A stretch of 60,898 bases of DNA from Sulfurovum sp. Its GTDB lineage: Bacteria; Campylobacterota; Campylobacteria; Campylobacterales; Sulfurovaceae. Position 1 is the stretch's first letter. Every line of letters begins with the position of its first letter. The stretch covers positions 1 to 60,898 of the forward strand of contig DYMX01000005.1 of the NCBI GenBank assembly GCA_020721345.1, given 5' to 3'. Below are positions 1-60,898 of the stretch, one piece after another. The notes beneath the pieces are model-generated. The model was not told the DNA's origin. It worked only from the letters and a program-made list of their open reading frames with translations, and searched no databases. A program made the position numbers and the translations under genes.

Positions 1-75
1 GTGGACGCGTATTATAGCAGTAAAGTTATTATATGTCAAGGGTTTTTTGAGGAAATTGTATAAAAAAATAGAAAA

Positions 76-690
76 TTACATATTCGGCTGATCTGTTCTA
101 AATGCATAGCCTGTTTCAGGGTTTATCTGGATAGTAAAATTACCATTTGGATGTGTAAATGCAATAGTGCAAATGCCTACAAGTCTACTGCTATAATCCG
201 GTGAAGCTGAGCCATTGAAACCAGAATGAGGTCTTCCGAGTCTATCAAAGCCAATAGTTTGGTTGCAGCCTGCAAAAGTAATGCCTGTAACACCTTTTCT
301 AAAAAGTTGTGTTCTCTGAGAAACATTTGAAGCGCCGGCTGTATTGTTGCCATTCATTGGCAGCCCGCTTAATGGGTCGATAGCATATTCATTGCCATTA
401 AAATTGCCTCTATAATTCTTATCAGAACCTATGCCATAAATCCACTGCCCACCATTATTTACAAATCGAATACTCCAAAAGGCTCGTTGCCAATTTGCAT
501 TATTTGGATTAGTTACATCATCGGTAAGCGCAAGGTGTTGAGTGTATCTAATATCTGAGAGAATTTGATCTGAGGCTTCTTGCCTTGAATCGTTTTCGAG
601 TCTAGGAATTGCAACAGCAGCTATGATGCCCATAACTACTATTACCATAATAGCTTCTATCATTGTAAAAGCCTTTTTGTTTTGTAGCAT
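76..690 (-). CDS. Type IV pilin-like / type II secretion pseudopilin
   Basis: A 204-residue prepilin-like protein. The N-terminus has a short charged leader (MLQNKKA) followed by FTMIE and a hydrophobic helix of about 20 residues (IMVIVVMGIIAAVAIP), the class III signal that prepilin peptidase cleaves. Phe8 would be residue 1 of the mature protein and Glu12 its conserved Glu5. The residue before cleavage is Ala7 instead of the usual Gly. The rest is a soluble pseudopilin-type domain with three cysteines and Gly/Asn-rich loops, which I cannot assign to a named minor pilin. It lies 60 bp downstream of aclA on the same strand. No other pilus or secretion gene is in the window, so the machine it serves is unknown. 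Confidence 0.8.
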   Translation of the reverse strand: MLQNKKAFTMIEAIMVIVVMGIIAAVAIPRLENDSRQEASDQILSDIRYTQHLALTDDVTNPNNANWQRAFWSIRFVNNGGQWIYGIGSDKNYRGNFNGNEYAIDPLSGLPMNGNNTAGASNVSQRTQLFRKGVTGITFAGCNQTIGFDRLGRPHSGFNGSASPDYSSRLVGICTIAFTHPNGNFTIQINPETGYAFRTDQPNM

Positions 691-750
691 ATTTGTAACC
701 TTGCAATATAATTATCAAAATTATATCACAAGTTATAAAAATTGTATATC

Positions 751-2565
751 TTAAATTTCTTCGGCCATATCAACTTGATATAGTATGTCATCCATTGGAT
801 GTCTATACATTGGCATTGCAAGTCTTTTTTCATCAAGAACGTGTCCGATAAATCCGATAGTTCTACCTGCAATAAAGAACGCATTTAGTGTTCCGCTTGA
901 GATAAACTCATCGATCTCAGTTTCACTGTACCCTAATGCTCTCCACATATCAACCATCAAAATACCGATAGTGCCGTCAACATTTAAGATAAGGTTATCT
1001 TTTTTAGATGTTGTAAGCTGTTCAACAGTAAGCGCATAGTCCAAAAGAGGAGTAGCAGGGAAATGTTCTGCTGCAAATTTTTTAAGTCCAACAACTCTCA
1101 AATCCGGATTTCTAAGAGATTTGATTCTGTGTCCTATACCAGGAATTGGGATACCTTCTTTTTTCATATGGTTCAAGAACTCTGCTGGGGACAAGTTGTT
1201 GTCATTTGCATATTTAAAGTGCTCAGCTGCTCCGTCAATTGCGCCGCCAAATCTTGGTCCGATCGTTAAAAGTCCTGTTACAAGAGATTCAACAACGCTT
1301 TTACCTGCGCGTGCCGTTACTTTTGCATTGTGCGCTCCACTAACCGCTGGACCATGATCTGCAACTGTTTTGATAACAGTTTCTATAAACTGAGTAGCCC
1401 ATTTCGGATACTGTTTTTTAAACCAAAGAAGAGATATAACATCGCCTATGCCTTTGCCTGTATCAGGAGTAGCAACGCTAGATATCGGGAATCCTGCATA
1501 AGTAGCCTCATCGCCTCTATCATCACTTATAGTACAGATGAATTGTTTGCTTCTTCTAACTTTTAGAACGGTGTTCATTGCAGGCTCAGGTATTTCTGAT
1601 ATTACGCCATCTGCTTTTAGTTTGCCATAAACTTCAGCTATTTTGTTTGGTAGATCATTGAATGATTCAGGTACATAAATGCCAACTTCAGCCATAGCTT
1701 TATTTTTTGCATCAGCAGTTTCTCTCTCAGCGTTTGCGCTTGCTCCCGCATGACCAAATTGAACACCGCTGCTGTAATGCTTAGCGATAGTTCCTATACA
1801 CCAAGCAATGATTGGCTTTGTAATTCTGCTTGATTTAACGGCATCGATCACTTTGTACTCTTCAGTACCTCCAACTTCACCTAAAAGTAACATATATTTC
1901 ACTTCCGGATTATCTTGCATTCTAAGAAGATTGTCAATAAAAACTGAGCCGACAAATCTATCTCCTCCTATCGCAACACCTTCTGCGATTCCGTCTGCGT
2001 TAATAGCAATGATATTTGAAAGCTCATTAAATAAACCTCCACTTCTTGTAACAAGTCCGCATGAACCTGCACGATGTAATTTAGAATTGATGATGTTTTC
2101 AATTGTTCCGCCGATATTTGCGATTTTAAATGCTCCTGGAGCAATAGCGCCAACTGTAGCAGGTCCGATTACCGTAACATTTTTTTCTCTTGCTACTGCA
2201 TTCATTTTTCTTGCAAGTCTCTCAGGAATACCTTCTGCTGTGATCATGATAGTATTGAAGCCTCCCATATTAAGCGCATCCATAGTAACATCATAAGCTG
2301 TTCTAAATGATCCGAAGTTCAAAAGCACATCAGCGTTTGGATAATCTTTTTTAGCTTCAGCTGTAGTTTTATACAGATTGATCATAATCTCATCGCCGCC
2401 CCAGAAAAACTTTTGGAATTTAGAATCAGCCGTTGGAGCAACAATAGCTGCAACAGAAGGAGTTTTTCTACCGATTACAAAATCGTAATCTAACATTCTT
2501 TGGATCGCACTTGCGTTGTTGTTCCAAAAAATTGCTTGTGTATCTTTAGTAAATAATTGTGCCAT
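751..2565 (-). CDS. aclA: ATP citrate lyase, alpha (large) subunit
   Basis: With AclB this makes ATP citrate lyase, which cleaves citrate to acetyl-CoA and oxaloacetate using ATP and CoA and lets the TCA cycle run in reverse for CO2 fixation. The N-terminal half (about residues 10-330) is succinyl-CoA-synthetase-alpha-like. GVQFGHAGAS carries the His that is phosphorylated, His272. The C-terminal part (about 345-604) is citrate-synthase-like, with HGPAVSGAHN (His404) and GIPIPGIGHR (His479). The length of 604 is usual for bacterial AclA. The gene starts 9 bp after aclB behind a GGAGA ribosome site, so the two are co-transcribed. This is the best marker in the window for an autotrophic life using the reductive TCA cycle. 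Confidence 0.96.
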   Translation of the reverse strand: MAQLFTKDTQAIFWNNNASAIQRMLDYDFVIGRKTPSVAAIVAPTADSKFQKFFWGGDEIMINLYKTTAEAKKDYPNADVLLNFGSFRTAYDVTMDALNMGGFNTIMITAEGIPERLARKMNAVAREKNVTVIGPATVGAIAPGAFKIANIGGTIENIINSKLHRAGSCGLVTRSGGLFNELSNIIAINADGIAEGVAIGGDRFVGSVFIDNLLRMQDNPEVKYMLLLGEVGGTEEYKVIDAVKSSRITKPIIAWCIGTIAKHYSSGVQFGHAGASANAERETADAKNKAMAEVGIYVPESFNDLPNKIAEVYGKLKADGVISEIPEPAMNTVLKVRRSKQFICTISDDRGDEATYAGFPISSVATPDTGKGIGDVISLLWFKKQYPKWATQFIETVIKTVADHGPAVSGAHNAKVTARAGKSVVESLVTGLLTIGPRFGGAIDGAAEHFKYANDNNLSPAEFLNHMKKEGIPIPGIGHRIKSLRNPDLRVVGLKKFAAEHFPATPLLDYALTVEQLTTSKKDNLILNVDGTIGILMVDMWRALGYSETEIDEFISSGTLNAFFIAGRTIGFIGHVLDEKRLAMPMYRHPMDDILYQVDMAEEI

Positions 2566-2574
2566 TTTCTCTCC

Positions 2575-3909
2575 TTATGCCTCAACTGCCATTCTAACTA
2601 TGTCTGTAACATGAGTTTCTGGTCCGTAAACATCTATCCAAAGTCCTAATCTATCAGCTGCTTCTTTGATATCTTTTAGACCTTTTTCATAGTTTGGTCC
2701 GCCTCTTCTTACATAGATTTTAATACCTACATCTTTCATTTTCTGTGCATATTTTTCGAAAGCATAAATAATACCTGTAAATGTTTTAGCAACATCTGTA
2801 AAGTTTGCAATTGCTCCACCGATAATTAATACTTTATCTCTACCTTCTGAATCTTTGCTTCTTGTCATAAGATCTAAAATTGTTTCAGCATAAAATTGTG
2901 TTTCACCTGTTGTTGGTCCGCCTGAATACTCACCGTAATTTGCAAGGTCATCAATACCTGCAAGGTCTGCAATAGTATCAGCATAAACAACTGATGCTCC
3001 ACCGCCTGCAACCATTGTCCAAATTCTAGCTTCTGGTTTTAAAATTGTAAGTTTTAGTGATGCACCGCTTTTTGCATCAGCTGCTTCAATATCTAAAACT
3101 TCAGGAGATTTTTCTTCCATGCCAAATGAAGTAGGATATTCTATATCGCCCCACTGATTAGCCATCATAAATCCTGCTGTATCATCAAGTTTAGCAACCA
3201 TATCAAGAAGCTCTATTTTGTTTCCTTGCATTACAAACGGGTTGATTTCAAGGTAAGCAAAATTTAGCTCTCTATAAGCTTTAAAAAATCCAATTGCGAA
3301 CTGGGCAAATGCTGCTTTATCTTTTTCTGCTACATCTTTTGGAATATTTGCAGTTATTTTTGTAGCAATTTCTTCTTCAGTAGCTGTGATTGGAAATGCA
3401 ACTTCTATAACTTTGTCCCAGTTTTCTTCCACTTCCATACCGCCCTCGGCAGACATATAAAGCACATCATCATCACCGACACAAGTTGCGCTTATGTAGT
3501 ACTCTTCTTCTTGCGCATGCGGAGTAAACGGCTCAACAATAAATTGTGTTAAAAAATCGCTCTTAGCTTCTCCTTGAGGAGTGTCGCCTTCAAATGAAAA
3601 ATAGACATTTTGTTTTTCACTTGCTTTTTCATCTATCCAGGATGCTGCTTTTTCTAGAGTTACATCACCCGGCTTTGCATCTTTAAATAATACCAAACCA
3701 TTTTTTCCTCTTTTGCCAAACAACATATCTGGTTTTGCAACCAAAGCTTTGCTTGCCAACCATATTTTTGTTTTTGCCTCTTCTTTTAGCTGGGCACCAT
3801 TTTCAACTAATACAGTTTCATAAGCATATGTAAAATCTGGAAAATATTTATCCCAATGTTTTGCTAGAATAGATTTTGCATCATACTCTCTAATCGCCTT
3901 TTGAGCCAT
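2575..3909 (-). CDS. aclB: ATP citrate lyase, beta (small) subunit
   Basis: The 444-residue partner of AclA. The N-terminal two thirds is an ATP-grasp domain as in succinyl-CoA synthetase beta. The C-terminal domain has the glycine-rich stretch GGGASVVYADTIADL followed by NYGEYSGGPTTGETQFY, as in the ligase-CoA family. It supplies the nucleotide-binding part that phosphorylates the catalytic His of AclA. The start ATG at 3909 follows an AAGGAGA site. It is the first gene of the aclBA operon, with a TATAAT box about 25 bp upstream. Next upstream is a 120-bp intergenic stretch and then the end of an unrelated membrane protein gene on the same strand. Confidence 0.96.
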   Translation of the reverse strand: MAQKAIREYDAKSILAKHWDKYFPDFTYAYETVLVENGAQLKEEAKTKIWLASKALVAKPDMLFGKRGKNGLVLFKDAKPGDVTLEKAASWIDEKASEKQNVYFSFEGDTPQGEAKSDFLTQFIVEPFTPHAQEEEYYISATCVGDDDVLYMSAEGGMEVEENWDKVIEVAFPITATEEEIATKITANIPKDVAEKDKAAFAQFAIGFFKAYRELNFAYLEINPFVMQGNKIELLDMVAKLDDTAGFMMANQWGDIEYPTSFGMEEKSPEVLDIEAADAKSGASLKLTILKPEARIWTMVAGGGASVVYADTIADLAGIDDLANYGEYSGGPTTGETQFYAETILDLMTRSKDSEGRDKVLIIGGAIANFTDVAKTFTGIIYAFEKYAQKMKDVGIKIYVRRGGPNYEKGLKDIKEAADRLGLWIDVYGPETHVTDIVRMAVEA

Positions 3910-3932
3910 TAAGTTCTCCTTATTTTTTGGTT

Positions 3933-3938
3933 ATTATA
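3933..3938 (-). promoter_or_regulatory. Probable -10 box of aclBA
   Basis: A perfect TATAAT on the minus strand ends about 23 bp before the aclB start, with an AAGGAGA ribosome site between. No convincing -35 is visible, which is normal for sigma70 promoters of Campylobacterota, where the -10 dominates. Confidence 0.55.
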
Positions 3939-4030
3939 TATTACCATTAGATACATTTGAGTTATTTTGCATTTAGGATATATAGTATGAATCTATGTAG
4001 GATTGTGTATTTTAGAAACAAAAGCTAATA

Positions 4031-5116
4031 TTATTTTTCACAATGACTTATATTATAAAACCTTAATTGCAACTCTTCTTTTGGATTTTTTGAATTGGAA
4101 CAATGTGTATTTTTTGCTTTTAGGTTTTGCTGTATTTTATATGGAGCGTATATTTTTGTAAATAGATACTGTCCATTATATAAAAATATTATAGGTTGGA
4201 AAAACATAAAAATCAACATAAAAATCAATACTGCCATAGAGAGACTGAAGCCATTTTTATATATTTTTTGAAATTTCGGCAATCTTATCCGTAAGCTTTG
4301 AAAATAGACTTTAAACATCAATACAAAGCCCACAAGTATATATGGAGTAAAATCGGTCACTACTATTCTTTGTCTGATAGATAATAAAATTGATACAAAA
4401 ATAGCAAAAGATGATATGCTCCAAACTATATCTTTTTCCTCTTTTACCCATATTCTGTACATTACATATAAAAAATATAAAAATATAAAAGGCGTAAATA
4501 CGGCTGCATATATACTAAAAGTTTCAACAAAATGCCCCCATGGATGGCCGCCTATCTCTATGCCTCTGTGAAAATACCAAAATCCAAGCAGTGCAGCAAT
4601 ACCATAAACAGCCATTCTGTATTCTTTTTTGAAGATAGCAAAAAAAAGAATAGATAAAAAGAAAACTATGGAAGCATCATGAACAAGAAACAATAACGAT
4701 AAAGCCAACACTTCACCGGCATAAAATTTTCTATAATAAAATATCAGATACAAAAGAACTAAATTGAACGCCAAAAGGGCAATATTTGCAATGGCAGCGC
4801 CAAATATTATAGCTGGTAAAATAGAAAATATCGCGCTTGCATACAGGGCATCGTTTTTGTTTTTTAAAATATCATTGGAAAAAATATCAAATAAAGATAA
4901 CGAAACCACTGCGTTTAAGATAAATACAAATCTTAATCCAAAAGTATTTTCACTTAAACCATATCCAAAATGCATCAATCTTGAAACAAGACCATCCGAC
5001 TTGTAAAATTCATACGCTTCATTTGGTGTTATGGGGATAAAATATGCAAAATAGCAAACTAGAAATATATAAAATGAGTATATTGCTACTCTGTTTGCTA
5101 AAATGCTTTTTATCAT
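4031..5116 (-). CDS. Polytopic membrane protein, possibly GT-C-type glycosyltransferase
   Basis: A 361-residue protein with roughly nine hydrophobic segments spread over residues 8-330 and a short basic C-terminal tail containing two cysteines. After the first segment it has PNEAYEFYKSDG, a short acidic loop in the place where GT-C glycosyltransferases (PMT/ArnT-like) keep an acidic catalytic loop. That resemblance is the only hint of function, and I do not recognise the family firmly. The start overlaps the end of the upstream amidotransferase gene by 4 bp, so it is translated from the mqnE-phosphoribosyltransferase-trpG message. No glycan pathway genes lie next to it. Confidence 0.6.
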   Translation of the reverse strand: MIKSILANRVAIYSFYIFLVCYFAYFIPITPNEAYEFYKSDGLVSRLMHFGYGLSENTFGLRFVFILNAVVSLSLFDIFSNDILKNKNDALYASAIFSILPAIIFGAAIANIALLAFNLVLLYLIFYYRKFYAGEVLALSLLFLVHDASIVFFLSILFFAIFKKEYRMAVYGIAALLGFWYFHRGIEIGGHPWGHFVETFSIYAAVFTPFIFLYFLYVMYRIWVKEEKDIVWSISSFAIFVSILLSIRQRIVVTDFTPYILVGFVLMFKVYFQSLRIRLPKFQKIYKNGFSLSMAVLIFMLIFMFFQPIIFLYNGQYLFTKIYAPYKIQQNLKAKNTHCSNSKNPKEELQLRFYNISHCEK

Positions 5117-5682
5117 AATTTCAAAAAGTTATCGATCATCTCGTGACCATATTCACTCATTATGGACTCTGGGTGAAACTGCACTCCATATATATTTTTA
5201 TCTTTTATCTTCAGCGCCATTATCTCACCGTCATCTTTACTGTGCGCGGTAACTACTATATCTTTTGGCAAATTTTCATTTTTTACTATAAGTGAATGAT
5301 AGCGTGTAGCGCGAAATTCGCCTGGAAGATCTTTGAATATTTGAGTAGGTTTATCAACTACGATTTGTGATGTTTTGCCATGCATCATATTTGGCGCCCT
5401 TACTACATCGGCTCCATATGCTTGCGCTATACTTTGGTGCCCTAGACAGATGCCAAATATCGGCACTTTTCCTCCAAACTCTTTGATAACATCCAAGGTT
5501 ACCCCTGCATCATCAGGCGTAGATGGACCGGGAGAAAGAATGATCTTTTGTGGATTTAATGCTTTTATCTCATCCACGCTCATCTCGTCATTTCTGATAA
5601 CTTTAAGGTCTGCGCCGAGTTCGCGGCAATACTGAACGATATTGTAAGTAAAGCTATCATAATTATCTATCATCAAAATCAT
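5113..5682 (-). CDS. trpG: Glutamine amidotransferase, anthranilate/aminodeoxychorismate synthase component II
   Basis: A class I glutamine amidotransferase of 189 residues. It begins MILMIDNYDSFTYNIVQY, typical of TrpG/PabA, then SPGPSTPDDAG (oxyanion region), the nucleophile Cys79 in FGICLGHQS, and His170 and Glu172 in QFHPES. It releases ammonia from glutamine for a chorismate-using synthase. No component I (trpE/pabB) lies nearby, so tryptophan versus folate use cannot be decided; one subunit may serve both. It overlaps its upstream neighbour (phosphoribosyltransferase) and its downstream neighbour (membrane protein) by 4 bp each, so translation is coupled. Confidence 0.88.
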   Translation of the reverse strand: MILMIDNYDSFTYNIVQYCRELGADLKVIRNDEMSVDEIKALNPQKIILSPGPSTPDDAGVTLDVIKEFGGKVPIFGICLGHQSIAQAYGADVVRAPNMMHGKTSQIVVDKPTQIFKDLPGEFRATRYHSLIVKNENLPKDIVVTAHSKDDGEIMALKIKDKNIYGVQFHPESIMSEYGHEMIDNFLKL

Positions 5683-6134
5683 ATTCTATCCTCTTTTAAA
5701 TCAACTGTCCAAAAAAAATCGATCCAGCTTGGCGCCTCTTTTACAAACCAATCTGGCGCTATTTTAGCACTTTTCTTATAAAATATAGAGGCTACATAGA
5801 AATTAATTTGCGGAAATTTCTCTTTTAATATCTCTAAAATTTTTACTATCGTATCGCCGCTGTCAACTATATCATCAACTATCAATACTGATTTGGAATC
5901 ACTTAAATCAGGAATGTTAAATATCCTTACCTCATCACGCTTTACGGTATCATCGTAACCAATAGAGTTTATGGCATAAACTTTCCTGATATCATAATAT
6001 TCTCCTAGCATCTGAGCCATGCTAAGCCCGCCACGAGATATACCGACAATAGTATCAAATGGTTTATCTATATTGGAAACAAGAGTTTTTAGATCATCTC
6101 TAAACTCTGTATATGGGTAGTAGTGTTTTTTCAT
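5679..6134 (-). CDS. Purine phosphoribosyltransferase (hypoxanthine/guanine/xanthine type)
   Basis: A type I phosphoribosyltransferase of 151 residues. The PRPP-binding signature is VLIVDDIVDSGDT (about residues 85-97), and the PPi loop is in IVGISRGGL. A C-terminal tryptophan-rich part (DWFVKEAPSWIDFFWTV) matches small xanthine/guanine PRTases of the Gpt type, which salvage purine bases with PRPP at the inner face of the membrane. The exact base preference cannot be read from the sequence. The gene sits 3 bp after mqnE and overlaps trpG by 4 bp. Adenine or related base is released in the futalosine pathway, so the position beside mqnE could reflect salvage, but that is inference. Confidence 0.85.
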   Translation of the reverse strand: MKKHYYPYTEFRDDLKTLVSNIDKPFDTIVGISRGGLSMAQMLGEYYDIRKVYAINSIGYDDTVKRDEVRIFNIPDLSDSKSVLIVDDIVDSGDTIVKILEILKEKFPQINFYVASIFYKKSAKIAPDWFVKEAPSWIDFFWTVDLKEDRI

Positions 6135-6137
6135 TTT

Positions 6138-7211
6138 CTACCACACCTTCAATTCATTATAAAGGCTGTCTCTCTCGACAGGTACAAATCCTGCATTTTT
6201 GATAAGCCCTACAAACTCATCAAGTGCCATACCATTGGCGCTTTTTGCTCCTGCTGCAGACTGTATAGACTCTTTTTCTATAGTACCGTCCAAGTCGTCA
6301 CATCCGTACTCTTGCGCAATGAGAGCAAGACCTATAGATGATGTAACCCAATAAGCTTTGATATGAGGAATATTGTCAAGAAGTATGCGGCTAATCGCAT
6401 AAGTTTTTAGTATCTCAACCGCTGTTGGATAATTTTCAACACGCAAAAAGTTGTTGTCTCTTTGGTACACCAAAGGTATAAAAGCATTAAATCCGCCTGT
6501 AATGTCTTGAAGGTCTCGAAGGCGCAGTATGTGATCTATCCTATGTTCTCTGCTCTCCACATGACCAAACAGCATAGTTGCATTGCTTTGTCTTCCTCTT
6601 TCATGCCATTTTCTATGAATTTCGAGCCACTGCTTGGAGCTTACCTTGCCTTTACATAAATACTCACGAACCTCCTCGTCAAATATCTCTGCTCCGCCTC
6701 CCGGCATGCTGTCCACCCTATTTGCTATCATCATATCTATTATCGTGTCATAATCGTACCCATACTGTCTTGAAAGAAAATCGACCTCTGCTGCCGTGAG
6801 AGCTTTGATGTGAATATCAGGCAAAGCATTTTTTACTTTTCTAAATGCACCCATATACCAATCAAGTCCGGCATCAGGATTGTGAGCTGAAACTATATGG
6901 ACTTCCTTTGCTCCCTTTGCATAAGATTTTTTAGCAATATCAACAATTTCATCATGACTCATGGCATATGGGTTTGGATTTTTTCTGCTTGCGGAATATG
7001 CACAAAATTTGCAAATGTCGGCACAAATATTTGTAGGGTTTATGTGACGGTTGATATTGAAATAGCTCTTGTTTCCAAATCTATTTTTTCTTATATTGTC
7101 GGCTAATCTGCCCAAAGTATCCAAATCTAAATCATAAAGCTTATTTGCCTCTTCTTTGGTAAGTCTTGTACCGTCTGCTATTTTTTTAACCAAATCCATC
7201 CAACAATCCAT
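6138..7211 (-). CDS. mqnE: Aminofutalosine synthase (radical SAM, menaquinone synthesis)
   Basis: A 357-residue radical SAM enzyme. The cluster motif is CADICKFC (Cys63, Cys67, Cys70), the CX3CX2C of the family. EVHIVSAHNPDAGLDWY, the MPGGGAEIF loop and NATMLFGHVE match the MqnE/MqnC group, and KAYWVTSSIGLALIAQ points to MqnE. It joins SAM's adenosyl radical to 3-[(1-carboxyvinyl)oxy]benzoate to give aminofutalosine, an early step of menaquinone synthesis by the futalosine route used by Campylobacterota. It heads the minus-strand set with the phosphoribosyltransferase and trpG. A second in-frame ATG four codons later could be the true start; neither has a clear ribosome site. Confidence 0.9.
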   Translation of the reverse strand: MDCWMDLVKKIADGTRLTKEEANKLYDLDLDTLGRLADNIRKNRFGNKSYFNINRHINPTNICADICKFCAYSASRKNPNPYAMSHDEIVDIAKKSYAKGAKEVHIVSAHNPDAGLDWYMGAFRKVKNALPDIHIKALTAAEVDFLSRQYGYDYDTIIDMMIANRVDSMPGGGAEIFDEEVREYLCKGKVSSKQWLEIHRKWHERGRQSNATMLFGHVESREHRIDHILRLRDLQDITGGFNAFIPLVYQRDNNFLRVENYPTAVEILKTYAISRILLDNIPHIKAYWVTSSIGLALIAQEYGCDDLDGTIEKESIQSAAGAKSANGMALDEFVGLIKNAGFVPVERDSLYNELKVW

Positions 7212-7263
7212 GTAATTTTTTGCTATTATAGCAAAATAATTGTTCAGAGCTTGATGGAATACA

Positions 7264-7333
7264 AAAAAGAGCGACTGGCCGCAAGAGCGCTCACGCTGAA
7301 GACATAATTTTTAGCTTTGCTAAAAATTAGAGA
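7264..7333 (+). repeat. Dispersed three-hairpin element, copy 1
   Basis: First of four related elements in the window, here between divergent mqnE and the glnD remnant. It keeps the AAAAAGAGCGACT start, the GCTGAAGAC core and a perfect 11-bp final stem (7305-7315 with 7319-7329, loop TTT). The first stem is degenerate (GACTGGCCGC) and the GGTCT arm of the middle stem is replaced by GCTCAC. The element ends about 20 bp before the glnD remnant opens, so it could carry or modify the promoter for glnD'-glmS. Confidence 0.75.
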
Positions 7334-7354
7334 ATCAATGATAAACAAGAGATT

Positions 7355-8074
7355 TTGGTGAAAAAATTAAAAGAAGAGATAGAAGAACTCATTTACAACA
7401 ATGCTTCAAATCTGCAAATTGCAAAAACTATTAAAAACAATCTAAAAGAGTACTTTGAAAGCCTAAATGAGGTATTTAAACAAAGCGGCGGCAAGGATTT
7501 TCTTGTAAGCCATACAAAATATATCGATAATATTATGCAAATCATTTATCTTGTGAGCATCAGAGAAGCCTTTGGACTGTTTATGCCTCCAAAAAACTCT
7601 ATTCCTGTATCACTTGTCGCACTTGGAAGCTATGGCAGAGAAATTATGCATATATAGCGATATAGACCCATTGTAAATATGGATATATTTAAGATCTTTG
7701 ACGATTTAAGATATTTTAAAATCGAATATAATGAAAAGGTAACAGATGATGACATCATGCTGATAAAAGAGATCATAGCAGATTCATTTGACCTAAATAA
7801 GAAAATCAATATAGCAAAACCTGTTATATTGCCAAAAGAGATAGAGTTTGATTGTGAGCACTCTCAAAATTACGCATCAATGTATCTGCATACAAAAAAC
7901 CAAAAAGGCTTACTTGCGTATGTAATTGAGATATTTGACGACATGTCTATTGATATAGCAAGCGCTAAAATTTTAACTGTAAAAAATCGTGCTAGAAATA
8001 TGTTTCTAATCGAAAAAGATGGAAACTTTTGCAATAATATCAAATTAATTAGCAAAAAATTGACTCAAGGGTAA
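7355..8074 (+). pseudogene. glnD: Broken glnD (PII uridylyltransferase): first and last parts only
   Basis: Two fragments of one large gene. The first, 7355-7657, encodes about 100 residues ending IPVSLVALGSYGRE, the opening of a GlnD nucleotidyltransferase domain. Reading on in another frame from about 7647 gives LCIYSDIDP, the metal-binding continuation of the same motif, so roughly two bases are missing at the GRE codons. That frame stops at 7671-7673. The second fragment, 7679-8074, encodes 131 residues resembling the C-terminal ACT region (YASMYLHTKNQKGLLAYVIEIF, then IDIASAKILTVKNRARNMF). Intact GlnD is about 800 residues or more, so the middle, with the rest of the transferase and the HD uridylyl-removing domain, is gone. 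The tail ends 4 bp before glmS. The first codon is TTG, with GTG three bases later. Confidence 0.8.
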
Positions 8075-8078
8075 AATT

Positions 8079-9887
8079 ATGTGTGGAATTGTAGGCTATA
8101 TAGGTCCCAAAGAAAAGAAAGAGATACTTCTAGACGGTCTGAAAGAACTTGAATATAGAGGCTACGATAGCGCCGGTATTGCGATTATTGAAAAGAAAAA
8201 ACTAAACAACTTCAAAGCTGTCGGGAAACTGGAAAATCTAGCAAATAAAACCAAAGATTATCACTCTAGCGGATTTGGAGTGGCAATAGGCCATACAAGA
8301 TGGGCAACACATGGAAAACCGACAGAATTAAATGCCCATCCGCATCTTGGCGAAAAAAGTTTTGTTGTGCATAATGGGATTATAGAAAATTACCAAGAGC
8401 TAAAACATAAATTACAAAAATCCGGAGTTACATTTGTAAGCCAAACGGACACGGAAACTATAGTGCATCTATTTGAGTACTATCAAAAACAAAATATGCA
8501 GGCTTTTGAAGCATTTAAAAAAACGGTTGACGAATTAGAAGGTGCTTACGCAACACTGCTTATAAGCGAAGTTGAACCTGATACGATATTTTTTGCAAAA
8601 AACGGCTCACCTATGCTTGTTGGTTTTGACGCTCAGGATATATATTTTGCTTCATCGGACACTCCGATAATCGGTAAAGCAAAAGAAGTTTACTATCTTG
8701 AAGACGGTGAATACGGCTATGCAAAAGACGGCGTCATTAGACTATATAATGAAAATGGCGAAAAAGCATTTACAAAACAGCCTCTATCAAAAGATAAAGC
8801 CTCTGCCCAAAAAGACGGATTTAGATTTTTTATGGAAAAAGAGATATATGAACAAAGCCGCGTAATGAGCGAAACTATGATGGGCAGAGTAAATGATGAC
8901 TCGATATACTTTGAAGAGCTTGATAGTGAATTTTTAAAAGATATAAGCGCTATAAAGATATGCGCGTGCGGGACAAGCTATCATTCTGCTTTGGCATCAA
9001 GCTATCTGTTTGAGAGACTAGCGCGCATTCCTTGCGTGGTAGAGATAGCGTCTGAATTTAGATACAAAGAGCCTTTGCTGGATAAAAATACGCTTTTTAT
9101 AACTATAAGCCAAAGCGGAGAAACAGCGGATACTTTAGAGGCTCTTAAAATGGCAAAGAGAGCCGGACTAAAAAGTCTTAGTATTTGCAATGTTGATAAC
9201 TCATCAATTGTGCGAGAAAGCGACAAAGCAATTCTCACAAGAGCAGGCATAGAAAAAGGGGTAGCGAGTACAAAAGCTTTTGCAACTCAAACAATGGTGC
9301 TTTGGATGTTGAGCGTTTATATGGCAAGCTTAAAAGGAACAATTTCACAAGATGTAGTTAAAGGCGAGATAGATGCAATGATACATACGCCAAAAGCGCT
9401 ACTTGTAAATGATGATCTTCATACAAAAATTCATAGACTTTCAAAAAGATATCTTCACGGTCACGGCTTTTTCTTTATCGGCAGAGATATCTTTTTCCCT
9501 CTTGCTCTTGAAGGAGCGTTGAAACTCAAAGAGATAAGTTATCTCCACGCAGAGGGCTACCCTGCAGGAGAAATGAAACATGGACCTATTGCTTTAGCCG
9601 ACAGTCATCTTTTTACAGTGGCTCTAATGCCGCGTACTATTCATTATGAAAAAATAAAAAGCAATGTAGAGGAGTTAAGCGCTAGAGATGCCACTATACT
9701 TGCCATCTCTCCACTGCCGTTTAATTTAGCAGATGATTTTGTCCAAACGCATTATGATTCACATCCGATGCTTGAGTTTTTTGAAATGATGGTTATAACA
9801 CAACTTTTAGCTCTTGAAATTTCTGTTAGACTTGGGAATGATGTGGATATGCCTAGAAACTTGGCAAAAAGTGTTACTGTAGAATAA
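8079..9887 (+). CDS. glmS: Glutamine-fructose-6-phosphate aminotransferase (isomerizing)
   Basis: A complete 602-residue GlmS, which makes glucosamine-6-phosphate from fructose-6-phosphate and glutamine, the first step to UDP-GlcNAc for peptidoglycan and LPS. It begins MCGIVGYIG, so Cys2 becomes the N-terminal nucleophile. The glutaminase domain has GHTRWATHGKP and NGIIENY (about residues 70-100). Two SIS sugar-isomerase domains follow (about 285-425 and 455-590) with CGTSYHSA and TISQSGETADT, and the C-terminus is MPRNLAKSVTVE. It starts 4 bp after the glnD remnant and probably still depends on a promoter upstream of that remnant. No glmS ribozyme is visible ahead of it. Confidence 0.97.
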   Translation: MCGIVGYIGPKEKKEILLDGLKELEYRGYDSAGIAIIEKKKLNNFKAVGKLENLANKTKDYHSSGFGVAIGHTRWATHGKPTELNAHPHLGEKSFVVHNGIIENYQELKHKLQKSGVTFVSQTDTETIVHLFEYYQKQNMQAFEAFKKTVDELEGAYATLLISEVEPDTIFFAKNGSPMLVGFDAQDIYFASSDTPIIGKAKEVYYLEDGEYGYAKDGVIRLYNENGEKAFTKQPLSKDKASAQKDGFRFFMEKEIYEQSRVMSETMMGRVNDDSIYFEELDSEFLKDISAIKICACGTSYHSALASSYLFERLARIPCVVEIASEFRYKEPLLDKNTLFITISQSGETADTLEALKMAKRAGLKSLSICNVDNSSIVRESDKAILTRAGIEKGVASTKAFATQTMVLWMLSVYMASLKGTISQDVVKGEIDAMIHTPKALLVNDDLHTKIHRLSKRYLHGHGFFFIGRDIFFPLALEGALKLKEISYLHAEGYPAGEMKHGPIALADSHLFTVALMPRTIHYEKIKSNVEELSARDATILAISPLPFNLADDFVQTHYDSHPMLEFFEMMVITQLLALEISVRLGNDVDMPRNLAKSVTVE

Positions 9888-9920
9888 GTAAACTGTTAAG
9901 ATTTGTGGATAAATATAATT

Positions 9921-9990
9921 AAAAAGAGCAACTAGTCGCGAGAACGGTCTGCTGAAGACCTAATTTTAGGCTTTGCCTAAAATTTGAGAG
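9921..9990 (+). repeat. Dispersed three-hairpin element, copy 2 (best preserved)
   Basis: It lies 34 bp after glmS, before the convergent small gene. Stem A is the near-palindrome CAACTAGTCGC at 9929-9939 (GCGACTAGTCGC in copy 4). Stem B is GGTCT-GCTGA-AGACC at 9947-9961. Stem C is AATTTTAGGC/GCCTAAAATT with a TTT loop (9962-9971 and 9975-9984). Copies 1 and 2 are in the same orientation and bracket the glnD'-glmS locus. The last stem may serve as a terminator for glmS, although no long U run follows. Confidence 0.8.
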
Positions 9991-10007
9991 TTAATCAAAT
10001 AATTGTA

Positions 10008-10268
10008 TTATTCCTCAAAATTCCTCATATCGGTAAATTCCGCTAGCAACTCTTCTATCTCATCATCGCTGAGCTCATCTCTTTTGATCTCTTCTAGGAT
10101 CGCAAAACACTCCGTTCTCATATCCCTAAGTTCTTCGAGATCTTCTTTATGCTCTTTGATGTCGCCACTATTTTCACTGATCTCTTCAAACAACTCATCT
10201 ATTGCCATTTCAAGATCAGGTATAATATCCTTTTCCAATAAATTATAAAGTTTGTCTTTTGAAGTCAT
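10008..10268 (-). CDS. Small acidic helical protein, unknown
   Basis: An 86-residue protein, very rich in Glu and Asp and predicted almost wholly helical, with heptad-like spacing around residues 20-65 (DELFEEISENSGDIKEHKE), so a short coiled coil is likely. I do not recognise a family. It starts at ATG 10268 behind an AAGGA site six bases upstream. The antisense frame is open too but is only a serine-rich mirror of this Glu/Asp-rich gene. It is transcribed alone, converging on glmS and diverging from lemA. Confidence 0.6.
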   Translation of the reverse strand: MTSKDKLYNLLEKDIIPDLEMAIDELFEEISENSGDIKEHKEDLEELRDMRTECFAILEEIKRDELSDDEIEELLAEFTDMRNFEE

Positions 10269-10340
10269 AATATTTCCTTGCTTATTTATTTAAAATTATA
10301 GCAGATAATTAAATTATTTATAACTCAGCAGAAAATAATG

Positions 10341-10346
10341 TATAAT
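10341..10346 (+). promoter_or_regulatory. Probable -10 box of the lemA operon
   Basis: TATAAT on the plus strand, 29 bp before the lemA ATG, followed by an AAAGGA ribosome site at 10365-10370. The spacing fits a leaderlike 5' UTR of about 25 nt. Confidence 0.5.
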
Positions 10347-10375
10347 GGCATATATAAATTTTTCAAAGGATCACT

Positions 10376-10966
10376 ATGAAAATAGCAGGAATTATAGGCG
10401 GTATATTACTTTTGATTATTGCCTTGGTTATATTGCCGAGAATAAACAATGTGCCGAAGCTTGATGAAAATGTCAATATGTATGCTTCGCAACTTGACAA
10501 TCAATACAAAAGAAGAAGCGACCTGATACCAAATCTAGTTGCAACCGTAAAAGGCTATGCATCACATGAAAAAGATGTGCTAACTCAAGTTACAGAAGCT
10601 AGGGCAAAAGTCGGTCAAATGACTTTGACACCAGAAGTTCTAAACAATCCGGAAGCTTTTAAAGCATACCAAAATGCACAAGACGGCTTGAGTTCTGCTC
10701 TTTCAAGGCTTATGATGGTTACTGAAAATTATCCAGAGCTAAAAGCAAATGAAAACTTTTTAAACCTTCAAGCGCAACTTGAAGGTACGGAAAATCGCAT
10801 AGCAGTTGCAAGAAAAGATTATATAGAAGCTGTAAAAGAATACAATCTTGAGCTTAGAACAGTTCCAGGCAAATGGGTAGCTGCTCTGCTTTATCCTGAG
10901 GCAAAGACTAAACAAAACTTTACGGCAACAGCTGCAGAGAGTGCTACTCCAAAAGTATCATTTTAA
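10376..10966 (+). CDS. lemA: LemA family protein
   Basis: A 196-residue protein with one N-terminal hydrophobic helix (about residues 3-21, IAGIIGGILLLIIALVILP), then a helical-bundle domain. The sequence NQYKRRSDLIPNLVATVKGYASHEKDVL is the LemA signature, and ENRIAVARKDYIEAVKEYN follows near residue 140. LemA proteins are anchored in the membrane with the bundle outside; their biochemical role is not settled. It starts a three-gene plus-strand cassette with two TPM-domain genes, 6 bp before the first. That LemA-TPM-TPM arrangement recurs in many bacteria and suggests a joint envelope function. Confidence 0.9.
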   Translation: MKIAGIIGGILLLIIALVILPRINNVPKLDENVNMYASQLDNQYKRRSDLIPNLVATVKGYASHEKDVLTQVTEARAKVGQMTLTPEVLNNPEAFKAYQNAQDGLSSALSRLMMVTENYPELKANENFLNLQAQLEGTENRIAVARKDYIEAVKEYNLELRTVPGKWVAALLYPEAKTKQNFTATAAESATPKVSF

Positions 10967-10972
10967 GGTCGC

Positions 10973-11833
10973 TTGATGAAACTACTTAAAAGCATCGTGC
11001 TATTGGTGCTTTTTGCTATTACAATATTATTTTCTGCTCCAAAATTTCCGGAACAAAATAATTCAAGAGTTGTTGATAATGCTGGACTTTTCAACGCATA
11101 CCAAAGAATTGATCTGGAGAAAAGATTAGCCGCACATGAAACAAATACATCAAATCAGGTTGTCGTTGTCACGCTAAACTCACTTGAGGGCTATGATATA
11201 GCCGACTATGGCTATCAACTCGGAAGACATTGGGGGATAGGTCAAAAAGATAAAAATAACGGCGTTTTACTCATAGTCGCTCCAAATGAGAGAAAAGTAC
11301 GCATAGAGGTTGGATATGGGCTAGAGGGAGTGTTGCCAGATGCAACGGCAAACTCTATCATACAATACGAGATCTTGCCGTTTTTTAAAACAGGAAACTA
11401 CTATGATGGTGTAAACAGCGGTATAAAGAGCATACTTGAAGCCATAAAGGGCGAATACAAACCTGCATCATCGGACAATAAAGATCTGCCGATGGGTCTT
11501 TTACTGTTTCCATTACTTTTTATCGCGCTTATGTTCATTGGCGCCATATCAAATGCGCAAGGCAGCAAGAAGAGAATAGTCCCAGCCGTTGTGTCTGGCG
11601 GCATTGCTGGAGTAGTAAGCTGGATGATGTTTTTCATACTAGGTCTTAGCGTATTTCTAACCATAGCAGTATTTTTACTTACACTGCTCGGCTCAAGTTC
11701 AAGTGGAAATGGAAGCAATTATTATTCAAGCGGCAGTGATTCAAGCAGTAGTGATTTTGGCGGTTTTAGCGGCGGTGGATTTAGCGGCGGAGGCGGAAGC
11801 TTTGGCGGCGGCGGAGCAAGTGGGAGTTGGTAA
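10973..11833 (+). CDS. TPM-domain (YgcG-type) secreted/membrane protein
   Basis: A 286-residue protein. Residues 1-21 form a signal peptide. Residues about 30-155 are a TPM domain: VVDNAGLFNAYQRIDLEKRL, NQVVVVTLNSLEGYDIADYG, GQKDKNNGVLLIVAPNERKVRIEVGYG and GVLPDATANSIIQ. Two hydrophobic helices follow (about 172-192 and 210-238). The tail is very rich in Gly and Ser (GGFSGGGFSGGGGSFGGGG), as in the YgcG/Rpf-like group. TPM domains have been linked to photosystem repair and acid-phosphatase activity in plants; the bacterial role is not known. It lies between lemA and a second TPM gene, which it overlaps by one base. Confidence 0.87.
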   Translation: MMKLLKSIVLLVLFAITILFSAPKFPEQNNSRVVDNAGLFNAYQRIDLEKRLAAHETNTSNQVVVVTLNSLEGYDIADYGYQLGRHWGIGQKDKNNGVLLIVAPNERKVRIEVGYGLEGVLPDATANSIIQYEILPFFKTGNYYDGVNSGIKSILEAIKGEYKPASSDNKDLPMGLLLFPLLFIALMFIGAISNAQGSKKRIVPAVVSGGIAGVVSWMMFFILGLSVFLTIAVFLLTLLGSSSSGNGSNYYSSGSDSSSSDFGGFSGGGFSGGGGSFGGGGASGSW

Positions 11834-12450
11834 TGAAAACATTAGATAAAACAATAAAACAAAATATAGAAAATGCGATCGCTAAAGTTGAGGAAAAAAG
11901 CTCTTGCGAACTTGTAGCAGTAATTACTAAAAAAAGCGGTAATTATAGATATTTTGCCCTTCTAGGTGCCAGCCTGATCTCATTGATCGTACCATTTTTT
12001 CTCATAATACAGCGTCCGTTCATTGATGCTCTGTTTGTCTATCGGATACAAGCTGTTGTTTTTGTTATTTTATTTTTACTGCTAAACATTGATAGCATTT
12101 TGATAATGCTTTTACCGAAAAGTATATTGCACAAACAAGCAAAATTAAAAGCATACGAAACATTCACTATACTTGGTTTGCAAAAAACAACCAATCACCA
12201 AGCAGTTATGATATATGTAAGCGTGTATGAGAGATATGTGCAGATACTAACTGATAGCGCGGTAAGCGGTAAGATAGACAACACTGTATGGCAAAATACT
12301 ATTGATAAGTTTACTATAAAAGTTAAAAATGCAGAGTTTGACAAAGGTTTTAGTGAGGCTATAGAGGAGATTGGTGAAAATTTAATCGAAAAATTTCCTA
12401 TACAAGAAAATGATAAAAACGAACTGCCAAATCATCTCATAGAGATATAA
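11833..12450 (+). CDS. Second TPM-domain membrane protein of the LemA cassette
   Basis: About 205 residues from ATG 11833, which overlaps the stop of the preceding TPM gene as TAATG; a TTG two codons upstream is less likely to be used. The pattern is half of a TPM domain (IENAIAKVEEKSSCELVAVITKK), then two membrane helices (about residues 40-58 and 70-95), then the rest of the domain (TNHQAVMIYVSVYERYVQILTDSAV). This split layout is common for the second TPM protein next to LemA. No signal peptide is visible. It ends the cassette and is followed at once by a REP-like hairpin. Confidence 0.8.
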   Translation: MKTLDKTIKQNIENAIAKVEEKSSCELVAVITKKSGNYRYFALLGASLISLIVPFFLIIQRPFIDALFVYRIQAVVFVILFLLLNIDSILIMLLPKSILHKQAKLKAYETFTILGLQKTTNHQAVMIYVSVYERYVQILTDSAVSGKIDNTVWQNTIDKFTIKVKNAEFDKGFSEAIEEIGENLIEKFPIQENDKNELPNHLIEI

Positions 12451-12477
12451 AGCTTAAATTGTTTTATTGGGCTTTAG

Positions 12478-12510
12478 TATGCATTCCCACTCAGGAGAGT
12501 GGGAACGAGG
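12478..12510 (+). repeat. REP-like hairpin
   Basis: TTCCCACTC (12484-12492), loop AGGA, GAGTGGGAA (12497-12505) form a perfect 9-bp stem, set in TATGCA...CGAGG flanks. The pattern GCATTCCCAC...GTGGGAACGAG is one I recall as a widespread REP-type repeat across distant bacteria, often linked to REP-associated transposases. It lies in the convergent space after the LemA cassette, so it may also stop transcription. Confidence 0.7.
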
Positions 12511-12524
12511 GATAGAAGGTGGAT

Positions 12525-12549
12525 TTACACAGTTTATTTTACACTCTCC
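12525..12549 (+). mobile_element. Possible insertion-sequence end remnant
   Basis: TTACACAGTT followed by TATTTTACACTCTCC. Nearly the same motif (TTACACAGTT then AGATTTACGCTCC) occurs inside the inverted-repeat element at 60709-60731. The wording resembles ends I associate with IS256-type elements, which is recall and not proof. It abuts the truncated small frame and the REP-like hairpin. Confidence 0.4.
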
Positions 12550-12625
12550 ACGCTCCCTACTTGTTTTAAAGCTTTCATAACCTAAATCAAAACTGTCTTT
12601 TAAGGTTTCTATATCAATTTTCATA

Positions 12626-13042
12626 TTACTTCTTTATTATAGAATTAAGAGGAGGTAAGGGTTTACCAGTAATAGTGCTTATTAGAGGTAAGGGTTTACC
12701 ATTTTCATAAGTAGTTTCACTCTTCAAAGTATCATCTTCATTATAAGATCTCTCTATGCCATTCTTTTTGCCATCTATATAGGTGGTTTCAATTTCCAAA
12801 ATGCTTGATCTAAAATAATTTTTCTCCTTACCATTCTTTTTGCCATCTTTATAAGTAGTTTTACTCATTAAAGCGCCTGATTCATAATATTTTTTTACAA
12901 TACCATTTACTTCATCATTAGATTTTTTCTCATATAAAATATCCTGCTTCAATTCAACTTCTGATTCAGTATAAATTTTTGGGTCAAAGATTTTACAACC
13001 AGTCATTCCTAAAATAATTAATACTAAAAATATTTTTTTCAT
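12626..13042 (-). CDS. Lipoprotein with MORN-like repeats
   Basis: A 138-residue protein. The N-terminus is a lipoprotein signal, MKKIFLVLIILGMTGC, with the lipobox ending at Cys16. About three repeats of roughly 22-24 residues follow, of the form NG..KYYESGAL..KTTYKDGKKNG, which are MORN-like/YwqK-type repeats. The repeats are still alike in DNA: the same 18 bases occur at 12759-12776 and 12831-12848, 72 bp apart, so they duplicated recently. Such proteins are often named antitoxins because some relatives sit beside toxins; nothing here proves that role. Its downstream neighbour on the same strand seems to have been cut off by repeat debris. Confidence 0.75.
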   Translation of the reverse strand: MKKIFLVLIILGMTGCKIFDPKIYTESEVELKQDILYEKKSNDEVNGIVKKYYESGALMSKTTYKDGKKNGKEKNYFRSSILEIETTYIDGKKNGIERSYNEDDTLKSETTYENGKPLPLISTITGKPLPPLNSIIKK

Positions 13043-13131
13043 TGGATTCCTATTGTTTTGAGAAAATTAAATTGAACAATTGTATCACAACTATAATCAT
13101 TGTTAATCTTTAAAAGAATATAAATAAGAAC

Positions 13132-13147
13132 TCCTGCAAGTGCAGGA
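13132..13147. repeat. Short hairpin downstream of mrp
   Basis: TCCTGCA-AG-TGCAGGA, a perfect 7-bp inverted repeat 30 bp beyond the mrp stop. In the minus direction it is followed by a moderately T-rich stretch (GTTCTTATTTATATTC), so it may be a weak terminator for thiC-mrp. The 2-nt gap means the real loop must open at least one more pair. Confidence 0.4.
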
Positions 13148-13176
13148 TTCTAAAATTGAGATGACCGCATTGTCAA

Positions 13177-14334
13177 TTAGTGGCAGCCGCATCCGCCGTC
13201 GCTGTTGCTTTGCTGTGAAGCCCCAGTACTGCATGCACTCACTCCCGGAGGAGTTGTCGGCTGGATAGCTGAATTATCCGCTCCGCCCTCTTCGTTTACT
13301 TTGTCTATAAACAATATAAGTTTATTTGCAGCTTCTTGGTATCTTTTTGCAGTTTCGCTGCTTGGCTTATGATAAACTATAGGCATACCCGTATCGCCGC
13401 CTATTCTGATAGCAGGCTCTATTGGGATCCTAACTGTCAGTTCAGTACCAAACTCTTTTGCTACTGCTTCGCTTGTACCCATACCAAATATATCTGATTC
13501 GGTTTCACAACTTGGACAGATAAATCCGCTCATATTTTCCACAACACCCGCTATCGGTATATGAAGTTTTTGGAACATATCAAGACTTCTTCTGCTATCA
13601 TCCAAACTTACCTCTTGCGGTGTAGTTACCGTGATCCCCGCAGTTACAGGAACGCTTTGAGCAAGGCTTAGCTGCGCATCGCCTGTGCCTGGCGGCATAT
13701 CAATTACTAGCACATCAAGCTCGCTCCATAATATATCTCTAAGGAATTGTTCTATTGCTTTCATGATCATAGACCCTCTCCAAATGAGCGACTGACCAGG
13801 CTCCATGAGTGAGCCCATACTCATAACTTCAACGCCGTAAGCTTTAAGAGGAGCAACTTTGTTACCCATGATTTCAGGCTTTTGATCTAGTAAGCCCATC
13901 ATTCTAGGAACATTCGGCCCATATATATCAGCATCAAGAAGTCCTACTTTTTTGCCTTGCATTGCCATAGCGATCGCAAGATTGACTGATGTTGTAGATT
14001 TGCCTACCCCTCCCTTGCCTGAACTTACCATTACAAAGTTTTTAACCTGAGGGACTAGATTTTTACCGCTCATAGAATTACTCATCTGCTTTGGAGCTTT
14101 AGGCTGATTTATAGTCGCAATGATCTCCGATGCGCCTATCTTGGCAAGTTCAACTTTTATATCATTGCTTATCTGTTCTTTGACCTCATCAGCGCTTGAT
14201 GTTATATCAACAACCACAGCTACCCTGTCCCCGACTATATCTATATCTTTTACAAAACCGAAAGTTACTATATCTTTTGTAAATCCCGGATATGTAACAT
14301 TTTTTAGAGCTTCTAAAACATTATCTTTTGTCAT
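13177..14334 (-). CDS. mrp: Mrp/ApbC family P-loop ATPase, Fe-S cluster carrier
   Basis: A 385-residue Mrp protein. Residues 1-75 are a MIP18/DUF59 domain. The ATPase domain holds the deviant Walker A GKGGVGKST (106-114), LLDADIYGPNVPRM and VIDMPPGTGDAQL. The cluster-binding pair is in GFICPSC. An extra tail after residue 350 is Cys-, Ser- and Gly-rich and ends CGCH, so it may bind metal too. Mrp proteins bind and pass on Fe-S clusters in the cytosol. It lies 19 bp downstream of thiC, whose product needs a 4Fe-4S cluster; C. jejuni and relatives also keep mrp near biosynthetic genes. Co-transcription with thiC is likely. Confidence 0.93.
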   Translation of the reverse strand: MTKDNVLEALKNVTYPGFTKDIVTFGFVKDIDIVGDRVAVVVDITSSADEVKEQISNDIKVELAKIGASEIIATINQPKAPKQMSNSMSGKNLVPQVKNFVMVSSGKGGVGKSTTSVNLAIAMAMQGKKVGLLDADIYGPNVPRMMGLLDQKPEIMGNKVAPLKAYGVEVMSMGSLMEPGQSLIWRGSMIMKAIEQFLRDILWSELDVLVIDMPPGTGDAQLSLAQSVPVTAGITVTTPQEVSLDDSRRSLDMFQKLHIPIAGVVENMSGFICPSCETESDIFGMGTSEAVAKEFGTELTVRIPIEPAIRIGGDTGMPIVYHKPSSETAKRYQEAANKLILFIDKVNEEGGADNSAIQPTTPPGVSACSTGASQQSNSDGGCGCH

Positions 14335-14353
14335 TTGTTTCCTTTTTATTTTA

Positions 14354-15730
<1,377 letters not shown>

Positions 15731-15753
15731 TTATACCTACAGAATCTTAAATT

Positions 15754-15759
15754 ATTATA
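15754..15759 (-). promoter_or_regulatory. Probable -10 box of thiC-mrp
   Basis: TATAAT on the minus strand, 48 bp before the thiC ATG. The leader would contain a small hairpin TGTAG-TTATAC-CTACA at about 15726-15741. The 197-bp thiC/ispDF divergent space is otherwise very A/T-rich. Confidence 0.45.
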
Positions 15760-15831
15760 AAATAATATATATTTTACAAAATATTTTTAAAAAAAGAGTT
15801 TTTTTATCTTATTTTTTTTATTTTTAATAAA

Positions 15832-15869
15832 ATTTGTCAAGTCTATATAAAGTTTGACAAATGTATAAT
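15832..15869 (+). promoter_or_regulatory. ispDF-regulator promoter with 9-bp inverted repeat
   Basis: ATTTGTCAA at 15832-15840 and TTGACAAAT at 15854-15862 are perfect inverted copies, 13 nt apart, so the arm centres are 22 bp (about two helix turns) apart. The right arm ends 1 nt before a TATAAT box at 15864-15869. A repressor or activator dimer bound here would cover the -35 region. Just downstream, TGTTACA at 15872-15878 fits the HP1021 box TGTT[TA]C[TA] as I recall it, which would allow control by the regulator encoded second in this operon. Confidence 0.55.
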
Positions 15870-15903
15870 TTTGTTACATTATTAGTTTATCAAGGATTGC
15901 TGT

Positions 15904-17019
15904 TTGAATGATACTACCTTAGTTCTACTGGGTGCCGGCAACTCTACAAGGTTTGGCTTAAAAACAAAAAAACAATGGCTCTACATTGGCAATGATCCAT
16001 TGTGGTATTTTGTAACAAAACAGTTTAAAAAATACGATTTTAAAGAAATTATCATAGTCTCATCTCTTGAAGATATAAACTATATGAAAAAATTTGATAC
16101 ATTTGTCTTTGTCGAAGGTGGAGCAAGCAGACAAGAGTCTTTAAAAAACGCGCTTCAAAATGTTTCAACTAAATATGTTCTAGTGAGCGATATAGCTAGA
16201 TGCTGTATAGACCACGATATGGTACAAAGGATCATAGAGAACAAAGAAAAAGCCCATTGCATAGTTCCTGCGCTTAGCATTTCTGATACTTTATACATAG
16301 ATAACTCACCTGCCGATAGAGAAAATTCCAAACTTATCCAAACCCCGCAGTTAAGCGAAGCTCAGCTTCTTTTGAAAGCCATTCAAACAGACAAAATATT
16401 CACTGATGACAGCAGCGCTATGCACATAAACGGAAACAAGATACTTTTTGTAGAAGGTTCACAAAATGCGCATAAACTTACCTTTGCAGATGATATCAAA
16501 AAACTTACATGCCTCAATCCCCCATCCTCAAAAACCTTTGTCGGCTTTGGGATAGATACACATCCTTTTGAAGAAAACAAACCTATGTATCTTTGTGGAG
16601 AAATCATAGAAAAAAACTTTGGATTTAAAGCTCACAGTGACGGCGATGTCGCAATACACGCCATTATAGATGCGCTTCTTGGGGCTGCAGGGCTGGGAGA
16701 TATCGGAGAATTTTTCCCTGATACGGATGAAAGATACAAAGGCATAGACTCTAAAGAGCTTCTAAAGATCTGTGTTGACAAAATAAACTCCTATGGATTT
16801 ATTATAAACAATATAGACATAACGATATTGGCAGAGATTCCAAAAATATCTCCGCATAAGGAAAAAATGAGGCGTACTCTTTCACAAATACTTGGAATAA
16901 ATCAAAGAAGCATCAACATCAAGGCCACAACATCCGAAAAATTAGGTTTTATCGGCAGATGCGAGGGCATAAGTGTCCATGCCGTTGCTACACTTTGTTA
17001 CTTTAACTGGATGGAATAA
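15904..17019 (+). CDS. ispDF: Bifunctional IspD/IspF (MEP isoprenoid pathway)
   Basis: A 371-residue fusion. Residues 1-205 are the CTP transferase IspD, with LLGAGNSTRFGLKTKKQW, GGASRQESL and DIARCC. Residues about 212-371 are IspF, with FGIDTHPFEENKPMYLCG, HSDGDVAIHAIIDALLGAAGLGDIGEFFPDTD and KATTSEKLGFIGRCEGISVHAV. It makes CDP-methylerythritol and then the cyclic diphosphate. The fusion is normal in Campylobacterota. The start is TTG 15904 behind AAGGA. The metal ligands Asp/His of IspF (DTH) are intact. It overlaps the regulator gene at its 3' end by one base. Confidence 0.94.
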   Translation: MNDTTLVLLGAGNSTRFGLKTKKQWLYIGNDPLWYFVTKQFKKYDFKEIIIVSSLEDINYMKKFDTFVFVEGGASRQESLKNALQNVSTKYVLVSDIARCCIDHDMVQRIIENKEKAHCIVPALSISDTLYIDNSPADRENSKLIQTPQLSEAQLLLKAIQTDKIFTDDSSAMHINGNKILFVEGSQNAHKLTFADDIKKLTCLNPPSSKTFVGFGIDTHPFEENKPMYLCGEIIEKNFGFKAHSDGDVAIHAIIDALLGAAGLGDIGEFFPDTDERYKGIDSKELLKICVDKINSYGFIINNIDITILAEIPKISPHKEKMRRTLSQILGINQRSINIKATTSEKLGFIGRCEGISVHAVATLCYFNWME

Positions 17020-17897
17020 TGAAAATAATAATTGTAGAAAATGAACTCTATCTAGCTCAAAGCATAGCTTCAAAAATAAGTTTGAACGGTTTTGAGTTTG
17101 AGATACACCGCTCGCCGAAAGAGGCAATGGAAACAGAGGGCGATGTTTACCTGCTCTCAACAAATGCCCCAAATCAAACTCTGTACTCTTTTATACAAAA
17201 ACACAAAGATAAAATAATTATCTTGATGGTTAATTATATAAACAATGACACCGTGGGAGAACCTATCAAGCTTGGCGCTATTGACTATATATTAAAACCG
17301 TTTAGAATTGAGGAATTGTTTAGAAAAATCGAACATTATAAAGAACATCAGAAATTAAAACAACAAGTAGCTTTTTTAAATGACTACATGGAATCAAAAT
17401 TTAAAAGCATTGATGACGCAAGCAGCCAAACTATAACTTCAAATCAATCTGTGATCATAACAAACAATCAAGCAATATCCGAGAAGCTCGCTTTTGATTA
17501 TGCAAATGTAAATAATTTAAATTTGGTTTTTTTAACTCTTCAAGAGGGAAGCTGGAAGCATAAACTAAAGCAAAATGAAAATGAAATATTCTATATTGAC
17601 GATTTTGACAGTTTAAAAAAAGCGGAAAAAGAGAATATATTAAATGAACTGTCAAAATACAATTTTATCTTGAGAAGCAGCAGTGAGCTTGAAACGGATT
17701 ATGCAAAGATCGAGATATTGGCAAAGAACAGAATGAACTATCAAAGCGACATATTGACAATAGATGAATATATCCAGCACATAATTTTAGAATTTCAAGG
17801 CAAATATCCAGATACTGAGCTCTCTAAAAAATTAGGCATGTCAAGAAAAAGTTTGTGGGAAAAAAGGAAGAAGTATGACCTTTACAAAAAGAAATAA
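17019..17897 (+). CDS. HP1021/CemR-type atypical response regulator
   Basis: A 292-residue regulator. Residues 1-115 are a receiver-like domain (MKIIIVENELYLAQSI; AIDYILKPF with Lys93), but the residue where the phospho-Asp should be is Ser47 (DVYLLS), so it is an atypical, phosphorylation-independent receiver. A poorly conserved middle follows, and the last 40 residues form a Fis-like helix-turn-helix (LSKKLGMSRKSLWEKRKKYDLY). Its place between ispDF and an ATP-sulfurylase homologue matches the order I recall for HP1021/Cj1608, an orphan regulator that acts on redox response and binds oriC. TAATG couples it to ispDF. Confidence 0.82.
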   Translation: MKIIIVENELYLAQSIASKISLNGFEFEIHRSPKEAMETEGDVYLLSTNAPNQTLYSFIQKHKDKIIILMVNYINNDTVGEPIKLGAIDYILKPFRIEELFRKIEHYKEHQKLKQQVAFLNDYMESKFKSIDDASSQTITSNQSVIITNNQAISEKLAFDYANVNNLNLVFLTLQEGSWKHKLKQNENEIFYIDDFDSLKKAEKENILNELSKYNFILRSSSELETDYAKIEILAKNRMNYQSDILTIDEYIQHIILEFQGKYPDTELSKKLGMSRKSLWEKRKKYDLYKKK

Positions 17898-19065
17898 ATC
17901 AATTCACATTGACATAGAAGCATTGTCTTCGCTTGCGCTCGTTCAAGCCGGATTGATACATCCGGTAATTGGTCTAATGAACAAAAAAACATCTCAAGAA
18001 GTTGATAAAAACAAGGTATTCAAAGGCATGCCGTTCCCATTTTCATTTATACTTGCGCCCAGTGGAAAAAGAAATCATGAAACTCTGCTATCCCTAAAGA
18101 CGGGAGAGACTATAGCTCTTATCAGCAACAAAAAAAAGGTTGGTGAACTTATAGTTGAAGAAACCTTCGAGATAGACACACAGCAGAGGATATTTAATAT
18201 TTTTGGAACAAACGATACGCTTCACCCTGGTGTAAAAAATACCATAAATAGACTTGGTAAAATAGCAGTGAGTGGAAAATATAACGTCAACTATCCTCCT
18301 ATTGCAGATAATATAGAAAAAGTTAAAGATGTCATAAAAAAAACCGGTTCAAAAAAAGTAACCGGAATCATGCTCGCAGCTAATCCATTTAACAGAGTTC
18401 ATGAAAGAATGATCAGACAAACACTGAACAGCTCTGACATAGCGATACTTTTTCTTAGAAAACCGTTTACAAATGACGGGCTAAGCTATGATATCAGGCA
18501 TAAATCGCTTATAAAGCTCATTGACAATTTTTTGCCTAAAAATAAAGTTATAATAGTTCCTTTTGAAAATACTTATATTTTTGCAGGATACAATGAGCTT
18601 ATACTTGATGCGATAGTGGCTAAAAACTATGGGTGCAGTGTGCTTATGGTCGGGAAAAATCACGGTGGATTGGGTCTGTATTATCTTGACAACGAAGTAA
18701 ATACGATTTTTAGCCAGTGCAAAAATCTTGGTATTGATATCAATATGGTCGAAGAGTATGTTTATTGCAATATCTGCAAAACGCTCGTCTGCAATGAAAC
18801 ATGTCCGCATGGCGCGCATCATCATATCAAATATAACTCCAGTGCGATATTGAAGCTACTTGAACATGGGGTTGTTCCACCGACTATTTTAGTAAGAAAA
18901 GAGGTTTCAGCATATATTCTGTCAAAATTATTTCCAAATAGATTTCACAATATACAAAATCTATACTATGACCTGTTTCCAAACTCGGGTTTGCTTGAAG
19001 AGCAGACAAATGAGTCATTTTATACAGAACTTATAAATCTATATCAAACAAGTTCACTAACATAA
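17875..19065 (+). CDS. ATP sulfurylase homologue with altered active site
   Basis: A 396-residue protein with the sulfate adenylyltransferase fold order: PUA-like N-terminus to about residue 150 and the nucleotidyl domain after. Yet the catalytic signature QxRNPxHxxHE reads LAANPFNRVHE (167-177): the Gln, Arg and first His are replaced. The second motif GRDHAG reads GKNHGG (260-265). The zinc cluster is kept: Cys298, Cys301, Cys306, Cys310 and His312 (YCNICKTLVCNETCPH). I therefore doubt normal sulfate activation. It overlaps the regulator gene by 23 bp and matches the position of Cj1609. It may have a different substrate or be a regulatory partner. Confidence 0.78.
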   Translation: MTFTKRNKSIHIDIEALSSLALVQAGLIHPVIGLMNKKTSQEVDKNKVFKGMPFPFSFILAPSGKRNHETLLSLKTGETIALISNKKKVGELIVEETFEIDTQQRIFNIFGTNDTLHPGVKNTINRLGKIAVSGKYNVNYPPIADNIEKVKDVIKKTGSKKVTGIMLAANPFNRVHERMIRQTLNSSDIAILFLRKPFTNDGLSYDIRHKSLIKLIDNFLPKNKVIIVPFENTYIFAGYNELILDAIVAKNYGCSVLMVGKNHGGLGLYYLDNEVNTIFSQCKNLGIDINMVEEYVYCNICKTLVCNETCPHGAHHHIKYNSSAILKLLEHGVVPPTILVRKEVSAYILSKLFPNRFHNIQNLYYDLFPNSGLLEEQTNESFYTELINLYQTSSLT

Positions 19066-19078
19066 ACAAGGGAATTAT

Positions 19079-19570
19079 ATGTCGTTTCAAAAACTTTTTT
19101 TAACATTTTTCGGCTCAGGATTGTCCCCAAAAGCGCCCGGTACTGCCGGATCGCTTGCTGCATTCATTGTCGGTATAGGCATACTTTACACTCTTGGAGC
19201 AAATACGCTTTTTATGCTTACGCTTGCTATAACGGTTATCGCTGTTTTTGAGATAAACAAATACGAAACTGCTACAAATTCTCACGACAACAGTGAGATA
19301 GTAATAGATGAAGTAAGCGGAATGTGGATTGCCATGCTGATCGTCCAAAGCGTTCTGACAACAGTAGATAGCGTTACTGTCATTGCTTTTGGATATGCAT
19401 CAAGTTTTCTGTTTTTTAGGATCTTTGATATATACAAACCCTCTACCATAGGCTGGATAGATAGAGAGGTCAAAGGCGGGCTTGGTGTTATGGGTGATGA
19501 TGTATTGGCAGGCATTGCAAGTGGACTTCTCTCCGGACTTATAATAGTAGTGATAGAAAAAATTATTTAA
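19079..19570 (+). CDS. pgpA: Phosphatidylglycerophosphatase A
   Basis: A 163-residue inner-membrane PgpA, which removes the phosphate from phosphatidylglycerol phosphate, the step after PgsA. The N-terminal GSGLSPKAPGTAGSLAAF and the acidic EIVIDEVSGMWIA and FFRIFDIYKPSTIGWIDR motifs are diagnostic. Three or four hydrophobic segments fit a small membrane protein. It is fourth in the ispDF-regulator-sat-like set, 13 bp after the last stop, with a GGGAAT ribosome site. The synthase partner pgsA is in this window too, at 58 kb. Confidence 0.92.
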   Translation: MSFQKLFLTFFGSGLSPKAPGTAGSLAAFIVGIGILYTLGANTLFMLTLAITVIAVFEINKYETATNSHDNSEIVIDEVSGMWIAMLIVQSVLTTVDSVTVIAFGYASSFLFFRIFDIYKPSTIGWIDREVKGGLGVMGDDVLAGIASGLLSGLIIVVIEKII

Positions 19571-19589
19571 TATATACAGTTCTTTTTGA

Positions 19590-19595
19590 TATAAT
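19590..19595 (+). promoter_or_regulatory. Probable -10 box of speA
   Basis: TATAAT 27 bp before the speA start, in the 51-bp gap after pgpA, with TAGGA as ribosome site. Confidence 0.5.
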
Positions 19596-19621
19596 TATTA
19601 AAATTATACTTAGGACCATGA

Positions 19622-21481
19622 ATGAAGCATTTTGGTATAGAGATCTGGGGTGATAATAATTTTATTATCAAAAAAGAGACAATCAATGTCAACCACGGAA
19701 AACAACCATCACTTTTAGAAATTACAAATCATATAAGAGAGAAGGGATACAAAGGTCCTATCCTTCTTAGATTTCCTCATTTGATAAAAAAACAGCTGGA
19801 TACGCTTTTTCATGCTTTCAAGAGCGCTAAAAAAGAATTTGGCTACAGTGGCGACTTTCATGCCGTTTTTCCTCTCAAGGTAAATCAATTTCCAAACTTC
19901 GTAGATGAGCTAATGGATGTTGCAAAAGGTTATAACTACGGATTAGAAGCAGGAAGTAAAGCTGAGCTCATCATTGCAATGTCGCTTACTCCGATAGGCT
20001 CTCCCATAACCGTGAACGGCTTCAAAGATAAAGAGATGATCGCTTTATGCTTTATAGCCGCAAAAATGGGGCATAACATAACCATAACCATAGAAGGTAT
20101 CACTGAACTTGAAACTATCATACAAGTTGACAAAGAGCTAAACAACAATGTCAAAAAAAGAGTTGTGCCAAAAATCGGCGTCAGGATAAGACTACATAGC
20201 TCAGGTATAGGCATCTGGGCAAAAAGCGGCGGATATAGTTCAAAGTTTGGACTAACATCAACCGAGCTTATCGAAGCCTACGAAATGTTAAAAGAGTATT
20301 CGCTCTTAGATAGTCTTTGGATGATACATTTTCACATCGGCTCACAAATGGGAGATATTGCTCCACTTAAAAAAGCTCTAAGAGAGGCCGGAAATATATA
20401 TGCCGAACTTAAAAAAAGAGGCGTTGAGTCATTAAAAGCTATCAATATAGGGGGCGGTCTTGCGGTAGAATATTCACAACATCCATATGCCCAAGAGAGA
20501 AACTACTCCATCAAAGAGTTTTCTAATGACGTCATATATCTTATGCAGGAAATTTCAAAAAGCAAAAATGTTCCGGAACCTGATATCTTTACCGAATCAG
20601 GTCGTTTTATAGCCGCAAATCACTCTGTTTTGATAGCGCCTGTACTTGAACTTTTTTCACAAGAATATAATGAAAAAAGCTTGAGACTAAAAGAAAAAAA
20701 TCCTCCGCTTGTACAAGAGCTTTATGATCTGTATGATTTCCTTAAAAAAACAAACGCTAGAGAATATCTGCATGATGCCCTTGACCACATGGAGAGTCTT
20801 TTGACTTTGTTTGATTTGGGGTATATAGATCTTGAAGACAGATCAAATACCGAGATCTTGGTAAATCTTATCATCAAAAAAACCATCCAGCTTCTAAAAG
20901 ATGAAGATGCGAATGAGTTAAAACAACTGCAAGAAAAAATTCAAGAGAAATATTTGGTTAATTTTTCAGTATTCCAGTCTTTGCCTGATTTCTGGGGCTT
21001 GGGGCAAAATTTTCCTATTGTTCCTTTAAACAAACTTGATATAAAACCGACAAATCCGGCTAGTATCTGGGATATAACATGCGATAGTGACGGCGAGCTT
21101 GGATTTAAGCCAAAAACACCGTTTTATCTGCATGATATAGATGTAGAAGAGGAGGAATACTTCTTGGCATTCTTCTTGACCGGAGCTTATCAAGAAGTAC
21201 TTGGAATGAAACATAATCTTTTTACGCATCCGACAGAAGCCGTTATCAGATTTGACAAAAATGGGCAATATGAAGCTGACGGACTTATCGAGGCGCAAAA
21301 CTTGATGGATACACTAGATGACCTGGACTATGACACAAGCATTATCGACAAATCATTGAAAAATAAAATTGAAGAATCCTCCAATTTAACCAATGACGAA
21401 AAAAGAGAATTGCTCGGTACTCTTTATCTATATTTAAGTGAAAATAGTTATCTTAAGACTATTCAAGCACTTCAAAAATAA
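19622..21481 (+). CDS. speA: Biosynthetic arginine decarboxylase
   Basis: A 619-residue PLP enzyme of the alanine-racemase-fold decarboxylases. The Schiff-base Lys is Lys86 in HAVFPLKVNQ. YGLEAGSKAEL, IRLHSSGIGIWAKSGGYSSKFGL, HFHIGSQ and INIGGGLAVEY follow, and the C-terminal helical and beta domains reach residue 619, normal for SpeA. It decarboxylates arginine to agmatine, the entry to putrescine and spermidine-type amines. Carboxynorspermidine dehydrogenase lies 2.6 kb downstream. Start ATG 19622 lies behind TAGGA. cysE follows 16 bp later. Confidence 0.95.
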   Translation: MKHFGIEIWGDNNFIIKKETINVNHGKQPSLLEITNHIREKGYKGPILLRFPHLIKKQLDTLFHAFKSAKKEFGYSGDFHAVFPLKVNQFPNFVDELMDVAKGYNYGLEAGSKAELIIAMSLTPIGSPITVNGFKDKEMIALCFIAAKMGHNITITIEGITELETIIQVDKELNNNVKKRVVPKIGVRIRLHSSGIGIWAKSGGYSSKFGLTSTELIEAYEMLKEYSLLDSLWMIHFHIGSQMGDIAPLKKALREAGNIYAELKKRGVESLKAINIGGGLAVEYSQHPYAQERNYSIKEFSNDVIYLMQEISKSKNVPEPDIFTESGRFIAANHSVLIAPVLELFSQEYNEKSLRLKEKNPPLVQELYDLYDFLKKTNAREYLHDALDHMESLLTLFDLGYIDLEDRSNTEILVNLIIKKTIQLLKDEDANELKQLQEKIQEKYLVNFSVFQSLPDFWGLGQNFPIVPLNKLDIKPTNPASIWDITCDSDGELGFKPKTPFYLHDIDVEEEEYFLAFFLTGAYQEVLGMKHNLFTHPTEAVIRFDKNGQYEADGLIEAQNLMDTLDDLDYDTSIIDKSLKNKIEESSNLTNDEKRELLGTLYLYLSENSYLKTIQALQK

Positions 21482-21497
21482 ATTAATGAGGTTATAA

Positions 21498-22205
21498 ATG
21501 GGACTTTTTGCGGTAATTTTAGAAGATTTACGAACGGTTAAAAAAAACGACCCTGCCTTTAAAAGCAATTTGGAACTTTTTTTTAACTATCCAGGCATCT
21601 GGGCTCTTTTCTTTTATCGTATTGCAAATTCATTGCATAGATCCAATATCCCATATCTTCCAAGAATGCTATCAGGGCTTGGGCTGTTTTTGACCTCAAT
21701 AGACATTCATCCTGCAGCAACTATAGGCAGAAGAGTTTTTATTGACCACGGAATAGGCGTTGTGATCGGTGAAACCGCAATAATCGAGGATGATGTTTTA
21801 ATATACCAGCAAGTGACGCTTGGCGGTGTGAGTTTGGATAGAAACACAAAAAGACATCCTACCATAAAAAGCGGGACAGTTATAGGAGCTGGGGCAAAAG
21901 TACTCGGAAATATAATCATAGGAGAAAATGCAAGGATAGGCGCAAATTCAGTGGTTGTGAGAAATGTACCGGAGAACTCAACCGCCATAGGGATTCCGGC
22001 TCGTGTGATAGAAAAAGGGTTTGACAAAAGTCCTCTTAGCCACAACAAAATTCCCGACATCGACAAAGAGGTTTTTGGATATATTTTAAAAAGACTTGCT
22101 GTTTTGGAAAATGCCGTTATTTCAAAAGATACATCGAGCATAGACTCAAAAGATCACGAACTTGAAGAATTGTATCAAGCCTTCCTGAAATCAATGAAAA
22201 ACTAA
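21498..22205 (+). CDS. cysE: Serine O-acetyltransferase
   Basis: A 235-residue acyltransferase. The N-terminal helical part (to about 65) is followed by the left-handed beta-helix hexapeptide repeats: IDIHPAATIGRRVFIDHGIGVVIGET, the His in DHGIG, then ILIGENARIGANSVV and the trimer-binding tail IPARVIEKG. The C-terminal helix is longer than in short CysE forms. It acetylates serine with acetyl-CoA, the first step to cysteine. It lies 16 bp after speA with a GAGG ribosome site and is followed by a small GC hairpin. Confidence 0.93.
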   Translation: MGLFAVILEDLRTVKKNDPAFKSNLELFFNYPGIWALFFYRIANSLHRSNIPYLPRMLSGLGLFLTSIDIHPAATIGRRVFIDHGIGVVIGETAIIEDDVLIYQQVTLGGVSLDRNTKRHPTIKSGTVIGAGAKVLGNIIIGENARIGANSVVVRNVPENSTAIGIPARVIEKGFDKSPLSHNKIPDIDKEVFGYILKRLAVLENAVISKDTSSIDSKDHELEELYQAFLKSMKN

Positions 22206-22206
22206 T

Positions 22207-22219
22207 CAGGCAAAGCCTG
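22207..22219 (+). terminator. Small hairpin after cysE
   Basis: CAGGC-AAA-GCCTG directly behind the cysE stop. No U run follows, so termination is uncertain. The GGC/GCC core resembles the last stem of the dispersed three-hairpin element and could be a remnant of one. Confidence 0.35.
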
Positions 22220-22247
22220 TGTAAGTAAATTACTAATAAATAATTAG

Positions 22248-22253
22248 TATAAT
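22248..22253 (+). promoter_or_regulatory. Probable -10 box of aspC
   Basis: TATAAT 30 bp before the aspC start. An imperfect inverted repeat ACTAAT-AAATA-ATTAGT lies just upstream at 22232-22248. AAGGG serves as ribosome site. Confidence 0.45.
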
Positions 22254-22282
22254 ATTATCAATAATTTAACAAGGGTTTATAT

Positions 22283-23446
22283 ATGCTTTCAAAAAGAGTA
22301 CAAGCACTTTCACCATCGCTTACTATTGCCGTTGCGACTTTGGCAAAAGAGTTAAAAGCGGTCGGAAAAGATATTGTGAGCTTTTCTGCAGGAGAACCTG
22401 ATTTCGATACTCCTAAAAAGATCAAAGAAGAGGCTATAAGAGCCATAAATGACGGTTTCACCAAATATACCGCAACAGCAGGTATTCCGGAACTATTAAA
22501 AGCCATTAGCGGCAAGCTAAAAAGGGATAATGGTTTAGATTATAAACCAAACCAGATCATTGTAAGCAATGGCGCTAAGCAATCTCTTTTTAATCTTTTT
22601 CAAGCGGTTATAGATGATGGCGATGAAGTTATCATCCCTGCTCCATACTGGGTAACATATCCGGAACTTATTGTTTATAGCGGCGGCGTGCCTGTTATCA
22701 TAGACACGGATGAAAAAAGCGGATTTAAAATTACTCCCGAGCAGCTTAAAGATGCTATAACTCCAAATACAAAAATGGTTGTTCTTACGTCCCCATCAAA
22801 TCCTACAGGCTCGGTTTACAGCAAAGATGAACTAACAGAGATAGCGAAAGTCTTGAAAGGTACCGATATCCTAGTTGCAAGCGATGAAATGTATGAGAAG
22901 CTTGTTTTTGGAACCAAGTTTGTATCTATTGCAAGCATAAGCGAGGATATGTTTCAAAGAACCATAACCATAAACGGTTTAAGCAAATCGGTTGCCATGA
23001 CCGGATGGAGATTTGGATATCTAGCATCACCAAATAATGAGCTAGTAGCAGCTATGGACAAACTTCAAAGCCAAAGCACTTCAAATATCAATTCTATCAC
23101 TCAAAAAGCGGCCATAATTGCGTTAAACGGAGAAGTTGATGAAGAGATAGAACAAATGAGACAAGCATTTGAATCAAGGGCAAAAAAAGCCGTAGAGTTG
23201 CTAAATGAAATAGACGGTATAAGCGTACTAAAACCTCATGGGGCTTTTTATCTTTTTGTAAATATCAAAGATATTTCTAATAACTCTATGGAATTCTGCA
23301 AAGAACTGCTAAAAGAAACAGGCGTTGCCGTAGTGCCTGGTGTTGGATTTGGAAGCGAAGGGTATTTTAGATTTTCCTTTGCAACAGATATGACAACCAT
23401 ACAAGACGGTATCAGACGAATTAAAAAATTTGTAGAAAAAGATTGA
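22283..23446 (+). CDS. aspC: Aspartate aminotransferase, class I
   Basis: A 387-residue PLP aminotransferase of subgroup I-beta. FSAGEPDFDTP near residue 35, SNGAKQSLFN (PLP phosphate region), SPSNPTGSVYS, SDEMYEKL and the Schiff-base Lys235 in NGLSKSVAMTGWRFGY are present, and the C-terminal Arg is in YFRFSFA. It interconverts aspartate and 2-oxoglutarate with oxaloacetate and glutamate; related enzymes of this subgroup also accept prephenate or LL-DAP precursors. It is probably transcribed alone from its own TATAAT box and converges on the DedA gene. Confidence 0.92.
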   Translation: MLSKRVQALSPSLTIAVATLAKELKAVGKDIVSFSAGEPDFDTPKKIKEEAIRAINDGFTKYTATAGIPELLKAISGKLKRDNGLDYKPNQIIVSNGAKQSLFNLFQAVIDDGDEVIIPAPYWVTYPELIVYSGGVPVIIDTDEKSGFKITPEQLKDAITPNTKMVVLTSPSNPTGSVYSKDELTEIAKVLKGTDILVASDEMYEKLVFGTKFVSIASISEDMFQRTITINGLSKSVAMTGWRFGYLASPNNELVAAMDKLQSQSTSNINSITQKAAIIALNGEVDEEIEQMRQAFESRAKKAVELLNEIDGISVLKPHGAFYLFVNIKDISNNSMEFCKELLKETGVAVVPGVGFGSEGYFRFSFATDMTTIQDGIRRIKKFVEKD

Positions 23447-23448
23447 TT

Positions 23449-24006
23449 TTATTTTTTTGTCGCTCTCTCTAAAAAATACCATATAGCCCCAAGTATACTA
23501 AAAAGTATAAGCGGAGCTATCCATGGATTATCCGATATTTTATCAAACAGTGAAACTATAAATCCGCTGGCATAATATCCGCTTAGTCCTATCGATACCG
23601 TAAAAACTATTGAGGCAAAAAAATTATATACGGCAAACTTCCAAAATGGATATCTTGACAATCCCATACTGAGCGGAATAAGAGTTTTTAATCCATAGAT
23701 ATATTTTTTAACAAATATGACAAAACTTCCGTATTTTTTAAACATCACATGGGACAAAGCAAGCTTTCTTTTGTGATTTTTAAAATACGGCATTATGGAC
23801 TGCTTTTGATATCTTGCCAGATAAAAGAAAAAATTGTCACCCAAAAAGTTAAACAGCGCAGCAACGCCTAGAGCGATGCCTAGATCGATCTTTCCCAAGG
23901 ATGAAAAAACACCTGCAGCTGCAACGATCAAAAGCGATCCGCCGAAAGAGAAAAAAGCTATTGCCAAATATCCCCATGCAGCCAAAGAACTTAATGTTTC
24001 TTCCAT
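23449..24006 (-). CDS. DedA family membrane protein
   Basis: About 185 residues with four or five hydrophobic segments and the DedA/SNARE-associated core: FFSFGGSLLIVAAAGVFSSLGKID, ALFNFLGDNFFFYLAR, YGSFVIFVKKYIYGLKTLIPLSMG and the final helices. DedA proteins are inner-membrane proteins that move lipids such as undecaprenyl phosphate or phosphatidylethanolamine; which lipid is not evident. I chose ATG 24006, behind AAGG, because the protein then begins at the family's usual position; an ATG at 24060 would add 18 hydrophobic residues. It diverges from carboxynorspermidine dehydrogenase. Confidence 0.82.
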   Translation of the reverse strand: MEETLSSLAAWGYLAIAFFSFGGSLLIVAAAGVFSSLGKIDLGIALGVAALFNFLGDNFFFYLARYQKQSIMPYFKNHKRKLALSHVMFKKYGSFVIFVKKYIYGLKTLIPLSMGLSRYPFWKFAVYNFFASIVFTVSIGLSGYYASGFIVSLFDKISDNPWIAPLILFSILGAIWYFLERATKK

Positions 24007-24116
24007 AAAGAGCCTTAAAAAAATTTTTATAACTATACACAATTTTTCCTTTGCAACCATGGCAAATAGAGCCTCTTTATGTTAAAATTACATAGTTTTT
24101 TAAATCGGGGGTATAC

Positions 24117-25328
24117 ATGTCAAAAAATACTTTAATTATCGGTGCCGGCGGAGTCGGCAATGTCGTTGCTTTTAAATGCGCAATGAACAAAGAGACTTTT
24201 GGAAATATAACGCTTGCAAGCAGAACAAAGAGTAAAGGCAAAGAGATAGCAAAAAATATCAAGAAGAGGGTCGGCGTTAAAATAAAAACCGAAGAGGTTG
24301 ATGCAGACAAAACCAAAAATGTAATAAAGCTTATCAAAGAAACAAAAGCCGATATAGTTATCAATGTTGCGCTTCCTTACCAGGATTTGACCATTATGGA
24401 TGCATGTATTGCTACTAGAGTACATTACCTTGATACTGCAAATTATGAACATCCTGATACTGCCAAATTTGAATACAAAGAGCAATGGGCAAAAAATAGC
24501 GCATTTAAAGAAGCAGGTATCATGGGGCTTCTCGGAAGCGGCTTTGATCCGGGGGCGACAAATATATTTTGCGCTTATGCGCAAAAACACTATTTTGATG
24601 AAATACATACTATTGACATTCTCGATTGCAATGCTGGGGATCACGGATATCCGTTTGCAACAAACTTCAACCCTGAAATAAACTTAAGAGAAGTAAGCGC
24701 AAAAGGCAGATATTGGCAAAAAGATGAAAATGGGAAAGGCAAATGGATAGAGACAGAACCAATGGAAATTATGCAAGTTTGGGATTATCCTGAGATTGGA
24801 CCAAAAGACAGTTACCTGCTCTACCATGAAGAGATGGAGAGCTTGGTAAGACACATAAAAGGGCTAAAAAGAATAAGATTTTTTATGACTTTTGGACAAA
24901 GCTATCTAACACATATGAAGTGCTTAGAAAATGTCGGAATGCTTGGCATTAAAGAAGTTAAGCACAAAGGAATGAAGATAGTTCCTATAGAATTTCTAAA
25001 AACTCTTCTTCCGGATCCTGCTAGCTTGGGACCGCACACAAAAGGTAAAACAAATATCGGTATCGTTGCTGAAGGTTTTAAAAACGGCAAGAAACGTAAA
25101 ATATACATCTATCAAGTAAAAGATCATGAAGAGTGTTATGCTGAAGTTATGAGTCAAGGCGTAAGCTACACAACAGGCGTTCCCGCGATGATAGGCGCAA
25201 AGCTAATGCTTGACGGAACTTGGAGTGGCAAAGGGGTCTTCAACATGGAACAACTTGACCCAGATCCATTTATGGAACTTCTCATCACTCAAGGACTTCC
25301 TTGGAAAGTTATGGAGATGGAGGCTTAA
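24117..25328 (+). CDS. Carboxynorspermidine dehydrogenase (saccharopine dehydrogenase family)
   Basis: A 403-residue saccharopine-dehydrogenase-like enzyme. It opens with the NAD(P)-binding IIGAGGVGNVVAFKCAMN and continues with IVINVALPYQDLTIMDAC, HYLDTANYEHP and GLLGSGFDPGATNIFCAYA. The length and these motifs fit carboxy(nor)spermidine dehydrogenase, which condenses putrescine or diaminopropane with aspartate semialdehyde, the alternative spermidine route of Campylobacter. SpeA in the same region supports a polyamine role. The decarboxylase partner nspC is not in the window. The start follows a GGGGG ribosome site. It converges with pgeF, overlapping its stop by 4 bp. Confidence 0.88.
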   Translation: MSKNTLIIGAGGVGNVVAFKCAMNKETFGNITLASRTKSKGKEIAKNIKKRVGVKIKTEEVDADKTKNVIKLIKETKADIVINVALPYQDLTIMDACIATRVHYLDTANYEHPDTAKFEYKEQWAKNSAFKEAGIMGLLGSGFDPGATNIFCAYAQKHYFDEIHTIDILDCNAGDHGYPFATNFNPEINLREVSAKGRYWQKDENGKGKWIETEPMEIMQVWDYPEIGPKDSYLLYHEEMESLVRHIKGLKRIRFFMTFGQSYLTHMKCLENVGMLGIKEVKHKGMKIVPIEFLKTLLPDPASLGPHTKGKTNIGIVAEGFKNGKKRKIYIYQVKDHEECYAEVMSQGVSYTTGVPAMIGAKLMLDGTWSGKGVFNMEQLDPDPFMELLITQGLPWKVMEMEA

Positions 25329-26092
25329 TCCTTATCTCGCATGCCAATAAAACTCAAAAACCTACCGCTGCACCCCTGCTCTTTTCTATAAGAAAAAAAT
25401 CTATCATTGCCGCATGATGTACACCTGTCGCTGACTTCAATATTTTCTTTTTGCAGCCCTGCATTTATAAGCTGATTATAATTTTCCATTTTTAAATCAA
25501 GCATATATTTTTCATTTTGCATATTTTGTTTTACATCATCGCTAAAATTTTTCGCCACATCACTGCCTACCTCATAACAACAAGAGCCGATCGACGGAGC
25601 TACAACAGCATAAATATCTTTTGGATTTGATCCAAAAACTTCAGACATTTTTTGAACCGTCTTTAAGAGTATTTCGTCGCGGCTTCCTTTCCATCCGGCA
25701 TGAATGGCAGCAATAATCTCTTTTGTTTTGTCAAATAGTAAGATAGGAACACAATCGGCTGTCAAAACTCCTATTAAAATGTTTTTTTGGTTTGTTATAA
25801 GCGCGTCACAATCATTGATAGCGTCATTATGCTTTTCCCAGCCCAGTGTTTGATTTGTTTCGATGATTGATATATTGTTACTATGAGTTTGATTTGCTAA
25901 AACTATATCAAAGTCTTTATCAATACCTATCTTTTGGGCTAAATAATTTCTATTTTGAAATATCGCAGCGCTTTCCTCACCGGTATGCAACGCGAAACTG
26001 AACATATAAGGAAAAATATTGTTTTTTAACGTTGTTCCATGTATAAGGTTTGAAAACTGTTTTAACTTCTCATACCTCAATATATTATCCAT
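25325..26092 (-). CDS. pgeF: Purine nucleoside phosphorylase / polyphenol oxidase family (YfiH/PgeF)
   Basis: About 255 residues from ATG 26092 (AAAGG six bases upstream); an upstream ATG at 26128 lies in a palindrome and would add residues not typical of the family. It has the multicopper-oxidase-like YfiH core: ANQTHSNNI, LTADCVPILLFD, AAIHAGWKGS and APSIGSCCYEVG, containing the Cys and His metal ligands. These proteins cleave purine nucleosides by phosphorolysis or oxidise phenols, and PgeF is linked to peptidoglycan editing. It diverges from rodA across a 53-bp gap holding a perfect inverted repeat. Confidence 0.87.
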   Translation of the reverse strand: MDNILRYEKLKQFSNLIHGTTLKNNIFPYMFSFALHTGEESAAIFQNRNYLAQKIGIDKDFDIVLANQTHSNNISIIETNQTLGWEKHNDAINDCDALITNQKNILIGVLTADCVPILLFDKTKEIIAAIHAGWKGSRDEILLKTVQKMSEVFGSNPKDIYAVVAPSIGSCCYEVGSDVAKNFSDDVKQNMQNEKYMLDLKMENYNQLINAGLQKENIEVSDRCTSCGNDRFFSYRKEQGCSGRFLSFIGMRDKD

Positions 26093-26106
26093 GGCAAACC
26101 TTTGAT

Positions 26107-26135
26107 AATTTTTTTGATATACTATCAAAAAAATT
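26107..26135. promoter_or_regulatory. Perfect 13-bp inverted repeat between pgeF and rodA
   Basis: AATTTTTTTGATA at 26107-26119 and TATCAAAAAAATT at 26123-26135 are exact inverted copies around a TAC centre. They fill the gap between the two divergent starts, ending one base before the rodA ribosome site AGGA (26136-26139). It may be an operator, a cruciform or a two-way terminator of outside transcription. Confidence 0.6.
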
Positions 26136-26145
26136 AGGATTTTAT

Positions 26146-27273
26146 ATGCTTTATTGGTTAAGCCTAAATGAAAGAGTTTTCAAAAATTTTAATTATCTTC
26201 TAATGATCCAATTGATACCGATTTTTTTTATATCATCATGGTTGATTTTTGAGATCAATCCGGAACTTTTTAAAAAACAGATGATCTACTATGTCATAGC
26301 CTTTATGGCATTTACGGTATCTATGGTAATGCCGTGGAGACTTATATTTTGGTGGCTAGTGCCTACTCTTTACGGCTTTAATCTTTTCTTGTTGCTGCTT
26401 GTTGATGTGGCAGGAAAAACTATATTAGGCGCGCAAAGATGGCTTTCTATTCCAGGAACAGGACTTACTATACAGCCTTCAGAATTTATCAAAGTAAGCG
26501 TCATTATGACTCTTGCATATATGATAAGAAAAAGCCCGCCTCCAAAAGACGGCTATGGATTGGTAGCGTTTTTAAAATTTGCCGCGCTTATTATCATACC
26601 GTTTTTATTGATAGCAAAAGAGCCCGACCTTGGAACTGCAATGATAGTGTTAATAGTCGGATTTGGCATATTGTTCGTTGTCGGAGTTAAAAAAGAGATA
26701 TGGATAAGCCTCATTATACTTATGTCCTTATCTGCTCCCATACTTTATAAATACGGGCTAAAAACATATCAAAAGCAGAGAATCTATAATATGGTAAACC
26801 AGCCAAGCTATCAGGTCAAGCAAGCGCTCATCGCTATAGGCTCAGGAGGATTTACCGGAAAATCCAAAGAAGAATCCACACAAACGCAGCTAAAGTACCT
26901 TCCGATCGCATCCAGCGACTTTATATTTGCTTATCTTGGAGAAAGACTCGGCTTTTTGGGTATGATGACTGTTATAACACTATATATACTTCTTATACTG
27001 CATCTATTTTATATCGGGGTGCAGCCATATACGGATTATTATACCAAGGTATTTGCCATAGGGCTGAGTTTGATATTTTTTGTTTATATGGGCGTAAATA
27101 TATACATGATCATAGGCTTGGCTCCGGTTGTAGGTGTTCCGCTGCCTATGTTTAGTCACGGTGGGACTTCTTTTATAATTTTTGCAATTTTATTGGGAAT
27201 TTTACAAAATTTAATTGCTTTTCAAAATTATTTAGGGTATAATTCTGACGCAAAAGTTAGTTTAGCTACTTAA
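26146..27273 (+). CDS. rodA: Rod shape protein RodA, SEDS glycosyltransferase
   Basis: 375 residues from ATG 26146, chosen because AGGA lies seven bases upstream and the family starts there. About ten membrane helices. SEDS marks are GAQRWLSIPGTGLTIQPSEFIKVSV, LIAKEPDLGTAMIVL (with the catalytic-region Asp), YQVKQALIAIGSGGFTGK, FIFAYLGERLGFLG and the C-terminal PLPMFSHGGTSFI. RodA polymerises lipid II in side-wall growth together with PBP2. RodA is preferred to FtsW because of the WLSIPGTGLTIQPSE wording and the absence of the FtsW N-terminus. A tRNA gene follows 6 bp downstream. Confidence 0.93.
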   Translation: MLYWLSLNERVFKNFNYLLMIQLIPIFFISSWLIFEINPELFKKQMIYYVIAFMAFTVSMVMPWRLIFWWLVPTLYGFNLFLLLLVDVAGKTILGAQRWLSIPGTGLTIQPSEFIKVSVIMTLAYMIRKSPPPKDGYGLVAFLKFAALIIIPFLLIAKEPDLGTAMIVLIVGFGILFVVGVKKEIWISLIILMSLSAPILYKYGLKTYQKQRIYNMVNQPSYQVKQALIAIGSGGFTGKSKEESTQTQLKYLPIASSDFIFAYLGERLGFLGMMTVITLYILLILHLFYIGVQPYTDYYTKVFAIGLSLIFFVYMGVNIYMIIGLAPVVGVPLPMFSHGGTSFIIFAILLGILQNLIAFQNYLGYNSDAKVSLAT

Positions 27274-27278
27274 AGCTT

Positions 27279-27355
27279 GGGTCTTTAGCTCAGCTGGTTA
27301 GAGCACTCGGCTCATAACCGAGTGGTCCAGGGTTCGAGTCCCTGAGGACCCACCA
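27279..27355 (+). tRNA. tRNA with CAT anticodon, probably tRNA-Ile2 (lysidine type)
   Basis: A 77-nt cloverleaf with encoded CCA. The acceptor is GGGTCTT paired with AGGACCC (one G-T pair), the anticodon stem is CTCGG/CCGAG around loop CTCATAA, and the T arm is CCAGG-GTTCGAGT-CCCTG-like. CAT can mean Met, initiator Met or Ile2. The initiator is excluded by the closed first pair and the lack of three G-C pairs. CTTTAGCTCAG with GGCTCATAACC resembles known Ile2 genes more than elongator Met, but the choice is not certain. It lies 6 bp after rodA. Confidence 0.93.
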
Positions 27356-27463
27356 GTTACTTTCTTTTGTATCTACAAAAACATATTAAGAATCCAAACA
27401 ATATAAATTCATCTCTAAGTCCTTTTTAGACATAATAAATATATATTTTTACTATAGGTTTTC

Positions 27464-28516
27464 ATGAAACAATTTGAGAGTTACTTCGATCTACTAAAAC
27501 AACTTATTAGAACACCATCGGTAGTTGGAGCGGAAAATCCATACTTCATGACTTTAAAAAGAGAACTTGAAGAGCTTGGCATAAAAGCCACATTATATGA
27601 AGGTTTGCTTGTAGCAGAAGGCAGTGAACCTTCAAACGGATATATATCATCGCATGCGGATAGACATGGACTTATCTGCACCGGTCCAAACGAGTTTCAA
27701 TACGCCGCATATATAAGTAAGAACCGAGGCGATCTGACCGGAAACTCTATATCGGAGCAGACATATAAAATCTTTGTCGAAAGATTTGTAGGTCAAAAAG
27801 TTCAAGCATACAGCCCATGCTCTGGAAACTATCTCGGCATGGGAACTATCACGACTACATATATATGCGAAAGACGCGGTAACTTGATATTTGAGATAGA
27901 AGGACTTGAATATCTCATACCAAACACTCCGGTTGCATTTTTGGATAAACTATCTATAAAAGATGATTTTGTTTCATCACAGCTTGACAATGTAGTTACA
28001 AATGCCATGATAATCTACCTTTATCAGCTTGGATACCAAGGAACAGCATTTTTTACCGCAGAAGAAGAAGCCGGAAAGAGTTGGAGATACCTGCTCGAGT
28101 GGTTTCAAAGATTTGATATAAGCACAGACAAATTGCTCATCCTTGATACAAGTCCATATCCGGATATATCGACGATAGAAAAGCTTGATATAGTATTTAG
28201 GCGCAGGGATTCTCATGCGAGATTCAAATCGCCTCTTCAAACACAGCTAATTCAATTTAGCCGTAAAAATAAGATATCATACGACTACAAAGACAGATAT
28301 ATAAAAGAAAAAAATAAACAAATGATCGCAAATGGCGGTAAACCAAGTTCCATAGGTTCGACAGAGCTTGGCAGGCTCATAGTAGCTTCAAATCACAAGA
28401 TACAAGGAACAACATTGCAGATACCTACAACTGGGTATCATACAGTAGAAGAGACTGCCAAAACAAACAGTATACTCAAAGCGCTACAAGCATTGAAAAA
28501 TCTATATCTGAATTAA
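27464..28516 (+). CDS. M42/M20-like metallopeptidase, zinc-dependent
   Basis: A 350-residue protein resembling M42-type aminopeptidases. It has the N-terminal lid-like QLIRTPSVVGAENPYFMTLKREL, SHADRHG in the place of the first metal His-Asp pair, a beta-barrel insert around residues 90-160, QLDNVVTNAMIIY with the bridging Asp, FFTAEEEAG with the catalytic Glu pair, ILDTSPYPD and the last His in GYHTVEE. It should cleave N-terminal residues of peptides; the specificity is unknown. The gene stands alone after the tRNA with no clear TATAAT box in the 106-bp gap, and it converges on a small minus-strand gene. Confidence 0.75.
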   Translation: MKQFESYFDLLKQLIRTPSVVGAENPYFMTLKRELEELGIKATLYEGLLVAEGSEPSNGYISSHADRHGLICTGPNEFQYAAYISKNRGDLTGNSISEQTYKIFVERFVGQKVQAYSPCSGNYLGMGTITTTYICERRGNLIFEIEGLEYLIPNTPVAFLDKLSIKDDFVSSQLDNVVTNAMIIYLYQLGYQGTAFFTAEEEAGKSWRYLLEWFQRFDISTDKLLILDTSPYPDISTIEKLDIVFRRRDSHARFKSPLQTQLIQFSRKNKISYDYKDRYIKEKNKQMIANGGKPSSIGSTELGRLIVASNHKIQGTTLQIPTTGYHTVEETAKTNSILKALQALKNLYLN

Positions 28517-28523
28517 GTTTGTT

Positions 28524-28754
28524 TTAGTCTGTTAAGTGTTTTTTGTGATTTATTTTTTGAATGGCAGCAGCAGAAGAGGAAGAAGGAGCTGCTTCATAGT
28601 CATCAAACAAAGCATCATAACCCATCTCTTCGAGCATAGCATCGATATGAGCTAATTTTATCCCATTTTCCATAATATAATCCTTTATGGTATCTATATC
28701 GTTTTCGTTTATATAATTCGATTCTAATTCAAACAAAATGTCATCAATTTTCAT
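28524..28754 (-). CDS. Small acidic protein, unknown
   Basis: A 76-residue protein from ATG 28754 (a TTG directly before could extend it by one). The first 55 residues are acidic and helical (KIDDILFELESNYINENDI and IDAMLEEMGYDALFDDYE). Then come a Ser/Ala linker (APSSSSAAA) and a basic tail (KINHKKH). I recognise no family. The acidic-then-basic layout suggests a binding partner more than an enzyme. It ends 7 bp from the convergent peptidase gene and lies downstream of rimB-rimK. Confidence 0.55.
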   Translation of the reverse strand: MKIDDILFELESNYINENDIDTIKDYIMENGIKLAHIDAMLEEMGYDALFDDYEAAPSSSSAAAIQKINHKKHLTD

Positions 28755-28823
28755 CAAATGCTCTCTTGCAATAATTTATACTTTAGAAATTATAAAATAT
28801 TTTTTTATATTTTTTCTTAAATA

Positions 28824-29744
28824 TTAACCCTTGCCTTTAGTTTTTGTCCTGTTTGGATTTGACAAATTTTGCTCTACTTTTTTTTCAATTACTTCCACGA
28901 TAAGATCGGCTATATCTTTTCCGCTTGCCCTCTCGATACCTTCAAGTCCAGGAGATGAGTTTACTTCCATGATCAGTGGTCCTCTTGATGATCTAAGCAT
29001 ATCAACGCCGCACACATTAATTCCCATGGCTTTAGCGGCAGCTATGGCTACACTTCTCTCTTCAGCAGTTATCTTAATAAGCTCTGCGCTTCCGCCTCTA
29101 TGTAGATTTGATCTAAACTCGCCTTCCGGACCTTGTCTCTTCATGGCTGCAACTACTTTTCCGTCAATTACAAAACATCTAATATCAGATCCATTGGCTT
29201 CTTTTATAAACTCTTGTACCATAATGTTCACATTTAGCCCCATGAAAGCTTGTATAACAGACTCTGCTGCTTTTTTTGTTTCTGCCAAGACCACACCTAT
29301 GCCTTGCGTTCCCTCAAGCAATTTTATCACAAGAGGTGTGCCTCCGACTTCTTGTATAAGGTCATCAATATCATCAGGATTTCTAGCAAAACCGGTAACA
29401 GGCAAGCCTACTCCTTTTCTAGAAAGCAGCTGCATACTTCTAAGCTTATCTCTAGATCTGCTGATTCCAACTGATTCATTCAGCGGATAAACTCCCATCA
29501 TTTCAAACTGCCTGAGAACTGCAGTTCCGTAAAATGTAACAGAAGCACCGATACGCGGTATAACGGCATCAAAACCTTCAAGATTTTCGCCCTTATAGTG
29601 CATCATAGGTTTTTTGGAAGTAATATTCATATAGCATCTCAAGTGATCTATAACTCTTACCTCATGCCCTCTTTTCTGAGCAGCCTCAACCAATCTTTTT
29701 GTCGAATAAAGATTTTTGTTTCTAGACAATATAGCTATTTTCAT
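28824..29744 (-). CDS. rimK: RimK-type ATP-grasp glutamate ligase
   Basis: A 306-residue ATP-grasp ligase. It starts [21 protein letters not shown], then [23 protein letters not shown], the ATP-binding [20 protein letters not shown] and [20 protein letters not shown], and the metal site [13 protein letters not shown]. RimK adds glutamate residues to the C-terminus of ribosomal protein S6; relatives make other glutamate peptides. It overlaps the upstream protease-like gene by 4 bp, which fits the rimB-rimK pairing known in other bacteria. The last 20 residues are basic and Asn/Lys-rich. Confidence 0.92.
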
Positions 29745-30193
29745 TTCAAGCCTTGAAAATTAATTATTTTACCGTTTTGGTACGAAAGAGACGGAGCAAC
29801 TATAAAACTTTCATCAAGTGCTCGTCTGCCTAACAGCATTCTAAATCTCATATTATCCCTATTTGTCAATGTAACCTCTATTTTCTTGGTTAAGTCGCCA
29901 AGTATCATAGTTGTTTCTATCACATATCTTAATGTTTTATTACCGTCTGAGCTGGTAACCACCCTCTCGTCAACAACTTTTGCTTCACAATGCTTTATGA
30001 TCGTTGCATTACCTTGAATCGGGTGTATCCCAAAGCGTATCATCTTTTGATCATCAACCATAAAAGAATCCACATAAAAAGCATGAAGAGCCGATGTCTT
30101 GGCGCCGGTATCTACCTTACACTTGAGTTTCTCTATTCCAAGCTCCGGCAAAGATACCCATTCTCTCCATCCAAGCAAATAAATGTTATCCAC
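29741..30193 (-). CDS. rimB: RimB-type retropepsin-like aspartic protease family protein
   Basis: A 150-residue protein of the group often called ATP-dependent zinc protease, here a retropepsin-like fold. The catalytic Asp28 lies in [16 protein letters not shown] second conserved part is [13 protein letters not shown]. In RimABK systems RimB works with RimK on ribosomal S6 modification, either processing the added tail or controlling RimK. The 4-bp overlap with rimK supports that partnership. RimA, a small regulator in Pseudomonas, is not seen; the small acidic protein two genes away is not similar as far as I can tell. Confidence 0.83.
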
Positions 30194-30252
30194 TTTTAAA
30201 AATCCTTTATGAAATTTCTTTTATTTTATCACAAATAACGGATAATTTGATA

Positions 30253-31179
30253 TCAAAAAAATGATTTTATCAACTCAAGCATCGCTTTGGGATCATCTTC
30301 TCTGTTTATCTTATCCCTAAAAGCGCTTGCACCCATGTACCCTCCTTTTGAGTAAGTATGCAGGTGCTTTCTAAACATTATTGCGCCATAATCCTCATAA
30401 TGCGTTATCATTTGGTTGAAATGCTCTATTACGGCTTTTTTTATCAACTCTTTTTCATCTATATCTTCAAGCCCTTTGATCTGGCTAAATATCCATGGTT
30501 TCCCGACGGCTGCTCTTCCTATCATTATGCCGTCGCACTTTGTATGCTCCAATACCCAATTTGATTTTTCAACACTGTCTATATCGCCGTTTGCGATTAC
30601 AGGGATAGAAACGGATGCTTTTATCTCTGCTATCGCATCATAATCGACAGGCGCCTTAAATCTTCCGGATCTTGTTCGTCCATGTACTGCTATATAATCA
30701 GATCCGCTTTGTTCACAGACTTTCGCTATCTCTAAATGATTTTTTTCATTGAACCCGAGTCTTATTTTGGCTGATGTGTAGGGTTTATTTGAATATTTCT
30801 TAATAGTCTCGATGGCTTTCCCCATAGCGTTAAGATCCGTCAGAAGAGAACTACCTGAAAGATTATTGACTATTTTTGGCGCAGGGCACCCGCAGTTAAG
30901 GTCTATGATATCAATATAATCAAAATCATTCAATATAAGAGTGGCATCCCTTATGACATCAGGATTTGATCCTGCGATCTGTACTGCATAAGGAATTTCT
31001 AATGGGCTTTTTTTGAGCATATGAAGAGTTTTTTGGCTATTGTGAACTAGCGCATTTGCGCTGATCATTTCACTAACGGTCAGATCAACGCCGAACTGCT
31101 TAACAAGAGATCTAAAAGGAAGGTCTGTATAGCCCGCCAACGGGGCTAAAACATAAAGCGGTTTTGTAAAATCAAGCAT
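30253..31179 (-). CDS. dus: tRNA-dihydrouridine synthase, DusB-like
   Basis: About 308 residues from ATG 31179; a GTG two codons upstream (31185) is also possible, inside the preceding gene. The FMN barrel starts PLAGYTDLPFRSLVKQFG. The catalytic Cys lies in LNCGCPAPKIVNNLSGSSLL, and AVHGRTRSGRF, VIANGDI and GIMIGRAAVGKPWIF follow. It reduces uridines to dihydrouridine in tRNA D-loops using NADPH. It is last in the run that begins at accD or further up, overlapping the preceding membrane protein gene. Confidence 0.93.
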   Translation of the reverse strand: MLDFTKPLYVLAPLAGYTDLPFRSLVKQFGVDLTVSEMISANALVHNSQKTLHMLKKSPLEIPYAVQIAGSNPDVIRDATLILNDFDYIDIIDLNCGCPAPKIVNNLSGSSLLTDLNAMGKAIETIKKYSNKPYTSAKIRLGFNEKNHLEIAKVCEQSGSDYIAVHGRTRSGRFKAPVDYDAIAEIKASVSIPVIANGDIDSVEKSNWVLEHTKCDGIMIGRAAVGKPWIFSQIKGLEDIDEKELIKKAVIEHFNQMITHYEDYGAIMFRKHLHTYSKGGYMGASAFRDKINREDDPKAMLELIKSFF

Positions 31180-32209
31180 TTTCACAAAGAGAATTCAAGC
31201 TTACGATATCTTGTAGTTTTAAATTGTTTTGTTTTTGTTTTAAGTCAAAAAATATTTTTAACTTTTTGAAATCATTTTCAGGATTTGCATTTATAAACTC
31301 TTTTGCATCATCAATCATTTCGTATTCAAGCAATAGATAAAGATATGCCATCTCCGCATTTTCGTCTTTTTGCTCAAACCCTCTAAATAAACCTAACATA
31401 ATTTTTGGATCTAAGAATTTCATTGTACTGCTTGCAAGATCTATATAATCTTTGCACGCAAGAGTCATTGATCCTGCTGTGTCTTTGAGATACTCTTCAT
31501 TAATTCCTACACTATCGCCGCCATGGAGTCTTTTGAAAATATTATCAAGATTTGCTACATTCATCAAAGGAAGATATTTTTTTATCTTATCCATATTTTG
31601 AGTTTTAGTTATTAGATTTAATGCTTCTGCTACCACTGAGCTATCGTATTCATTGACGCTTGAAAGTACATCGCCCGCAAATTTTGTGTCATTTTGAAGT
31701 CTATTGATAGAATTTTTAATTGCCAAAGGATTTACATTTGATAATTGTTTTGATATTTTTTTTGTTTTAAGGTCAACATATGCTCCGCTGTTGATTGTCT
31801 TTACTACATTGATTATATCGTTTATTTTTTCGTTCTTTGACTCAAAGCCTTCTTTTGCAGTGATAGATGAGTTGCTGAGTATCGAAGCGATGTTTTTAAG
31901 GCTATCGGTGCCGATATGATTCTCTCTCGGTTCGTTCAAAAGCGACCAATATGTAAGATCATCCAGCATTTCTGAATCTTTTTGCCAGCGTCTTAACAAA
32001 AAGAAATTCTTAGCGCTATAATAAGCCATATGTAAAACACTAAGAATCAAAAGCGCCAATGCAGGCGTCACTATCCACAAAGCAACAGGAAGGGTTATGT
32101 TTATGCCGAATGTCTGTAAATTATAAGAGCCTGAATTTACCAAAAACGACAAAACAGAAACGATTATCAAAAATACTATTGATGAAAATACATATAAGCC
32201 TATTCTCAT
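31172..32209 (-). CDS. Membrane-anchored protein of unknown function
   Basis: 345 residues. Two hydrophobic segments at about 5-25 and 37-67 form a hairpin anchor. The remaining 270 residues are soluble, helical and rich in Asn, Lys and Asp, with no motif I recognise. It starts with a 4-bp overlap at the end of dksA and overlaps dus by 8 to 14 bp, so its place in the dksA-dus message seems fixed. I recall similar proteins in this spot in other Campylobacterota, but cannot verify that. A scaffold or adaptor role is only a guess. Confidence 0.65.
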   Translation of the reverse strand: MRIGLYVFSSIVFLIIVSVLSFLVNSGSYNLQTFGINITLPVALWIVTPALALLILSVLHMAYYSAKNFFLLRRWQKDSEMLDDLTYWSLLNEPRENHIGTDSLKNIASILSNSSITAKEGFESKNEKINDIINVVKTINSGAYVDLKTKKISKQLSNVNPLAIKNSINRLQNDTKFAGDVLSSVNEYDSSVVAEALNLITKTQNMDKIKKYLPLMNVANLDNIFKRLHGGDSVGINEEYLKDTAGSMTLACKDYIDLASSTMKFLDPKIMLGLFRGFEQKDENAEMAYLYLLLEYEMIDDAKEFINANPENDFKKLKIFFDLKQKQNNLKLQDIVSLNSLCENA

Positions 32210-32574
32210 TGTTTATCCTTCGATTTATTTTTTTCAACGATTTCTCTACAAACTATACAATATCTTGCAAAATTCTTAACCTCTAGTCTTGCCTTTCCTA
32301 TAGGATCTTCGCACATTTCACAAATACCATAAACGCCTTTTTTAATTTTATCCAAAGCTAGGTCAATTTCTCCTAATTCTTGTCTTTGCTGTTCTATTAT
32401 TGCATTGTCTATCGCAGTATCTGTTGAGATAGAAGCAAAATCGGCTTCATCTTTTAATTCCAATTCTCTAATGTCATCTAGTTCATGTGAAGTTTTATCC
32501 AGATTTAATTCTATCTTTGCTTTTCTTGCAAGTAGTTTAGATTCGAATTGTTGTAGTTCCTCTTGTGTTAGCAT
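32206..32574 (-). CDS. dksA: DksA/TraR family RNA polymerase-binding protein
   Basis: A 122-residue DksA. A coiled-coil N-terminal region (about 5-80) carries DEADFA, the DxxDxA tip motif that reaches the RNA polymerase active site. The zinc finger is CEMC (Cys85, Cys88) and CIVC (Cys106, Cys109). With ppGpp, DksA adjusts transcription at rRNA and amino acid promoters. It is shorter than E. coli DksA, as is usual in Campylobacterota. It lies 14 bp after rlmH and overlaps the next gene by 4 bp. Confidence 0.93.
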   Translation of the reverse strand: MLTQEELQQFESKLLARKAKIELNLDKTSHELDDIRELELKDEADFASISTDTAIDNAIIEQQRQELGEIDLALDKIKKGVYGICEMCEDPIGKARLEVKNFARYCIVCREIVEKNKSKDKQ

Positions 32575-32588
32575 TGTGCTTGACCCTT

Positions 32589-33053
32589 TTATTTATGATA
32601 TGGATGATTATTGTTTATCGATAGAGCTCTAAATATCTGTTCTAACAATATAACTTTAATCAGTTTATGTGAAAGTGTAATTTTACCAAAAGAAACAGCC
32701 TTATTACATTGGTCAACAAATGCCCTTTCGAACCCGTATGCGCCGCCTATCAAGAAGGTTACATCACTTTTATCCTTAAGCAAAAATGCCAGATCGCGAC
32801 TATCTATCTCTTTAGAAGATGGGTCCAAAACGATCGTTGTGGTATTTTTTGAAATGTACTGATTTAAAGCATTCGAATAACTTTTTTGAGCTTCCGCAGC
32901 TGATACATCATGCGCTTTTGCGATTCTTTTATCAAAGATATCAACGATATTTATCTGCGCAAATTGTTTGATAGATTTTAAATAATGCTCTATTAAAGGA
33001 GAATACAGTTTATCTTTACCGCCTTTGTCTATCGTTGCTATTGTTATTTTCAC
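32589..33053 (-). CDS. rlmH: 23S rRNA pseudouridine-1915 N3-methyltransferase
   Basis: A 154-residue SPOUT methyltransferase. The trefoil-knot motifs are VLDPSSKEIDS, FLIGGAYGF and the C-terminal LSHKLIKVILLEQIFRALSI followed by NNHPYHK, which is nearly invariant in RlmH. It methylates pseudouridine 1915 in helix 69 of 23S rRNA on the assembled ribosome. The length equals that of the family. It is part of the minus-strand run between the PsiE-like gene and dksA. Confidence 0.95.
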   Translation of the reverse strand: MKITIATIDKGGKDKLYSPLIEHYLKSIKQFAQINIVDIFDKRIAKAHDVSAAEAQKSYSNALNQYISKNTTTIVLDPSSKEIDSRDLAFLLKDKSDVTFLIGGAYGFERAFVDQCNKAVSFGKITLSHKLIKVILLEQIFRALSINNNHPYHK

Positions 33054-33072
33054 TGAAATTTTTTTTCCAAAC

Positions 33073-33459
33073 TTATTCTATATCAGCGTTATTGCCATTT
33101 TTTGGCGTATTTGACGGACTAAAATACAATGCCAAAAGTCTAAAGATAAAAAATATAAAAATTACAAGCAGTAAAAATAAAATTCTATCTTCATTGACGG
33201 TAGGCTGCGTAACATGGATGATGACATCCCTGATTAAAAATATGATAAAAATATCTATAACAAATCTCAGCTGAACTCGTTTTTTCTCTATAAAGTCAAC
33301 TATCATGCGAACCACTTCTATCATAACAACAAACTCTAACATTAAAGTTACAGCGATATAGAAAGGCACTTTGGCTATAAATATAGCCGAGAAAATAACA
33401 GTAGCTATAACAACTGCATAGTATTTTTTTAAAAAATTTTTCATGCGATATTTTACCAT
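33073..33459 (-). CDS. PsiE-like small membrane protein
   Basis: About 128 residues with four hydrophobic segments (roughly 12-30, 34-52, 68-85, 90-112). VVMIEVVRMIVDFIEKKRVQLRFVIDI and FLIRDVIIHV match the phosphate-starvation-inducible PsiE family, whose function is not known. Start choice is unsure: ATG 33459 or ATG 33444, neither with a good ribosome site. It lies between the thioredoxin-fold-like gene and rlmH on the minus strand. No Pho box is evident upstream. Confidence 0.7.
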   Translation of the reverse strand: MVKYRMKNFLKKYYAVVIATVIFSAIFIAKVPFYIAVTLMLEFVVMIEVVRMIVDFIEKKRVQLRFVIDIFIIFLIRDVIIHVTQPTVNEDRILFLLLVIFIFFIFRLLALYFSPSNTPKNGNNADIE

Positions 33460-33476
33460 AAATTATTACTGATTAA

Positions 33477-34001
33477 TTACTTTATGGCTTCCAAAAACTC
33501 TTTTTCATTTACGGCATAAGCTACATTAGTGATCTTTTTATTTTCGAGCGTAGCGATGATGATCTTGTCTTTGTTCTTTTCATCAAGAAGCGGTTTTGCC
33601 AAAGTCGGCTCAAATATCAGAAGTACAGAATATTTGCTCTTTTTAAGATCAGGCATCGCCATAAAATTTCTAATAGCTATGGGCATAGGGCTGATATCTG
33701 CAACGAATAGCATATTTTTTGACGGCAAAAAATCAGCTGACTGGGCGGCCAAATAGTTTTTTACTACATGTCCCATTCCTTTTGAAAAAACAAAAATTAC
33801 TTTTTTTGTATCATTTTTGAGTGAATGTATCTCATTATGTTGATCTGGCAAAGCAAAATCTATATTTGAACCCACAATCAACCCGTTTGTCGATTTGGCA
33901 AGATAGCCTTGTTTGTCAAATATCTCTTTGCTTCCAAAAGCTACAAGAGCAGCTATGATAACAAGTAGAGATAAGGCTAAAATCATCATTTTTTTAAGCA
34001 T
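33477..34001 (-). CDS. Membrane-anchored thioredoxin-fold-like protein without CxxC
   Basis: About 174 residues from ATG 34001 behind AAGGG. An N-terminal anchor (LKKMMILALSLLVIIAALVAFG) precedes a domain with the strand order of a thioredoxin fold: GLIVGSNIDFALPDQHNEIHSL resembles AhpC/TlpA openings and KKVIFVFSKGMGHVVKNYL sits where CxxC should be. There is no cysteine at all, so it cannot be a redox thioredoxin. Similar proteins are sometimes named FAD/FMN-containing dehydrogenase, for which I see no support. Its function is unknown; it sits after accD. Confidence 0.6.
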   Translation of the reverse strand: MLKKMMILALSLLVIIAALVAFGSKEIFDKQGYLAKSTNGLIVGSNIDFALPDQHNEIHSLKNDTKKVIFVFSKGMGHVVKNYLAAQSADFLPSKNMLFVADISPMPIAIRNFMAMPDLKKSKYSVLLIFEPTLAKPLLDEKNKDKIIIATLENKKITNVAYAVNEKEFLEAIK

Positions 34002-34035
34002 ATTTACCCTTTTTATAATAGACAATATTAATACG

Positions 34036-34890
34036 CTATTTATTGTTAAAGAACTTCAGGAAGTCTGATATGGTTTTTTTCATATCAAATCTATTTACAA
34101 CCATATCCACAAGTCCGTGCTGAAGTAGAAATTCTGATCTCTGGAACCCTTCAGGCAGATCAACGCCAACTGTTTGCTTTATAACCCTTGCGCCTGCAAA
34201 ACCTACAAGCGCGCCCGGTTCAGCTATAATGATATCTCCAAGCATAGCAAAAGAGGCGCTTACGCCACCCATGGTAGGGTCAGTAAGAACAGATATAAAA
34301 GGTAGTTTTGCGGCGGCAAGATGATTCAAAGCAGCAGAAGTTTTGCTCATCTGCATGAGCGAGTATGTACTTTCTTGCATCCTTGCACCACCGCTTGCGC
34401 TTATGATAATAACGCCTGTTCTATTCTCAATGGCTCTATTTACGGCTCTGACTATCTTTTCACCCTCAACAGAACCTAAGCTACCGCCCATGAAAGCAAA
34501 ATCAAACACAACAAGCTCTACCTCTTCTGTGTTTATCTGACAGCTTCCACTTACTATACATGATGTTTTTCCGGTTTTTGCCTTACTCTCTTCGAGTCTT
34601 TTTTTATAACTTTTTTTATCTGAAAACTCAAGCGGATCCGTTGGCGCTAAGTTTGCGTCAAACTCTACAAAAGTTCCCTCGTCAACAAGCAGAGAAATTC
34701 TTTTATCCGCGCTTATTCTAAAGTGATGATGACACTTTGGGCATACTTCATTTTTTGCTTCTATCTCTTTATAATAAACCAAAGACAAGCAGTTTGGACA
34801 TTTTATCCATTGATTATGAACGCTGGTCTGCGCTTCTTCTTTGTGCGCAACTTTATCATACATATTTTTAAATAGATTGCTAAATTTCAT
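34036..34890 (-). CDS. accD: Acetyl-CoA carboxylase carboxyltransferase, beta subunit
   Basis: A 284-residue AccD. The N-terminal zinc ribbon is CPNC (Cys31, Cys34) and CPKC (Cys50, Cys53). The crotonase-type core has VVFDFAFMGGSLGSVEGEKIVRA, IISASGGARMQE, LTDPTMGGVSASFAMLGDI and AEPGALVGFAGARVI. With AccA it moves CO2 from biotin to acetyl-CoA, making malonyl-CoA. In this organism the acetyl-CoA is likely to come from ATP citrate lyase. A copy of the dispersed three-hairpin element lies directly upstream, in the gap to the phosphatase-like gene. Confidence 0.95.
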   Translation of the reverse strand: MKFSNLFKNMYDKVAHKEEAQTSVHNQWIKCPNCLSLVYYKEIEAKNEVCPKCHHHFRISADKRISLLVDEGTFVEFDANLAPTDPLEFSDKKSYKKRLEESKAKTGKTSCIVSGSCQINTEEVELVVFDFAFMGGSLGSVEGEKIVRAVNRAIENRTGVIIISASGGARMQESTYSLMQMSKTSAALNHLAAAKLPFISVLTDPTMGGVSASFAMLGDIIIAEPGALVGFAGARVIKQTVGVDLPEGFQRSEFLLQHGLVDMVVNRFDMKKTISDFLKFFNNK

Positions 34891-34914
34891 TTATTCTCCT
34901 ACGAAACTATTAAT

Positions 34915-34983
34915 AATCTATTTTTTGGGCAAAACCCAAAAAATAGGTCTTCAACAGACGGCTCTCGCAACTTGTCGCTCTTA
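34915..34983 (-). repeat. Dispersed three-hairpin element, copy 3
   Basis: On the minus strand, between the inositol-phosphatase-like gene and accD, in their direction of transcription. Stem A is GCGAC-AA-GTTGC, stem B GTCT-GTTGA-AGAC, and stem C TATTTTTTGGG/CCCAAAAAATA (34919-34929 with 34935-34945). Stem C has GGG/CCC where copies 1 and 2 have AGC/GCT and GGC/GCC, so pairing is kept while bases change. Confidence 0.78.
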
Positions 34984-34988
34984 AATAC

Positions 34989-35717
34989 TTACTTTAAGCC
35001 ATTCAATATACCAAAGAGCTTGGCAACAATTTCTTTGTCTTTTGAAACTATAGCAAAATCTTCTTGTATTATTACTTCAAGATCTTTGCAAAGCGCCAAT
35101 CCTGCCACAACATCATATATCCTGATGGGGCCTACAAAAATGACAAAATCTACCCAGTGGGCATAAGCCAAAGAAAGCGCAACGGCTCCGGGCGATCTGA
35201 ATTTGATCTTGTTATCTTTAAGTAGCTGCACTATTTTTGGATTGTCATAAGCTCTTTCAAAAATACCTATTTTGCTAAAGTTATTTTTTTCTATTCTATC
35301 CCATTTATCATCAAACAATTTACCATACATAGGCACTTCTCCCTCGGATATCCAAAAAACTTCATTGCTAGCGAGATTGCAAACTATCGCATCTTCTAAT
35401 ATGCCATCACTGTTCAAAAGAGCGACCGAAGTTCCGTAATAACTAAAATTTGAAGTTATGTTGTCACTTCCATCTATGGGATCAATGATTATTTTATATT
35501 CACCATCATTCATGACACCGGACTCTTCTGATTCAATACTCCCAAACCTGCTCAAATGTTCAAAAAATATCTTTTCTGCAACAAGGTCAAAACCGCTGCT
35601 TATGTCTCCGCCTGCGCCCTTTGTATGCTTTTGATACATTGATTCTTTATCAATCAAATTGATCGCTTCAAAAACTTCTCTATTGGCTTTCAATGCTGTC
35701 TTTAAAAAATCATTCAT
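34989..35717 (-). CDS. Inositol monophosphatase family protein (CysQ/SuhB-like)
   Basis: A 242-residue metal-dependent phosphatase. The metal-binding motifs are SIESEESGVM, IIDPIDGSDN (classic DPIDGT/S) and the C-terminal IRIYDVVAGLALCKD, in place of WDxAAG. Candidate substrates are 3'-phosphoadenosine-5'-phosphate, inositol phosphate or a sugar phosphate, and the sequence does not say which. The altered C-terminal motif (YDVVAG) and the short length suggest a subfamily of its own. It lies 4 bp downstream of gltD. Confidence 0.8.
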   Translation of the reverse strand: MNDFLKTALKANREVFEAINLIDKESMYQKHTKGAGGDISSGFDLVAEKIFFEHLSRFGSIESEESGVMNDGEYKIIIDPIDGSDNITSNFSYYGTSVALLNSDGILEDAIVCNLASNEVFWISEGEVPMYGKLFDDKWDRIEKNNFSKIGIFERAYDNPKIVQLLKDNKIKFRSPGAVALSLAYAHWVDFVIFVGPIRIYDVVAGLALCKDLEVIIQEDFAIVSKDKEIVAKLFGILNGLK

Positions 35718-35721
35718 TTTA

Positions 35722-37104
35722 TTATTTTAAAAGTTTTTCAATTATTGCCTTAGCGGCATCTCTTCCGTCTTTAACGGCAGTTACAACCAAGTCTGCTCCT
35801 CTATGACAATCGCCTCCTGCATAAACGCCTGTTTTTGTTGTTTCATAGTTCTCATCTACCAAAACCTGACCCCACTTGTCGGTTTCTATGCCGTTTGATG
35901 ACAAAAAGTTATAATCTTGCATATCAAATCCAAGCGCAAATATAACAACATCTGCTTCAACATTGAAATTGCTGCCACTGATCTCTTCTATTTTTTGTTT
36001 GCCGTCTGCTTCTGAAACAGTTAATTTTGTTTTAACCATTTCAACACCTATAACTTCTGACCTATCGTTAATAATCAAATTTTTAGGCGATACATAAAAC
36101 TCAAATTCAACACCCTCTTCTTTAGCATTAACATATTCTTTTTTACTTCCTGGCATATGAGCGGCATCTCTTCTATAAAGACATTTTACGCTTTTTGCTT
36201 TTTCTCTAAGCGCAGTTCTAACACAATCCATTGCAGTATCTCCGCCACCTATCACAACAACATTTTTATCTTTTACATCAATGGCTTTAGAAACTTTTTC
36301 TCCAAAAAGACCTTTTTGTATATTTGTCAAAAAGTCCATAGCGAGATATACATTTTGCGCATCTTCGTTTGCAATAGAAGCTTTTTTGCCTTTAGTGGCT
36401 CCGACGCCGATAAATACTGCATCAAAATTTTCAAGTAATTCTTCAAAACTTACATCCTTGCCGACTTCAACATTTTGATGAAAGACACATCCTGCTTCTT
36501 CAAGTAATTTTACTCTTCTTGATACGATATTTTTATCAAGTTTAAATCCAGGAATTCCATATGTAAGCAGTCCGCCTGCTCTTGCTTGTTTATCAAAAAT
36601 CTCAACATCTATGCCGTATCTAAGCAAAAATGTAGCAGCTGAAAGTCCGGCAGGACCGGCACCGACAATAGCAACTTTTTTGCCTGCTTTCGCTTGAGCA
36701 AATTTAGGTTTTAGCCCTTTTTTGAAACCTTCCTCATTTATAAAAGTTTCAACAGAACCTATCGTTATAGCTCCATGTCCGTCATTTAGCGTACATGCGC
36801 CCTCGCATAATCTATCGTGCGGACAAACCCTGCCCATAACTTCCGGGAACGGAGAAAATTCATTTGAAAGCATAAAAGCAAGTTCCAAATCCTTGACTGC
36901 TGTTGCGCTTAGCCATTGCGGGATCAGGTTATGCAGAGGACAACCGTTGTGGCAATACGGATCGCCGCATTGAATACATCTTACTGATTGCTCTGCAGCT
37001 TTTTCTGGTACAAAAACTTCATAAATTTCATCGAAGTCTTTTATCCTTTCAACAACATCTCTTTTTTTAGCATTAACCCTATCTATATCTACAAACTTTT
37101 GCAT
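35722..37104 (-). CDS. gltD: Glutamate synthase, small subunit
   Basis: About 460 residues from ATG 37104, one base after the gltB stop and behind GGAGAG. The N-terminal Fe-S domain has CIQCGDPYCHNGCPLHNLIPQW and CPHDRLCEGACTL. FAD binding follows at VAIVGAGPAGLSAATFLLRYG, NADPH binding at VVVIGGGDTAMDCVRTALR, and the tail GVYAGGDCHRGADLVVTA is typical. GltD feeds electrons from NADPH (or NADH) to GltB, which makes two glutamates from glutamine and 2-oxoglutarate. Two or three residues at the extreme N-terminus depend on the start used. Confidence 0.95.
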   Translation of the reverse strand: MQKFVDIDRVNAKKRDVVERIKDFDEIYEVFVPEKAAEQSVRCIQCGDPYCHNGCPLHNLIPQWLSATAVKDLELAFMLSNEFSPFPEVMGRVCPHDRLCEGACTLNDGHGAITIGSVETFINEEGFKKGLKPKFAQAKAGKKVAIVGAGPAGLSAATFLLRYGIDVEIFDKQARAGGLLTYGIPGFKLDKNIVSRRVKLLEEAGCVFHQNVEVGKDVSFEELLENFDAVFIGVGATKGKKASIANEDAQNVYLAMDFLTNIQKGLFGEKVSKAIDVKDKNVVVIGGGDTAMDCVRTALREKAKSVKCLYRRDAAHMPGSKKEYVNAKEEGVEFEFYVSPKNLIINDRSEVIGVEMVKTKLTVSEADGKQKIEEISGSNFNVEADVVIFALGFDMQDYNFLSSNGIETDKWGQVLVDENYETTKTGVYAGGDCHRGADLVVTAVKDGRDAAKAIIEKLLK

Positions 37105-37105
37105 A

Positions 37106-40100
37106 TTACTCTCCTGCTCCAATCTTCAATGGACCCTTCATATCTTTCGGTCTTACTATCCAGAAGTTTCTGATCTCTACTCTAAAATTATCAATTATCT
37201 CTTTAGCTACAACACTCTTTGTTTCATTGTAATAATCTTTTAGTAATTTTTTAAGATAATATCTCTCTATATCTGTTTCATCCGTGTCTATTCTTCTCGG
37301 CTCAACTAACTCTTGATTTATATTTTCCACAAAATCATGAGCTTTATCATATACAAATGCAACGCCGCCTGTCATACCCGCGCCAAAGTTTACACCTGTT
37401 TTGCCCAGAATTACAACAACGCCGCCGGTCATATATTCACACGGATGATCTCCTGTGCCTTCTACGATAGCTATAGCTCCTGAATTTCTAACGGCAAATC
37501 TCTCCCCTACTAAGCCACTAATGTAAAGTTTTCCACCTGTTGCGCCGTAAAGACATGTATTGCCTCCTAGAGAATATCCTTCTCTTGCCTTGTCTGAAGT
37601 AATTACGATCCTGCCGCCGTTCATACCTTTACCGATGTAGTCATTACCGGCGCCGTTTACATGTATAGAAACACCGTTTATCAAAAATGCGCCCAAAGAC
37701 TGTCCGCCTGTGCCGTTTAGTCTGATATCAATAGTACCGCTTGACAATCCTTTGTCGCCATAGTATTTTGCTATCTCACCTGAGATTCTTGCTCCGAAGC
37801 TTCTATTTAGATTTGATATTTCACTTTCTATAACGATAGGTTCATCAGGATTTTTAATCGCGGTCATAACTTGAGACAATATCTCTTTTTCAAACTCATT
37901 TTTGTCATATGGTTCATTGGACTCTACTTGATGCGTATTTGGACCGTCTAGTCTATGTATCAAGCCTTCAAAAGAGAATTTTTTTGCAAAATTATCATTG
38001 ATTATCTCGAGAATTTCATTTTTGCCGATTATCTCTTCAAGCGACTTATATCCAAGGCTTGCAAGTATCTCTCTGACATCTTCTGCAAGCAATGTAAAGT
38101 AGTTTATAACTCTCTCTACGGTCCCCTCATAATGATCTCTTAGTCTTTCATCTTGTGTTGCTATACCTACACTACATTTATTTAGATGACAGATTCTAAG
38201 TATTTTACAGCCAACAACTGTTAGTACACCCGTTCCAAATGCAAATTTCTCTGCGCCAAAAATTGCCGCTTTTACTACATCAAGACCCGTTTTAAGTCCG
38301 CCGTCTGTTTCTATCTCAACCTGACCCCTTAGATTGTTTGCTTTTAGGGCATTGTGTGCCTCGATAAGGCCAAGCTCCCAAGGATTGCCTGCGAATTTTA
38401 TGGATCCGATAGGTGCGGCTCCCGTTCCACCGTCTGCGCCAGATATAATGATCTTGTCTGCGTATGCTTTTGCAACGCCTGCCGCGATCGTACCCACACC
38501 TGCAGTTGAAACAAGCTTAACCGCTATCTTTGCTTCCGGATTTACTTGCTTAAGGTCAAAAATAAGCTGCGCTAGATCTTCGATCGAATAAATATCATGA
38601 TGAGGAGGAGGCGATATAAGCGTAACGCCCGGCATTGTATGACGGAGTCTGGCAATAAGCGGACTTACTTTATGTCCAGGCAGCTGACCGCCCTCACCCG
38701 GTTTTGCGCCTTGCGCTACTTTGACCTGTATCTCTTCTGCAGATCTAAGGTACGCCGGCGTTACGCCAAAACGACCCGATGCAACTTGCTTGATCTTTGA
38801 ATTTTTAAGAGTTCCAAATCTCGCTTCATCTTCCCCTCCTTCTCCTGAGTTGCTTTTTGCACCTATGGTGTTCATAGCGATCGCTAGGCATTCGTGGGCT
38901 TCTGGAGAAATGGAGCCAAGACTCATAGCAGCAGTTGAAAATCTTGCAAAAATATTTTCTTTTGACTCGACTTCTTTTATATCTATGGGTTTTCTGTCGC
39001 TTTTTAAAACAAAAAAGTCACGAATGAATTTTTTATCTCTTTTATTGATAATATTTTTAAGCTTCTCAAAATCTTCTTTCTTTCCGCTTTTTGCAAGAGC
39101 ATGAATAGCATGAACAGTCGAAGGCGCAAAATCATGATACTCCGCGCCGTCCAAGTATTTATAGAATCCACCTATATTTAGTGGATATAATCTATATTTT
39201 GTATTTTCACAAAAAGCCTCTTTGTGCGTTTTTGTAAGCCTCTGCTCTATATCTTCATAGCTTAGTCCATGAAGCAAAGAATGAGCGCCGTTAAAACACT
39301 CTTCCACTATTTCTTTTGACAGACCTATAACATCAAATAGGCTTGAGTTTCTATAACTTGCGATAGTAGAAATACCCATTTTTGACATAATTTTTAAAAG
39401 ACCGGCATTTATGGCTTTTCTTACTTTTTTTAGGATCGGTGCAAGATCTACATTTTCATCTTTTCTTTTTTCCATAAGAGCAATACTTTGGTACATCATA
39501 TAAGGATATATCGCCGCTGCTCCAAAAGCTATCACACAAGCAGCCATATGCGAATCATAAACTTCACCGCTTACCGCAACAACACTTGTAAGGTGTCTCA
39601 CGCCTGTTTTGAGTAGTTTTTCATTTAATGCGCCAACAACCATAAGCATCGGCATAACATTATTATCTTTATCTAAATCTCTATCATCTAGAATGATTAT
39701 TCTGATGCCTTCATTTTTAACATCATTAGCTATATCACCGGTCAACTTCTGCAGTGAACCTCTTAGATCGGACGTAAATGTGGTGCTGTATGTTTTTGCC
39801 TTATAGTTGGCGTCATATCTTGCATCTTTGTCGCTGCCGAAAGCTTTTAGAATTTCTAGTTTTTCTAAAGACAAAATAGGTGAAACCGTTTTTAATCTTT
39901 TTGCATGAAGAGCATCATCTGTCAATATATTTCTAGCTTCCCCAAAGCCTGTATTTAAGCTCATTACGACCTTTTCTCTGATCGGATCTATCGGAGGATT
40001 GGTAACTTGCGCAAATTTTTCTCTAAAGAAGTCAGAAAAATTTCTTTGAGTATTTGAAAATGCGGCAAGAGGAGTATCGTCACCCATTGATGCCGTTGTC

Positions 40101-41527
40101 TCTTTGCCTTCCTCTGCCATAGATGCCAAAACTTGGTCTTGAACTTCAAGCGTTATATTGAAAAATCTCTGTCTTGCTTCCATCTCCTCTTTTTGAGGAA
40201 TATCTATATGAGAAAATGGGTTTGTCATATACTCTTGAAGATATGTCATATTTTCATTTAGCCATTTATCGTATGGCTCTCTATTTTTTAGATAATTGTC
40301 TATATCGCAATTTTTAAGAACAGTTCCGTATTTTAGGTCAACACCCATCATTTGACCGGATTGAAGCCTGCCTCTTTCTATTATATCGTCTTCTGCTATA
40401 TCAAGTACACCGTATTCGGACGAGATGATAAGTCTGTTATCTTTTGTAACTATATATTTTGCAGGTCTAAGTCCATTTCTGTCTAACACACAACCGATAT
40501 ATCTTCCGTTTGTCATACTAACAGCTGCCGGTCCGTCCCACGCCTCAAAACATGTGCTTACATACTCATAAAATGCTCTAAGTTTTGGATCCATATGAGG
40601 CGCATTTTGCCAAGGCGCAGGCAGAAGCGATCTAGCTGATTTGAAGAAATCAACACCATTTACTATCAAAAATTCAAAAAAGTTATCCATACTTGCGCTA
40701 TCACTCATCCCGTCTTGGATTATAGGCAATAGTCTTTTTATCTCATCGTCTGAAAATATTTCACTCTTAAGGAACTCGCTTCTAGCCGCGACATTAAATC
40801 TATTTGCTTCAACAGAGTTTATTTCTCCATTATGAGCTATCATTCTAAACGGCTGAGCTAGTTTCCATTGCGGCAATGTATTTGTCGAAAATCTTTGATG
40901 GAATAGTCCGAAAGATATCTCAAAATCCTTATCTGCAAGGTCTTTGTAAAACTCTTTGATATGCGTAGGCATAACAAGTCCTTTATAAGAAACCACAGAA
41001 GTTGAAAACGACGGAATATAAAAATCTTTGCTCTCTTTCAATCTTGCCTCTATCTCTCTTCTTGAAAGATAAACAAGCGCATCAAATCTTCTTGCGCCTA
41101 TAAGAGAATTTGGGGTTACAAAAATTTGTTTTATATTTGGCAGCATCTCAAGCGCTTGAACACCTAAAGCTTCCGTATCCACAGGAACTTCTCTTGTAAA
41201 AACAACCCTCAAGTCATTGTTTTGGCATATCTCGCTGATAACATCAAGATCGCTATCATTTTTGCTAAAAACCATACCTACGGCATAAGTTTTAGGCAAT
41301 ATAATGTCTTCTTTTTTCGCGACTTTAGAAAAAAACTTTTTAGGAATTGACAAAAGCAGTCCGCTTCCGTCTCCGGTTTTTCCATCAGCGGCGATAGCGC
41401 CCCTGTGCATCATACGTGAAAGTGCAGTGATTGCATCTTCTAAATTTTTGTGAGTTGGTGTATTGTCTATGGAAGCCAACAAACCAAATCCACAGTTATC
41501 TTTAAAAGAGGTAAACAAATTTTGCAT
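37106..41527 (-). CDS. gltB: Glutamate synthase, large subunit
   Basis: A 1473-residue GltB. The first domain is a class II glutaminase whose nucleophile is Cys12 after removal of a short leader (KDNCGFGLLAS). The FMN-binding synthase barrel has PPHHDIYSIEDLAQLIFDLK, ISGADGGTGAAP and the 3Fe-4S cluster region CKILRICHLNKCSVGIATQ. The C-terminal beta helix has GGRIVITSDKAREGYSLGGN repeats. It combines glutamine with 2-oxoglutarate. The latter is a product of the reductive TCA cycle, so this gene ties carbon fixation to nitrogen assimilation. It is followed by gltD and diverges from recO. Confidence 0.97.
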   Translation of the reverse strand: MQNLFTSFKDNCGFGLLASIDNTPTHKNLEDAITALSRMMHRGAIAADGKTGDGSGLLLSIPKKFFSKVAKKEDIILPKTYAVGMVFSKNDSDLDVISEICQNNDLRVVFTREVPVDTEALGVQALEMLPNIKQIFVTPNSLIGARRFDALVYLSRREIEARLKESKDFYIPSFSTSVVSYKGLVMPTHIKEFYKDLADKDFEISFGLFHQRFSTNTLPQWKLAQPFRMIAHNGEINSVEANRFNVAARSEFLKSEIFSDDEIKRLLPIIQDGMSDSASMDNFFEFLIVNGVDFFKSARSLLPAPWQNAPHMDPKLRAFYEYVSTCFEAWDGPAAVSMTNGRYIGCVLDRNGLRPAKYIVTKDNRLIISSEYGVLDIAEDDIIERGRLQSGQMMGVDLKYGTVLKNCDIDNYLKNREPYDKWLNENMTYLQEYMTNPFSHIDIPQKEEMEARQRFFNITLEVQDQVLASMAEEGKETTASMGDDTPLAAFSNTQRNFSDFFREKFAQVTNPPIDPIREKVVMSLNTGFGEARNILTDDALHAKRLKTVSPILSLEKLEILKAFGSDKDARYDANYKAKTYSTTFTSDLRGSLQKLTGDIANDVKNEGIRIIILDDRDLDKDNNVMPMLMVVGALNEKLLKTGVRHLTSVVAVSGEVYDSHMAACVIAFGAAAIYPYMMYQSIALMEKRKDENVDLAPILKKVRKAINAGLLKIMSKMGISTIASYRNSSLFDVIGLSKEIVEECFNGAHSLLHGLSYEDIEQRLTKTHKEAFCENTKYRLYPLNIGGFYKYLDGAEYHDFAPSTVHAIHALAKSGKKEDFEKLKNIINKRDKKFIRDFFVLKSDRKPIDIKEVESKENIFARFSTAAMSLGSISPEAHECLAIAMNTIGAKSNSGEGGEDEARFGTLKNSKIKQVASGRFGVTPAYLRSAEEIQVKVAQGAKPGEGGQLPGHKVSPLIARLRHTMPGVTLISPPPHHDIYSIEDLAQLIFDLKQVNPEAKIAVKLVSTAGVGTIAAGVAKAYADKIIISGADGGTGAAPIGSIKFAGNPWELGLIEAHNALKANNLRGQVEIETDGGLKTGLDVVKAAIFGAEKFAFGTGVLTVVGCKILRICHLNKCSVGIATQDERLRDHYEGTVERVINYFTLLAEDVREILASLGYKSLEEIIGKNEILEIINDNFAKKFSFEGLIHRLDGPNTHQVESNEPYDKNEFEKEILSQVMTAIKNPDEPIVIESEISNLNRSFGARISGEIAKYYGDKGLSSGTIDIRLNGTGGQSLGAFLINGVSIHVNGAGNDYIGKGMNGGRIVITSDKAREGYSLGGNTCLYGATGGKLYISGLVGERFAVRNSGAIAIVEGTGDHPCEYMTGGVVVILGKTGVNFGAGMTGGVAFVYDKAHDFVENINQELVEPRRIDTDETDIERYYLKKLLKDYYNETKSVVAKEIIDNFRVEIRNFWIVRPKDMKGPLKIGAGE

Positions 41528-41634
41528 AAGCCAACCTTAAGTTTATTTTTGATAGGACTACTAAAAATATGCATTTAGTGTGCTTCATTGTATTAAAAAT
41601 ACGCTAAATTACTGCTTATTAATTCTCGCTTTGG

Positions 41635-41640
41635 TATAAT
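41635..41640 (+). promoter_or_regulatory. Probable -10 box of recO
   Basis: TATAAT 29 bp before the proposed ATC start of recO, in the 142-bp space shared with divergent gltB. Confidence 0.5.
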
Positions 41641-41669
41641 GATTGCACTATAACTTTTAAGGAATAAGC

Positions 41670-42287
41670 ATCAAAGGTTTTGTAGTTGATTTGAAAAAAG
41701 CAAAAAATGAAGATATGATAGCATGTGTTTTGACAAAAGATAAGATAAGGTTGTATTATCGTTTTTTTGGCGCTAGACATTCAATACTTCAAATCGGATA
41801 CCTTATAGATTTTGAGCTAGAAGATGAGCATAGCAGTTTTATGCCAAGGCTACGAAACTTGTCACACATACCGTTTTCTTGGATATTTGATAAAAATAAA
41901 TTGCTTTTGTGGCATAAGTTTGTCATGTTATTTGGAACTCATTTGCGTGGTATAGATGATATTGATAACTTCTATTTTGACATCATTTTAGAATCTGCAA
42001 AAAAATGGGATAAACAAAATCCAAAAAGGATAATTTGCGAAAGCTATCTTGAGTTAGTAGAAAAAGAAGGAAGACTGCACTATCCCGACAAGTGTTATAT
42101 ATGTGAACTTGAACTTGGAGACAAAATATCGCTTATGCACTCTTTTTTACCTGCTCATAGCGAATGTATATATGGCTCATCCATACAAAAAAATAAAATT
42201 ATAGATTTTTTTAAAACAAGATCGACACTCCATCTCGAAGATGATGAGATAGAGTATCTATATGATATTATTATGAAAGGATTTTGA
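41670..42287 (+). CDS. recO: RecO-like recombination protein, apparently with ATC start
   Basis: About 205 residues. It resembles the short RecO of Campylobacterota: KGFVVDLKKAKNEDMIACVLT, FGARHSILQIGYLIDFELED, FYFDIILESAKKWDKQNPKRIICESYLELVEKEGRL, and a zinc-binding CYICELELGD with PAHSEC. RecO loads RecA with RecR in DNA repair. The conserved N-terminus begins at 41670, where the codon is ATC; an AAGGA site lies six bases upstream. The frame is closed by TAA at 41658-41660 and contains no ATG, GTG or TTG before TTG 41691, which lacks a ribosome site and would remove conserved residues. Either ATC starts translation or a point mutation has destroyed the start. Confidence 0.8.
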   Translation: MKGFVVDLKKAKNEDMIACVLTKDKIRLYYRFFGARHSILQIGYLIDFELEDEHSSFMPRLRNLSHIPFSWIFDKNKLLLWHKFVMLFGTHLRGIDDIDNFYFDIILESAKKWDKQNPKRIICESYLELVEKEGRLHYPDKCYICELELGDKISLMHSFLPAHSECIYGSSIQKNKIIDFFKTRSTLHLEDDEIEYLYDIIMKGF

Positions 42288-42375
42288 TGTCAAATAACTA
42301 CAATGCTCATCTTCCAATCGTCTCTTCAAGTTGTTTTGTAATATCATAATTGTCTGCAAAAATCTTCAATTATAA

Positions 42376-42723
42376 TTATGCTTTTTTTACAAATTCTTGT
42401 TTGAGCTTGATAGCGCCCACACCAGGTACTTTGCAGTCGATGTTGTGCCCATCACTGCCCTCAACAAGGCGAATACCTTTAATTTTGGCGCCAACTTTAA
42501 TCCCGTCACTGCTTCCTTTGACCTTGAGGTCTTTGATAACGGTAACAGTGTCACCATCTTGCAAAATATTGCCGTTGGCATCTTTTATAACCAAACCTGT
42601 TTCAACCGCTTCATTATCCTCTTCTTTACCCCACTCAAAAGCACACTCAGGGCAAATATAGAGATTGCCATCCTCGTATGTATATTCGCTGCCACATTTT
42701 GGGCATTTTGGCAAAATCTGCAT
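42376..42723 (-). CDS. yjdM: YjdM (PhnA) family zinc-ribbon protein
   Basis: A 115-residue protein. The N-terminal zinc ribbon has [21 protein letters not shown]. The C-terminal SH3-like KOW-type domain has [23 protein letters not shown] and [22 protein letters not shown]. Despite the old name PhnA, the family is not the phosphonoacetate hydrolase and its role is unknown. It stands alone on the minus strand. The 88 bp between it and recO hold a short open stretch on the minus strand that could be a decayed gene end. Confidence 0.9.
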
Positions 42724-42757
42724 GTTTTTCCTTTATTTGTGTTTCTTAGAGTGTATT

Positions 42758-43252
42758 TTACTCTATTAATTTTAATCTTGCTTTGAGTCCAGCGGTTGTT
42801 ATATATCCAACTTCCGTAAATTTAAGATTTCCCTCTTTGTCATATATTAAAGTTGTCGGATATGTCCCAATATTGAATTTACTTGCAATTTCACCGCTCT
42901 CATCATTGATAGTTTGTAAAGATAAATGCTGCTCTTTTAAAAAAGCTAAAATATCATTATCGCTTCCGGAGTTTACTCCTACACCTATAACTTCGTATTC
43001 ATTTGCTATTTTACTAAAATTTTCTAGATCTTGTTTGCAAATCGGACACCAGCTGCCCCAAAAAACAACAACAAGCAATCTGTTTTGAGGTAGTTTGTAA
43101 GTTTTATCTTGCCCTACTATATTTACTTCTAAAAATTTGAGTGAGTTATTTGGAATATCGGGCTGTTTAAAAAGATTTATAACTATACTTGCAACAAAAA
43201 GAAATAGTAAAAATATCAGTATCTCTTTTGCCCATTTTTTAAAACCATTCAT
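42758..43252 (-). CDS. Membrane-anchored thioredoxin-like protein (TlpA/ScsD type)
   Basis: A 164-residue protein with an N-terminal anchor (about 9-26) and a periplasmic thioredoxin domain. The redox motif is CPIC in VVFWGSWCPICKQDLENF, and the cis-proline is in GTYPTTLIYDKEGN. Such proteins reduce disulfides in the periplasm, for example on cytochrome c or Scs/Dsb partners; CPIC instead of CPxC variants gives no clear assignment. It overlaps the lysozyme-like gene by 4 bp, so the two are translated together. Confidence 0.83.
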   Translation of the reverse strand: MNGFKKWAKEILIFLLFLFVASIVINLFKQPDIPNNSLKFLEVNIVGQDKTYKLPQNRLLVVVFWGSWCPICKQDLENFSKIANEYEVIGVGVNSGSDNDILAFLKEQHLSLQTINDESGEIASKFNIGTYPTTLIYDKEGNLKFTEVGYITTAGLKARLKLIE

Positions 43253-44070
43253 TTTAATTCTTCATACAAATAGGTATCAAGTCTTTTATTCCAGCCGATT
43301 CTCCATCTCTCTTCGCCCCTAGTCTTTGGCGAATTGGCGATACGTCGGCTTAACATTGCTTTTGCGCTGTCGCTAAATGCCTTAAATCTATCCTTTTGCC
43401 TATAATCCAAATTTTCTAAAACTTGAAGCAGTCCCCAGCCTTGATCGTTGTATCGTTCGCTTATCAGCGTGCCTTCGCCTTTGAAATTTACATAATCAAT
43501 AAGTATATATAGCCCATGCTCATTTACAGTGCCGTTGTCATTATATAAAATCTTATTGTACCTAGTCCTTATAATTTTTTTAGTTTTTTCATCTTTTAGA
43601 GTTGAGAGCATAAGCGGCAAAGCATCAAACGCTCTCTTGCTCATATACATTGCCTGATAAGGCATATTTTGTTTCAAGAAATCAAAAAGCTCAAGGTATT
43701 GCTTATCATTTTTTGCTTTTGTCGCAAACAACTCTATTTTGCTATTCCAAGGACAAGGCGTTTTACTGCTTAGCCATTTTGGCATAGTTGCATTATTTTC
43801 TTCCATGAAGCCAAGAACTAGAGGGAAAACTTCTCTAAACTTTTCTGTGTGACCTTCGGCAAACCAGATAAAATGACCGATCCCAAGTGATGCAAAATCT
43901 TCTCCATCGTTCCAATGAACCAAATATTTATCTTGCAGAGCGCCTTCGTTTTGCCAAACTTTTTTTGCTATATAATCTGCTTGCTCTTTAGTTATTTTTA
44001 CATCTGCCAAAAGAGAGAGGGTTACAAAAACTACAACAACAATAACTCTCCAAATATATCCACCGCTCAT
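43249..44070 (-). CDS. Periplasmic protein with T4-lysozyme-like motif
   Basis: A 273-residue protein with a signal peptide (about 1-22). Residues 36-70 contain NEGALQ (Glu42), WNDGEDFASLGIGHF (Asp55, Ser61 and the GIGH at 63-66). In T4 lysozyme the catalytic Glu11, Asp20 and Thr26 sit before GIGH with Asp-to-Thr spacing of six, as here from Asp55 to Ser61; the Glu is four residues further away. A C-terminal region with YNDQGWGLLQVLE is also conserved-looking. I infer a murein-acting or lysozyme-fold protein. It lies directly after murF and before the anchored thioredoxin; it has one Cys (Cys106). Confidence 0.55.
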   Translation of the reverse strand: MSGGYIWRVIVVVVFVTLSLLADVKITKEQADYIAKKVWQNEGALQDKYLVHWNDGEDFASLGIGHFIWFAEGHTEKFREVFPLVLGFMEENNATMPKWLSSKTPCPWNSKIELFATKAKNDKQYLELFDFLKQNMPYQAMYMSKRAFDALPLMLSTLKDEKTKKIIRTRYNKILYNDNGTVNEHGLYILIDYVNFKGEGTLISERYNDQGWGLLQVLENLDYRQKDRFKAFSDSAKAMLSRRIANSPKTRGEERWRIGWNKRLDTYLYEELK

Positions 44071-45474
44071 CTACACAAAGCTTGGCGCATCATTTGCAAA
44101 CAGTATCAAATCACCCGCTTTCGTATGCTCGATAAGCATATCTTGCATTTGTGATTTTTGCTCCATTTTAAGAAGCTTATCCTCATCGACTTGACTTTTA
44201 AATATATCCCAGTTTAAATTACTGCTTACTATCACTAGATCAAAAACCTCATTTGCTCTTTTAGCAATTTGCATATTTAGTTCATCGTCAACTTCTACAA
44301 GACCCGGAGTAATAACGACTTTCCGCCCCTGATAAGTTGAAGCTAGATCAAATGAGCCAAGCATTCCATCTATATTTCCATTAAAACTATCGTCAAGGAT
44401 CAATTTTCCGCCGGCATCAATTCTTTGTAGCCTATGAGGTGTTGCTTTGAGTGTTTTTAGTCGTTTTTTAATAGTCTCTTTATCCACTCCCAGGGCAATG
44501 GCAACACTGATGGCGCCGACCAAATTTATAGCGTGAAACTCTCCCAAGATCGGAACTTCGTATTTTTCTCCGTCCAATTCAAATGATGTTCCTTCTAAAG
44601 TGGCGGTCACATTTGTTATATTGCTTCCATAGATATGTATCTTCTCACTAGGCTCTTGTTTTGTGCTTTCATGAAGCCAAGCTTCTTTTAGGCGTGAACT
44701 TTGAAGTATCTCGAGCTTTGTTGCAATTATATTTTTTATTGTTTTAAAATACTCTATATGAGCCGGTCCTATTTTTCCAACAACTACCAACTGTGGATTT
44801 ACAAATGTTGCGATTTCGGCTATATCACCCTTAACCCTTGCGCCCATTTCAACTATATAAACTTCGGTATCATCAGGCAGATCATCATTTATATCTTTCA
44901 TTATGCCGCCAAGCGTATTTACCGATCTTGGCGTCGCATATGTTTTAAAACTTCCCTCCAAGATATGATTTAAAAAGTTTTTGATACTTGTTTTGCCGTA
45001 ACTTGCCGTAATTCCAACTACTATCATCTCTTTTGCCTTTTCAATTTTTGCTTTTGCTTTTGCTTTAAAGCCCAAAAAAAGTACTTTTTCTACCAACAGC
45101 GAGGCGGCAAAGGTCAATATGAACGGAGCTATTACAAAAGTGCATTTTGCTATAAACCATAAAAAAAGAGCAAATATAGCAAGGAGCGCAAAAAATCTTT
45201 TGATCCTGCCGGTCCACACTAAAGGCTTATCAAGTTTTTTATACCAAAAATACAACAATGCTATATAAACAAGAGAAATGACGATATCCAGCTTGAACAT
45301 TTTAGAAGCAATAACAAAGGCAATAAAAGGAATTATAAAATAAACCACATTCCACATCGGCTTTGTGTGATGAAATAGAACCCTTGAGAGCTTATAGCTA
45401 TACCATTGCAAGTTTGTGATCAAATAATAACCGCTCACACCTACAAATATTAAAAAACTTAAAAATTCGACCAT
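44071..45474 (-). CDS. murF: MurF, UDP-MurNAc-tripeptide--D-Ala-D-Ala ligase, with membrane segments
   Basis: A 467-residue Mur ligase. The ATP loop is GITASYGKTSIKNFL, followed by the PRSVNTLGG and VEMGARVKGDI motifs of MurF, PAHIEYF and the C-terminal domain with DDSFNGNIDGM. The first 130 residues hold four or five hydrophobic segments and no MurF substrate domain of the usual kind, so the enzyme is probably membrane-bound. It adds D-Ala-D-Ala to the UDP-MurNAc tripeptide. It shares TAATG with the upstream hydrolase and adjoins the lysozyme-like gene downstream. Confidence 0.88.
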   Translation of the reverse strand: MVEFLSFLIFVGVSGYYLITNLQWYSYKLSRVLFHHTKPMWNVVYFIIPFIAFVIASKMFKLDIVISLVYIALLYFWYKKLDKPLVWTGRIKRFFALLAIFALFLWFIAKCTFVIAPFILTFAASLLVEKVLFLGFKAKAKAKIEKAKEMIVVGITASYGKTSIKNFLNHILEGSFKTYATPRSVNTLGGIMKDINDDLPDDTEVYIVEMGARVKGDIAEIATFVNPQLVVVGKIGPAHIEYFKTIKNIIATKLEILQSSRLKEAWLHESTKQEPSEKIHIYGSNITNVTATLEGTSFELDGEKYEVPILGEFHAINLVGAISVAIALGVDKETIKKRLKTLKATPHRLQRIDAGGKLILDDSFNGNIDGMLGSFDLASTYQGRKVVITPGLVEVDDELNMQIAKRANEVFDLVIVSSNLNWDIFKSQVDEDKLLKMEQKSQMQDMLIEHTKAGDLILFANDAPSFV

Positions 45475-46202
45475 TATTTATGCTCCTTGTAGTATTGCAT
45501 GATAGTATCGGAAATAAATTTCGAGTGTTTTAAAAAGAAATAGTGATCTCCCTTAAGCGGATATAACTTTGATCTTTTTATAGTAGAATTTATTTTCTCA
45601 GCAGTCCAAAGCGGTGTTGCCGTATCGCTTTTGCCCCAAAACAGAAGCGCATTATTTGCAAAATCTTCAAATTTCTGACTAAAATCCTCATTGACAACAT
45701 TTTTGAATGTTTCATACATTTCATGGCTCATGCCCTCAACATCGCGGCTTGCAAAAAACCTTCTCATTTTGCCAAATCCAAGCGGTTTTAAAATTTTAAA
45801 AACAGTTATCTTGACCATAACACTAAAAGGCTTTGGAACCAAAATTCCTGCACTTGAAAGAAGTATCAGACAAGCTGGATTTAGGAGCGTTGCCACTTTA
45901 CCGCCAAATGAATGACCAGCTATAAAAAATGCCTTAACTCCAATATCGGCAAGAAACATCTTGATAATATTTGCGTAATCCTCCGTAGTTAGAACGATCG
46001 GATTAGTGCTTTTACCAAATCCAGGCATATCTATATACACATGTTTAAGCTCTTCCATTTGCTTGGCAAAAGCTTGCTTCATGATCTCTTTATTGCTTCC
46101 CCAGCCGTGAAGAATTACTATAGTATCTTCTTTTGCTGGATTAACTATATCATATGCGATATTGAAAGTATTTTTTTTATAATTTATATCTCTTTGCGCC
46201 AT
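45474..46202 (-). CDS. Alpha/beta hydrolase
   Basis: A 242-residue hydrolase. The oxyanion strand is VILHGWGSNKEIM, the nucleophile Ser lies in FIAGHSFGGKVA, a later Asp lies in LLFWGKSDTATPLW and the His in GDHYFFLKHS. The substrate is unknown; the length and HGWG wording fit small esterases or C-C bond hydrolases. It overlaps both neighbours by one base (TAATG), so it is firmly part of the set that ends with murF. The same pairing of murF with a hydrolase is one I recall in other Campylobacterota. Confidence 0.82.
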   Translation of the reverse strand: MAQRDINYKKNTFNIAYDIVNPAKEDTIVILHGWGSNKEIMKQAFAKQMEELKHVYIDMPGFGKSTNPIVLTTEDYANIIKMFLADIGVKAFFIAGHSFGGKVATLLNPACLILLSSAGILVPKPFSVMVKITVFKILKPLGFGKMRRFFASRDVEGMSHEMYETFKNVVNEDFSQKFEDFANNALLFWGKSDTATPLWTAEKINSTIKRSKLYPLKGDHYFFLKHSKFISDTIMQYYKEHK

Positions 46203-46414
46203 TAGTCTATATAATTCTCATCTTTCATTGATTTTTCATCTATGTACTCACGATAAAGCATCGCTATGCCAAAAACCGAAACAATAATTGCGACTGCAGT
46301 AATGGAAAGTTTTATAAAGACATCAAAATCAAATATATCAAACCATAATTGAAATATTCCAACTATAGTATAAAGCACAAACACGATCCCGACTATTATG
46401 CTTGCTATTTTCAT
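46202..46414 (-). CDS. Small two-helix membrane protein
   Basis: 70 residues. Two hydrophobic segments at about 3-24 and 33-52 join through a short loop, followed by an acidic, Lys-containing C-terminus (EYIDEKSMKDENYID). No family is recognised. It follows the DUF4177 gene by 6 bp and overlaps the hydrolase gene by one base, which supports real translation. Confidence 0.6.
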   Translation of the reverse strand: MKIASIIVGIVFVLYTIVGIFQLWFDIFDFDVFIKLSITAVAIIVSVFGIAMLYREYIDEKSMKDENYID

Positions 46415-46420
46415 GCTTTT

Positions 46421-46627
46421 TTATCTCTCTTCATTATCACGACATACCCTTCTCTGCTCCAAAAAAAACATCCGCCTAATATCTTTTTCCATAGTTACAA
46501 CTTCCCACCCATCGCTTGCATTGCGATTTAAAAACTCGCTAAATTTAACAGGATTGACCTTTGACTGCCCGAGAAGCAAAGACCCAAGCATGCCTTCTTG
46601 ATAAATTACCGCTTTATACTCTAACAT
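46421..46627 (-). CDS. DUF4177-like small protein
   Basis: A 68-residue protein resembling DUF4177. The start is MLEYKAVIYQEG, then FSEFLNRNASDGWEVVTMEKDI, with the DGWE core of that family, and a C-terminal RMFFLEQRR. The function is unknown; it is probably a small cytosolic alpha/beta domain. It lies 2 bp after the HI0933-type flavoprotein gene and 6 bp before the small membrane protein, in one run. Confidence 0.72.
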   Translation of the reverse strand: MLEYKAVIYQEGMLGSLLLGQSKVNPVKFSEFLNRNASDGWEVVTMEKDIRRMFFLEQRRVCRDNEER

Positions 46628-46629
46628 AA

Positions 46630-47775
46630 CTACTCCTTATTGATACCATTTGCGCATACAAAAGCCGATGAAAATGCCCATTGAAGATTATACCCGCCAA
46701 GCCTACCTGTAACATCAAGAACTTCGCCTATAAAATATAGATTTTCACATTTTGTGCTCATCATATTTTTTTGGCTTATCTCGCCTGTATCCACACCGCC
46801 CTTGGTAACTTCTGCCTTATTATATCCAAAAGTACCTGCGGGTGAAAAATGATATTCTTTGATTATTTTAAGCTTTTCAAACTCGCTTTTAGATAATAAT
46901 GAAAACTTTTTATCTTCTATGCCTAAATGGATTAAAAGCGCAGATGCAAGCCTTTTTGATATAGGTAAAACGGTACTTACATTTTTATTGGAGTTTCTAA
47001 AATCTTCAAGTTTGATATTTGGCAAAAAATCTATAGATATTTCACCCTTCTCCCAATACAAAGATGCATCCAAAACAGCAGGACCGCTTATACCCTTATG
47101 CGCAAACAAAAGCGAACCTTCACATATATGCTCGCCGGCTTTTATCACTACATCGCACGATATGCCGCTTAGCTCTTTGAAAAAAAACTGTTCTTTTTGA
47201 AGCGTAAGTCCAACCAAAGCAGGAGCTGTTTTGATGATATTGTTTCCAAACTTTTTAGCTATTTTATATCCTATCTCACTAACCCCAACACTTGCATAAC
47301 TAAGACCCCCAGAGGCCATTACAACATGTCTTGCGCGCAATTCTCTCTTGGAAGTTTTAAGCGTAAAAATATCGTCATATTTATCAACATCAAGCAATTC
47401 TTCGCCTGTTAAAATAGTATGAAGCTTTGACTCTTTTGATAGTATATCAACTAACTCTTTAGCGCTTTTATCGCAAAAAAATTGGTTATTTTTTAGCTTT
47501 GCAGTTTTTAATCCTCTACTTTGAAAATATCTCAAAGTGACATTTTGGTCAAAACTCTTTATTGCACTTTTAACAAAGTTCGCATCTCCTAAAAAATGCT
47601 TATCGGTGACAAACTCATTGGTAATATTACACTTGCCGCCACCGCTTATCAGTATCTTTGCGCCAAGCTTTTGATTGTGCTCTATCAATGCGGTTTTTTT
47701 ATCTTTTATCAATGAAGCAAACATCAAACCGCTTGCCCCTCCGCCAACTATAACTACATCAAAAAAATTATTCAT
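46630..47775 (-). CDS. HI0933-type FAD-dependent oxidoreductase (YhiN family)
   Basis: A 381-residue flavoprotein. The dinucleotide fold is VVIVGGGASGLMFASLI, followed by GAKILISGGGKCNITN, VVMASGGLSYASVG and the C-terminal GEVLDVTGRLGGYNLQWAFSSAFVCA, all diagnostic of the family. Members are named aminoacetone oxidase or BaiN-like; the true substrate is unknown. It is the first gene of the run to murF, with TATAAT on the minus strand at 47782-47787 in the short divergent space to the NlpC/P60 gene. Confidence 0.85.
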   Translation of the reverse strand: MNNFFDVVIVGGGASGLMFASLIKDKKTALIEHNQKLGAKILISGGGKCNITNEFVTDKHFLGDANFVKSAIKSFDQNVTLRYFQSRGLKTAKLKNNQFFCDKSAKELVDILSKESKLHTILTGEELLDVDKYDDIFTLKTSKRELRARHVVMASGGLSYASVGVSEIGYKIAKKFGNNIIKTAPALVGLTLQKEQFFFKELSGISCDVVIKAGEHICEGSLLFAHKGISGPAVLDASLYWEKGEISIDFLPNIKLEDFRNSNKNVSTVLPISKRLASALLIHLGIEDKKFSLLSKSEFEKLKIIKEYHFSPAGTFGYNKAEVTKGGVDTGEISQKNMMSTKCENLYFIGEVLDVTGRLGGYNLQWAFSSAFVCANGINKE

Positions 47776-47799
47776 ATAGCGATTATAGCCAATTTATGT

Positions 47800-47805
47800 T
47801 ATAAT
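47800..47805 (+). promoter_or_regulatory. Probable -10 box of the NlpC/P60 gene
   Basis: TATAAT 28 bp before ATG 47833. A second, minus-strand TATAAT (47782-47787) lies 13 bp away and serves the divergent flavoprotein gene, so the promoters nearly overlap. Confidence 0.45.
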
Positions 47806-47832
47806 ATCAAAAAATATATTGGTCTAAAAAAA

Positions 47833-48495
47833 ATGAGAATTATTTGGTTTATATCGATTTTTTCTATTGTTTATGCTTCAAACTCTTTTACCTTTACCGA
47901 CGGTAGCGGAAGGGCGGTGCAAAAAAAGATCAAACATCGCTACAATGAAGCATTAAATCAAAATATCAAAGAGTATTCTTATCAGGCATTTTATGCAGAT
48001 CTTCAAAAAGAGAAAATTGCAGCACTTCAGGCGCAAATGGCAAATGTTAGAGAAAATGGTCTAAATGCCAAACAACCGACAAAAACGCAAGAGGAACAAA
48101 CATATTGCAATGCAGACATAGGCGCAATAACACAAAATGCCAAACAGTTCAAGGGCGGAAAGTATGTCTGGGGAGGCACAAGACCTAGTGGATTTGACTG
48201 TTCCGGATATGTGCAGTATATTTACAACAAACACGGTATTAAATTGCCTCGTACGGCACTTGGACAATCCAAAGCAGGAAAGACTATAGATAAAAGCAAT
48301 CTAAGGGCTGGAGACCTGCTATTTTTCTTGACGGATAAAAATAGAGGCATTTCGGTAACCCATGTCGGCATATACCTAGGGAACGGCGAGTTTATACATG
48401 CCGCTTCAAGGGACAGAGGCATTATAGTCTCACCTCTGCATCAAGGGTCATACGCCGATTGTTTTGTTGGCGCAAAGAGAATACTGCCGTCTTAA
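47833..48495 (+). CDS. NlpC/P60 family murein endopeptidase
   Basis: A 220-residue secreted protein. Signal peptide at 1-16, then a helical linker rich in Lys and Gln to about 90, then NlpC/P60. The catalytic Cys123 is in SGFDCSGYVQYIY, His177 in VTHVGIYLG and the third residue His189 in FIHAASRD. LPRTALGQSKAG and GDLLFF lie between. It cuts between D-Glu and diaminopimelate or in cross-bridges, trimming peptidoglycan. One extra Cys (Cys92) precedes the domain. The gene is monocistronic and converges on ruvA. Confidence 0.92.
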   Translation: MRIIWFISIFSIVYASNSFTFTDGSGRAVQKKIKHRYNEALNQNIKEYSYQAFYADLQKEKIAALQAQMANVRENGLNAKQPTKTQEEQTYCNADIGAITQNAKQFKGGKYVWGGTRPSGFDCSGYVQYIYNKHGIKLPRTALGQSKAGKTIDKSNLRAGDLLFFLTDKNRGISVTHVGIYLGNGEFIHAASRDRGIIVSPLHQGSYADCFVGAKRILPS

Positions 48496-48518
48496 TTACC
48501 GCGCCAACGCGGCAATAA

Positions 48519-49079
48519 TTACAATCTCTGCAATTTTTTAAGTCCTTCTTTAACTAAAGTTGCGGTATCTCCGCTAAGTCCTGATAGGGCTTTTTTAACC
48601 TCATCTTTTTTAAATCCAAGACTCTCTAGTGCCATAGCCGCTTCAATGAGAGAATTGCTTAAATGGTCGCCTGCTGCGCTGCCCTCAACTATAAAATCTG
48701 CAAGTTCTACCAATATCCTGCTAGCAGCCTTTGGTCCTATGCCAGGAACACGCTTAAGCATACTTACATCTTTCGAGTTTACAACTTTAGCAAATGTATC
48801 AGGAGAAAATGTTGAGCATATAGCGATGGCTACTTTTGGGCCTATACCGTTAATTTTAAGCAGTGTATCGAACATCTTTTTTTCATCCAAGGTTAAAAAA
48901 CCAAAAAGCAAATTTGCATCTTCTCTGATTATCTGAGAAATGAAAAGTTTTATCTCTTTTGACTCTATTTGCGAAGATGTATTTATGGATACAAAAACTT
49001 CATGTATTAGTCCATGTACATTTATGTGTACAAATGTCGGCTCTTTATGTTCTAATATCCCCTGTATGCCTACTATCAT
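48519..49079 (-). CDS. ruvA: Holliday junction DNA helicase subunit RuvA
   Basis: About 186 residues from ATG 49079 (GGAG six bases upstream), so the protein begins MIVGIQG, as the family does. Domain I is the OB fold to residue 62, domain II the helix-hairpin-helix with [15 protein letters not shown] and [19 protein letters not shown], and domain III the RuvB-binding helices with [20 protein letters not shown]. It binds four-way junctions and recruits RuvB for branch migration. No ruvB or ruvC is nearby, which is usual in Campylobacterota. Confidence 0.94.
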
Positions 49080-49178
49080 AACATGCTCCATATTTTTTAA
49101 GAGTATAACTTAAAATGTTTAAATCAAAAAAAAATATGTCATTTTGAAATATAATCATAGATTCTTAGAGAAGATATT

Positions 49179-49256
49179 GCAAACACGAAGCACCGCTTGA
49201 GTGCAGCGAACTTCTAAGTGTTTGCGATTTTTGCGATACTTTTATAAAAAAGTATC
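49179..49256. other. Two hairpins in the ruvA/murJ divergent space
   Basis: First hairpin: GCAAACAC (49179-49186) pairs with GTGTTTGC (49218-49225), with nested GAAG/CTTC and CGCT/AGCG pairs, so a long imperfect stem of about 47 nt forms. Second hairpin: GATACTTTT-ATAA-AAAAGTATC (49235-49256), a perfect 9-bp stem. Neither has a good U tail in the plus direction. The 279-bp region holds no open frame. It may be a structured RNA, a repeat family member or paired terminators. Confidence 0.5.
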
Positions 49257-49327
49257 AAAAGAAAAAGGGAGAAACTGCATTATAATCCAAAAATATTCCA
49301 AAGAGTATGACTTAATACCAATTTCGA

Positions 49328-49333
49328 TATAAT
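49328..49333 (+). promoter_or_regulatory. Probable -10 box of murJ
   Basis: TATAAT 26 bp before the murJ ATG at 49359, downstream of the two hairpins. The ribosome site (AAAGA) is weak. Confidence 0.45.
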
Positions 49334-49358
49334 TTCAAAAACAAATACAAAGAATATA

Positions 49359-50765
49359 ATGCGACTTAAATCTATATTTTCAAACTCATTTGGTATCCTC
49401 ATCTCACGTGTTACGGGTTTACTTAGGGATATACTCATGACATCTGCCTTGGGCGCAAGCATATGGAGTGATATATTTTTGATGGCATTCAAATTTCCAA
49501 ATCTGTTTCGCAGGATATTTGCTGAAGGTTCATTCACTCAAAGCTTTATGCCTTCTTATGTGGCATCAAAGCAAAAAGGCGTATTTGCTGTTGCGATCTT
49601 TATGCGATTTATGCTTATGATCATTGGATTTTCTCTCATAGTCACGCTTTTTCCTGAAGCTTTTACAAAAGCTCTTGCGTGGGATTGGAACGATGACCTC
49701 ATCGGTAAAACAGCGCCTCTTACGGTTATAAATTTTTGGTATTTGGATCTTATATTTATAGTTACGTTTTTAGGAACGATACTACAACATAAAGAGCATT
49801 TTTTTACCACTGCTTTTTCTACCGTATGGCTAAATATCGCTATGATAGCTACGCTTATGTTTTATGCTAAAAGCGAACCGCAAGCAATCGTATATGCTTT
49901 AAGCTTTTCTATCCTAGCCGGAGGTCTTCTGCAGATAGCAACACATATTGTCGCTATACGTAAAAAAGGACTTGCAAGGATACTTATAGGCGGATGGAAA
50001 TATAGAAAAACCAAAGATGTAAAAACAGAAGAACAAAAATTTAATAAACTTTTTTTACCTTCGGTTCTAGGCAGCTCTACCGCTCAAATAGCCTCTTTTA
50101 TAGATACAAGTCTCGCTTCGTTTTTAGTGGCAGGATCGGTCAGTTATCTGTTTTATGCGAACAGGGTATTTCAACTTCCATTTGCCATTATCGCCCTTGC
50201 TATAACCACGACTCTTTTTCCTGCTATCTCAAAGGCTATCAAAAACAGCAATGAAGAAGCGGCATTTGCAAACCTCAGCAAAGCATTTTGGCTTCTTAAC
50301 ATACTCCTTGGGGCGTCGGTATTGGGCGGAATACTACTAAGTGAACCTATCATATGGCTTCTTTTTGAAAGAGGAGCATTTGACCTTGAAGATACTAAAA
50401 ATACGGCTTATGTGCTTCAAATGTATATGATAGGACTAGTTCCGTTTGGGCTAGCCAAGATTTTCTCTTTATACCTTTACGCAATGCATAAACATCTAAA
50501 AGCCGCAAAAATAGCTGTAATTTCACTTGTGATAAATGTCATATTTTCAATAATTCTAATGCAAAGTATGGGCGCTGCCGGACTAGCTCTTTCAGGGAGC
50601 ATAGGAGGATTTGCGCAGTTAATCTTAACTATCAAAGAAGTTGGTTTTGATAAGTTTTGGAATATTGTAAAAAGCAAAACGATGCCTATTTTTATAATAG
50701 CAATGATAACTTTTGGTACAATGCTGTATTTTATAAATAAATTTTTAATAGATATGATAAGATAG
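49359..50765 (+). CDS. murJ: Lipid II flippase MurJ
   Basis: A 468-residue polytopic protein of the MOP superfamily with about 13-14 membrane helices. The MurJ marks at the start are ISRVTGLLRDILMTSALG, DIFLMAFKFPNLFRRIFAEGSFTQSFMP, with the conserved Arg residues of the central cavity. Later come LPSVLGSSTAQIASFIDTSLAS and LPFAIIALAITTTLFPAIS. It moves lipid II across the inner membrane for wall synthesis. The gene lies 8 bp before cysS on the same strand. Confidence 0.94.
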   Translation: MRLKSIFSNSFGILISRVTGLLRDILMTSALGASIWSDIFLMAFKFPNLFRRIFAEGSFTQSFMPSYVASKQKGVFAVAIFMRFMLMIIGFSLIVTLFPEAFTKALAWDWNDDLIGKTAPLTVINFWYLDLIFIVTFLGTILQHKEHFFTTAFSTVWLNIAMIATLMFYAKSEPQAIVYALSFSILAGGLLQIATHIVAIRKKGLARILIGGWKYRKTKDVKTEEQKFNKLFLPSVLGSSTAQIASFIDTSLASFLVAGSVSYLFYANRVFQLPFAIIALAITTTLFPAISKAIKNSNEEAAFANLSKAFWLLNILLGASVLGGILLSEPIIWLLFERGAFDLEDTKNTAYVLQMYMIGLVPFGLAKIFSLYLYAMHKHLKAAKIAVISLVINVIFSIILMQSMGAAGLALSGSIGGFAQLILTIKEVGFDKFWNIVKSKTMPIFIIAMITFGTMLYFINKFLIDMIR

Positions 50766-50772
50766 GATATGA

Positions 50773-52170
50773 ATGTATATTTTTGACAGTGTAAAAAAAG
50801 AGAAAGTAGAGTTTGTCTCTTTGATTCCTAATGTTGCGACCATGTATGTATGTGGTCCAACTGTTTATGATGATGCTCACTTGGGGCATGCAAGAAGCGC
50901 TCTTAGCTTTGATATGCTTTTTCGCACACTAAAATCTCTTGGGTATAGTGTAAACTTTATAAGAAACTTTACCGATGTGGATGATAAGATCATCAAAAAA
51001 ATGCAAGACTCAGGTAAAAGCCTAATAGAGATTACAGAGTATTATATGCAAAGATACAATGAAGATATGGATGCTCTTAATATTACACGCCCTACCCTAA
51101 CTCCAAAAGCAACAGAGAGTCTTGAAGCAATGCACGATATGATAAAAAACCTTCTGTCTAAAAATATAGCCTATAAAATTTCCAATGGCGATATATATTT
51201 TGACACATCAAAAGATAAGCTTTACGGCAAACTCTCAAACAAAGTCAGCGATGAAACGCTAAGCAGAATAGAAAGCGTGAGCGAAAAAAGAAGCGATAAA
51301 GATTTTGCGCTTTGGAAAGCATGCAATGAAAATGATACCGTATGTTTCGACGCAAGCTTTGGCAAAGGAAGACCGGGGTGGCATATAGAGTGCTCGGCGA
51401 TGATAGAAAAACACACTAAACCAACCGGCGGATACAGTATTGATATACACGGCGGCGGAGCCGATCTACTGTTCCCGCATCATGAAAATGAAGCAAGTCA
51501 GAGCAGATGCGCTACAGGTCATGAGCTATCGAAATATTGGATGCACAACGGCTTTGTGCAGATTGACGGCGAAAAAATGAGTAAAAGTCTAGGAAATAGC
51601 TTTTTTCTTAAAGACACTCTTAAAGTTTACAATGGAGAGATAGTGAGATTTTATCTGTCAGGCATTCACTATAGAAATGATTTCAATTTCAACGAAGAAG
51701 ATCTCCTAAATAGCAAAAAAAGACTTGACAAACTATACCGCCTTAAAAAAAGAGTATTTGACGCAAGCGCATCCACGCCTAATGTCGAATTTAAAAAATT
51801 ACTTCTTGAAGCAATGAGCGATGATCTTAATATATCCGTGGCTCTAAGCCTAATTGATGAAATGATTGCAAAATCAAACGAATCATTAGACGTGAACATT
51901 AATGACAAAAATGTCAAAAAAGAGATAATGGCAAATATTGAATTTATCAATGAACTTCTAGGCTTTGGCTATCAGGATCCTTTTGGCTATTTCCAGCTTG
52001 GACTTGATGATGAATTGGTTGCAAAAATAAATAGCCTAATAAAACAAAGAACTAATGCAAAATCGCAGAAAAATTTTGCTTTTGCGGACAAAATAAGGGA
52101 TGAAATAAAAGGAATGGATATAAATATAATGGATACTCCAAACGGAACACTTTGGGAGAAAATATCTTGA
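50773..52170 (+). CDS. cysS: Cysteinyl-tRNA synthetase
   Basis: A 465-residue class I synthetase. Zinc and ATP motifs are present: Cys27 in MYVCGPTVYDDAHLGHARSA (HLGH at 36-39), GGGADLLFPHHENEASQSRC with the zinc-binding Cys and His, WMHNGFVQIDGEKMSKSLGN (KMSKS). The C-terminal anticodon-binding part ends GTLWEKIS. It charges tRNA-Cys. The start is GTA-proximal ATG 50773 behind GGATAT. It overlaps the ABC exporter start by three bases. Confidence 0.96.
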   Translation: MYIFDSVKKEKVEFVSLIPNVATMYVCGPTVYDDAHLGHARSALSFDMLFRTLKSLGYSVNFIRNFTDVDDKIIKKMQDSGKSLIEITEYYMQRYNEDMDALNITRPTLTPKATESLEAMHDMIKNLLSKNIAYKISNGDIYFDTSKDKLYGKLSNKVSDETLSRIESVSEKRSDKDFALWKACNENDTVCFDASFGKGRPGWHIECSAMIEKHTKPTGGYSIDIHGGGADLLFPHHENEASQSRCATGHELSKYWMHNGFVQIDGEKMSKSLGNSFFLKDTLKVYNGEIVRFYLSGIHYRNDFNFNEEDLLNSKKRLDKLYRLKKRVFDASASTPNVEFKKLLLEAMSDDLNISVALSLIDEMIAKSNESLDVNINDKNVKKEIMANIEFINELLGFGYQDPFGYFQLGLDDELVAKINSLIKQRTNAKSQKNFAFADKIRDEIKGMDINIMDTPNGTLWEKIS

Positions 52171-53876
52171 AAAAACTCATAATCACATATTTTCCATATT
52201 TTAAAGATTACAAGAGGGAATTTTTTATAGCCATTCTCGGAATGATCGCAGTTGCAGTGGGAACTGCGGGAACTGCGCATATAATCAAACCGGTACTAGA
52301 TGATATATTTATAAAAAAAGATGAACAAATGCTTTTCATCGTGCCGTTTGCCCTTGTTTTTGTTTTTGCTCTCAAAGGTATCGGCAGATATATACAGACA
52401 TACTATACTTCATATATCGGGCAAGATATCTTAAGGAGACTTAGAGAAGAGCTATTGTTCCACATAACAAAACTTGATATGGATTTTTTTAGAAAAAACC
52501 ATTCCGGTGTATTGCTATCGAGAATTACAAATGATATATCTCGTATACAGGGCGTTGTATCTGAGATAATCCCTGAACTTATAAGAGATATTTTTACCGT
52601 TATAGCTTTGGCGGGATATGTAATATATCAAAATCCAAAACTTGCGTTTTATTTTCTAATCATAATGCCGCTTGCCCTGCTGCCGCTATCTAAACTATCT
52701 AAAAAAATGAGAAAATACTCAAAATTATCGCAGCAAAGCACTGGAGATATGACAAAAAGGCTTGAAGAGGTTTTTTCCAACATAGAAGTGATCAAATCAA
52801 ATTCGTCTCAAAAATTTGAGCTTAATAGATTTGCAGTAGACAACTTGTCGGTTTTTAAGTATATAATGAAACAGGTCAGAGTAAATAATCTAACATCCCC
52901 TATCATGGAAGTGCTTGGCTCTATAGCAATAGGACTTGTGATTTTCGTAGGTGGAAAAGAAGTTATTGAGGGCAAAATGAGCGTTGGCGGTTTCTTCTCT
53001 TTTAGCGCCGCACTGTTTATGTTGTATGATCCGATCAAAGCTCTCTCCAAGCTATACAACAAAACACAAGATGCGGTAACTGCAAATGAAAGAATCAGGG
53101 AAATACTAAACATAGAACCTGAAATAAAAAGCGGAGAAAGTGAACTAAATCAAAAGATAGAAAATATCACACTGAAAGACGTTGTTTTAAAGTATGATGA
53201 AAAAGTGGCGCTTAAAAATATAAATTTATCTTTTCAAAAAGGTATGTTTTACGGTGTGGTCGGCGATAGCGGTGCCGGAAAAAGTTCTTTAGTAAATCTG
53301 CTTGTCAGATTTTATGATGCATCAAAAGGCGAACTTCTTATAAACGAACAAAACATAAAAAACTTTACTCTAAAGTCATTGCATAGAAAAATAGCCTATG
53401 TTACACAAAATATTTTTATATTTAACGACTCGATAGCCGCAAATGTTGCATACGGTGAAGAGATCAACAAGACAAAAGTTATTGAAGCTCTAAAAAAAGC
53501 GCATGCTTTTGAATTTGTAGAAAAACTTGATAACGGTATAGATACAATTTTAGCTCAAAGAGGCGCGAATCTATCGGGCGGACAAAGACAACGAATAGCT
53601 TTAGCGCGCGCTATCTATAAAAATCCTGATGTACTCATCCTTGATGAAGCAACCTCGGCGTTAGATAACATAAGCGAACAAAAGATAAAAGATGCGGTGT
53701 TTGAACTTAAAGATCAAATGATTGTAATAGCGATTGCTCATAGACTAAGCAGCATCCAAAACGCAGATGAAATCTTTTATTTTGCAAGCAGCGAAGTTGA
53801 ATGCAGCGGAACACATGAAGAGTTAATCAAAAATTGCAGCGGATATAAAAAACTTAGCAAGATCTCCCAAAAATAA
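52167..53876 (+). CDS. ABC exporter, fused permease-ATPase (MsbA-like)
   Basis: About 569 residues from TTG 52167 with GGGAG upstream; the start overlaps the cysS stop. Six membrane helices occupy residues about 15-300, with the coupling-helix region QDILRRLREELLFHITKLDMDFF. The ATPase domain has Walker A GDSGAGKSSL, LSGGQRQRIALARAI and Walker B VLILDEATSALD, and the H loop is AIAHRLSS. The closest well-known member is MsbA, the lipid A flippase, but related exporters carry other lipids or peptides. The next gene, pyrD, is 146 bp away beyond a dispersed element. Confidence 0.88.
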   Translation: MKKLIITYFPYFKDYKREFFIAILGMIAVAVGTAGTAHIIKPVLDDIFIKKDEQMLFIVPFALVFVFALKGIGRYIQTYYTSYIGQDILRRLREELLFHITKLDMDFFRKNHSGVLLSRITNDISRIQGVVSEIIPELIRDIFTVIALAGYVIYQNPKLAFYFLIIMPLALLPLSKLSKKMRKYSKLSQQSTGDMTKRLEEVFSNIEVIKSNSSQKFELNRFAVDNLSVFKYIMKQVRVNNLTSPIMEVLGSIAIGLVIFVGGKEVIEGKMSVGGFFSFSAALFMLYDPIKALSKLYNKTQDAVTANERIREILNIEPEIKSGESELNQKIENITLKDVVLKYDEKVALKNINLSFQKGMFYGVVGDSGAGKSSLVNLLVRFYDASKGELLINEQNIKNFTLKSLHRKIAYVTQNIFIFNDSIAANVAYGEEINKTKVIEALKKAHAFEFVEKLDNGIDTILAQRGANLSGGQRQRIALARAIYKNPDVLILDEATSALDNISEQKIKDAVFELKDQMIVIAIAHRLSSIQNADEIFYFASSEVECSGTHEELIKNCSGYKKLSKISQK

Positions 53877-53911
53877 CTCTTATAAAGTTTTGGATATACT
53901 TACGATAATAT

Positions 53912-53977
53912 CTAATTTTAAGCAAAGTTCAAAATTAGGTCTTCAGCAGACCGCTCTCGCGACTAGTCGCTTTTTTA
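53912..53977 (-). repeat. Dispersed three-hairpin element, copy 4
   Basis: Minus orientation between the ABC exporter gene and pyrD, so it is antisense to both. It has the perfect palindrome GCGACTAGTCGC, the GGTCT-GCTGA-AGACC middle stem and a final stem weakened by two mismatches (TAATTTTGAAC with GCTTAAAATTA). Copies 1-3 read with the neighbouring genes, so orientation is not fixed. Confidence 0.78.
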
Positions 53978-54022
53978 GGGTTCTGCAAACCAAAAGCTTT
54001 ATTAATAAAAAAGGGGTTGTTA

Positions 54023-55090
54023 GTGCAACTTTGTTCATACCAAACAGCTAAAAAAATATTTTTTATGATGGATCCTGAAAATGCTCACGGGGTTGTTAAT
54101 TTTGCATTAAAAGTTGTAGAAAAACTACCTTTTTTGCAATCGTTACTATCAAAATACTATAAAGTTTCTAACCCTATATTGGCACAAAATATATTCGGTA
54201 AAACTTTTGAAAATCCGATAGGTCTTGGAGCCGGTTTTGATAAAAACAGCGATTATATACTAGCAATGAAATCGCTCGGATTTGGATTTACTGAAGTCGG
54301 CACCGTTACGCCGCTTCCTCAAGACGGCAATCCAAATCCTAGACTTTTTAGGCTAATAGAAGAGAGATCTATACAAAATGCTATGGGTTTTAACAATAAG
54401 GGCATGGAATATATGGCAAATATTTTATCTCATTATGAAAACTCAGACTTTCCAATCGGCGTGAATATAGGCAAAAATAAGCTTACACCGCAAGATAATG
54501 CGCTTAGTGATTATGAAAAACTTATAGTAAAATTAGGCGGTTTCGGAGATTATATAGTTATAAATATATCTTCTCCAAATACTCCCGGTCTTAGAGATCT
54601 TCAAAATGAAGATTTCATAACATCACTGTTCAAAATGGCAAAAAAACTTACAACCAAACCTATTTTACTTAAAATCGCTCCAGATATGAGCAGCCAAGAT
54701 GCTATAAATTTATGCAAAATGGCCGTAGATGCTGGAGCAGACGGTATCATGGCTACAAATACTACAATAGATTATTCGTTAACTCCTAATGCACAAAAAT
54801 TTGGCGGAATAAGTGGCGAGTTGCTTAAAATTAAAAGCAGAAACCTATTTAAGGCAATTGGAAAAGAGTTTTTTGGTAAAACTTTGTTAATCTCAGTAGG
54901 CGGAATAGATAGCGCAAAAGAAGCGTATGAGAGAATAAAAGACGGAGCAACATTGGTGCAAGTTTATAGTATGCTTATTTATGAGGGTCCGGCGCTGATC
55001 AAAAATATCAACAATGGACTTATAGAGTTGCTAAAAGCAGATGGATATACGCATATTTCACAAGCAATAGGCGCAAATTGCAAAAAATAA
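54023..55090 (+). CDS. pyrD: Dihydroorotate dehydrogenase (quinone), class 2
   Basis: About 355 residues from GTG 54023, chosen because AAGGGG lies six bases upstream (a TTG at 54017 is too close). The N-terminal helices (to about 40) are the membrane/quinone part of class 2 enzymes. The FMN barrel has NPIGLGAGFDKNSDYI, EVGTVTPLPQDGNPNPRLFRL, NAMGFNNKGME, VINISSPNTPGLRDLQ, LLKIAPD and ISVGGIDSAKEAYERIKDGATLVQVYS. It oxidises dihydroorotate and passes electrons to the quinone pool (menaquinone here). It begins a conserved run with M16, dapA, fabL-type SDR and pgsA. Confidence 0.95.
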   Translation: MQLCSYQTAKKIFFMMDPENAHGVVNFALKVVEKLPFLQSLLSKYYKVSNPILAQNIFGKTFENPIGLGAGFDKNSDYILAMKSLGFGFTEVGTVTPLPQDGNPNPRLFRLIEERSIQNAMGFNNKGMEYMANILSHYENSDFPIGVNIGKNKLTPQDNALSDYEKLIVKLGGFGDYIVINISSPNTPGLRDLQNEDFITSLFKMAKKLTTKPILLKIAPDMSSQDAINLCKMAVDAGADGIMATNTTIDYSLTPNAQKFGGISGELLKIKSRNLFKAIGKEFFGKTLLISVGGIDSAKEAYERIKDGATLVQVYSMLIYEGPALIKNINNGLIELLKADGYTHISQAIGANCKK

Positions 55091-56391
55091 AATTTATCAT
55101 ATTTTTTTTTATTGTATTAACAGGAGGGTCAATGGCTAATTCTTTGCCGCAACATTTTCACAAAACACTTGATAACGGAATGCAGATTGTTGCAATTCCT
55201 CTTGCAAACGAATCGGGTGTTATCACATCTGATATTTACTATAAAGCAGGTAGTCAAAATGAGATGCTTGGCAAAACCGGCATAGCGCACATGCTTGAAC
55301 ACTTGAGCTTTAAATCAACAAAAAATCTAGCCGAGGGTGAATTTGACACAATTGTAAAAAAAGGCGGCGGTGTAAATAATGCATCTACCGGATTTGATAA
55401 AACTCACTATTATATAAAAACGTCAACCAAAAATCTTCCTAAAACATTGGAGCTTTTTAGTGAACTTATGCATAATCTGCTTTTAAAAGACGACGAATTT
55501 CAAAAAGAAAGAGATGTAGTAGCAGAAGAGCGACGCTTAAGAACAGATAATAGTCCTATGGGGTATTTGTATTTCAGACTATTTAATACACACTTTGTGT
55601 ATCATCCATATCATTGGCTGCCAATTGGCTTTATGGAAGATATATTATCATGGAAAATTGAAGATATTAGAAAGTTTTACGAGAGTTATTATCAACCAAA
55701 AAATGCTATTTTGGTTGTTTCTGGGGATATAGAGCCGGATAGTGTTTTTCGTGAAGCTCAAAATTATTTTGGCAAACTTGAAAATAAAAATGAAATTCCG
55801 GATTTAAAAATAGTTGAGCCAAAAGTTGATGGAGCAAAAAGAGTTGAACTTAAAAAAGAGAGCAACAAGGTTGATACCATCGCTATCGCATACAGTATTC
55901 CAGATTTTGCCCATGAAGACCAGCCTACGCTTAGCTTGATAAGCCAAATACTAAGCGGCGGGAAAAGCAGCAGATTTGACAGTGAGCTTATAGACAAAAA
56001 AAGGCTATTCCATGCTATATCGGCCTACAATATGGAATTAAAAGATCCCGGCATATTTCTCATAATGGGAATGCTCAATGATAAAACCAAACCGGAGATT
56101 GGAGAAAAGAATATTTTAACAATATTGGACGACATAAAAAAACACGGTGTTACAAAAGAAGAACTAGACCGTGCAAAGATAAATATGAAAGCTGAATTCA
56201 TATACTCCTTAGAGGGCTCAAGCTCTGTTGCCAATCTTTTTGGGAACTATTATGCCATGGGGGATATAAAGCCTCTATTAGAATATGAGGATAAATTAGA
56301 TAAAATTACGCTAGATAATATAAAAAACGTAGCGAATCGTTATTTTGACAACGACAAATCTACAACAGTTATACTAAGGAAAAGCAAATGA
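55078..56391 (+). CDS. M16 family zinc metallopeptidase
   Basis: A 437-residue form from TTG 55078 overlaps pyrD and begins with a plausible signal peptide (MQKIKFIIFFFIVLTGGSMA). ATG 55132 has a strong AGGAGG site four bases ahead and would give 419 cytosolic residues starting MANSLPQHFHKTLDNG. Both starts could be used. The inverted zinc motif is HMLEH (71-75 of the long form), with a distal Glu in RDVVAEERR, and NNASTGFDKTHYYIKT and AILVVSGDIE are typical. The pyrD-M16-dapA order is one I recall in H. pylori (HP1011-HP1013) and C. jejuni. Confidence 0.9.
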   Translation: MQKIKFIIFFFIVLTGGSMANSLPQHFHKTLDNGMQIVAIPLANESGVITSDIYYKAGSQNEMLGKTGIAHMLEHLSFKSTKNLAEGEFDTIVKKGGGVNNASTGFDKTHYYIKTSTKNLPKTLELFSELMHNLLLKDDEFQKERDVVAEERRLRTDNSPMGYLYFRLFNTHFVYHPYHWLPIGFMEDILSWKIEDIRKFYESYYQPKNAILVVSGDIEPDSVFREAQNYFGKLENKNEIPDLKIVEPKVDGAKRVELKKESNKVDTIAIAYSIPDFAHEDQPTLSLISQILSGGKSSRFDSELIDKKRLFHAISAYNMELKDPGIFLIMGMLNDKTKPEIGEKNILTILDDIKKHGVTKEELDRAKINMKAEFIYSLEGSSSVANLFGNYYAMGDIKPLLEYEDKLDKITLDNIKNVANRYFDNDKSTTVILRKSK

Positions 56392-57284
56392 ATAATTATC
56401 CGGTAGCTGGCGCTACTACGGCTCTTATAACACCATTTAAAAATGGAAAATTAGATGAAGCCACATATGCAAAACTTATCAAAAGACAAATAGATAACGG
56501 TATTGATGCCGTTTGCCCCGTTGGTACCACGGGAGAGAGCGCAACACTTAGCTATGACGAAGACAAAAGATGTATAGAGATAGCTGTTGAAGTGTGCAAA
56601 GGAACAAATACAAAAGTATTGGCAGGCGCTGGAAGCAATGCAACGCATGAAGCAATCGAGATAGCAAAATATGCGCAGCAATGTGGGGCAGACGCTATAT
56701 TTTCAGTAAGCCCTTACTACAATAAGCCGAGTCAAGAGGGACTATATCAGCACTATAAAGCTATAGCATCAAGCGTTGATATCCCATTTATGCTCTACAA
56801 TGTTCCAGGCAGAACAGGAGTAGATATACTTCCCGACACGGTCAAAAGGCTTCACGATGAATTGCCTAATATTTTTGGCATAAAAGAAGCAACAGGGTCT
56901 ATAGAGAGAATAATTGAACTTAAAAGCAAATGTCCAAATCTTGCAATATTCAGCGGTGATGATGCAATTGATTTTTCAGTCATTGCAACAGGAGGAGTAG
57001 GTACAACCTCGGTAACATCAAACCTTCTTCCTGATCTAAAATCAAAGCTGATACATTTAGCAATGAGCGGAAACTTTGATGAAGCAAGAAAATTAAATGA
57101 AGAGTTACTCCCCATAAATAAAGTGCTTTTCTGCGAAAGCAATCCTATACCTATAAAGGCAGCAATGTTCATAGTAGGGCTTATTGAAACATTGGAGTAT
57201 AGACTGCCATTAGTGGAGCCAAGCAAAGAAAATATAAAAAAAATAGAAGAAGTAATGAAAAATTATAATATAGTAGGAGCATAA
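56388..57284 (+). CDS. dapA: 4-hydroxy-tetrahydrodipicolinate synthase
   Basis: A 298-residue class I aldolase. ATTALITPFKNGKLDEATY opens it; VCPVGTTGESATLSYDED, ILAGAGSN-type strand, VSPYYNKPSQEGLYQHY, LYNVPGRTGVD and the Schiff-base Lys in FGIKEATGSIERI follow, with FSGDDAIDF after that. It condenses pyruvate with aspartate semialdehyde on the way to diaminopimelate for murein and to lysine. It overlaps the protease stop by 4 bp and precedes the reductase gene by one base. Confidence 0.96.
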   Translation: MNNYPVAGATTALITPFKNGKLDEATYAKLIKRQIDNGIDAVCPVGTTGESATLSYDEDKRCIEIAVEVCKGTNTKVLAGAGSNATHEAIEIAKYAQQCGADAIFSVSPYYNKPSQEGLYQHYKAIASSVDIPFMLYNVPGRTGVDILPDTVKRLHDELPNIFGIKEATGSIERIIELKSKCPNLAIFSGDDAIDFSVIATGGVGTTSVTSNLLPDLKSKLIHLAMSGNFDEARKLNEELLPINKVLFCESNPIPIKAAMFIVGLIETLEYRLPLVEPSKENIKKIEEVMKNYNIVGA

Positions 57285-57285
57285 T

Positions 57286-58062
57286 ATGAGTCAAATGAAG
57301 GGCAAAACACTAGTAATAACCGGCGCAACAAAAGGAATAGGTGAAGCGATTGCGGCGAAGTTTGCTTCACAAGGCGTAAATATCGCTTTTACTTACAATT
57401 CCAACGCAGACACTGCCAATTTATTGGCTCAAAAATGGGAAAAAAAATATGGCGTAAAAGCAAAAGCATACCCACTAAATATTCTTGAGCCAGATGAATT
57501 CAAACCACTGTTTGAAGCAATTGATGCCGATTTTGACAGAGTTGATTTCTTTGTTAACAATGCTATGATATACGGCAGAGCCGTAGTTGGAGGGTATGGT
57601 AAGTTCATGAGACTTAAGCCGAGAGGGCTTAATAACATATACACTGCAACCGTAAATGCTTTTGTGGTAGGCTCCCAAGAAGCTGCCAAAAGAATGGAAA
57701 AAGTCGGAGGCGGAAGCATAGTCACAATGAGCAGCACCGGTAATCTTATATATATCGACAATTATGCGGGGCACGGCACCAATAAAGCAGCCGTTGAAGC
57801 TATGAGCAGATACGCTGCCGTTGAGCTAGGCGAGATGAATATCCGTGTAAATGCCGTGAGTGGCGGACCTATCGATACTGATGCGCTTAAAGCATTCGTA
57901 AACTATGAAGAGGTAAAAGCTGAAACTGTAAAGAGATCAGCATTGAATCGCATGGGACAGCCTGAAGACATTGCCGGAGCTGTATATTTTCTTTGTACAG
58001 ATGAAGCAAGCTGGATAACAGGGCAAACGATAGTTGTTGACGGCGGAACTACTTTTAGGTAA
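57286..58062 (+). CDS. fabL: FabL-type enoyl-ACP reductase (SDR family)
   Basis: A 258-residue short-chain dehydrogenase. The cofactor loop is TGATKGIGEAIA, so NADPH use is plausible. Catalytic residues are spaced Tyr160-X6-Lys167 (NYAGHGTNKAAVEA), the enoyl-ACP reductase spacing, not the YxxxK of ordinary SDRs. INRVNAVSGGPIDTDALKAF-like wording (RVNAVSGGPIDTDAL) matches Bacillus FabL closely. It should reduce enoyl-ACP in fatty acid elongation. Older names in relatives (7-alpha-hydroxysteroid dehydrogenase, 3-oxoacyl-ACP reductase) are less likely. It lies between dapA and pgsA. A FabI elsewhere cannot be excluded. Confidence 0.8.
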   Translation: MSQMKGKTLVITGATKGIGEAIAAKFASQGVNIAFTYNSNADTANLLAQKWEKKYGVKAKAYPLNILEPDEFKPLFEAIDADFDRVDFFVNNAMIYGRAVVGGYGKFMRLKPRGLNNIYTATVNAFVVGSQEAAKRMEKVGGGSIVTMSSTGNLIYIDNYAGHGTNKAAVEAMSRYAAVELGEMNIRVNAVSGGPIDTDALKAFVNYEEVKAETVKRSALNRMGQPEDIAGAVYFLCTDEASWITGQTIVVDGGTTFR

Positions 58063-58065
58063 ATT

Positions 58066-58605
58066 ATGTTCAATATTCCAAATACTCTTGCCTTCATTAG
58101 ACTACTATTGGCGCCTGTGATGTTTCTTCTTTTGGTAAACCGTGAAATATTTGGCAGCATTCATTACAGCTGGCTTGACTATTTTGCAGCATTCATATTT
58201 GTCATAGCAAGCGCAACGGATTTTTTTGACGGATATATAGCTAGAACATTTGACCAAATTACAACTTTGGGCAAGATCATAGATCCGCTTGCTGATAAAA
58301 TGCTAACTCTTGCAGGGTTTTTAGGACTTATGATACTAGACCGTGCATCTCCTTGGGCAATATATCTTATACTCACCAGAGAACTTTTCATAACAGGTCT
58401 TAGGGTATCGGCAGTATCGCAAGGCATGGATATAGCGGCTTCCTTTATCGGAAAGGTAAAAACGGTCGTTCAAATGATAGCAATCGGTTTCTTGCTTATG
58501 AAATGGCCATATGCAAACATAATTCTTTGGATAGCCACGGCTTTAACAATATACTCAGGGTATGAATATACTAGAGACTTTTTCAAACAAACCTCAAGGA
58601 CTTAA
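58066..58605 (+). CDS. pgsA: CDP-diacylglycerol--glycerol-3-phosphate phosphatidyltransferase
   Basis: A 179-residue CDP-alcohol phosphatidyltransferase with about five membrane helices. The signature DG-x2-AR-x8-G-x3-D-x3-D is complete in DGYIARTFDQITTLGKIIDPLADK (written here as two joined parts: DGYIARTFDQITTL and GKIIDPLADK). It makes phosphatidylglycerol phosphate, which PgpA (19 kb) dephosphorylates. It starts 3 bp after the reductase and ends directly before rseP. Confidence 0.93.
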   Translation: MFNIPNTLAFIRLLLAPVMFLLLVNREIFGSIHYSWLDYFAAFIFVIASATDFFDGYIARTFDQITTLGKIIDPLADKMLTLAGFLGLMILDRASPWAIYLILTRELFITGLRVSAVSQGMDIAASFIGKVKTVVQMIAIGFLLMKWPYANIILWIATALTIYSGYEYTRDFFKQTSRT

Positions 58606-59661
58606 ATGGGTTTATTGACTTCATTATTAGTTCTTTCTATTTTGATATTTATTCACGAATTGGGTCATTTTACGGCCGCTAGATTTTTTGGCGTCAAAGT
58701 AGAAGTTTTTAGTATCGGTTTTGGCAAAAGATTATTTACAAAAAAGTTCGGCGATACAGAGTGGAGCTTGAGCGCTATACCGCTTGGCGGATATGTAAAG
58801 ATGAAAGGTCAAGATGATACAGATCCTCTAAATGTGAGTTTTGACAAAGATAGCTACAATGTGAAAAAACCTTGGCAGAGAATCGTCATACTTTTTGCCG
58901 GTCCGTTATCAAATTTCTTGCTTGCTTTTTTTATATATATCATTATGGCTTTTATCGGCATACCGAAACTTCTTCCGCAAATAGGAGATATCGCCCCAGA
59001 CTCTCCGGCATATTCAAATGGGCTAAAAACCAAAGATACCATACTTTCAATTGACAATGAACCTATTATTTTCTGGGAAGATATAGGCAAAAAGATACAA
59101 GGCTCACAAAACAAAAATCTTGTATTTAAAATCAAAAGAAATGATGAATTAAAAACAATTTCTATTGCTCCAAAAGTTTTAACGACCAAAAATATATTCG
59201 GCGAATATGAAAAAAGATTGATGATAGGCATAGGTCCACTAGGAACTTCACAAACCGTCTATCTTGACTTTGATGGATCGATAAGTTATGCTTTAACTCA
59301 AACATTGCAAACATCTCTTATTATCTTTACTGGTATAGAAAAACTCATAACTGGAGTTGTTGACACAAAAGAGATAGGCGGCATTATTACAATAGTTGAT
59401 ACAACATCAAAAGCAAGCGATGCAGGAGTATTGGCATTATTGTTTTTTACTGCGCTAATATCGATAAATCTTGGTGTATTAAATCTGCTCCCTATTCCAG
59501 CTCTTGACGGCGGGCATATAATGTTCAATTTATACGAAATGGTAAGTGGCAGAGCGCCAAGTGAAGCCATTGTTTACAAATTAACAATTGCTGGATGGAT
59601 AATCTTATTTGGTCTTATGTTTTTAGGTTTATTTAATGATATAAATAGAATTTGGGGTTAA
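58606..59661 (+). CDS. rseP: RIP site-2 metalloprotease RseP
   Basis: A 351-residue membrane protease. The zinc motif HELGH is at 17-21 in the first helix (LIFIHELGHFTAARFFGV), a PDZ domain spans about 110-190 (PQIGDIAPDSPAYSNGLKTKDTIL), and the third ligand region is LNLLPIPALDGGHIMF. It cuts membrane-bound anti-sigma factors or signal peptides. The single PDZ domain, not two as in E. coli, is usual for shorter forms. It abuts pgsA with no gap (stop and ATG adjacent). Confidence 0.94.
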   Translation: MGLLTSLLVLSILIFIHELGHFTAARFFGVKVEVFSIGFGKRLFTKKFGDTEWSLSAIPLGGYVKMKGQDDTDPLNVSFDKDSYNVKKPWQRIVILFAGPLSNFLLAFFIYIIMAFIGIPKLLPQIGDIAPDSPAYSNGLKTKDTILSIDNEPIIFWEDIGKKIQGSQNKNLVFKIKRNDELKTISIAPKVLTTKNIFGEYEKRLMIGIGPLGTSQTVYLDFDGSISYALTQTLQTSLIIFTGIEKLITGVVDTKEIGGIITIVDTTSKASDAGVLALLFFTALISINLGVLNLLPIPALDGGHIMFNLYEMVSGRAPSEAIVYKLTIAGWIILFGLMFLGLFNDINRIWG

Positions 59662-59663
59662 AA

Positions 59664-60344
59664 ATGAACAAAGAGATGCTTAGAAAAAATCTTGATGATG
59701 TGATTTGGAAAATCGAAAAAGCAAGGCTTGAAGTAAATGAGCACCATATAGTCCAAATGGTGGCTGTCAGCAAATATACTACTGCCGAAAATATAAAGAC
59801 ACTATACTCTCTTGGTCAAAGAGCGTTTGGAGAAAACCATGTTCAGCAGCTTGAAGCTAGAGCTATGGAACTCGAGGATTTGCCGCTAGAATGGCACATG
59901 ATAGGAACATTACAAAAAAATAAAATAAATAAACTTTTAGAAATAAAACCTTCACTTTTTCAGGCATTGGACAGCATGGAGCTTGCCAAGGAATTAGAAA
60001 AAAAATTAGCTAACAAAAACCAAATACTAAATTGCTTGGTCGAGATAAATAGCTCAAAAGAAGTGACAAAAAGCGGCTTAACCCCACAAAGCGCAATCGA
60101 AACATATCTGCAAATACATGAAATTTGTCCACATATAAAACTTCAAGGCGTTATGACCATTGGAGCGCATACAGATGATAGTAAAATTATTCAAACCAGT
60201 TTTGAAACAACTTATAAAATATACGAAAAACTTCAAGCAAGCGGCGCAAATATCTGTTCTATGGGAATGAGTTCGGATTTTGAACTTGCTATAAAATGCG
60301 GTTCAAATATGGTCAGAATCGGATCTTCTTTATTTCAAGAATAA
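59664..60344 (+). CDS. PLP homeostasis protein YggS family
   Basis: About 226 residues from ATG 59664, 2 bp after the rseP stop, with GGGG upstream; a longer reading from 59652 would start inside rseP. The PLP Lys37 is in MVAVSKYTT. FGENHVQQLEAR, EWHMIGTLQKNKINKL, CLVEINSSKEVTKSGL and SMGMSSDFELAIKCGSNMVRIGSSLF follow, all typical. YggS/PLPBP proteins bind PLP and balance free cofactor; they are not known enzymes. It ends the plus-strand set, after which a 190-bp AT-rich gap holds an inverted repeat. Confidence 0.93.
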   Translation: MNKEMLRKNLDDVIWKIEKARLEVNEHHIVQMVAVSKYTTAENIKTLYSLGQRAFGENHVQQLEARAMELEDLPLEWHMIGTLQKNKINKLLEIKPSLFQALDSMELAKELEKKLANKNQILNCLVEINSSKEVTKSGLTPQSAIETYLQIHEICPHIKLQGVMTIGAHTDDSKIIQTSFETTYKIYEKLQASGANICSMGMSSDFELAIKCGSNMVRIGSSLFQE

Positions 60345-60403
60345 TTTTTTTTGAAAATATATACACTTAAACTGATATTCTTATAAATCTTTTCTGATTG
60401 AAT

Positions 60404-60442
60404 ATAAGTAAATATGATTATTTTTGCATTATATTTACTTAT
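60404..60442 (+). promoter_or_regulatory. 12-bp inverted repeat upstream of the ferredoxin fragment
   Basis: ATAAGTAAATAT (60404-60415) and ATATTTACTTAT (60431-60442) are exact inverted copies 15 nt apart. It lies about 40 bp upstream of a TATAAT at 60480-60485 that would drive the ferredoxin-type gene, so an operator is possible. It could equally be the terminator of yggS. Confidence 0.45.
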
Positions 60443-60479
60443 TTTACTTTAAAACTATTTCTTTTTAAATGAAACAATA

Positions 60480-60485
60480 TATAAT
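60480..60485 (+). promoter_or_regulatory. Probable -10 box of the ferredoxin fragment
   Basis: TATAAT 50 bp before the ferredoxin ATG at 60535, with AGGAT as ribosome site at 60524-60528. Confidence 0.4.
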
Positions 60486-60534
60486 TTATCATAGCAAAAA
60501 TATTTGCTTAAACTATCAACAATAGGATAAAGTT

Positions 60535-60621
60535 ATGAAGCTAGGTTTTTTGGTAGATTTAAATCTATGTATGGGATGCAAGGGTTGCGAAGTGGCCTGT
60601 AAGGTCGAAAATGTAATATAG
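60535..60621 (+). pseudogene. Start of a 4Fe-4S ferredoxin-type electron transfer subunit, truncated
   Basis: Reading from ATG 60535 gives 28 residues, MKLGFLVDLNLCMGCKGCEVACKVEN and two more, then TAG inside the inverted-repeat element. CxxCxxCxxxC at Cys12, Cys15, Cys18 and Cys22 is the first cluster of the DMSO-reductase/NrfC-type iron-sulfur subunits, about 180-240 residues when whole. A good ribosome site and a -10 box remain. Nothing to the right of the element resembles the missing part, so the gene is not merely interrupted but cut off. Its molybdoenzyme partner is not in the window. Confidence 0.75.
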
Positions 60622-60763
60622 GGGTCAGTCGCCACCTTGAAAAATCTTTGACAATGATATCAAATGTAACAAAAATATACTCTTATCGCGCGCTCCTCCT
60701 TTTAGAACTTACACAGTTAGATTTACGCTCCCTGTGCTATCACTATCACCTGACCCCTATATT
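60615..60763. mobile_element. 149-bp inverted-repeat element (MITE-like) in the ferredoxin gene
   Basis: It is bounded by AATATAGGGGTCAG (60615-60628) and CTGACCCCTATATT (60750-60763), exact inverted 14-bp copies. No open frame fits inside. TAGGGGTCAG ends are ones I recall around transposase-linked repeats in many bacteria. An internal motif TTACACAGTT..TTTACGCTCC (60709-60731) recurs at 12525-12549. No clear target-site duplication is visible, in line with the loss of the right-hand part of the ferredoxin gene. Confidence 0.65.
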
Positions 60764-60797
60764 CTATATTGCCTATATTTTTATTTTATATTTCATT

Positions 60798-60898
60798 TTA
60801 TCGTAACCAATTCAAAAATTCATTGTGTTGATAGTCACACTCCTTTTCTGATTTAGTGTAATTGTCATAAAGCATAGTTACTATTTCATAATTTTTAT
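60798..60898 (-). CDS. C-terminal end of an unknown gene, cut by the window edge
   Basis: A minus-strand frame enters at the window's right end and stops at 60798-60800. The visible 32 residues read KNYEIVTMLYDNYTKSEKEC and then a tail ending in NEFLNWLR. The composition looks like real protein, rich in Asn, Glu and Tyr. No family can be named from so little. It is convergent with the ferredoxin fragment and the inverted-repeat element. Confidence 0.45.
   Translation of the reverse strand, partial: KNYEIVTMLYDNYTKSEKECDYQHNEFLNWLR

Follow-up and report, generated by a model that had tools for sequence, protein, structure and literature searches.

The four related three-hairpin sequences in the window (the whole stretch of 60,898 nucleotides that was analysed) very probably belong to a family of short, non-coding, non-autonomous mobile repeats of the MITE/ERIC/REP-like kind, which an enzyme acting in trans has spread. 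The observed basis for this reading consists of the number of copies per genome, their presence in both orientations, a covarying fold, orthologous sites that are filled in one genome and empty in another, and terminal inverted repeats (TIRs) that also enclose unrelated interiors. In the proposed mechanism, an enzyme supplied in trans would spread the repeat through the genome. The conserved unit would be a folded single strand composed of stem-loop P1, the linker GAG-RGC, stem-loop P2 and stem-loop P3 with its TTT loop, and the GCYGA loop of P2 would pair back to the linker to form an H-type pseudoknot. By analogy with ERIC and Correia/NEMIS, copies that end up in leaders, intercistronic gaps and 3' ends would become structured parts of mRNAs, tolerated or occasionally useful to the host. 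The likely working mode, drawn from the same analogy, is that of a selfish mobile repeat: it would enter gaps that are transcribed and then form a structured segment of the mRNA.

Copies in the window and in the host genome

The host of the window is a Sulfurovum-like member of the Sulfurovaceae and not a Sulfurimonas; its metagenome-assembled genome (MAG) comprises 1.24 Mb in 51 contigs and is 98.9 % complete, and the contigs may conceal some element copies or rearrangements. A covariance model, R1, was built on 11 copies, all from this genome. At E < 1e-4 it retrieved approximately 23 copies genome-wide, and a reversed-pattern control for the element search gave 0 matches. All four copies reported in the initial annotation were found again to within a few bases, with R1 scores ranging from 56 to 95 bits (Table 1); copies 2 and 4 were part of the training set of R1 and copies 1 and 3 were outside it. 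Far from being confined to these four copies, the element has many relatives in this and other genomes.

The common order of parts (start, stem 1, stem 2, stem 3) was confirmed in an alignment of the four copies. The middle stem, originally given as GGTCT-GCTGA-AGACC, exists but consists of 4 bp (GUCU/AGAC), and it is not present in every copy: copy 1 has lost stem 2 and carries the variant middle region GCTCACGCTGAAGACA instead, with stem 3 intact. A 36-nt core model gives copy 1 only 10 bits. In copy 2, stem 1 contains an A.C mismatch.

Table 1 Coordinates of the four copies and of the parts of copy 2 (positions in the window; E values are genome-wide; neighbouring genes were assigned with Pfam)
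Feature	Positions	Strand	Score or sequence	Setting or basis
Copy 1	7265..7336	+	R1 56.2 bits, E=1.6e-11	mqnC/cofH-like radical-SAM gene 6138-7199 (-); hypothetical gene 7358-7657 (+)
Copy 2	9922..9992	+	R1 94.7 bits, E=1.0e-21	Convergent gap, after glmS-like gene 8079-9887 (+), before gene 10008-10268 (-)
Copy 3	34912..34984	-	R1 72.7 bits, E=7e-16	Between suhB-like gene 34989-35717 (-) and accD 34036-34890 (-)
Copy 4	53906..53976	-	R1 87.4 bits, E=8.9e-20	Antisense between ABC-transporter gene 52242-53876 (+) and dihydroorotate dehydrogenase gene 54065-55090 (+)
Stem-loop P1 of copy 2	9928..9939	+	GCAA-CTAG-TCGC, one A.C mismatch; consensus GCGA-CNAG-TCGC	Covariation
Pseudoknot 5' strand of copy 2	9943..9945	+	AAC; consensus AGC/GGC	Pairs with loop bases 9951-9953
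Stem-loop P2 of copy 2	9947..9959	+	GTCT-GCTGA-AGAC	Covariation
Pseudoknot 3' strand in P2 loop of copy 2	9951..9953	+	GCT; consensus GCT/GCC
Stem-loop P3 of copy 2	9960..9986	+	CTAATTTTAGGC-TTT-GCCTAAAATTTG	Covariation
Degenerate 3' inverted-repeat end of copy 2	9987..10008	+	Consensus TTAATCAGATGGTTCAATT	Comparison with full-length copies

A covarying fold with a pseudoknot

The core begins with P1 (GCGA-CNAG-UCGC or a covarying variant), which is followed by G[A/U]G, RGC, a single free base and P2 (NNNY-GCYGA-RNNN). In the 11-copy alignment, 97.1 % of the cells are paired as compared to 88.8 % in shuffles, double-sided changes occur in 8 of the 19 pairs, and pairing is destroyed when the partners are slid against each other. 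All three stems show covariation. The description as three hairpins did not capture the full fold, as it overlooked a pseudoknot between the linker, GAG[AGC], and the loop of P2, [GCU]GA, in which the RGC of the linker pairs with the GCY of the loop. Among 126 distinct cores, the variable pair of this pseudoknot is A-U in 87, G-C in 34, A.C in 4 and G.U in 0 (Fisher p=1.6e-26, a statistic that ignores relatedness). The scan that yielded these cores required the stems, so that stem-pair covariation in this set is partly circular; the letters of the pseudoknot were left free. In loci of other families the counts are 24, 22, 3 and 0, respectively, and the G-C form was found repeatedly, in several genera. 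In copy 2, one of the three pseudoknot pairs is broken. As the letters of the pseudoknot covary and A.C is rare, selection seems to act on the core as a single strand; from the sequences we infer that this strand would be either RNA or single-stranded DNA (ssDNA) during transposition.

Single-copy RNAs fold only modestly better than shuffled sequences (z -1.3 to -3.6), for which reason the case is carried by covariation and copy number. In the full-length form with TIRs an outer stem encloses the three hairpins, with a z-score of -4.1 for RNA and of -4.7 for ssDNA. Folding alone, therefore, does not tell RNA from ssDNA. Relatives outside the genus carry an extra segment, YAGYGUUARCGUAG, on the 5' side of P3, the inner pair of which covaries (C-G 39, U-A 22, U.G 1). 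This wider form of the element, with a CGUAG foot at P3, is also represented by a few copies in the genome of the window (L036).

Filled and empty orthologous sites

The comparison of empty sites in sister genomes that the initial annotation had proposed was informative for the entire set: for each of the four window copies, one congener or more has an empty orthologous site. Copy 1 is absent in G010 and in G009, where the BLAST flanks are 96 % and 92 % identical and the segment corresponding to window positions ~7237-7341 is missing. G009 and G010 have copy 2 and G002 lacks it. Copy 3 is an insertion of ~89 nt that is absent in G009, G002, G010, G006 and G004; in these five congeners the suhB-like gene directly adjoins accD. 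In the genome of the window the suhB-like gene has a different end, copy 3 occupying the place of the last codons of this upstream gene in the sister genomes. Copy 4 is an insertion of ~96 nt, absent in G009, G010 and G002. Copies 1, 3 and 4 are missing from every close relative that aligns at the site, and copy 2 from one. Elsewhere, three relatives lack copy L024, which has a TTGACA...TATAAT promoter-like sequence on one side and a clpB-like gene on the other; two lack L030, which precedes a groEL-like gene; and G009 lacks L026 (~110 bp). Since the outgroups do not have the copies, these are most simply read as insertions. Copies 1, 3 and 4 have the appearance of recent insertions, and these filled and empty orthologous sites support mobility of the element.

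At the site of copy 2, the P2 region reads GTCTGCTGAAGAC in the window (9943-9961) versus ATCACGCTGAAGAG in L105; the latter makes up a complete inverted repeat together with the GCGTGA upstream of it, and the difference suggests template switching or gene conversion. Since this region is not the same in the G000 and G009 orthologues of copy 2, copies also change in place.

Inverted-repeat ends and interchangeable interiors

Units of ~112-120 bp with GAACCCTCTGATTAA...TTAATCAGAGGGTTC-type ends were found in G425, G426, G427 and G009. Allowing up to 3 mismatches, these genomes contain 82, 66, 11 and 36 TIR matches, respectively, and controls gave 0-2; there is a single match in the genome of the window. 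The same ends enclose three different interiors: the element core (I), CCAAGAGTTTGCCACGACGGGAACCCC... (II), or a CGTCATTGCGAGG-type palindrome (III). A 4-bp AT-rich repeat is often seen on both sides of such units. The flanks match at some units (AAGT, GATT, AGTT or AATT) and are mismatched at others, and these repeats are probable target duplications. Window positions ~10311-10315 form an exact empty site at which G009 carries a ~120-bp MITE with interior II and has AAATT duplicated. A solo TIR end (L372/L397) adjoins a PAS/histidine-kinase-like gene.

The search for flanking duplications that had been suggested at the outset gave an exact duplication for one TIR-ended unit and probable ones at some others. 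Neither TIRs nor a clear target duplication were seen at the core-only insertions of copies 3 and 4, L024 and L030. Either the ends have been lost from these copies or the core is able to move alone, and a single cut-and-paste mechanism does not explain all copies. Other lineages also lack TIR ends around the core. It is conceivable, although rather unlikely, that what is recognised and copied in is the core itself, folded as ssDNA or RNA, and not the TIRs, in an IS200/REP- or retro-like manner, the TIR-ended MITE being a secondary carrier; this would be a sub-case of the trans-mobilised repeat with a different mechanism. The starts of L024 and L030 nearly coincide with that of the core, and the ancestral sequence is retained ahead of it; copies 3 and 4 are devoid of TIRs, Sulfurospirillum- and Sulfurimonas-like copies carry other flanks, and the core fold is kept across families, all of which would fit such a mechanism. 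However, 5' truncation after TIR-mediated insertion could produce core-only copies as well, and no copy adjoins any of the 30 Y1 transposase loci examined (0 core matches around PF01797 matches). A similarly tentative candidate is a mobile pseudoknotted core, recognised by an enzyme as folded ssDNA or RNA and spread within one order of the Campylobacterota, that acts as a cargo module traded between flanking ends, including those of TIR-ended MITEs.

A link to Y1/RAYT transposases was rejected, since the core does not lie near the 30 tested loci; three of these carry their own repeats. The Y1 transposase genes in question (L255, L254, L258) are bounded by the inverted repeats GGGGTCAGGT/ACCTGACCCC or close variants and represent a separate element type of this genus. 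No transposase gene was found between GAACCCTCTGATTAA-type ends among the matches listed, a subset of the sites having been read. The proposal of a small non-autonomous mobile or REP-like element made in the initial annotation is supported by copy number, unbiased orientation, the filled and empty sites, the TIR-ended versions with their probable target duplications, and the lack of an Rfam match.

Gene context

In the host genome, 22 of the 23 copies lie outside genes, the window being ~89 % coding (p~3e-20). The statement that none is located inside a gene holds within the window but not genome-wide. One copy, L033/L010 (C47:58683), is read in frame, on the minus strand, as part of a methyltransferase-like gene with an NPPYV motif, in which the element takes up 72 nt or 24 codons. 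Orthologues in G006, G004, G442, G296, G022 and others align with residues 2-91/96 and again from 114-119 onward, skipping the stretch encoded by the element; in their DNA the flanking pieces are adjacent or overlapping. A second palindrome, of CGTC type, is apparently also in frame in the same open reading frame (L010 71-180, G000:C47).

The orientation of the copies relative to genes is unbiased in genus g1 (++ 13, -- 17) and weakly sense overall (44:28, p=0.08; 20:12, p=0.22). Copy 4 is indeed antisense to both its neighbours, and copy 3 is sense to accD, the start codon of which lies ~20 nt downstream. Genes downstream of copies are of the accD, groEL, clpB, der, lysC, rplK and luxS types and share no common pathway; identities were assigned by Pfam in the window and from N-terminal sequence only elsewhere.

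These data bear on two readings in which the element would serve the host. In the first, P1, P2 and the pseudoknot would form the receptor of a cis-acting regulatory RNA (riboswitch-like or a protein-binding leader) and P3 an expression platform hiding the ribosome-binding site. A conserved pseudoknotted core next to a variable P3 would be in keeping with this, as would two further observations: in f16 genomes and some of f1, many copies precede a start codon by 20-60 nt in sense orientation, and in some (L053, L143, L051) the ribosome-binding site falls inside P3. This reading is nevertheless improbable, as orientation is unbiased in g1, downstream genes look functionally unrelated by their N-termini, some copies are antisense to both neighbours, and recent insertions have occurred at unrelated genes. 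A dedicated riboswitch was rejected on the lack of both a shared pathway among the neighbours and an orientation bias. The second reading, intrinsic terminators or bidirectional 3'-end structures kept for transcription termination, draws on the many copies at no more than ~15 nt from stop codons and on P3, which is a strong hairpin upon folding. It is highly improbable: a U-run does not follow P3, matches in terminator scans are marginal with poor U-tracts, and copy 3 is located within a co-directional gene pair, upstream of accD. The mixed orientation to genes speaks against a dedicated riboswitch and a dedicated terminator alike. Of the regulatory or terminator use suggested initially, the terminator part is weakly supported at best; a regulatory use is possible.

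At the Sulfurimonas-like f16 loci L352, L356, L359 and L361, upstream of genes, the copies run on into a further conserved hairpin block, the end of which is a ribosome-binding site (AAGGGTTTCCTTCATTTTATGAAATAAAATTAAGGA).

Distribution among relatives

Six of the ten other genomes of the same genus contain 8-15 copies and the remaining ones 0-5. The 36-nt core was found in 73 of the 397 sampled genomes of the phylum and in 13 of 68 genera, all within one order; named matches are mainly from Sulfurovum/Sulfurovaceae, with some from Sulfurospirillum, Sulfuricurvum and other Campylobacterales. Pattern matches in records from Planctomycetota, Actinomycetota and the like were devoid of the stem structure and were taken as chance. 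Searches of phages, plasmids and viral contigs gave no match to the element. It had not been recognised as a named family at first sight, and Rfam indeed gave no match at gathering or permissive thresholds. CGTAG-P3 hairpins number 46 in one f20 genome and 69 in another, against 3 in each reversed-pattern control. Of the 16 that were read from these two genomes, 11 carry the core, in some cases decayed, and 5 one alternative 5' module, CTGCCTCG...AGAGGCAAGC. An alternative 5' module (CTGCCTCGCAAGAGGCAAGC...) precedes CGTAG-P3 at the Sulfurospirillum-like f20 loci L434, L446, L458, L459 and L461. At L354, L341, L115, L164, L055, L175 and L174, two to four nearly identical copies stand in tandem, mostly spaced by ~76-126 nt.

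The element represents an order-wide family of small mobile repeats, apparently undescribed in the libraries searched, whose RNA-like fold is under unusually tight constraint. The filled and empty sites offer a system in which to study how such elements move, and the same inverted-repeat ends are now seen with different hairpin interiors. Genes of the accD, clpB and groEL types have such a structured insert in their leaders or intercistronic gaps, and a possible effect on their expression could be tested directly in cultures of Sulfurimonas, Sulfurovum or Sulfurospirillum.

Comparison with known repeat families

ERIC/IRU (RU-1), Correia/NEMIS, RUP and YPAL are non-coding intergenic repeats of ~100-130 bp with inverted ends (PMC2229807). 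ERIC-type MITEs occur in both orientations, give rise to highly paired transcripts, and are known with target duplications and empty sites; ERIC and NEMIS enter transcribed gaps and become structured mRNA (PMC2229807). The present element, set beside ERIC by description, resembles these and other bacterial MITEs in size class, intergenic location, both orientations, a highly paired predicted fold and empty sites and, at its TIR-ended units, in inverted ends and probable target duplications. As a MITE it is short (a ~70-nt core and a full unit of ~112-120 bp, below 200 bp) and encodes no protein of its own, and orthologous sites are filled or empty for the four window copies, L024, L026 and L030. 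TIRs are clear in G425, G426, G427 and G009, match once in the genome of the window and are lacking at several core-only insertions. Unlike the single long stem of ERIC-type elements, it has a multi-hairpin, pseudoknotted core; its TIR ends swap interiors, and the core occurs without these ends in other genera. The Rickettsia palindromic elements, compared by description only, likewise include palindromic repeats in frame inside genes; for the present element such cases are an exception, with one among the 23 copies of this genome.

REPs tagged with GTAG and CGTC have been reported in Sulfurovum NBC37-1 (Di Nocera et al. 2013, PMC3733652). The CGTAG foot and 3-nt loop of P3 in the wider form are reminiscent of the GTAG REPs, and MITE interior III resembles a CGTC-type palindrome. 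The GTAG family of NBC37-1 could, judging by these motifs, be the P3 module of the wider form. Window copies differ from GTAG REPs in having no GTAG at the foot of a hairpin, this being confined to P3 of the wider form, and the unit described here is a three-hairpin element of 70-120 nt. Relative to the literature and libraries examined, the novelty lies in the pseudoknotted core, in its occurrence throughout an order and in the swapping of interiors within the same ends; P3 of the wider form may coincide with one of the GTAG and CGTC families.
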